From positions 1-25,365 of IMG/VR virus record IMGVR_UViG_3300009184_000195: a stretch of 25,365 nt of DNA; one strand, written 5' to 3'. The position numbers and the translations under genes were made by a program. The notes beneath the pieces are model-generated. The model saw only the letters and a program-made list of their open reading frames with translations. It was not told where the DNA came from and did no database searches. The DNA comes from a virus. Positions 1-25,365 of the stretch are shown here, piece after piece. Position 1 is the first letter of the stretch. Each line of letters starts with the position of its first letter.

Positions 1-200
1 ATCGTTCTAGCCTGCCCTAGGGTAGGGGCTATGTACATCACAGCTGAGCCTTCAGGACAGTTCAGAGCCTCTATGAGAAGCGTTACAGCGGAGAGCCTAC
101 TCTTACCACAGCGCCTACCAGCAGCTACTACCTTGAAGCGATGAGTGTCCTTAAAGACCTCTTGCTGCCATTTGAGTAGCTCAAAGTTAAGAGCCGTCAT
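1..200 (-). CDS. Terminase large subunit, N-terminal part (cut by window edge)
   Basis: This is the first 66 codons of the ATPase/nuclease that packages phage DNA into the prohead; the rest lies beyond the left edge. The ATG at 200-198 overlaps the stop of the small terminase gene in an ATGA arrangement. The visible protein begins MTALNFELLKWQQEVF and has a Walker A motif, AAGRRCGKS, at residues 26-34, followed by MYIAPT, the usual strand after the P-loop helix in terminases. A P-loop this close to the start, preceded by a WQxxVF adenine-binding-like segment, is typical of phage terminases. The Walker B and nuclease parts cannot be seen, so the packaging type is unknown. Confidence 0.9.
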   Translation of the reverse strand, partial: MTALNFELLKWQQEVFKDTHRFKVVAAGRRCGKSRLSAVTLLIEALNCPEGSAVMYIAPTLGQART

Positions 201-604
201 TCCTCGGTATCCTTGACCTGAACGTCCGTAACATCGTAGAGGACTTCCTCAGCATCGATAGTAGGCGAAGTAAGCCCAGTGATGTTAATGCTAATGCTAG
301 GAGCACCACCTCCTTGTTTAACCTGTTCAAAGGAAGATACAGGTACGATCCTGTCCACTATTAGTTTCCATGCTGCTGCTTGTGCTTTGTGTTCGTTATC
401 TAATGCTGCATCGAAGATAGCCTCTAAGACCTTAGCTGACTTGGGGGAGTTAAGCATCCTAGCTTTGTACTCATCCATGATGGCCTTATCGCCTGCTGGT
501 CTGCCTAGAGTGCCTCTGTTCTTAGACTTCTTCGCTGTTACTTCGTTCTTCTTTGGTCTACCTGCTTTGCGTACTGTAGGTACTACTTCGTCTTGGGTTG
601 TCAT
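197..604 (-). CDS. Terminase small subunit
   Basis: This is a probable small terminase, 135 residues, which would recognise the packaging site and hand DNA to the large subunit encoded immediately downstream. The start at 604 is chosen because AAGGA lies 5-6 bases upstream of ATG (MTTQDEVV). A longer frame back to 703 would add a hydrophobic leader without a ribosome site. The N-terminal third is basic, with two GRP motifs (GRPKKN, GRPAGD) typical of DNA-binding tails. The central part, including SPKSAKVLEAIFDAAL and QAAAWKLIVDRIVP, is helical. The C-terminus is acidic. The order small then large terminase with ATGA coupling supports the call; sequence alone is less decisive. Confidence 0.75.
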   Translation of the reverse strand: MTTQDEVVPTVRKAGRPKKNEVTAKKSKNRGTLGRPAGDKAIMDEYKARMLNSPKSAKVLEAIFDAALDNEHKAQAAAWKLIVDRIVPVSSFEQVKQGGGAPSISINITGLTSPTIDAEEVLYDVTDVQVKDTEE

Positions 605-819
605 CTTTGTCCTTATACGGAGATGATATAAATAAGGGATAGCAATAGGGATACCCACTACTATGAGTACTCTAGAGTAACTAAGACATTTACTTATAAG
701 CAAGAATCTAAATGAAGTATATACTTACTTCTATTACCTCCTGTGTCCATCATCCTAGCTACATTAAGGAAGATTACACAAGAGGACAAGTAAGTTAACT
801 CATTAAGAAACTTCCTGTA

Positions 820-924
820 TTAACTGAGTAGCCTGTCTACAAAGTCTTCATTTGAGTTCTTGGAAGGATTACCTTCATAGAGTATTCTACCTTGCTTTTC
901 TAAGAAGTCAAGTACTTTATACAT
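820..924 (-). CDS. Possible 34-residue leftward micro-gene
   Basis: An ATG frame reads leftward and begins MYKVLDFLEKQGRILYEG, with a protein-like mix of charged and hydrophobic residues. No ribosome site is visible before the ATG: the upstream sequence is AT-rich, with stops just before it. A good sigma70-like promoter lies inside the same bases (884-911), so the frame may be incidental. I recognise no family. It is listed because its composition looks coding and because it precedes the small terminase gene. Confidence 0.25.
   Translation of the reverse strand: MYKVLDFLEKQGRILYEGNPSKNSNEDFVDRLLS
884..911 (-). promoter_or_regulatory. Candidate sigma70 promoter for the terminase genes
   Basis: On the minus strand, TTGACT (911-906) and TAGAAT (889-884) are separated by 16 bases; each hexamer matches the consensus at five of six positions. 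Transcription would start near 877 and run toward the small and large terminase genes. No competing promoter of similar quality was found closer to the small terminase. Confidence 0.45.
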
Positions 925-1280
925 TTATTTACTATTTATTTACATAGTAGTGTCTCCTACGTTACAGTCTATCTTCATAGGCCTCTTGTGTCCACATTAG
1001 AGGACTCAAGTGGTCTATGACGGCCTCCTGTGCACAGATTAGCCTCCCCTTTTCTCCTATGGACTAACCTGTCCCCAATTAATTAGGTAACTTCCTTGAT
1101 TTCATTAGACATTTTAGTCATATAACAGACCTTTCTTCCATGCTCTTTTTTGTGTACTTAGGAGGCTCCGTCAAAATATTACAAAGACTCAACAGCCATC
1201 CCCCCCGTATTAAGAATCATTATCATTTACTCTAATGACTGAATAGTCAGTAACGGCACAGTGAAGGGTGAGTAGCGTTG

Positions 1281-1432
1281 AAGCACCTAATAAGCACCAC
1301 TACAATGACACTAGATCACAATCAAGCACCACTACAGTAACACCGAAGCACAGATTAAACCTAAGCACAATCCATACCAATTAAATGCACCACAAAGGTG
1401 CAATAATGCACCACGATAGTGATTGATGCACC
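1281..1432 (+). repeat. Iteron-like cluster of GCACC boxes
   Basis: AAGCACCACTACA occurs at 1292-1304 and 1324-1336, each followed by a similar RTRACAC tail, 32 bp apart. Single AAGCAC boxes lie at 1281, 1346 and 1363. ATGCACC then recurs at 1385, 1406 and 1426, spaced 21 and 20 bp, about two helical turns, with an inverted AGGTGCA between the first two. Regular helical spacing on one face of the DNA suggests a protein-binding array for a replication initiator or early regulator. The binding protein is unknown. Confidence 0.6.
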
Positions 1433-1442
1433 TTCAAGGAGC

Positions 1443-1458
1443 GTTGTTGGTTAACAAC
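1443..1458. repeat. Inverted repeat GTTGTT-GGTT-AACAAC
   Basis: This is a perfect 6-bp inverted repeat around a 4-bp centre, immediately downstream of the GCACC boxes and upstream of the larger palindrome. It could be an operator half of the early control region. It lacks a T-run, so it is not a terminator. Confidence 0.5.
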
Positions 1459-1470
1459 ACTGTACATATT

Positions 1471-1509
1471 AGTATTAACTTTGAAGGTTATAACTTACAA
1501 AGTAATACT
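1471..1509. promoter_or_regulatory. 39-bp imperfect palindrome over a candidate early promoter
   Basis: The arms AGTATTAACTTTG (1471-1483) and CAAAGTAATACT (1498-1509) are inverted copies differing by one inserted base. They are centred on the perfect palindrome GTTATAAC (1487-1494); all share the centre 1490.5. A rightward promoter candidate, TTGAAG (1481-1486), 16 bases, TAATAC (1503-1508), falls entirely inside it. The symmetry over a promoter suggests an operator. A cruciform or origin element is the alternative. Confidence 0.5.
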
Positions 1510-1542
1510 GAGTAGTTACAAAATCATGGTTGGCACGCTATG

Positions 1543-1551
1543 TGCTATATA
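1543..1551 (+). promoter_or_regulatory. Candidate extended -10 promoter (TGCTATATA)
   Basis: TG-C-TATATA matches the extended -10 form TGnTATAAT with one mismatch. No good -35 hexamer lies 16-18 bases upstream, as extended -10 promoters allow. Transcription would start near 1558, about 100 bases before the first early gene. Confidence 0.35.
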
Positions 1552-1625
1552 AAAAGTGTAGCAGATATTGAAACACTTAGGGAAAGTCCCTAGATATAAT
1601 GTGCAAAATCTAGCTACAATGAAAC

Positions 1626-1658
1626 TTCAATCAACAACTCACCAAGTATCGGAGCACA
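1626..1658 (+). repeat. Duplicated translation leader, copy 1
   Basis: TTCAATCAAC, two extra A bases, then CTCACCAAGTATCGGAGCAC lie directly before the ATG at 1661. The CGGAG inside it is the ribosome site, six bases from the start. The same block occurs before the gene at 2010. Exact conservation beyond the ribosome site implies either recent duplication or a functional leader. Confidence 0.8.
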
Positions 1659-1660
1659 CA

Positions 1661-1846
1661 ATGACAAAATCAGAATTACGCGAGATTACTACTCTTGCAA
1701 CTATGCACAAGTTAGGAATGACCGACACTGTCGCACGAAGCTTATCAAGCCTCATCCGTGCAGCACGTACTAAGAAAAGCGCAACAGCATTACGCGAGTA
1801 CGCTACAGTGTTCAACGTTATCGGTCACCCTGAATTCATCTGCTAA
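1661..1846 (+). CDS. First early gene, 61-residue protein of unknown function
   Basis: I do not recognise this protein. The start at 1661 (MTKSELREITTLAT) is set by the CGGAG six bases upstream and by the identical leader before the gene at 2010; a longer frame to 1568 is ignored. The protein is small, basic and largely helical (SLSSLIRAARTKKSATALRE), with no membrane segment. It is the first gene behind the early control region and is followed at once by a strong terminator, so it can be made as a short separate transcript. That position is typical of phage host-takeover genes; the role is inference. Confidence 0.7.
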   Translation: MTKSELREITTLATMHKLGMTDTVARSLSSLIRAARTKKSATALREYATVFNVIGHPEFIC

Positions 1847-1856
1847 TAAACCCTTC

Positions 1857-1878
1857 GGCCCTTCGGGGCCTACTTTTT
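1857..1878 (+). terminator. Terminator with UUCG tetraloop after the first early gene
   Basis: GGCCC (1857-1861), loop TTCG, GGGCC (1866-1870) form a 5-bp GC stem closed by C(UUCG)G, followed by TACTTTTT. It sits eleven bases after the stop of the 61-residue gene and before the remaining early genes, so it may work as a partial terminator or attenuator. Confidence 0.75.
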
Positions 1879-1891
1879 GGAGATCACTATC

Positions 1892-1969
1892 ATGCGTAAT
1901 CAACTAACTGACACAATTATTTATGTACTAGGGTTTATCGCTATTCTAGTGGTATGGCTAACAGCGTAA
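1892..1969 (+). CDS. 25-residue single-pass membrane peptide
   Basis: The frame begins ATG CGT AAT and gives MRNQLTDTI followed by a hydrophobic stretch (about residues 9-24, with GFIAILVVW) that would span the inner membrane. GGAG lies nine bases upstream, just after the T-run of the preceding terminator. The short polar N-terminus suggests a simple bitopic peptide. No family is recognised. Confidence 0.5.
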   Translation: MRNQLTDTIIYVLGFIAILVVWLTA

Positions 1970-1977
1970 ACTAAGCA

Positions 1978-2007
1978 TTCAATCAACTCACCAAGTATCG
2001 GAGCACA
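1978..2007 (+). repeat. Duplicated translation leader, copy 2
   Basis: This is the second copy of the block at 1626-1658, lacking its two extra A bases. TTCAATCAAC is followed by TCACCAAGTATCGGAGCACA, then two bases before the ATG at 2010. The start context ATGACA is also shared. Confidence 0.8.
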
Positions 2008-2009
2008 TC

Positions 2010-2735
2010 ATGACATTCAAGCGTTCAAAAAACCTACTCTCAATCTCTGCAGATAGTAAGACAATCAAGGGCGAGAAGATCGGGTATCTTACCGGTATTC
2101 TATATCTCGCGCCAGCTAACACTACAAAATACAATACGTGCTCTATGGCACATAAGGCACAATGTGCCGTGGCTTGTCTCTATAGTGCGGGCCGTGGTGC
2201 ATTCAACAATGTGCAACAAAGCCGCATTGATAAAACACTTTACTTTTATGAGGCACGTGATGAATTCATGGCACAATTGTTCAAAAATATTAAGGCATTG
2301 ATCAAAAAAGCATACACTAAAAAGCTTGATCCATTAGTAAGATTAAATGGCACGTCAGATATTCGCTGGGAAACAATACCCGTAATTGTGGATGGTGTTC
2401 AATACGCTAACATTTTTGAAGCTTTCCCTGACGTACAATTTTATGATTACACTAAGGATTGTAATCGTAAGGGTCTACCTGCAAATTATGACCTTACATT
2501 CTCTTATAGTGGTGTCGAATCATTCAAGCCCTACGTTTTCAAAGCACAATCTAAGGGCATGCGTATGGCTATCGTTTTCCGTAAGGAATCAAGTATTCCT
2601 ACATTGTTCAAGGGTATTCAAGTAGTATCGGGAGACAATTCTGACGTCAGGCACTTAGATGATCAAGGGGTTATTGTGGGTTTGTACGCTAAGGGCGCTG
2701 CAAAACGTGATCAAACGGGGTTTGTAGTTAACTAA
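2010..2735 (+). CDS. GP88-like three-cysteine phage protein
   Basis: This 241-residue early protein resembles the mycobacteriophage gene-product-88 type of family, whose biochemical role I do not know. Three cysteines cluster near the N-terminus (C44-x7-C52-x3-C56), followed by LYSAGRGAF and SRIDKTLYF. Later blocks are RLNGTSDIRWE (111-121), FPDVQFYDYTKD (139-150), LTFSYSG (162-168), MAIVFR (186-191) and GVIVGLYAKGAAK (220-232). The three-Cys cluster followed by NG-D, YTK and S/T-rich strand blocks recalls radical-SAM-like barrels. That comparison is inference; the cysteines could instead bind zinc. The start is fixed by CGGAG in the duplicated leader. No signal or membrane segment is seen. 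Confidence 0.6.
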   Translation: MTFKRSKNLLSISADSKTIKGEKIGYLTGILYLAPANTTKYNTCSMAHKAQCAVACLYSAGRGAFNNVQQSRIDKTLYFYEARDEFMAQLFKNIKALIKKAYTKKLDPLVRLNGTSDIRWETIPVIVDGVQYANIFEAFPDVQFYDYTKDCNRKGLPANYDLTFSYSGVESFKPYVFKAQSKGMRMAIVFRKESSIPTLFKGIQVVSGDNSDVRHLDDQGVIVGLYAKGAAKRDQTGFVVN

Positions 2736-2749
2736 TCAAGGGGAATAGA

Positions 2750-2905
2750 ATGTATAGAATTCAAGCTTATAACTACGTGAAAAAGTATTTCATTGTTGAA
2801 CATTGTTCATCTAGTGAACGTCAATCCTTTGTTCAGGGTTTAATTGATAGTGGAGAGTACACACATGGGGGCATAACTTACGAATGGTTAGCTAGATGTG
2901 ACTGA
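2750..2905 (+). CDS. 51-residue protein of unknown function
   Basis: The ATG follows AAGGGGAA, a strong ribosome site. The product begins MYRIQAYNYVKKYFIVEHC and ends ITYEWLARCD; it is mixed alpha/beta in character with no motif I recognise. Its opening (a short strand pattern YxIxAYN) is reminiscent of the small proteins at 3623 and 4055, which also begin with alternating strand residues. Confidence 0.6.
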   Translation: MYRIQAYNYVKKYFIVEHCSSSERQSFVQGLIDSGEYTHGGITYEWLARCD

Positions 2906-3003
2906 CTGAAAATCACGCCTACAATGCGGCTTTAAAGGCCTTTAAACAGGCTTTTATGGATGCATTGTCGCATCATCACAAGTTAAGGATCAACTATGGC
3001 TAA
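2902..3003 (+). CDS. Possible 33-residue gene with CTG start
   Basis: A frame overlapping the previous stop (CTGA) gives TENHAYNAALKAFKQAFMDA after the start and then SHHHKLRINYG, ending just inside the next gene. The composition is strongly protein-like and helical. The only start at the proper place is CTG; an in-frame ATG occurs at 2956. No clear ribosome site is present, so translation is doubtful. Confidence 0.3.
   Translation: MTENHAYNAALKAFKQAFMDALSHHHKLRINYG
2931..2946. repeat. Perfect 16-bp palindrome TTTAAAGGCCTTTAAA
   Basis: This is an uninterrupted palindrome in the space between the genes at 2750 and 2996. It could be a binding site for a symmetric dimer. It cannot be a normal terminator because no T-run follows. 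Confidence 0.6.
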
Positions 3004-3379
3004 CATTCCACCACTCACGCCTAAACAAAAGGCCTTGATTGTCTCTAACGTGCTCAAAGCGTGCACAGATATCGAAAAGCTTAATGGCACGGGTTATAAC
3101 TACTTGTATTTGTGCTCAGGGTTTATCGCGCATTACAATCTGAATGGGTTTAAAGCTTATTATTCTGAGCACTCTCTTAAGCGTGACATAGAATTAAATT
3201 ATCGTCAGAATCAATGGGCTAACTTTGCCAAAAATGATGAGCACGCTAGCTACTATCATTCAAAACGTGACGTGTACAATGCTATTCTTGGGGGGTTAGT
3301 CGCACGTGACGAATTAGATGCTATGGTGTTCATGCGTGATCACTTTGAAATTATCCATATTGGAGGACGAACATGTTAA
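2996..3379 (+). CDS. 127-residue early protein of unknown function
   Basis: The start (MANIPPLTPKQKALI) has AAGGA about seven bases upstream. The protein is soluble, with a helical N-terminus, an aromatic-rich middle (TGYNYLYLCSGFIAHYN) and a histidine-rich stretch near HASYYHSKRD. I recognise no family. Its last codons overlap the next gene by 7 bases, indicating translational coupling in a chain of small early genes. Confidence 0.7.
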   Translation: MANIPPLTPKQKALIVSNVLKACTDIEKLNGTGYNYLYLCSGFIAHYNLNGFKAYYSEHSLKRDIELNYRQNQWANFAKNDEHASYYHSKRDVYNAILGGLVARDELDAMVFMRDHFEIIHIGGRTC

Positions 3380-3618
3380 ATAATCGTGAATTTGTTAACT
3401 TGGAGCGCCGATTGTGGCGTGAAGGCAACCCGCTTTGTGATGAACTGGTGTCTACACGTGATGAACTGATCCAGTTACTCAATGAGGCTAAGAAAGTAAT
3501 GGAAAAGTATTCACCTGCTATCAGTAAGTTAGCTGAGGCGGATGATCTTGACTTTTTCCTTGAATGGGATAACTTCGGGGACACTTTGGACAATTTAACC
3601 TATGACATGGGAGAATGA
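3373..3618 (+). CDS. 81-residue acidic helical protein
   Basis: GGAGG lies eight bases before the ATG, inside the end of the preceding gene. The product is acidic and probably helical or coiled-coil (STRDELIQLLNEAKKVMEKY), ending in the acidic DTLDNLTYDMGE. No known domain is recognised. It could act by protein-protein contact; that is inference from composition only. Confidence 0.65.
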   Translation: MLNNREFVNLERRLWREGNPLCDELVSTRDELIQLLNEAKKVMEKYSPAISKLAEADDLDFFLEWDNFGDTLDNLTYDMGE

Positions 3619-3622
3619 CATC

Positions 3623-3868
3623 ATGATGAAAACGTACAATGTATACGTGGAAGACACGCGAGGGAATTATCATAGTGACTATACTGTGGAGGCTGAATCT
3701 GAGGCATTGGCCTATGACATAGCATACGAGCGCCACAATTACGCTGATATGACCATATATGTCGATTTGGCAGAGGATGAACCCTCTACAATGCTGCAAG
3801 ATAGCTATTTTGGAGGTAAGAATCCATTAGAATCATTCCCTTCATTGAAGTGGAGTACATCTAAATGA
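3623..3868 (+). CDS. 81-residue acidic protein with strand-rich N-terminus
   Basis: The start at 3623 (MMKTYNVYVEDTRGNY) lies nine bases behind GGGAGA and four bases after the previous stop; a frame from 3602 would add seven residues. The pattern YNVYVED followed by YTVEAESEALAYDIAYE resembles small phage proteins in which two strands precede a helix (DpdA-like or DUF families); I cannot name one. It ends in ATGA overlap with the next small frame. Confidence 0.6.
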   Translation: MMKTYNVYVEDTRGNYHSDYTVEAESEALAYDIAYERHNYADMTIYVDLAEDEPSTMLQDSYFGGKNPLESFPSLKWSTSK

Positions 3869-3927
3869 CAATCATTATCATTATCGGATATTGTGTCGAT
3901 TATATCATCGCGGAGGACTTGTGGTAA
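3865..3927 (+). CDS. 20-residue hydrophobic peptide
   Basis: The ATG overlaps the previous stop (ATGA). The product MTIIIIIGYCVDYIIAEDLW is hydrophobic with an acidic end and could be a tiny membrane peptide. Its end overlaps the following GTG start, and the ribosome site of that gene lies within it, so it may serve only to couple translation. Confidence 0.35.
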   Translation: MTIIIIIGYCVDYIIAEDLW

Positions 3928-4058
3928 AAATACAACACATTGACAATTGGCCTTTTCCGTCTGAGTGCCCACCTAAGCCTTGGACGCCTGAGCAACAACG
4001 AGAGTACGATCAACAACAAAGGGCTAAATTGCCCGATTCACCTATGATTGGAGAATGA
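3921..4058 (+). CDS. 45-residue protein with proline-rich core, GTG start
   Basis: CGGAGG lies four bases before GTG at 3921. The product continues VKIQHIDNWPFPSECPPKPW and is then rich in Gln/Arg, with no membrane segment. I do not recognise it. The overlap on both sides (7 bases upstream, ATGA downstream) fits the tightly packed early cluster. Confidence 0.5.
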   Translation: MVKIQHIDNWPFPSECPPKPWTPEQQREYDQQQRAKLPDSPMIGE

Positions 4059-4285
4059 TTGTGGAAAATAAACAACACATTTACTCAGTTTGTATTGTCA
4101 AACGAGAGTACTTCTACGTAAACGTCAAAGCCTATAATGCAGATCATGCAGAGGAAATTGTCATTGATACGCTACTTGATGACCCTAATGTCAACTTAGA
4201 TGAATACTTTGATAACGATGAGCATGAAGTAATAGCCCTAGATCGCATTAAACGGCCCTCCAAGGCACTTAAAACAATCAACTAA
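4055..4285 (+). CDS. 76-residue small protein of unknown function
   Basis: ATG at 4055 overlaps the previous stop, but GGAG lies too close to it; the same GGAG is seven bases from a GTG at 4061 (then MENKQHIYSVCIV), which may be the true start. The product has an N-terminal strand pair (HIYSVCIVKREYFYVNVKA) followed by a helix with an AxxAEE pattern and acidic stretches. The layout resembles the gene at 3623, suggesting the two could be distant paralogues. Confidence 0.6.
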   Translation: MIVENKQHIYSVCIVKREYFYVNVKAYNADHAEEIVIDTLLDDPNVNLDEYFDNDEHEVIALDRIKRPSKALKTIN

Positions 4286-4301
4286 TACCCTGACTAGGGT
4301 A
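4286..4301. repeat. Small inverted repeat TACCCT-GACT-AGGGTA
   Basis: A 6-bp perfect stem with a 4-base centre lies just after the stop at 4285, in the 36-base gap before the CxxC gene. There is no T-run, so it is more likely an operator or an mRNA hairpin than a terminator. Confidence 0.4.
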
Positions 4302-4321
4302 AACATAGAAAGACTCTTAAA

Positions 4322-4585
4322 ATGCACTGCTTAAACTGCGACCGTCTGCTCACCGATTACGAAGCGACACGTAAACATGCCATTACGTTTAAGTTCTTGG
4401 ACTTATGTAAGGTTTGCTTCGATGACGTTAAGACAATCATTCCGACCATTGACAATCGATCATTGATGACTGAGCAAGACCTCGATGTAGACGATCAAGA
4501 TGACGATCTGGACACTATGCCTTCCCTAGAAGACATCGATGCACTATATAGCTATATAGACTCTGATGATGTCTATGAAGACTAA
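4322..4585 (+). CDS. Small zinc-ribbon-like protein with acidic tail
   Basis: The 87-residue product starts MHCLNCDRLLTDYEATRKH. Cysteines at 3, 6, 29 and 32 form two CxxC pairs (CLNC and CKVC), a likely zinc ribbon. The second half is extremely acidic (DVDDQDDDLDTM), ending SDDVYED. Small CxxC/CxxC proteins with a motif like LTDxEATRK are common in tailed phages, usually without known function. The acidic tail could mimic nucleic acid or bind a basic protein; that is inference. The ribosome site is weak. The gene is followed by the ATTAAAG array. Confidence 0.7.
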   Translation: MHCLNCDRLLTDYEATRKHAITFKFLDLCKVCFDDVKTIIPTIDNRSLMTEQDLDVDDQDDDLDTMPSLEDIDALYSYIDSDDVYED

Positions 4586-4588
4586 GAA

Positions 4589-4667
4589 CATTAAAGTCAT
4601 TAAAGTTACATTAAAGTAAATACTACTTTATTGTTTACCTATTAAAGATTCATTAAAGTCATTAAAG
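4589..4667 (+). repeat. Six ATTAAAG repeats with mirror-symmetric spacing
   Basis: CATTAAAG (first base C or T) starts at 4589, 4598, 4609, 4640, 4651 and 4660. The steps are 9, 11, 31, 11 and 9, a spacing that reads the same in both directions although all copies point the same way. CATTAAAGTCATTAAAG is identical at 4589-4605 and 4651-4667. The AT-rich centre holds an inverted repeat, TAAAGTA (4612-4618) and TACTTTA (4624-4630). The whole lies in the only sizeable gap before the replication genes and looks like an initiator- or activator-binding array. Confidence 0.8.
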
Positions 4668-4682
4668 ACTAAAGGGGGTAAC

Positions 4683-4862
4683 ATGGGAAAGATGAAGGAA
4701 TTGATGATGATGGAACAAGAACATGATGATGATGATTTGTCTATGTGTGAAGAAGCACATTACGTTCATACGCTCAATGATGTCGTTGAGTTGATGATTG
4801 TCTATGGCTTTGACACAGTTATGGATGATGTCTTGATTAAGTTGGGGGATAAAATCAAATGA
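4683..4862 (+). CDS. 59-residue acidic protein of unknown function
   Basis: AAAGGGGG six bases upstream gives a strong start. The product begins MGKMKELMMMEQEHDDDD and ends in a helical part (NDVVELMIVYGFDTVMDDVL). The run of His-Asp4 near residue 14 is unusual. It is the first gene after the ATTAAAG array and may be expressed with the replication genes. No family is recognised. Confidence 0.55.
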   Translation: MGKMKELMMMEQEHDDDDLSMCEEAHYVHTLNDVVELMIVYGFDTVMDDVLIKLGDKIK

Positions 4863-4915
4863 TTGTCTCTCTCTGTGTGTTTGTCTTAGCTTTGGTAAAG
4901 GTGGCCTTAAAGTGA
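4859..4915 (+). CDS. 18-residue hydrophobic peptide
   Basis: ATGA overlap with the previous stop; the product MIVSLCVFVLALVKVALK is almost wholly hydrophobic with basic ends, like a minimal membrane helix. No independent ribosome site is seen. It may be a genuine micro-peptide or only a coupling frame. Confidence 0.3.
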   Translation: MIVSLCVFVLALVKVALK

Positions 4916-4929
4916 CGGAGGAACGTAAA

Positions 4930-5079
4930 ATGACGTATAAAACAGTATTAGCGCCTAATGCACCGTGGCCTCAGCGCGATGTAGTACTAAAGGTTAGAAA
5001 AGAGCGCTCTAAGCCTAGCGACACTGACGCTAAATTTAATCAATGGTTGGAGAAGATCAATGGCTCACGAAGCAGGTAA
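4930..5079 (+). CDS. 49-residue basic protein of unknown function
   Basis: CGGAGGAA precedes the ATG by eight bases. The product starts MTYKTVLAPNAPWPQRDVVL, is basic overall (KVRKERSKPS) and ends EKINGSRSR. Its last 20 bases overlap the next gene. Nothing in it is recognised. Confidence 0.55.
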   Translation: MTYKTVLAPNAPWPQRDVVLKVRKERSKPSDTDAKFNQWLEKINGSRSR

Positions 5080-5329
5080 GGGTTCAGCTAGGCGTAAGGA
5101 AGACGTCAGTAAGATCAATGAGAATTGGGATCGTATTTTCAACAAACAGAAGGGAAACGATATGGAACTAGACGATGACGAATGTTTTGGTATTGAAGAT
5201 GATGATGAGTACGATGAGGAGTGCTCTTGGTGTCATGGGTGTGGTGAAGGTGACTACGATGGGGCTTCATGTCGTAACTGTCACGGTACAGGCATAGAGC
5301 CTAGGGATGATGACTATGATGACATCTAA
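5060..5329 (+). CDS. Small acidic protein with DnaJ-type zinc motif
   Basis: The 89-residue product opens MAHEAGKGSARRKEDV, a start common in small phage proteins encoded near replication genes. Two cysteine pairs, CSWCHGCGEG and CRNCHGTG, resemble the CxxCxGxG repeats of the DnaJ zinc finger, set between very acidic stretches (ELDDDEC, DDDEYDEE, RDDDYDDI). GGAG lies eight bases before the ATG. The gene overlaps the primase-helicase start by 23 bases, so the two are translationally coupled. A role in zinc-dependent protein or nucleic-acid contact is likely but unproven. Confidence 0.65.
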   Translation: MAHEAGKGSARRKEDVSKINENWDRIFNKQKGNDMELDDDECFGIEDDDEYDEECSWCHGCGEGDYDGASCRNCHGTGIEPRDDDYDDI

Positions 5330-6929
5330 TACCTTGAAGGTAGCCTCTAAGTTCATCAAGCACGTAGAGTGCGCTAAGTGCGGGTCTAGCGATGCTAATT
5401 CCCTCTACGATGATGACCACCAGTACTGCTTCGGCTGTAACGCCTATCTCGCAGGCGAAGGAGATAGCATTACTAGTCCCCGCAGCTCAACAACAAAGGT
5501 ATTTACAATGAAGACAACAGGGGAAGTCAAGGCTATCGTGGATCGAGGTATTTCACGGGAGACCTGCGAGTACTTCGGTGTCACACAGGAGACAGGGAGG
5601 CACTACTACCCTTATTTTGACGAAACAGGCGCTAAAGTAGCTGAAAAGATTCGATCTGTAGAGAACAAGACATTCTCTATTGCTGGAAACTTTCAGAAAG
5701 CGGGACTTTTCGGGCAGTCCTTGTTCCAAAAAGAGGGTAAGTACATCACCATCGTTGAAGGTGAGCTGGACGCATTGGCTTCGTATCAAATGACAGGCAG
5801 CAAGTGGCCTACTGTAAGCATCCGTAATGGGGCTTCAGCGGCTGTTAAAGACTGCAAGGCTCAGTATGAGTACCTAGATAGCTTTGAGACTATCGTTATC
5901 TGTTTCGATGCTGATGAGGTGGGTCAGAAGGCAGCTAAGGAAGTTGCTGAGCTGTTCGGAAACAAGGTTAAGATTGTCAAACATTTAAAGGAGTGCAAAG
6001 ATGCCTGTGATTACCTCTCTAACGGACGAGGAGCTGAATACGTTAACCAGTGGTGGAGAGCTGAGAGTTATGTACCCGATGGGATCATCCAAGCCTCAAC
6101 ACTTTGGGACAGCGTATCTACACCTGAACCCGCAGCAGAAGCCTTCTACCCCTTCGATGGACTCAACGAGCTTTTATATGGCCTCAGATCAAGTGAACTT
6201 ATTACAGTTACAGCTGGATCAGGCCTTGGCAAGAGTCAATTCCTTAGAGAAATCCTCTATCGCGTACTCGAAACTACAAAGTGGAATGTTGGTGGGATGT
6301 TCTTGGAGGAGTCAGTGCGAAAAACCGCAAGGTCAATTATGTCCTTACACGCAAACAAAAAACTTCATTTGCCAGACACCCCTGTTACAGAGCGAGAATT
6401 AAAGGAGGCCTTCGATGCTACTCTTAGCACTAACCGTGTTTTCCTGTTTGATCATTTTGGTAGCCTTGCCATTGATAATGTGCTCAACAGAATCCGTTAT
6501 ATGGCGCGTGCTTGCGACTGCCGTGTGGTTTTTCTCGACCATATTTCTCTCGTTGTTTCTGGTATGGATGGGAATGATGAGCGCAAGTCTATTGATGTAC
6601 TGATGACTCGTCTGCGTACATTGGTACAAGAGACAGGTATTACCTTGATCTGCGTATCGCACTTGAAACGACCTAACACCGACAAGGGACATGAAGATGG
6701 TTCAGCGGTATCCTTATCTCAGCTACGTGGCTCTGGTGCTATCGCTCAGCTGTCTGACGCTGTTATCACTCTTGAGCGTAACTCCATGAGCAAGGATGCC
6801 GATGAGCGTCACACGACCAAGGTAGCAGTGGCTAAAAACCGTTTCAACGGACTCACAGGGCCAGCTTGCTCACTGAAGTACGATATGAACACAGGGCGCA
6901 TGATTGAGCTGAAAGGGGTAGCAGGATAA
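5307..6929 (+). CDS. T7 gp4-like primase-helicase
   Basis: This bifunctional replisome protein would make RNA primers and unwind DNA as a hexameric ring. The 540 residues (T7 gp4: 566) contain: a zinc-binding domain with C22-x2-C25 and C41-x2-C44 (CAKCGSSDANSLY, YCFGC); a TOPRIM-like primase core with EGELDALA (151-158) and CFDADEVG (199-206); then a RecA-like helicase with Walker A GSGLGKS (304-310), catalytic LEES (333-336), Walker B VVFLDH (407-412), ICVSHLKRP (448-456) and LRGSGAIAQLSD (473-484). The order and wording match T7 gp4. The exact first codon is uncertain, because ATGs at 5307, 5310, 5316 and 5319 are all possible; AGGG at 5303-5306 best suits 5316. An internal start exists at 5508. 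Confidence 0.93.
   Translation: MMTMMTSNTLKVASKFIKHVECAKCGSSDANSLYDDDHQYCFGCNAYLAGEGDSITSPRSSTTKVFTMKTTGEVKAIVDRGISRETCEYFGVTQETGRHYYPYFDETGAKVAEKIRSVENKTFSIAGNFQKAGLFGQSLFQKEGKYITIVEGELDALASYQMTGSKWPTVSIRNGASAAVKDCKAQYEYLDSFETIVICFDADEVGQKAAKEVAELFGNKVKIVKHLKECKDACDYLSNGRGAEYVNQWWRAESYVPDGIIQASTLWDSVSTPEPAAEAFYPFDGLNELLYGLRSSELITVTAGSGLGKSQFLREILYRVLETTKWNVGGMFLEESVRKTARSIMSLHANKKLHLPDTPVTERELKEAFDATLSTNRVFLFDHFGSLAIDNVLNRIRYMARACDCRVVFLDHISLVVSGMDGNDERKSIDVLMTRLRTLVQETGITLICVSHLKRPNTDKGHEDGSAVSLSQLRGSGAIAQLSDAVITLERNSMSKDADERHTTKVAVAKNRFNGLTGPACSLKYDMNTGRMIELKGVAG
5495..5510 (+). promoter_or_regulatory. Likely internal start for a zinc-less helicase form
   Basis: AAAGG (5495-5499) lies eight bases before an in-frame ATG (5508, residue 68, MKTTGEVKAI) just after the zinc domain. 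T7 gene 4 uses an internal start at residue 64 to make the shorter helicase 4B. The same position and a proper ribosome site suggest the same two-form strategy here. Confidence 0.6.
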
Positions 6930-7108
6930 TGTCAAACCTTGATCGTATTTGGAAACTGTATATGGCGTATAAGAAAATTGAAGAGCTGAAAGAATTTGAT
7001 CTTAGTTCTTGGGATTACTATCGTGAAGGATACGTAGAAGCTACACGTCAACAGTACGCATTAGCTGCTAGACGTAAAGATAAAAAGCCAGAGGTAACAC
7101 ATGATTGA
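6929..7108 (+). CDS. 59-residue basic helical protein
   Basis: ATG overlaps the primase-helicase stop (TAATG). The product begins MSNLDRIWKLYMAYKKIEEL and ends in a basic stretch, ARRKDKKPEV. It is helical and soluble. It sits between helicase and polymerase genes, so a small accessory role in replication is possible, but no family is recognised. Confidence 0.6.
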   Translation: MSNLDRIWKLYMAYKKIEELKEFDLSSWDYYREGYVEATRQQYALAARRKDKKPEVTHD

Positions 7109-7247
7109 AATGATTATCGTGGGGACTATCGGTGTAGGGTACTCGATAGTCGGAGTCTTACAGTGGCTCAAGGGTGACATGGGTGCTGGTATCATGTGGA
7201 TAGGTTACTCCTTTGCCCAGATCGGGCTGTTCCTTAACTTAAAGTAA
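7101..7247 (+). CDS. 48-residue two-helix membrane protein
   Basis: The frame overlaps the previous gene by 8 bases and follows GAGGTAAC, a plausible ribosome site. Two hydrophobic segments (about 4-22 and 29-46) are joined by a short charged loop, LKGD, giving a small hairpin membrane protein. Its position just before the polymerase is notable, since other T7-like phages also carry short membrane proteins among replication genes. Function unknown. Confidence 0.6.
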   Translation: MIEMIIVGTIGVGYSIVGVLQWLKGDMGAGIMWIGYSFAQIGLFLNLK

Positions 7248-7252
7248 ACAGT

Positions 7253-8986
7253 ATGAAACGTATTGCTATCGACATCGAGACAAACATGGCGCATGATGTC
7301 ATTCATCTCGCTGTTACGCAGGACATTGACACAGGAGAGGTGAAAGTATGGAAAGCTCCAACAGGCCTTTGGGAGTACTTAAAGGACGCTACGTTGATCG
7401 CAGCACACAACGGGATAGGATTCGACTTCCCGATTCTGAACAAGGTGTGGAAGACGAAGATTGGATTGAGGCAAGCGTACGATACATTGATAGTGTCAAG
7501 GTTGCTAGAGCCAACGAGGGACGGGGGCCACAGCCTAGACGCATGGGGAAAAACGCTAGGGGTGGCAAAGCTGGACTACAAGGCAACGTGGAAGTGGATG
7601 GTGAACCGTGATGAGGCATACGCTGGGGAATGCTTTGATGCGCCTGTTGGTGTTCTTCTTGAGCATTATTGCGTACGCGATGTTAGCGTGTTACGGACTC
7701 TATTTACTCGCTTGGAAACTACTTTGTCAGCTCAGAAGTTCTCTAAGGAAAGTGTGGAACTAGAACATCAAGTTGCTTCCATAATCAACAAGCAAGAAAA
7801 GAACGGCTTTAAGCTAGACACAATTCACGCTACTTGCCTGCTTGCTGAACTCAAGGGGAAGATGAGCGCCATCAATGACAGGATGCAGGAAGAGTATCCT
7901 CCGTACGAGGTTGAACGTATCTCTGAGAAGACAGGGAAGATTCTCAAGCCTGAGCTTGTGGTGTTTAATCCTGCCTCTAGACAGCAGATAGCTGAGAAGC
8001 TTATTGCCCTAGGTTGGAAGCCCAAGAAGTTCACTGAGCCTACAGCTAATCACCCTAAAGGGCAGGTTATCGTTGATGAGAGCACACTTGCTGGTCTAAA
8101 GTACCCTCTAGCTCAATTCGTAGCTGAGTACATGATGCTAGGTAAGCGCATAGCTCAGATTGAATCGTGGTTGGAGGTCGTAGGTAAGGACGGCAGGGTA
8201 CACGGTAGAATCATCACCAACGGGGCTGTGACGGGTCGTATGACTCACATGAAGCCTAACATGGCACAGATACCTAACTCAGGCTCACCGTATGGCCCTG
8301 AATGTCGTCAGTGCTGGACAGTCGAGGAAGGTAACGTCCTAGTAGGATGTGACGCTAGTGGTTTAGAGCTGCGTATGTTGGCTCATTACATGGAGGATGA
8401 AACGTATGTCAAAACAGTCTGTGAGGGATCGTCTAAGAACGGCACGGATGTCCACACGGTTAATCAAAAAGCAGCCGGTCTACAAACACGTGACCAAGCG
8501 AAGACGTTCATCTACGCATTCCTCTACGGGGCTGGCCCTGCGAAGATTGGATCGATTGTCGGTGGTAGTAGTACCGCTGGAAAAGCACTCATTGATTCCT
8601 TTCTTGAAGGGACTCCCGCGCTCAAGCGTTTACGTGATACGGTATCCTTGGATGCGTGCAAGGGCTTTGTATTCGGGCTTGATGGTCGTAAGATATGGGT
8701 TCGTAGTGAACATGCGGCACTCAATAGCTTACTACAGGGCGCTGGCGCGATTGTCATGAAGAAAGCTTTAGTACTATTCGATAAAAAGGTATTAGAGAAC
8801 AATTGGAGTGTAAAATTGGTAGCTAATGTACACGATGAGATTCAGTTTGAGTGCTCACCTGATATCGCTGAGGCAGCGGGTAAGGCTTGTGTACAGGCGA
8901 TCAGAGATGCTGGTGTAGCTTTTGAGCTAAAATGCCCTCTCGATGGGGAATACAAGATTGGTCGTAATTGGCGTGAAACCCACTAA
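7253..8986 (+). CDS. T7-type family A DNA polymerase with 3'-5' exonuclease
   Basis: This 577-residue protein is the replicative polymerase. The proofreading domain shows Exo I DIET (D7, E9), Exo II AHNGIGFDF (51-59, D58) and Exo III YCVRD (139-143). The polymerase domain shows motif A VGCDASGLELR (364-374, D367), motif B RDQAKTFIYAFLYGAG (413-428; R413, K417, Y421) and motif C HDE (527-529). The end DGEYKIGRNW matches the family's usual close. T7 gp5 is 704 residues. The interval from Exo III Asp to motif A Asp is 224 here against 301 in T7, a loss close to the 76-residue thioredoxin-binding insertion. The ribosome site is poor; the preceding stop is five bases upstream, so coupling is likely. 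Confidence 0.95.
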   Translation: MKRIAIDIETNMAHDVIHLAVTQDIDTGEVKVWKAPTGLWEYLKDATLIAAHNGIGFDFPILNKVWKTKIGLRQAYDTLIVSRLLEPTRDGGHSLDAWGKTLGVAKLDYKATWKWMVNRDEAYAGECFDAPVGVLLEHYCVRDVSVLRTLFTRLETTLSAQKFSKESVELEHQVASIINKQEKNGFKLDTIHATCLLAELKGKMSAINDRMQEEYPPYEVERISEKTGKILKPELVVFNPASRQQIAEKLIALGWKPKKFTEPTANHPKGQVIVDESTLAGLKYPLAQFVAEYMMLGKRIAQIESWLEVVGKDGRVHGRIITNGAVTGRMTHMKPNMAQIPNSGSPYGPECRQCWTVEEGNVLVGCDASGLELRMLAHYMEDETYVKTVCEGSSKNGTDVHTVNQKAAGLQTRDQAKTFIYAFLYGAGPAKIGSIVGGSSTAGKALIDSFLEGTPALKRLRDTVSLDACKGFVFGLDGRKIWVRSEHAALNSLLQGAGAIVMKKALVLFDKKVLENNWSVKLVANVHDEIQFECSPDIAEAAGKACVQAIRDAGVAFELKCPLDGEYKIGRNWRETH

Positions 8987-9060
8987 CGACAAATGACAGC
9001 TGGGAAAGACTAGCATTTACTAACGGGGCGAAAGCCTAATCCTTAAAAGGAAAAGAAACC

Positions 9061-9474
9061 ATGTCAGATTTGAAGCCAGTTAAAGTTAGCGGTGAGTTGT
9101 TTTGGACTAAGTGGATGGCTGAGTTCAACACAGCATTCAACACAGACAACGACAAGTACGAGTGTACCCTCGGTAACATCAGCGATGACGATGCAGCTAA
9201 GCTCACGGGCTTGGGCATCAAAGTTAAGCACAAGGATGCTATGGGTAACTTCATCGTAGCTAAGAGCAAGTACGTGTTCAAGCCTACAGATGACAACCTC
9301 AAGGAAGTGCCTATCGAGGCTTTGGGTAACGGCTCTAAGTGCGTAGCTATCGTGAGTTCGTACACACACCGTATGAGCGCTAAGCATGGTAACGCACCTA
9401 GCATCAAGACACTCATGGTCACTGAAGTGAAGACTTACGTGCCAGAAGCTGAGACGGATGACGTACCCCTCTAA
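9061..9474 (+). CDS. Probable single-stranded DNA-binding protein (gp2.5-like role)
   Basis: A 137-residue protein sits between polymerase and exonuclease genes. It has alternating strand segments (YECTLGNISDDDAAKL, IKVKHKDAMGNFIVAKSKYV, KCVAIVSSYTHR), compatible with an OB-like fold, and an acidic C-terminal tail EAETDDVPL, the hallmark of phage SSBs that bind polymerase and helicase. T7 gp2.5 is longer (232) and ends in Phe. Wording outside the tail is not diagnostic, so the call rests on context, size and tail. AAAAGGAAAAG gives a strong ribosome site. The 74-base gap before it holds a short GGGC-GAAA-GCCT hairpin (9026-9037). Confidence 0.6.
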   Translation: MSDLKPVKVSGELFWTKWMAEFNTAFNTDNDKYECTLGNISDDDAAKLTGLGIKVKHKDAMGNFIVAKSKYVFKPTDDNLKEVPIEALGNGSKCVAIVSSYTHRMSAKHGNAPSIKTLMVTEVKTYVPEAETDDVPL

Positions 9475-10177
9475 GCCTCGCTTAGCTATCATCGACGCCG
9501 ACATTATCTGTTACCGCATAGGTTTCGCTAGTGAAGACGTTGATGAGGCTATCTGTATGGCTCGTGTGACTCACCTTGTTGAAGAGATCGTCTACCATGA
9601 CTTGAAGTGCGATGACTACAAAGCGTACATCACAGGCAAGGGTAACTATCGCAACGACATCGCAGTCACCGAGCCTTACAAGGGGAATAGGAAGGATGCT
9701 AAGAGGCCAAAGCATTATGATGCTATCCGTACCCATCTCCAGCGCCTTGGTGCTGAACTGGTAGAGGGACAGGAAGCAGACGATGCAGTGGCTATCGAGG
9801 CTACTTCAACGGGTGGTTGGATTGTCTCCATTGACAAAGACCTAGATCAGGTTGCAGGTTGGCATTACAACTTCGTGAAGCGTGAAGAGTATTACGTTAC
9901 TGAGGAGCAAGGTCTTCGTAACTTCTACACACAGATGCTCACGGGGGATCGTACTGACAACATCATCGGCTTGAAAGGTATCGGGCCTAAGAAGGCAGAG
10001 AAGATTCTAGTGGATTGTAAAACTGAAGAGGAAATGTATGCAACAGTTGTTAAATCATATCTTGAAGCTGGTCTTACCGAAGAGCGTGTTACAGAAAACG
10101 GACACTTGCTGTGGTTAAGGCGAACACCAAACCAAACATTCCAAGCTCCTTCCATCTCGTCGGGTGTCATTGGTTAG
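9458..10177 (+). CDS. 5'-3' exonuclease (FEN/T7 gp6-like)
   Basis: This 239-residue nuclease would remove RNA primers and degrade DNA 5' to 3'. Metal-binding acidic residues appear in the usual order: IIDADII (D13, D15), EGQEADDAVA (E106, D108, D109), SIDKDLDQ (D126, D128) and GDRTDNI (D164, D167). The helix-three-turn-helix GLKGIGPKKAEKIL (171-184) and the arch element PYKGNRK (73-79) are present. The start overlaps the end of the preceding gene by 17 bases, and the 3' end overlaps the HExxH gene by 67 bases. Residues after about 220 look unlike the core and are probably a tail. Confidence 0.92.
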   Translation: MTYPSKPRLAIIDADIICYRIGFASEDVDEAICMARVTHLVEEIVYHDLKCDDYKAYITGKGNYRNDIAVTEPYKGNRKDAKRPKHYDAIRTHLQRLGAELVEGQEADDAVAIEATSTGGWIVSIDKDLDQVAGWHYNFVKREEYYVTEEQGLRNFYTQMLTGDRTDNIIGLKGIGPKKAEKILVDCKTEEEMYATVVKSYLEAGLTEERVTENGHLLWLRRTPNQTFQAPSISSGVIG

Positions 10178-10407
10178 TTAAGTACGTGGATGACTTGAGT
10201 GAGTACGGTAAATGTGACTGCACTACTCAAATTATCTACTTACGTACAGGTATGAACAAGACATTTACTGAGCAAACCTTCTTCCATGAGCTAGTTCACG
10301 CTATCCTGTTTGGAATGGGTCAGATCAATCATGATGAAACCTTTGTCGATGCTTTTGGTTCTTTGATGCACCAGTATGAACGGACTAAGATCAATGGTAA
10401 CTCGTAA
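10111..10407 (+). CDS. Small HExxH zinc metallopeptidase-like protein
   Basis: A 98-residue protein begins with GTG (MVKANTKPNIPSSFHLVG). It carries the zinc-protease signature HELVH at 59-63 (TEQTFFHELVHAIL), with acidic candidates for the third ligand at E76 and D80 in NHDETFVDAFGSLM. The architecture of a short strand domain, TTQIIYLR and then HExxH followed by an acidic helix resembles ImmA/IrrE-type and other minimal phage metallopeptidases. The first 67 bases lie inside the exonuclease gene and the last 14 inside the endonuclease gene. The GTG is the only start keeping the conserved-looking N-terminus; the ribosome site is weak. The substrate is unknown. Confidence 0.7.
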   Translation: MVKANTKPNIPSSFHLVGCHWLVKYVDDLSEYGKCDCTTQIIYLRTGMNKTFTEQTFFHELVHAILFGMGQINHDETFVDAFGSLMHQYERTKINGNS

Positions 10408-10840
10408 GGAAACAAGCTCGAAGAGAGCTAACGCTTTGAAGCATGGATGGCGTAGCGGCTTGGAGGAAGATGTCGCTAAGGCTCTCACTGAGGCGGGGGT
10501 TCCTTTCACCTACGAAGAGACTAAGATCAAGTACATCAAGCCAGCGAGTGAACATCTGTATACTCCTGACTTTGTTCTCGATAACGGTATCATCGTGGAG
10601 ACTAAGGGACGATTCTTAATTGCAGACCGTAAGAAACACATGCTGGTAAAAAGGCAACAACCACACTTGGATATACGTTTCGTATTCTCGAATAGCAATC
10701 AAAAGCTGAACAAGGGTTCACGTACAACGTATGCTCAGTGGTGTGTTAAGAACGGTTTCATGTACGCAGACAAGACGATCCCACATGATTGGATCATTGA
10801 ACGTAGAAAGAGAGTATCAGATGGACGTCAAATTACTTAA
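10394..10840 (+). CDS. T7 gp3-like endonuclease I (Holliday junction resolvase)
   Basis: This junction-resolving endonuclease would debranch replicating DNA before packaging and help digest host DNA. From MVTRKETSSK it has 148 residues; T7 gp3 has 149. WRSGLEEDVAK (E24) aligns with T7 E20, YTPDFVLDNGIIVETKG with T7 D55/E65/K67 (here D59, E69, K71), and DRKKHMLVKRQQPHLDIRFV with the following helix. An upstream ATG at 10376 would add six residues; the shorter start matches the family length. The frame overlaps the HExxH gene upstream and the small gene at 10821 downstream. Confidence 0.93.
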   Translation: MVTRKETSSKRANALKHGWRSGLEEDVAKALTEAGVPFTYEETKIKYIKPASEHLYTPDFVLDNGIIVETKGRFLIADRKKHMLVKRQQPHLDIRFVFSNSNQKLNKGSRTTYAQWCVKNGFMYADKTIPHDWIIERRKRVSDGRQIT

Positions 10841-11009
10841 AGAGCATGAAGACGGTAGCGCTACTTACACATTCGACATGAATGACGAGGAACAACGCTC
10901 TCTTCTCAGCTTAGGTATCATCACTGCCTTGGAACGGGGCATTGAAGAAGGTAAGAAATACTTTGATGACACGGAGTACACAGATGAGTCAGCACCAACC
11001 GCTAGTTGA
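10821..11009 (+). CDS. 62-residue conserved-type phage protein
   Basis: The start at 10821 (MDVKLLKEHEDGSATYTFDM) follows GAGAG within the end of the endonuclease gene. The pattern of an N-terminal strand pair, a DEEQ turn and a helix (LLSLGIITALERGIEEG) matches a small family I have seen next to gp3-like endonucleases in T7-like phages, but no function is known to me. The tail is acidic (YFDDTEYTDESAPTAS). Confidence 0.65.
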   Translation: MDVKLLKEHEDGSATYTFDMNDEEQRSLLSLGIITALERGIEEGKKYFDDTEYTDESAPTAS

Positions 11010-11055
11010 GTATTTCCGTAGGATCAACCAACCAACCATTCAAAAGGAGCTAACC

Positions 11056-11511
11056 ATGTTTGATAATGTAAAAGCCTCAATGCAATTAGTGCGGACTAAG
11101 TTCACTGAGTTGTTTGCTGCGACAGAGCCTCAGTTAGATGAGATCGATAAGTTCAAAGCAGTTAACAAAGAAGACGGCTACTGGGCGTTCGAGAGCTTCA
11201 CACCTGAGTACACTGTCGATGGTGAACTAGAGCCTATGCAGCACGATGTTATCTTTGATACCAACGACACTACATGGATGGAATGCCTCGATCAGATTCT
11301 AGATGTCATGGGTAAGCACTACGGCTACAACATCAAAGAGCAAGTGTACTACTCAGTCGCCTTCCCTCTCAATGCAATCGATGAGGATACAGGCAAGCCA
11401 TTAGCCGGTTATGGTCGTTGTTTGAATGATGCAGTACTCCAGAAGCTATTGCTTGCTTATCCTGAGGTATATGAGTTCACTTCTGAATCATTTGATTGGA
11501 AGAAGCTTTAA
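11056..11511 (+). CDS. 151-residue protein of unknown function
   Basis: AAAGGAG seven bases upstream fixes the start at MFDNVKASMQLVRTKF; the open frame extends farther upstream without a ribosome site. The protein is acidic, with aromatic-rich strands (DGYWAFESFTPEYTVDGE) and a C-terminal helix region (NDAVLQKLLLAYPEVY). No domain is recognised. It ends one base into the next gene (TAATG), so it is coupled to the phosphoesterase. Confidence 0.65.
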   Translation: MFDNVKASMQLVRTKFTELFAATEPQLDEIDKFKAVNKEDGYWAFESFTPEYTVDGELEPMQHDVIFDTNDTTWMECLDQILDVMGKHYGYNIKEQVYYSVAFPLNAIDEDTGKPLAGYGRCLNDAVLQKLLLAYPEVYEFTSESFDWKKL

Positions 11512-12293
11512 TGCGAATCCTAGTCGTACCAGATACGCAGTGCAAACCTGATGCTCCACAAGAGCATCTCACATGGGCGGGTAAGTCTATTTGTGACTAC
11601 CGTCCAGATGTAGTGGTTCACTTGGGAGATCATTGGGACTTCCCTAGCCTCTCAAGCCACGACAAAGCAGGTAGCAAGTACTTTGAAGGTAAGCGCTACC
11701 TCGCTGACGTTGCAGCAGGGAACACAGGGATGCTGACCTTACTGAACCCTCTACACGCCCTCCAGAAGGCTCAGAAGGACGCTAAACAGAAGGTGTACAA
11801 GCCTCGCATGGTGTTCTTGAAGGGTAACCATGAACACAGGCTCACAAGGGCTGTGAACAATAACCCGATGCTTGAAGGCCTACTGACCTACGATGACCTT
11901 AACTTGAAAGATTGGGAAGTAAATGAGTTCCTCCATCCTGTATTTATCAATGGTGTTGGGTTTAATCACTATTGGCCTGTTGGGGCTATGGGTCGCCCAG
12001 CTGCCTCACCTGCTGCTATTATCAGTAAGCTGCATATGTCTTGCATCGCTGGTCATCAACAAGGTAAGCAGATCGCTTATGGTAAACGTGCTGACGGCAA
12101 GCCTATTTGTGCTATTGTCGCTGGTTCTTACTATCTTCATGATGAAGACTACATGGATCAGCTGAGCAACCGTCACTGGCGTGGCTTACTGGTCATGAAT
12201 GAGGTAGAAGACGGACACTTTGACGAGATGTTCCTATCAATCGAATATTTGGAGAGAAAATATGCTGGACAAGCCGACAGTAAAGCAAATTGA
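11511..12293 (+). CDS. Calcineurin-like metallophosphoesterase
   Basis: The 260-residue protein carries the metallophosphoesterase motif set: VPDTQ (D8; the usual DxH has Gln at position 10), LGDHWD (38-43), KGNHEHR (104-110), a possible ligand H153 and GHQQG (181-185), followed by AGSYY. These bind two metals and hydrolyse phosphoester bonds in nucleotides, nucleic acids or proteins. The start at 11511 overlaps the preceding stop (TAATG), with GGAAG upstream. Phage members are common beside nucleotide-metabolism genes, and the neighbours here are a DUF3310 protein and a ribonucleotide reductase, so a nucleotide or DNA-end substrate is plausible but not shown. Confidence 0.88.
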   Translation: MRILVVPDTQCKPDAPQEHLTWAGKSICDYRPDVVVHLGDHWDFPSLSSHDKAGSKYFEGKRYLADVAAGNTGMLTLLNPLHALQKAQKDAKQKVYKPRMVFLKGNHEHRLTRAVNNNPMLEGLLTYDDLNLKDWEVNEFLHPVFINGVGFNHYWPVGAMGRPAASPAAIISKLHMSCIAGHQQGKQIAYGKRADGKPICAIVAGSYYLHDEDYMDQLSNRHWRGLLVMNEVEDGHFDEMFLSIEYLERKYAGQADSKAN

Positions 12294-12540
12294 GGAGTAC
12301 ATGGCTGCCCTTGACCTTCCAAGTGAAGCACCTAGTGCTAATGCCAAACAAGTAAGTGGAAAGCATTACAAAGACAAGGAAATCCAACCTTGGGACTATA
12401 TTTACGCAAATAACCTTGGCTATTTTGAGGGAAACTGTTTAAAATACGTGTCCCGCTGGAGAGAGAAGGGTGGTATAGCCGACCTCCAAAAGGCAATCCA
12501 TTATCTTGAAAAACTAATCGAACTAGAGAACAATAAATGA
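12262..12540 (+). CDS. DUF3310 (SaV-like) protein
   Basis: The start MLDKPTVKQIEEYMAAL follows TGGAGAG. The C-terminal two thirds match the DUF3310 pattern: KHYKDKEIQPWDYIYANNLG, then YFEGNCLKYVSRWREKGG and LQKAIHYLEKLI. These small proteins are widely annotated as putative nucleotide kinases without good proof. The gene overlaps the phosphoesterase end by 32 bases and the reductase start by 4 (ATGA), forming a likely nucleotide-metabolism unit. Confidence 0.85.
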   Translation: MLDKPTVKQIEEYMAALDLPSEAPSANAKQVSGKHYKDKEIQPWDYIYANNLGYFEGNCLKYVSRWREKGGIADLQKAIHYLEKLIELENNK

Positions 12541-14450
12541 CAAAAACAACAACTGAAATGACCCCGTACATGACCTACATCGCCAAAAGCCGTTACTCAC
12601 GGTATCTGGACGATAAAGGACGCCGTGAGCACTGGCCTGAGACTGTTAAGCGCTACCTTGACTTCATGCAAGGCCACTTGGAGAAGAACCATAACTACGT
12701 GATCCCTGCGTCACTGTACATCCGACTGTACGACAACATCGTAGGCTTGAATGTGATGCCTTCCATGCGCTCCATCATGACCTCAGGTGAGGCGCTTACC
12801 CGTCAAAACGTAGCTGGTTACAACTGTTCGTACATGCCTATTGATGACCCTAAGGCCTTCGATGAGGCTATGTACATTCTCTTGTGTGGCACAGGTGTGG
12901 GTTTCTCCGTGGAGCAGAAGTATGTCAACCGTTTACCTGAGATTCCTGAGAAGCTGTATGAGTCTAATACTGTGGTTCACGTTAAGGACTCCAAAGAAGG
13001 CTGGGCTAAGGCACTACGACAAGTGTTGGCCCTCCTATGGGCTGGAGAAGTACCAAAATGGGACGTATCTACTGTGCGACCAGCAGGTACTCGACTCAAG
13101 ACGTTTGGTGGACGAGCCTCAGGCCCTGAGCCTTTGGTTGACCTTTTCAAATATGTTGTCTCCAAATTCAAAGGTGCAGCGGGACGAAAACTTTCAACTT
13201 TGGAAGCTCACGATATCCTCTGCAAAATTGGCGAAGTCGTTGTTGTCGGTGGAGTGCGTCGATCGGCTATGATCTCTCTGTCTGACTTGGGTGATGATCG
13301 TATGGCTAAGGCTAAGGCTGGAGCTTGGTGGGATGGTAACGGTCAACGTGCATTGGCTAACAACTCAGCAGTGTACGATGTCAAGCCTGACGTAGGCCAG
13401 TTTATGCGTGAATGGAGCAACATTTATGAGAGTCACTCAGGTGAGCGTGGCATTTTTAACCGATACGCTTCGGAGATTCAAGCGTCTAAGAATGGTCGCC
13501 GTGTACTCGATAAAGAGTGGGGCACTAACCCTTGTTCTGAGATTATTCTCCGCCCTTACCAATTCTGCAACCTCAGCTCAGTTATTGTTCGTTCGGGGGA
13601 TACACTGGAGTCTCTCAAAGAAAAAGTCACTCTTGCGACAATCTTGGGAACCTTCCAATCGACAATGACAAACTTCCCATACTTGCGTAAGGTATGGCAG
13701 ACTAACACTGAGGAAGAGCGTTTGTTGGGTGTCTCTATGACAGGTATTTTGGACAATCAGTTGCTCAATAATGCCTACGATAAGGAACTCCCTGCACGTT
13801 TAGAGGAGCTGAAGAATGTTGCTGTGGACACTAATAAGCATCTTGCTGCTGAGCTTGGTATCAATGCTTCTGCTGCGATCACCTGTGTTAAGCCGGAGGG
13901 GACGGTTAGCCAGCTTACTGGTACTGCTAGTGGCATCCATCCTCAACACAGTGCTTATTTCATTCGCCGTGTACGATCTGACGCTAAAGACCCTATCACT
14001 GCTTTCTTGAAGGAGTCTGGATTCCCATCAGAGCCTTGTGTCATGAAGCCTGACTCAACAACTATCTTTTCATTCCCGATGAAGACACCAGAAGGTGCTC
14101 GTTTGCGTGAGGACTTGACAGCTATTGAACACTTGGACTTGTGGTTGGTATTCCAGCGCCACTGGTGTGAGCATAAGCCTTCAGTGACTATCTCGGTCAA
14201 TGAAAATGAGTGGCCTAAGGTAGGAGCGTGGACATGGGAGAATTTTGATGAGATTACTGGAGTTTCGTATCTGCCGATGGATGGTGGAACTTACCGACAA
14301 GCCCCATATGAGTCCATTGATCAAGAGACTTATGAGAAACTGGTATCTGAAATGCCTACATCAATTGATTGGGAAGGGATGGTAGAGAAGACTGACAATG
14401 TGGAAGGCGCTCAAATGCTTGCTTGTACCGCCGGTGCTTGTGAAATTTAA
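12537..14450 (+). CDS. nrdJ: Class II (adenosylcobalamin-dependent) ribonucleotide reductase
   Basis: This enzyme would reduce ribonucleotides to deoxyribonucleotides for phage DNA synthesis, using vitamin B12 coenzyme instead of oxygen or a partner subunit. The 637 residues resemble the monomeric Lactobacillus leichmannii enzyme (739). The radical-site block TNPCSEIILRPYQFCNLSS places N331, C333 (thiyl), E335 and C344 at the same spacing as N406, C408, E410 and C419. C97 in GYNCSYM is the partner of C344. The C-terminus ends CTAGACEI, with the CxxxxC pair (C630, C635) that re-reduces the active site. The glycyl-radical signature of class III and any small-subunit gene are absent. The ATG overlaps the previous stop. 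No intein is visible. Confidence 0.93.
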   Translation: MTKTTTEMTPYMTYIAKSRYSRYLDDKGRREHWPETVKRYLDFMQGHLEKNHNYVIPASLYIRLYDNIVGLNVMPSMRSIMTSGEALTRQNVAGYNCSYMPIDDPKAFDEAMYILLCGTGVGFSVEQKYVNRLPEIPEKLYESNTVVHVKDSKEGWAKALRQVLALLWAGEVPKWDVSTVRPAGTRLKTFGGRASGPEPLVDLFKYVVSKFKGAAGRKLSTLEAHDILCKIGEVVVVGGVRRSAMISLSDLGDDRMAKAKAGAWWDGNGQRALANNSAVYDVKPDVGQFMREWSNIYESHSGERGIFNRYASEIQASKNGRRVLDKEWGTNPCSEIILRPYQFCNLSSVIVRSGDTLESLKEKVTLATILGTFQSTMTNFPYLRKVWQTNTEEERLLGVSMTGILDNQLLNNAYDKELPARLEELKNVAVDTNKHLAAELGINASAAITCVKPEGTVSQLTGTASGIHPQHSAYFIRRVRSDAKDPITAFLKESGFPSEPCVMKPDSTTIFSFPMKTPEGARLREDLTAIEHLDLWLVFQRHWCEHKPSVTISVNENEWPKVGAWTWENFDEITGVSYLPMDGGTYRQAPYESIDQETYEKLVSEMPTSIDWEGMVEKTDNVEGAQMLACTAGACEI

Positions 14451-14465
14451 CTGGGGTTACGTGTT

Positions 14466-14490
14466 GCGGGTGATCGAGATGGTCACCTGC
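14466..14490 (+). other. Strong mRNA hairpin after the reductase gene
   Basis: GCGGGTGA (14466-14473) pairs with TCACCTGC (14483-14490), including one G-U pair, around a 9-base loop, 15 bases after the reductase stop. No T-run follows, so it may protect the reductase mRNA or modulate translation of the next small gene rather than terminate. Confidence 0.5.
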
Positions 14491-14525
14491 TTCCATATTA
14501 TTGCTAACACTTGGAGACATTGGAC

Positions 14526-14684
14526 ATGATGATAGACTTTGATTGGTCAGGTGGTTTTGTACTAGGTATTATCCACACGGATGAAGCCATAGTAGAGACC
14601 GAGGAGGAAAAGTTTCAATTCTGCACAGCAATTGTTATTCACCTAGGATTCTTCAACATAGCAGTCTTATTAAACCCATCGTAG
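14526..14684 (+). CDS. 52-residue conserved-type phage protein
   Basis: The product starts MMIDFDWSGGFVLGIIHTDE and continues with an acidic segment, TEEEKF, then a hydrophobic helix, CTAIVIHLGFFNIAVLL, which may lie at the membrane. I have the impression of similar short proteins in other T7-like phages, but no function is known to me. GGAG lies nine bases upstream. It is the last rightward gene; the terminator follows nine bases after its stop. Confidence 0.65.
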   Translation: MMIDFDWSGGFVLGIIHTDEAIVETEEEKFQFCTAIVIHLGFFNIAVLLNPS

Positions 14685-14692
14685 AAACGGAG

Positions 14693-14717
14693 AAGCCCCT
14701 CACGGGGCTTTCTTTTT
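14693..14717 (+). terminator. Rho-independent terminator between convergent blocks
   Basis: AAGCCCC (14693-14699) and GGGGCTT (14704-14710) form a 7-bp stem with loop TCAC, followed by TCTTTTT. It ends the rightward early/replication transcript and touches the stop codon of the leftward endolysin gene at 14716. Read leftward, the stem lacks a good U-run, so it is mainly a rightward terminator. Confidence 0.9.
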
Positions 14718-15165
14718 AGGCTTTGTACTCTGCTTCAGTCAGAATACCTGCTTTGTACTTACCTTCAGGCTTGAAGATAGTCAGTTCTTGTTGCCTCATC
14801 TCAGGGGCAAAAGAGATGTGCATCCAGCGACCAAACTCATGGATCATCTGATCGAACTTGATACCTGCCTTCTTGACTTCCTGACACAGCTGGTAAGGAG
14901 TCATCTTGGAGCTGGAGACATCAATAGCCCAGCCGTCCATGTGAGAGCTTACCTTGGAGCCTCCAACAGCCACGTTAACAGCTGGTAGACGTAGCCATGA
15001 ATTGATGTTCAATGGGCCTGTAACTGCTCGTAGCTGCTCTAGCTTCTGAGCTGCCACCTTCATGTTCTCAAGTTGGACAGTAGAGGGTTGATTGTCGATA
15101 CCCTGACGGATAGCTGTATCGCTATGGGTAGCCTCTTCAAGGCTAAAGTGTTCACTCAGCTGCAT
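14716..15165 (-). CDS. Endolysin: M15-type D-Ala-D-Ala carboxypeptidase/endopeptidase
   Basis: This 149-residue peptidoglycan hydrolase has the zinc motif of M15 peptidases: SSHMDGWAIDV (H75, D82) and WMHISF (H116), with E110 in the preceding IHEFGR as likely catalytic base. The N-terminal SEHFSLEEATHSDTA is the usual opening of phage M15A lysins. There is no signal peptide, so it needs a holin. The start at 15165 is preferred to 15180 because AGGAGA lies six bases upstream. It is last in the leftward block and overlaps the two-TM gene by 14 bases. Confidence 0.88.
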   Translation of the reverse strand: MQLSEHFSLEEATHSDTAIRQGIDNQPSTVQLENMKVAAQKLEQLRAVTGPLNINSWLRLPAVNVAVGGSKVSSHMDGWAIDVSSSKMTPYQLCQEVKKAGIKFDQMIHEFGRWMHISFAPEMRQQELTIFKPEGKYKAGILTEAEYKA

Positions 15166-15394
15166 CAGTCTTCTCCTCATCGTTACCGTTCATCTTGATA
15201 GCAGCCAACCAACCAATGAAGCCACCAACAATCGTTGAGAATGCTGGAGCGATGATTGGGAAGATATCCTTATTGTCTACAACACTGTTAGGCATAAACA
15301 TAGCACCCAACAATGTAACAGTCATGGCGATCATCACGAAAGCTAGAGTCCTAGCGATCATCTTAGCAATATCAAATATAACCTGTTCTTTCAT
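15152..15394 (-). CDS. Two-TM membrane protein, second holin or antiholin candidate
   Basis: This 80-residue protein has two membrane segments (about 14-34 and 46-67), a polar loop (PNSVVDNKDIF) and a charged C-terminus (NGNDEEKTDAAE). That is the shape of a class II holin. It lies between the GTA-type holin and the endolysin. It could be a second holin, an antiholin or another lysis factor; sequence alone does not decide. Confidence 0.6.
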   Translation of the reverse strand: MKEQVIFDIAKMIARTLAFVMIAMTVTLLGAMFMPNSVVDNKDIFPIIAPAFSTIVGGFIGWLAAIKMNGNDEEKTDAAE

Positions 15395-15396
15395 GT

Positions 15397-15855
15397 TTAT
15401 TTCTTTCCTACTTTATCAGCTATCTTTTCCATAGTCCGACCACCGAAGTAGAAGGACATGACGAGCATTCCCCACTGACCTAATAGTTCCACATAAGCGC
15501 CTCTAGTCTCAAAACCAAAGATGGAAGCAACAGCGAAGCCACTATAGGCAAACAGGAGGAATATCAACGTAGCTGGACGGATGTTCTTAGACAACCAAGA
15601 GTCCGAGGACATATCAGCCTTCAGGCGATCAGTCAGGTTATTCTGTTCAATCTTGTAGAACTCTAGCTCCACTTCCTGAAGCTTCTGAGCAGCTTGAGGA
15701 TCACCAGAGATAGCTTTAGCGACAGCTTCAACGCTATCTGAGACACCGAACTTAGCAGCCAGTGCGGACACAGCAGCCCCGCCTAATGGCCCCATCACAG
15801 CAGTAGCTAGGCCGGGAGCTACATTCTTTAAGAGACCTGATAAGATGTCGTTCAT
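15397..15855 (-). CDS. Holin, GTA-type three-TM family
   Basis: This 152-residue membrane protein resembles the 3-TM holin family first named from gene-transfer agents. It has a hydrophobic Gly/Ala-rich N-terminus (10-35), a charged helical middle (AAQKLQEVELEFYKIEQN), WLSKNIRPATLIFLLFAYSG (87-106, first strong membrane helix) and WGMLVMSFYFGGRTMEKIA (128-146). It would form the membrane lesion that lets the endolysin reach the wall. The position beside the endolysin supports the role. Confidence 0.82.
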   Translation of the reverse strand: MNDILSGLLKNVAPGLATAVMGPLGGAAVSALAAKFGVSDSVEAVAKAISGDPQAAQKLQEVELEFYKIEQNNLTDRLKADMSSDSWLSKNIRPATLIFLLFAYSGFAVASIFGFETRGAYVELLGQWGMLVMSFYFGGRTMEKIADKVGKK

Positions 15856-15863
15856 TTGTTTCC

Positions 15864-16097
15864 TTATTTATTAGGACAGGTTTGTATGTGATCTTGTATG
15901 ACAATATAGAGATACAGCTCAAAGGGTAAGATGATACAAAAGAGCAGGGTAAGCAACACTAGGAAGCTTATGTAGGCGGTCTCGCTAGAACTATTGCTAT
16001 TATTATTGCCCATATTTCCAGTACTATTAGAGCCACCACGATTACCCACGCTATTCGTTGTCTTATTTTGGAAAGTAGATTGTTTTTGCGTTGCCAT
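15864..16097 (-). CDS. 77-residue Asn/Ser-rich single-TM protein overlapping its neighbour
   Basis: AGGAAAGAGGA lies directly before the ATG. The first 40 residues are rich in Asn, Ser, Gly and Thr (for example NMGNNNSNSSS), followed by one long hydrophobic helix (42-67) and a short tail with Cys. The first 130 bases overlap the end of the 239-residue gene in another frame. In this place, next to holin and endolysin, it could be part of the lysis machinery, such as a spanin-like component. It has no lipobox at its start, so a classic outer-membrane lipoprotein is unlikely. Confidence 0.6.
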   Translation of the reverse strand: MATQKQSTFQNKTTNSVGNRGGSNSTGNMGNNNSNSSSETAYISFLVLLTLLFCIILPFELYLYIVIQDHIQTCPNK

Positions 16098-16687
16098 TCC
16101 TCTTTCCTACGTTTAACTGTTAATAGGTAAGTTACTTCTTGTTTCTCCTGTACTATTCCAAACATCTCGATAACATCGCTGTAGAGAGACCCTAACTCAG
16201 GAGGGCTTTGGTACACCATAGTCTCCCTTAGTTCCTTCTGAGCCTTCTCCATCTCTTTCTTAGCTATCACTAAGTCGAGGGAGACATCAAGTAGCTCATC
16301 AGACTCAATAAACTGTGTGTCTATCCTTAACTGCTGCTCAGCTATCTTCTTGTCAATGGCTATCATTGCTTTAAAGAATATCTTCAAGTTCTTTATTAAG
16401 TCAGCCTTGATATCTTGTTCACTATGCTGTACAGGGGGCGCTCTCTTAGGTGGAGCTTTCTTAATAGTTGCAGGTTCCGGCGTAGATACCTTAGGAGGCT
16501 CTGGTGACGGAAATAGCTTACTCTTAATGAACTGCCACAGGCCTACTACCTCTTCAACGTGCTCCTTAGCCTCATCGAAGGTTTCTTTAGCCTTTAGTAC
16601 TACACCTTTGTACTCTTTGTACAGCTCACATCCCTGCTGGATAGCCTCAACAGCCTTGAGAGCACCAGCAAGGAGGATTAGAGGCAT
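15968..16687 (-). CDS. 239-residue C-terminally anchored coiled-coil protein
   Basis: GTGGAG lies just before ATG, which overlaps the stop of the virion gene (TAATG). The protein has a hydrophobic N-terminus with helices (MPLILLAGALKAVEAI), a Pro-rich linker (60-85), a long charged helical region (about 90-205) and one C-terminal membrane helix (213-234). This is a tail-anchored layout with a coiled-coil-like cytoplasmic domain. I do not recognise the family. It could be a membrane-associated virion or lysis protein. It also contains the start of the 77-residue gene within its last 43 codons. Confidence 0.65.
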   Translation of the reverse strand: MPLILLAGALKAVEAIQQGCELYKEYKGVVLKAKETFDEAKEHVEEVVGLWQFIKSKLFPSPEPPKVSTPEPATIKKAPPKRAPPVQHSEQDIKADLIKNLKIFFKAMIAIDKKIAEQQLRIDTQFIESDELLDVSLDLVIAKKEMEKAQKELRETMVYQSPPELGSLYSDVIEMFGIVQEKQEVTYLLTVKRRKEEWQRKNNLLSKIRQRIAWVIVVALIVLEIWAIIIAIVLARPPT

Positions 16688-19215
16688 TACTCCACTACTT
16701 CGTAATCAGACGGGTTGTACTGAGCAGGGGCTTGGGTCGCTTCAGGTTGTTGTTCATTAACCACACCGGTTACAACCACGCCTCGACGAGCCAAGGTATG
16801 AGCCACGCCCCCAGCAAGATCGTTCACCAGTTTGACAGATCGTGCAGAAGCCCCAGTAACATCAAATGCGTCCATCTGTTTAAAGGCTGCGTTGACCTTA
16901 CGTACAGCTTCAGGATCGGCTAGGAAACGACCTAGTTCATCCTTTGTAGCTGCGTCCACCTTATTGACCAAAAAACGGCTCATAAGGTTCACACCCTTGT
17001 AAACAGGGCTGGCAATACGATCACGCAATACTGACACCAAGCCTGCTGGAGACACGCCTGTAGCCTCTTCAAGGCCGGTACGTTGCACTGTCTTCAAAGG
17101 AGTGTTGATAAACAGCTTAGTTTGCAGCTTACCGGATGTCTCAGCCAAGTCAGACAAAGCCTTAGAGTACTGAGACCCAAACAGCTGATCGTAGGCAGCT
17201 TTGTTGTCCTGAATGTAACGCAAAGGATCAGAAGAATCCAGAGCACTCTCAGTCAACTTAGCACGAAGCGTATTGATAGCGGGTTGGTTACGCCCAGCTC
17301 CTCCGGGAGACATGAACTGTTTACGGAAGTCTGGGCTAGTCAGGAACGTAGCTGCAACACCATCCAAGCCGCCTTGATTGAAACGCTGGAAAATCTTAGC
17401 GCTATCCTGAGCGTCTTGAACCTTCTTTAGTTCAGTCAACTTACCCAAGGCAGCTGTCAGCTCAAGACCTTCTCCGCTGATGTTCTTCAAGGCTTCTCGA
17501 ATCTCAGGCACAGCAGCCAAGGTATCCTTATTAACTTCCATGTAGCGAGACAGCTTCTTTGCATCTAACACACCGTCTTTAACTACGCCGTAACGGGTGG
17601 CATCAGCAAAAAAGGCGTCTTGAATTAGAGGAAGAGCATCTTTTCGATCTACACTAGACAGATAGTCAGTCAATGCTGTACGGTTTTTTGTGATAGCCGG
17701 AATAGACTGCTCCACAAAGTCCTTGTACTTTACATCTTGTACTGTCTTAGCGCCGTAAGGGATACCAATACGTGCGTAGTATTCCTTGTCAACTGCACGA
17801 TAAGCATCTCCTAAACCTTCAGGCATGTTATCAATAACAGCACCGACTTGCTTTTTTAGCTCCATCAAAGTAGGAAGTTGCTCATCACCTGCGTTGCGAA
17901 TAGACAAGTTAACAGCTCGTTTAAGGCTGTCCAAGTCCTTCATGGACGCTTCAGGGAACTCACGAGAAGCGGCAATAAAAGGCTGGCCCGTAGTAGGATC
18001 AATCATTGAACCAGCTTCAGTCGTTTTAGGACGAAACTTAGCTTTAATCAGAGGGTACAGTGTAGGGAAACGCTTAAAGATATCATCGTTCTGAGCCTGA
18101 TTAACAAAATCAAACAAGTTGCCTGTCTCTTGTGAAGAAACTTTATAACCCTGTGTCTCAGCATTCTGAAGCACAGAATCGTACTTGCCGCCAAGCTCTG
18201 TGCGAACTTGGGTTTCTTTGGCAGTTACTAGGTTACGCAGTTTATTACCTACTTCTTGAAACTCTGAACGCTCAAAGGCTAGTCCGAGATCACCCAACTG
18301 GTCTTGAACTGAACGAGCACGGCGCTCAACCGTAGGCGCAACCTTCGTTGGTGCTCCCAAGGCATTAGCCATCTTAGCTTCGGAGATAGAGCCAAATATC
18401 TTGTTTTGACGAGAAGCCAACTGAGCAGCAGCCTCTTGCTCAAGACGAGCGTACTCAGATTGAAACTTCAAGTCACGCGCTGCAAGACTACGACCTGTCT
18501 GCATCAATACGTTAGAGCCTTCAGCAGCCGCAAGCAAAGGAATCTTTACACCTGTAGAGGCTTGAAGCTCAGCTGCACGTAGGAGCTTCTCCTTTAAGGT
18601 AGGATCAGCAGCATAAGCTGAGGCAATCATCAAAGCTGCCTTTTGATCGCCGAACTCTTTAGTGAGCGCGTTAATCTTGTCTGGATTAAGTGTCTTAGCG
18701 GCTGTAATCTGATTCAAGCCAGCCTCAGCAAGAACAGCAGGATTAACAAGCCCACCAATCAATGCGCCGACAGTCCGTCCACCTTCAGTGCCTGTGTACG
18801 CTTGACCAATCTGACCACCCAACTCAGAAGATACAGCTGTGGCTGTTGGAGTTGCAGCTGTAGTGAAGCGACTAGCTCCGGGAATCAGGTAGTTGTAAGG
18901 GTTCAAACCTTCTTCAAGACCTGCACCAACAAGAGATGTAAACATACCCTGCTGCGGCAGAGCGCCTGTACGCATACCAGCGGCTTGACGAGCCTTATTC
19001 GCAGCTTCTGTGACTTCATCAGGTGTAGGATTAGCGGCGGGTGTCCCCATTGCCAATGGAGCAAAGCCTGTAGCGGCTGTAGCAAAGCCCATACCGGGGC
19101 CAGCAGCTGCGCTCAAGGGGGCTGCAACACCTCTTAAAGCCCGTTGCTTTAGGTATTCCCCAGCAGACATCTTCTCGTCTACTACCTCATAATCATCTGG
19201 ATTGTATTCAGCCAT
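16687..19215 (-). CDS. Large internal virion/ejection-type protein (842 residues)
   Basis: This is the longest gene in the window. The protein is Ala/Leu/Gln-rich and helical, with a hydrophobic Gly/Ala segment at about 29-60 that could insert in membrane, and no enzymatic motif I can see; in particular no obvious lytic transglycosylase signature. The N-terminus reads YNPDDYEVVDE (4-14) and the C-terminus YNPSDYEVVE (833-842), so the same motif caps both ends. Size, position after tail genes and composition suit a podovirus internal protein that is ejected into the cell. The start overlaps no neighbour; the next gene begins inside its stop. Confidence 0.65.
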   Translation of the reverse strand: MAEYNPDDYEVVDEKMSAGEYLKQRALRGVAAPLSAAAGPGMGFATAATGFAPLAMGTPAANPTPDEVTEAANKARQAAGMRTGALPQQGMFTSLVGAGLEEGLNPYNYLIPGASRFTTAATPTATAVSSELGGQIGQAYTGTEGGRTVGALIGGLVNPAVLAEAGLNQITAAKTLNPDKINALTKEFGDQKAALMIASAYAADPTLKEKLLRAAELQASTGVKIPLLAAAEGSNVLMQTGRSLAARDLKFQSEYARLEQEAAAQLASRQNKIFGSISEAKMANALGAPTKVAPTVERRARSVQDQLGDLGLAFERSEFQEVGNKLRNLVTAKETQVRTELGGKYDSVLQNAETQGYKVSSQETGNLFDFVNQAQNDDIFKRFPTLYPLIKAKFRPKTTEAGSMIDPTTGQPFIAASREFPEASMKDLDSLKRAVNLSIRNAGDEQLPTLMELKKQVGAVIDNMPEGLGDAYRAVDKEYYARIGIPYGAKTVQDVKYKDFVEQSIPAITKNRTALTDYLSSVDRKDALPLIQDAFFADATRYGVVKDGVLDAKKLSRYMEVNKDTLAAVPEIREALKNISGEGLELTAALGKLTELKKVQDAQDSAKIFQRFNQGGLDGVAATFLTSPDFRKQFMSPGGAGRNQPAINTLRAKLTESALDSSDPLRYIQDNKAAYDQLFGSQYSKALSDLAETSGKLQTKLFINTPLKTVQRTGLEEATGVSPAGLVSVLRDRIASPVYKGVNLMSRFLVNKVDAATKDELGRFLADPEAVRKVNAAFKQMDAFDVTGASARSVKLVNDLAGGVAHTLARRGVVVTGVVNEQQPEATQAPAQYNPSDYEVVE

Positions 19216-19217
19216 TT

Positions 19218-20309
19218 TTACTCCGGAACCAATTTACCATTACGAACAACTTCGATTTTATCTGTTTTCTTATTGCGTAGTCTAGTACCTTCTGGAGGCA
19301 TTTGAGGAGTTTTAGGGGCAGACATAGTTCCAGCTGTTTCGTTGTAATCGGGAACAACCAGACTAGGATTGATATTAACTTTACCTAAACGATCACTCCA
19401 ATTCTTAGCTGAAGAGTTATATCGCTGCTCCAACACTTTATCAACTGCTGTAAGGACTTTAAGCTGATCTTCTTTTGTCTTAGCTGAGGTCGTACCCTCA
19501 AAGAAGCCCTTGACTGTGTTAGCCACACGCTCATCCAATGAGCCAGACTTAACTAAACGATCAATCTCAGACTTAGACTTCTGCTTATCACCACCAAAGG
19601 CAGATACAACAGTGTTAGCAAAAGCTGCATCGGCAAAGGGGCTGGATTGGGACTCTCTCAACAGATTCAAAGACTGTCGAACATTGGCTGCTTGCTCAAT
19701 AACTGGCTTATTCTCAGACAAGAACTGCTTACGCCAATCAAGTTCCTGATTAGTCATCTTAATTTCAGGGGAGAGTCCAACATTAACCCTTGTGCCTTTA
19801 CCTTCACCTTCAGCTTTGATAACGGCATCAATCTGTGCTAACTGTTCTTTTGTAGCTCCATTTTCTTCTGCTTGTTGTCTATAAGCTTGTAGTTTTGCAA
19901 TATTAGGCAAGGCATTCATACGAGGCTCACGTAGATTCCTTGTAATAATAGACTGTTCTTTCTCCATTGAAAGAGCTTTATCCATAGCCATTGAAGCTTC
20001 AGCAGCAAAGCCATTAGCTTGAAGCTTCTGAGCAAGAGCTTTCAGGCCTTCAGGAGTGCTCTCTGCTCCTTGACTCAAAGCCTGCAATTGAGACATACGC
20101 TTAATCTTAGGATCAGTGATGTCCACACCCATAGCTTGAGCTAGGCCGCCACCCAAGGCTGCACCAGCTTTATAACCCATAGAGCCTAGTTGCTGTGATG
20201 GCGTCAACTGAGCAAACTGCTGAGCACGTTGGTTAATCAGTTCCTGCTGCATCTCCTCAGGAAGCATGGAGCCTCCAAAGAGCGCTTGTAAGTTATTTGT
20301 TGTTGCCAT
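19218..20309 (-). CDS. Internal virion-like helical protein (363 residues)
   Basis: The start MATTNNLQALFGGSMLPEEM follows AAAGGAAA. The protein is soluble, helical and rich in Gln/Ala (ELINQRAQQFAQLTPSQQ), with long amphipathic stretches and a basic C-terminus (GTRLRNKKTDKIEVV). No enzymatic motif is seen. Its position between two other Ala/Gln-rich proteins and the tail genes suggests a second internal core or ejection protein. The assignment is by context. Confidence 0.6.
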   Translation of the reverse strand: MATTNNLQALFGGSMLPEEMQQELINQRAQQFAQLTPSQQLGSMGYKAGAALGGGLAQAMGVDITDPKIKRMSQLQALSQGAESTPEGLKALAQKLQANGFAAEASMAMDKALSMEKEQSIITRNLREPRMNALPNIAKLQAYRQQAEENGATKEQLAQIDAVIKAEGEGKGTRVNVGLSPEIKMTNQELDWRKQFLSENKPVIEQAANVRQSLNLLRESQSSPFADAAFANTVVSAFGGDKQKSKSEIDRLVKSGSLDERVANTVKGFFEGTTSAKTKEDQLKVLTAVDKVLEQRYNSSAKNWSDRLGKVNINPSLVVPDYNETAGTMSAPKTPQMPPEGTRLRNKKTDKIEVVRNGKLVPE

Positions 20310-20321
20310 CAGTAGTTTCCT

Positions 20322-21374
20322 TTAAGCGAGAATATTGCCGTAGTCGGCAGCGCTGCCATAAAGACTAGGAGCTGACGTTGAGCCACCGCTCCATGACTTC
20401 AACAAAGCACTTACAGCATCAGTAGCCCCTGCAATAGTTCCTGTTGTAGCTGCGTTTTGAGCTGTCAATCCTGTCTGTTGTGTACCAGCTGCTTGTTGAG
20501 CTGCGGAATTCAAGATTTGAGCAACATTACTGCCTGAAGTAGCTTGTTTAGCACCCAAGGCAGTAGACAAGTCAAACGGATTCTGACCGAGAGCTTCAGT
20601 CGTTGCAGCACTAGCCAAAGCAGTGTTGAAAGGCTGATAAGCAGCATTCTGCAAGCCGTAACCTTGATTAGCCAAGTTCAAGCCGCCTGTCATCAAGCCT
20701 TGACCGAATGTAGTCTGTGCCATTCCTTGCTGTTGAGCTTGAGCAGCCAAATTAGCATTAGTTCCAGCCAATGAGTTATAGTAAGCAGCCAACTGAGGAT
20801 TAGTAGCAGCTAAGCCTGTAGCACCCGGCCCTGTTGTGTAACCTTGGTTAGTACCACCCACTGCCAGACCGCCACGGCCTAGTTGGAACTGTTGATTCTG
20901 AATCTGAGCTAACTGTTGTTCCTGACCGGGGGCCAAGAGTTGCTGCTGTTGTTTTAAGTACTGCGCAGCAGCAGCTTGAGGGGACTCAGCAACGTATCCC
21001 TGACCTAGTTTAAACAGGCCAGCAGCGCCTGTATTAGCTTGCTGTTGAAGGGTATTAGCGCCTGCGATATTAGTTAGGTTCTGTCCTGCGTAGTTGAGCA
21101 AGCCTTCTCTAGCGGCTGCAATGTCAGGAGCGACTTGGTAGCCAGCACCGATAAGGTTACCGTCAGGGCCATACTGAAAGCCTGAAGTACCGAAGCGAGA
21201 GGTGACACCAACAGGACGGAACTGAGCATTATTAGCTGCTTGTTGTCCTAGGGCAAGTTGTTGCTGTGCTAGGGTATTCTGTCCCCCAGCTACTTGGTTA
21301 GCTGCAATTCCAGTACCTAATAGGTTTACATTTGCTGTTAAAAGACCTGTGTAGTCTGTTGGGTTAGTAGCCAT
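20322..21374 (-). CDS. Gln/Ala/Gly-rich structural protein (350 residues)
   Basis: Strongly biased composition (GGQNTLAQQQLALGQQAAN, QQQQLLAPGQEQQ, AAQAQQQG) with repeated short GLxxAxQ-like units and no membrane helix except possibly around GAATGTIAGATDAVSALL. Such low-complexity proteins occur among podovirus internal or tail-core components. The ATG overlaps the stop of the upstream small gene by one base (TAATG). No family is named with confidence. Confidence 0.6.
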   Translation of the reverse strand: MATNPTDYTGLLTANVNLLGTGIAANQVAGGQNTLAQQQLALGQQAANNAQFRPVGVTSRFGTSGFQYGPDGNLIGAGYQVAPDIAAAREGLLNYAGQNLTNIAGANTLQQQANTGAAGLFKLGQGYVAESPQAAAAQYLKQQQQLLAPGQEQQLAQIQNQQFQLGRGGLAVGGTNQGYTTGPGATGLAATNPQLAAYYNSLAGTNANLAAQAQQQGMAQTTFGQGLMTGGLNLANQGYGLQNAAYQPFNTALASAATTEALGQNPFDLSTALGAKQATSGSNVAQILNSAAQQAAGTQQTGLTAQNAATTGTIAGATDAVSALLKSWSGGSTSAPSLYGSAADYGNILA

Positions 21375-21604
21375 TAGTATGTGCCTCCGTCGACAGTAGC
21401 TGTAAATGTTCCTGAGACAGAAAGGTTCACAGCTGTGGCGCTACCTGTCAGAGTTGAGTTGTTAGCATCTGCCTTGCTTGTGATAGCTGAGGCGATAGCA
21501 TCGTATTCAGTGTTAATCTCAGTGCCCTTGATAATCTTACCTGCATTACCAGAGTTAAGAGCATCCTTGGCAGCAAAGTTAGTGCTTTTTGTGTAATTTG
21601 ACAT
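21374..21604 (-). CDS. 76-residue tail-fibre-like N-terminal module
   Basis: The product opens MSNYTKSTNFAAKDALNSGN and continues AGKIIKGTEINTEYDAIASA, a pattern that also opens many phage tail fibre or tail spike proteins, followed by SKADANNSTLTGSATAVNLS and a strand-rich end. In fibres this module is followed by a long shaft; here the gene stops after 76 residues. It may be a short adaptor joining the tail to a separately encoded fibre, or the remnant of a longer gene. Confidence 0.55.
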   Translation of the reverse strand: MSNYTKSTNFAAKDALNSGNAGKIIKGTEINTEYDAIASAITSKADANNSTLTGSATAVNLSVSGTFTATVDGGTY

Positions 21605-21605
21605 G

Positions 21606-23144
21606 TTACTGTGTTCTTCCTGCTTTTACGTAGACATCGAGCTTTTGAATTGATATGGCCTTACTATTAACTGTGGTCTCGAAACCTAGCTGTAAGGTTC
21701 GACCTGTACCGCCTACGTTAATAATCTTATTGTCGAATGCTGAACCACCGTACTCACCGATGTTGTCCTCAGCAATGTTGTACTCAGCTACAGAAGCGTT
21801 AGCTAAGTTAAAGTTACGACTGTTCAAGATGTCGCTAAAGTCAAAGCCAAAGCGCATAACGACAGGATATCCACCACCGCCAATGACAGTAACACCAACC
21901 TTCTTCAATATCTTCAATGTAGTTGGGCTACCGAAGTCAAAGTAGTTGGTGTAGTACTTCAATAAGTAGGTGCTGGCGTTGTCTAAGTAACCACCATAGA
22001 TGCCTACGTATCCAGCCTTACCAAACAATACAGACTTATTCCTTGTGTACTTCATGGCGTAAGGGATAGAACCGTCCCAAGTAGTTACCCTAGCAGCCCC
22101 ATTCTGGAGAACTCCTCGCATATCGAAACAATAGACAAGACCACGAGTAGGGAGAGCAAGCAGATAGAAGGCATCTTTATCGCTATATACAGCACTGATC
22201 TCATCCTCTGTTTCAAGTGAAATCTCAGCCACTAAGTCATCTCGGACGTTAGCGCTAATGTCTCTCATAGGAGCTGACTTCTCTTGGACTGTACGCTGCA
22301 TTGAACGCACACCTGAGTCACTAAGGAAAATAATGTCAGCGCCAGTGACTACAACGCTATCTCTAGCCATACAGCCAACACCAGTTAAAGTATCAGCTAG
22401 TTTTAGATTGGTAGTGTCATCAGCATTAGCGTAAATCAGTATCTGTCTACGACCGAAGATGTACAGGTAGTGGTTATGGATAGCCATGCTCATGATCTCA
22501 TCAGCACCGTTAGGCCATACCTGAGAGACATCCAAGCTACCTGAGCTACCCGCTGTGAATACCTGACCGGACAGAAGATCACTGAATTGAACAGTATTCT
22601 TGTCTGTAGTTGTATTGGCTGACCATGTGCGACCGTAGGCGCTAATGACAATGTTAGCATTCTGGACAGTACCTGCGTACCCTGAAAGCTCCGATACTTT
22701 CTTAAATGTAGTTGTGGACACAGCAGGGTCAAACACTAGAGGAACATGACCAGATTGATACAGGTATAGTCTACCGTTCAAGGGAGCCATCATCCAGTTA
22801 GATGCTGTAATCGTAGGAGCTGAACCTCCACCGCCGTAGGTTAGCTTAGTAAGAGTAGTACCAACTAACTTAAATAGGAAGTTATTACCACCGGCAATGA
22901 TGTAGCTAGTACCGTCATTGGTAATCAACTCACCAATAGAATGTACCTGAGCTGTGCCTAAGTCAGAATTAGTGGCATGGCCTGCTGTCCAACCTTTACG
23001 AGCACCGATACGACCGAACTTGTCGATAACGCAGTTGTTAGCAACAGTCGCGTACCCATTGTCAAGACTCACTGAGCTATCTTGAGTATTCAGGCCGTTA
23101 AAACCCGGAGCAGCGATAGAGGTTGTTAAAAGCTTTTCAGCCAT
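21606..23144 (-). CDS. Beta-rich tail protein, nozzle-like (512 residues)
   Basis: The protein opens with LLTTSIAAPGFNGLNTQDSS and is built of many short strands with repeated WxxG-like and aromatic turns (NFLFKLVGTTLTKL, IHNHYLYIFGRRQILIY, VYSDKDAFYLLALPTRG), the usual look of a propeller-type tail tube or nozzle protein in short-tailed phages (the role of T7 gp12). It has no enzymatic motif. It follows the adaptor gene after two bases in the order adaptor then nozzle, which supports the call. Confidence 0.7.
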   Translation of the reverse strand: MAEKLLTTSIAAPGFNGLNTQDSSVSLDNGYATVANNCVIDKFGRIGARKGWTAGHATNSDLGTAQVHSIGELITNDGTSYIIAGGNNFLFKLVGTTLTKLTYGGGGSAPTITASNWMMAPLNGRLYLYQSGHVPLVFDPAVSTTTFKKVSELSGYAGTVQNANIVISAYGRTWSANTTTDKNTVQFSDLLSGQVFTAGSSGSLDVSQVWPNGADEIMSMAIHNHYLYIFGRRQILIYANADDTTNLKLADTLTGVGCMARDSVVVTGADIIFLSDSGVRSMQRTVQEKSAPMRDISANVRDDLVAEISLETEDEISAVYSDKDAFYLLALPTRGLVYCFDMRGVLQNGAARVTTWDGSIPYAMKYTRNKSVLFGKAGYVGIYGGYLDNASTYLLKYYTNYFDFGSPTTLKILKKVGVTVIGGGGYPVVMRFGFDFSDILNSRNFNLANASVAEYNIAEDNIGEYGGSAFDNKIINVGGTGRTLQLGFETTVNSKAISIQKLDVYVKAGRTQ

Positions 23145-23146
23145 GA

Positions 23147-23800
23147 TTACACTGGTGCCCAGTTAGTAGAGTATTCGTCACGAGTGCCCTCTAGAGCCAC
23201 AGCATCAGCCAAGGCTAGACGGTACATTTGATATGCCTCAGAAGCTTGTACGCCTCCGTCCTCACCCCGTTCAGCAATAGCCTTAGAGTAAGCCAATAGT
23301 TGTACTAAGTGCGGAGGAACTTTGATTATATCACTACTATTAGAAAAGTCAAGTTGTGGGATGAATAACTCGAACCGTAAGTTGTATACTGCATCAGGTA
23401 GAGGCCACACTTCAACTTTAGTGTCTCCGTTACTGTCCACGCCACGGTAGCAATATCTAGTAGGAGCTGCTCGTTGAGTTGTACCGATGTAGTACTGTCT
23501 GTTAATCCAGTTAGGATCAGTAGCTATCATCCCAATGTCTTGAGTGTCATTGATGACATCTTGGGTCTTGAAACGACTACCGATACCCGTCAAAGAGTAA
23601 GCACGAGTACCAGCTACAGTTGCTAAAGTGATAGTAGCATCTAAGGCATTCCAGTCGTAGGCGTCCTCTACTTCCCTTTTAGCATCGTTAACGAAGACAC
23701 CAATGAGAGAAGAATAAGGCGTATCGGACACAGCGGTAACCTCAGTCTCACGTAAGCGAGTAAGGACGTTGTTGACTATCTGTAAGTACGTAGTTGCCAT
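23147..23800 (-). CDS. Head-tail adaptor (T7 gp11-role, SU10-adaptor-like)
   Basis: The opening MATTYLQIVNNVLTRLRETE, followed by SSLIGVFVNDAKREVEDAYDW and a strand section (GTRAYSL, STRFK-like GIGSRFKTQDV, VWPLPDAVYNLRFELF), is the typical pattern of podovirus adaptor proteins that bind the portal. The C-terminal helix (VQLLAYSKAIAERGEDGG) is also usual. Length 217 residues. Its place directly upstream of the nozzle-like gene agrees. Confidence 0.8.
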   Translation of the reverse strand: MATTYLQIVNNVLTRLRETEVTAVSDTPYSSLIGVFVNDAKREVEDAYDWNALDATITLATVAGTRAYSLTGIGSRFKTQDVINDTQDIGMIATDPNWINRQYYIGTTQRAAPTRYCYRGVDSNGDTKVEVWPLPDAVYNLRFELFIPQLDFSNSSDIIKVPPHLVQLLAYSKAIAERGEDGGVQASEAYQMYRLALADAVALEGTRDEYSTNWAPV

Positions 23801-23803
23801 TTA

Positions 23804-24142
23804 TTAGAATCCTTGTTTCTTCTCAAGCTCAAATGTGCAGATAATACCGAAAGCACTATTTGCCTCAGTAGTCATGTGTATTTGATCGCCTTCTTCTAAT
23901 ACTATACCTGTATTGGTAGTATTAAACTGGTAGTACATCTTAGATGTAAAGTTAAGTTGCTCTAAGAGTGCAATGTGTGTAGTTGCGCTTGTGTCGTACC
24001 AATCAATAGATAATGTCTTATTTGTACCTAGTGTATTATGTGCGTAAATCAGAGTACATATTGCTGTGTAGCCCGTTGGAACTGTGTAGACTGTTGTCTC
24101 TACACCGGCAGCTAAGTTTTTACCTACTGATATAACTCTCAT
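23804..24142 (-). CDS. 112-residue beta-rich virion-type protein
   Basis: The protein consists of alternating strands (TTVYTVPTGYTAICTLIYAH, LSIDWYD, YYQFNTTNTGIVLEEGDQIH) and ends in ICTFELEKKQGF. This jelly-roll-like pattern, with VPxGYTA and LxxGDxI turns, is common in small phage decoration or tail-associated proteins. The exact role is unknown. Confidence 0.6.
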   Translation of the reverse strand: MRVISVGKNLAAGVETTVYTVPTGYTAICTLIYAHNTLGTNKTLSIDWYDTSATTHIALLEQLNFTSKMYYQFNTTNTGIVLEEGDQIHMTTEANSAFGIICTFELEKKQGF

Positions 24143-24144
24143 GG

Positions 24145-24333
24145 TTACTTCTTCTTATTTGGCTTCTTAGCCATGCCAGCCTCAGACAGGGCAATAGCGA
24201 TAGCTTGCTTACGGTTAGTAACTACAGGGCCAGACTTAGAACCTGAATGCAATTCACCAGCTTTATACTCGTGCATTACCTTGCCTGTTTTAGCCATCTT
24301 ACCCGCTTTGGTTTTAGGTTTCATAGTTGCCAT
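24145..24333 (-). CDS. DUF6496-like basic small protein
   Basis: The 62-residue product is very basic (MATMKPKTKAGKMAKTGKVM, ending AKKPNKKK) and contains HEYKAGELHSGSKSGPVV followed by NRKQAIAIALSEAGMA, matching the short DUF6496-type motif found in many phage and bacterial proteins. The role is not known to me; the charge suggests nucleic-acid or capsid contact. It lies among structural genes. Confidence 0.7.
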   Translation of the reverse strand: MATMKPKTKAGKMAKTGKVMHEYKAGELHSGSKSGPVVTNRKQAIAIALSEAGMAKKPNKKK

Positions 24334-24337
24334 GATA

Positions 24338-24610
24338 TTAAGTACTTGCTTTCACAGTGATAGTGCCTGAAACGTATACGGTCACGTTAGCACGGATATA
24401 AGGAGGAGGAGTAGCGATAGTAACCATACCATCGGCTGTAAGAGCTGTAGCGAGAGTAGACCAAGTTGTGTTGTCTACGCTACCTTGAACAGTTACAGTA
24501 GCTGATGTGATCCCTGATACTTGAATGAAAGCAGGTTTATTGCTATCAGTACCCATTGAAATAGAAGCACCTGTAGCGGTGACTGCGTTGAGAAGAGTTG
24601 CTAATGCCAT
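24338..24610 (-). CDS. 90-residue beta-rich virion-type protein
   Basis: Small, Thr/Val/Ala-rich and strand-rich (FIQVSGITSATVTVQGSVDN, PYIRANVTVYVSGTITV). The SVDNTTW and PPYIRANV patterns resemble short phage structural proteins of unknown role, often near neck or tail genes. No signal peptide or membrane helix is convincing. The ribosome site is the AAGGAC located about six bases before the start. Confidence 0.6.
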   Translation of the reverse strand: MALATLLNAVTATGASISMGTDSNKPAFIQVSGITSATVTVQGSVDNTTWSTLATALTADGMVTIATPPPYIRANVTVYVSGTITVKAST

Positions 24611-24634
24611 GATTATAGTCCTTTATTATTACGA

Positions 24635-24838
24635 TTAAATACCTAGAAGTTTCTTGAAGAATTCAGCACCGACACCGGGGCCAAGAAGAACGACAGCCAT
24701 AACTGCGTACAACAAGTACTCAATCTTGGTCATGCGCTTATCGCCCTTGTCAAGCGATTCGTTAATCTTTTCGTAGCGCTGTGCACATACAGCCTCGTGA
24801 GTAGTCAATCTAGCGTCCGTTGCGTCAACTGTATTCAT
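24635..24838 (-). CDS. 67-residue XhlA/holin-like coiled coil with C-terminal TM
   Basis: The N-terminal helix (DATDARLTTHEAVCAQRYEK) and linker (INESLDKGDKRMTKIEY) resemble XhlA-type small phage proteins, which place a short coiled coil before one membrane helix (41-58 here) and a basic end (FFKKLLGI). Such proteins assist lysis in some phages. Here the gene lies among structural genes far from the main lysis cassette, so another membrane role is possible. Confidence 0.6.
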   Translation of the reverse strand: MNTVDATDARLTTHEAVCAQRYEKINESLDKGDKRMTKIEYLLYAVMAVVLLGPGVGAEFFKKLLGI

Positions 24839-24841
24839 ACA

Positions 24842-25345
24842 TTACTCAGTAGGTTTAGTAGGCCAAACGATATCCCAAGGGAAAGTCTCTTGAGCTGTCA
24901 CATCACGCAATGCTTGACGGTATGTAGCCCATGCTGCACCGTTTACAGGAGCATCAGTCAACTGTGTCCAATCAGTCTCAGCCAGCTTCTTAGTACGCTC
25001 ATCACGCACTGACTTGGCTTGTTCTGCGTCTTTAGCAGCTTTGTAAGCAGCTTCATTCTCAGCAGCAGTGGTTACGTTGCCATCAGCGTCTTCAGTGTCA
25101 AAGAACGATGGGCCTAGATTCCACTTAGTGAACCACTGACCATTGATCTGCTCGATACCACCGTAGACTGAGAACTGATAGCGAGTCCCCCCAGTAGCTT
25201 GTGGGCCTTCAAAGATCACAGAAGCACCTAGAGACTCTAGGACTTCAGTCGTTGTCGTATCCCATGATGGGCCACCATTGGCTTTGATGTGTGTACGGAA
25301 CTCGCTCTCGTACATTACTTGACCGTCTTGTGTTCTGATTTGCAT
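24842..25345 (-). CDS. Tail fibre assembly chaperone-like protein
   Basis: The C-terminal half has the typical phage tail assembly chaperone pattern: a charged helix (AAYKAAKDAEQAKSVRDERT), LAETDWTQLTDAPVNGA, WATYRQALRDVTAQETFP and WDIVWPTKP. The N-terminal half is beta-rich. Such proteins usually help fold the product of the tail fibre gene immediately upstream, which would lie beyond the right edge. AAGGA lies six bases before the ATG, and the last 20 bases of the window hold the ribosome site and possibly the end of that upstream gene. Confidence 0.75.
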   Translation of the reverse strand: MQIRTQDGQVMYESEFRTHIKANGGPSWDTTTTEVLESLGASVIFEGPQATGGTRYQFSVYGGIEQINGQWFTKWNLGPSFFDTEDADGNVTTAAENEAAYKAAKDAEQAKSVRDERTKKLAETDWTQLTDAPVNGAAWATYRQALRDVTAQETFPWDIVWPTKPTE

Positions 25346-25365
25346 ATGATTCCTTACGCTATTGC

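Follow-up and report, generated by a model that had tools for sequence, protein, structure and literature searches.

In phage T7, phi1.1 is the primary origin of replication, and phiOL, phi6.5 and phiOR are secondary origins. A transcript primes T7 replication. For phages that have a T7-type replication module and lack the RNA polymerase, we know of no account of how DNA synthesis starts. PMC12839067, with reference to Saito et al. 1980, describes the T7 origin as containing a cluster rich in A/T.

Two further systems are close to the locus described here. Iteron origins, such as lambda ori and those of iteron plasmids, combine phased direct repeats with an adjoining AT-rich region. Activator-dependent middle promoters of the T4 MotA type carry short boxes before replication genes. 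The literature searched contained no account of the present element, nor of its boxes in T7-type origins.

The intergenic element and its surroundings

The window, i.e., the whole stretch of 25,365 bp analyzed here, is an IMG/VR virus record and represents a fragment. The element is the non-coding gap at 4586-4682 (+ strand) between a zinc-ribbon ORF and the next ORF, and homologous gaps are present in relatives. No other 80-bp segment of the window is as AT-rich as the one inside this gap (81% AT vs 55% overall). Hence, the window has an AT-rich intergenic segment before the early replication genes, as is typical of a T7-type primary origin.

Repeats: The original prediction of six same-direction repeats is exact to the nucleotide when the repeat is read as the 8-mer (C/T)ATTAAAG, with starts at 4589, 4598, 4609, 4640, 4651, and 4660 (ATTAAAG itself at 4590, 4599, 4610, 4641, 4652, and 4661). 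All six boxes are on the + strand. Box 1 (4589-4596), box 2 (4598-4605), box 3 (4609-4616), box 5 (4651-4658), and box 6 (4660-4667) read CATTAAAG, and box 4 (4640-4647) reads TATTAAAG. The box-to-box distances indeed form the mirror series 9-11-31-11-9, and the 17-bp block CATTAAAGTCATTAAAG is, as had been noted, identical on both flanks (4589-4605 and 4651-4667). The rest of the 25-kb window has just three more ATTAAAG. As any 7-mer occurs at least six times in only ~0.4% of first-order Markov sequences modelled on the gap itself, a chance origin of the repeats is unlikely, in agreement with the earlier view that they are too ordered for chance.

Core and dyad: Box 3 is part of the composite core CATTAAAG-TAAATAC (4609-4623, + strand), for which a pattern count gave a single occurrence in the window. 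An inverted repeat had been proposed for the center at 4612-4630. It is present, but these limits are slightly too narrow, as the dyad spans 4608-4634 with arms at 4608-4618 and 4624-4634 that are 91% complementary and fold into a hairpin as single-stranded DNA. A ribosome-binding-like GGGGG (4674-4678, + strand) lies before the ATG at 4683.

Flanking genes: The conserved left neighbor (4322-4585, + strand) encodes a CxxC...CxxC protein with an acidic tail (zinc-ribbon), and a small ORF (4683-4862, + strand) is the conserved right neighbor in the close group of relatives. The first of the replication genes encodes a T7-type primase-helicase (5307-6929, + strand) and starts 0.6 kb downstream of the gap, so the expected location just before the replication genes is borne out. 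Next come a DNA polymerase ORF (7253-8986; the name is based on the sequence), an SSB-like ORF, an exonuclease, and an endonuclease I. The zinc-ribbon protein gave no significant match in the PDB, and its predicted structure is poor (pLDDT 58). Distant homologues of this protein adjoin the primase gene in the Methylophilales phages MEP401 and MEP402.

The phage: By DNA comparison, the window has no near relatives among cultured phages. The closest primase in a cultured phage is that of Pelagibacter phage HTVC115P (~48% identical), in which the gap ahead of the SSB and primase genes is different in appearance. Terminal overlaps of 58-127 bp in several near-full-length related contigs are consistent with complete circular assemblies of ~36-39 kb. 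The site CCWGG is nearly missing, with no copy in the window and 5 copies across eleven sequences vs ~444 expected, which suggests a restriction system of the host. GGWCC is absent or nearly absent in the window and seven relatives and has 15-20 copies in contigs G004, G007, and G011, as if these had met another host barrier.

Conservation, phasing, and exchange of the element

Related contigs were gathered by searching with the primase-helicase and then with the zinc-ribbon protein. The homologous gap was taken from 201 loci, which gave 125 distinct sequences. A short and AT-rich non-coding gap follows the zinc-ribbon gene in more than 120 distinct relatives, an adjacency that is partly built in because many of the compared loci were found through the zinc-ribbon gene itself. 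In most relatives, the element ranks among the highest AT peaks. The exact mirror series occurs once among the 125 distinct gaps, namely in this phage, and mirror symmetry was therefore rejected as a functional feature. The nearest relative (L054) has the spacing 9-11-31-12-9, and the number of boxes ranges from 0 to 6 across relatives, most of which have 0-3. In the refutation test named with the original prediction, the comparison of the same gap in relatives, repeat number and spacing vary, but the box, the phasing, the core, and the place persist. The conserved feature is the element defined by these four properties and not the mirror spacing. Two CtrA-type TTAA-N7-TTAA sites are found in the window; the spacing across relatives is, however, 9-12, and this assignment was rejected.

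Clustering at ~78% identity resulted in 37 versions, of which 36 were used for motif and spacing tests (L054, for which the wrong gap had been taken, was left out). In these 36 versions, which share descent to some degree so that p-values are optimistic, TTAAAG was found 60 times vs 3.8 expected (~16-fold over chance) and CTTTAAAG 24 times vs 0.3 expected. Fourteen versions contain CATAGAAG or its complement (0.1 expected), and 12 contain AATACACT (0.7 expected). The orientation of ATTAAAG is strongly biased, with 32 forward and 6 reverse copies. In most contigs, the composite core, an 8-bp box with T(T)AAATAC immediately after it, occurs once, on the + strand and inside the element. Exceptions are G002 and G008, which have none, and a few contigs in which a looser pattern matches elsewhere.

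The inter-box distances cluster at 9-12, 20-21, 30-32, 41-42, 52-53, and 62-63. The resultant for 10.5-bp phasing is R = 0.46 in the dissimilar set vs at most 0.40 in random placements (0 of 2000 match). Such phasing is a mark of double-stranded DNA bound by protein. The single-strand fold z-score averages -2.17 over all 37 versions and -2.11 over the 25 versions of at most 100 nt, compared with -0.80 for the remaining intergenic tiles; AT-rich tiles taken separately give -0.99. Dyads in the elements are stronger than chance.

The box is also found away from the element. In contig G014 (loci L109/L353), four ATTAAAG in perfect 11-bp tandem form a second box array ~3 kb upstream of the element. 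In contig G002 (locus L008), two CTTTAAT face two ATTAAAG in a large dyad ~3.6 kb upstream of the element, a further use of the box.

In the close group (primase >80% identical), the element has two unrelated forms. In the box-array form, TAAATACTACTTTATTGTT or a related core is surrounded by ATTAAAG repeats. The hairpin form has TAAATACACTATTTA followed by CTACTTA-loop-TAAGTAG, mostly with just one or two boxes, and box arrays are thus not universal. For 24 box-array and 28 hairpin loci, 17 changes of form were counted on the primase tree and 15 on the zinc-ribbon tree vs 17.4 in shuffled data. As both counts are near the shuffled value, phylogenetic inheritance of the form was rejected and the forms appear to move freely. 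No protein cluster convincingly tracked the form (best p ~0.01 among 49-70 clusters, with unequal locus coverage), and a dedicated gene for each form was rejected, as no cluster was associated after allowing for the number tested. In addition, L006 and L053 have a common zinc-ribbon 3' end, yet their elements are of different forms. The lack of tree signal, the lack of a tracking cluster, and this mismatch fit a frequent swapping of the element as a unit. The data suggest that both forms are served by the same machinery.

Comparison with T7-group origins

The 80-bp segments of T7 with the highest AT content fall, apart from one near 14289, at phiOL, phi6.5, phi1.1, and phiOR. At 0.11 per 100 bp, TTAAAG/CTTTAA is a rare sequence in this phage, and it is most concentrated in the primary-origin segment and at phiOL. 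The annotated rep_origin of T3 (5682-5758) contains three CTTTAAG (p ~0.01 vs shuffles). In phiYeO3-12 (rep_origin 5995-6136), BA14, and K11, three boxes per 100 bp are found at the corresponding place. The boxes in BA14 and K11 are direct repeats ~11-13 bp apart, and the last copy adjoins the ribosome-binding site, as it does in the window's relatives. CTTTAAG is also found near ribosome-binding sites in T7 leaders, which may account for the box at this position and counts against the origin reading.

Scored by box clusters, a feature derived here and not a published criterion, the window has six boxes, and T7, T3, phiYeO3-12, BA14, and K11 have three each. Four whole T7-group genomes contain ten segments with at least three boxes, two of which are not at origins. 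K1F and SP6 have no box cluster within the interval tested. Both observations count against the origin reading. Within the window and each box-array contig, no segment exceeds the element in box density, although some equal it. We know of no examination of the role of the TTAAAG/CTTTAA box in the T7 origin.

The element therefore resembles the primary origin of the T7 group (T7 phi1.1A/B, T3, and phiYeO3-12) in being an AT-rich segment before the early replication genes and in carrying TTAAAG/CTTTAA boxes. It differs in that it has more boxes and two interchangeable forms, that initiation would occur in a group without a detected phage RNA polymerase gene, and that T7-type promoters are hence missing. 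The single-subunit RNA polymerase family PF00940 gave no match in 25 related records, and the T7 positive control was clear. A T7-like RNA polymerase promoter was rejected for this reason. As the upstream promoters for the phage polymerase define the type and were not found, the element is not classed as a T7-type origin.

Proposed origin function and alternative explanations

We consider the element to be most likely the protein-binding and strand-opening part of a phage replication origin, with a probability of roughly 55% for origin activity. It has a conserved place, a high AT content, phased boxes, a unique core, exchangeable forms, and a likeness to T7-group origins; protein binding, strand opening, and the start of replication are what we infer from these properties. 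The boxes would be the assembly site for a small DNA-binding protein, encoded by either the phage or its host, the AT-rich dyad region would melt, and the T7-type primase-helicase and the DNA polymerase of the phage would start at the element. As the group gave no match to a T7-type RNA polymerase, the first primer would be made either by the phage primase or by host RNA polymerase, as a transcript that runs through the site. GC skew was dropped as origin evidence. The minimum of the cumulative skew lies 1.5-2.5 kb upstream of the element, and the fourfold-site skew has no flip at the element; in T7, GC skew likewise gives no switch at the known origin and is thus non-discriminating.

The original prediction was a replication origin or a middle promoter. 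A DNA element of the protein-bound type before the replication genes is supported by the phased boxes, the conserved location, and the core that is unique in most contigs, but the mirror spacing behind the claim is not conserved. Of the two options, the origin is better supported, since TTAAAG/CTTTAA clusters mark T7-group origins and sigma70 scores are not above shuffles. A small early protein had been suggested as the ligand; the zinc-ribbon protein is a candidate because its gene adjoins the element, but many of the loci were collected through this gene, and no gene tracks the element form.

The main rival is an operator-promoter of the replication operon, in which an activator on the phased boxes would recruit host RNA polymerase to a middle promoter of poor consensus. 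The boxes are directional, and their biased orientation (32 vs 6) would also suit a promoter; the small number of boxes in the hairpin forms counts against an origin, as does the lack of an initiator gene among the ten window proteins scanned. The element is at the head of the replication genes with boxes just upstream of the ribosome-binding site, and the box-TAAATAC geometry is fixed. Some distant relatives have promoter-like sites near the element, either TTGACA-N17-TACCCT at the gap start (L342 and L362) or, at twelve loci, a sigma54-like site on either strand within 100 bp of the gap start. However, the best sigma70 -35/-10 scores inside the 36 elements equal those of shuffles (mean z -0.02), and a sigma70 promoter within the element was rejected. 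Unlike T4 MotA-type promoters, the element has no -10/-35 above chance, and no activator was identified or found to track the element form. The architecture is also more variable than expected for a promoter of a single polymerase. Hence, we regard an operator-promoter as possible but doubtful. The element could also be both, an origin and a promoter, as is the case in T7.

Other control signals were noticed upstream. In the window, a sigma54-like promoter, TTGGCACGCTATGTGC (1530-1545, + strand), heads rightward genes. Many relatives have similar sites on either strand ~2-3 kb upstream of the element (~0.07 expected per genome); the use of sigma54 by a phage would, to our knowledge, be unusual. 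A 32-bp leader (CAACTCACCAAGTATCGGAGCACA...) at 1635-1666 is duplicated at 94% at 1984-2015, each copy before a rightward ORF. Short TGCACCA repeats lie in the divergent control region (1384-1421), and in relatives TGCATTATTGCACC-type repeats are located beside the leftward sigma54-like site.

An iteron-type origin or copy-control site, recognized by the phage's own initiator in the manner of lambda or iteron plasmids, would account for the short direct repeats, their one-turn spacing, and the AT-rich region next to them. The boxes here are, however, 7-8 bp long and vary from 0 to 6 copies, no initiator candidate was recognized among ten window proteins scanned, and no gene tracks the forms, which makes this explanation improbable.

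Even less probable is a leader that acts as RNA and regulates how the downstream mRNA is translated or how stable it is. In its favor, the ribosome-binding site directly adjoins the last box, and the hairpin forms would fold in RNA, with one compensatory arm change from CTACTTA/TAAGTAG to CTACATA/TATGTAG. The 10.5-bp phasing points instead to double-stranded DNA, and CATAGAAG and its reverse complement interchange ahead of the core. No match was found in Rfam, and a known RNA family was rejected on this basis. Finally, an ordinary AT-rich spacer with repeats grown by slippage would explain the varying repeat number and the seemingly duplicated 17-bp block, but it is highly improbable because the box, its phasing, and the single core recur in versions that differ greatly, down to relatives with primases ~69% identical.

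For the preferred reading as an origin, a more specific model can be put forward tentatively. The element may be a T7-like origin that needs no phage RNA polymerase and in which opening is nucleated by TTAAAG boxes on one face of the helix. This box would also mark the T7, T3, BA14, and K11 origins, where it would have gone unnoticed, and the element would be exchanged as a cassette between the unrelated box-array and hairpin forms. For a large group of environmental phages, the element provides a concrete short candidate origin site, together with a motif common to the element and the T7 origin that can be tested.
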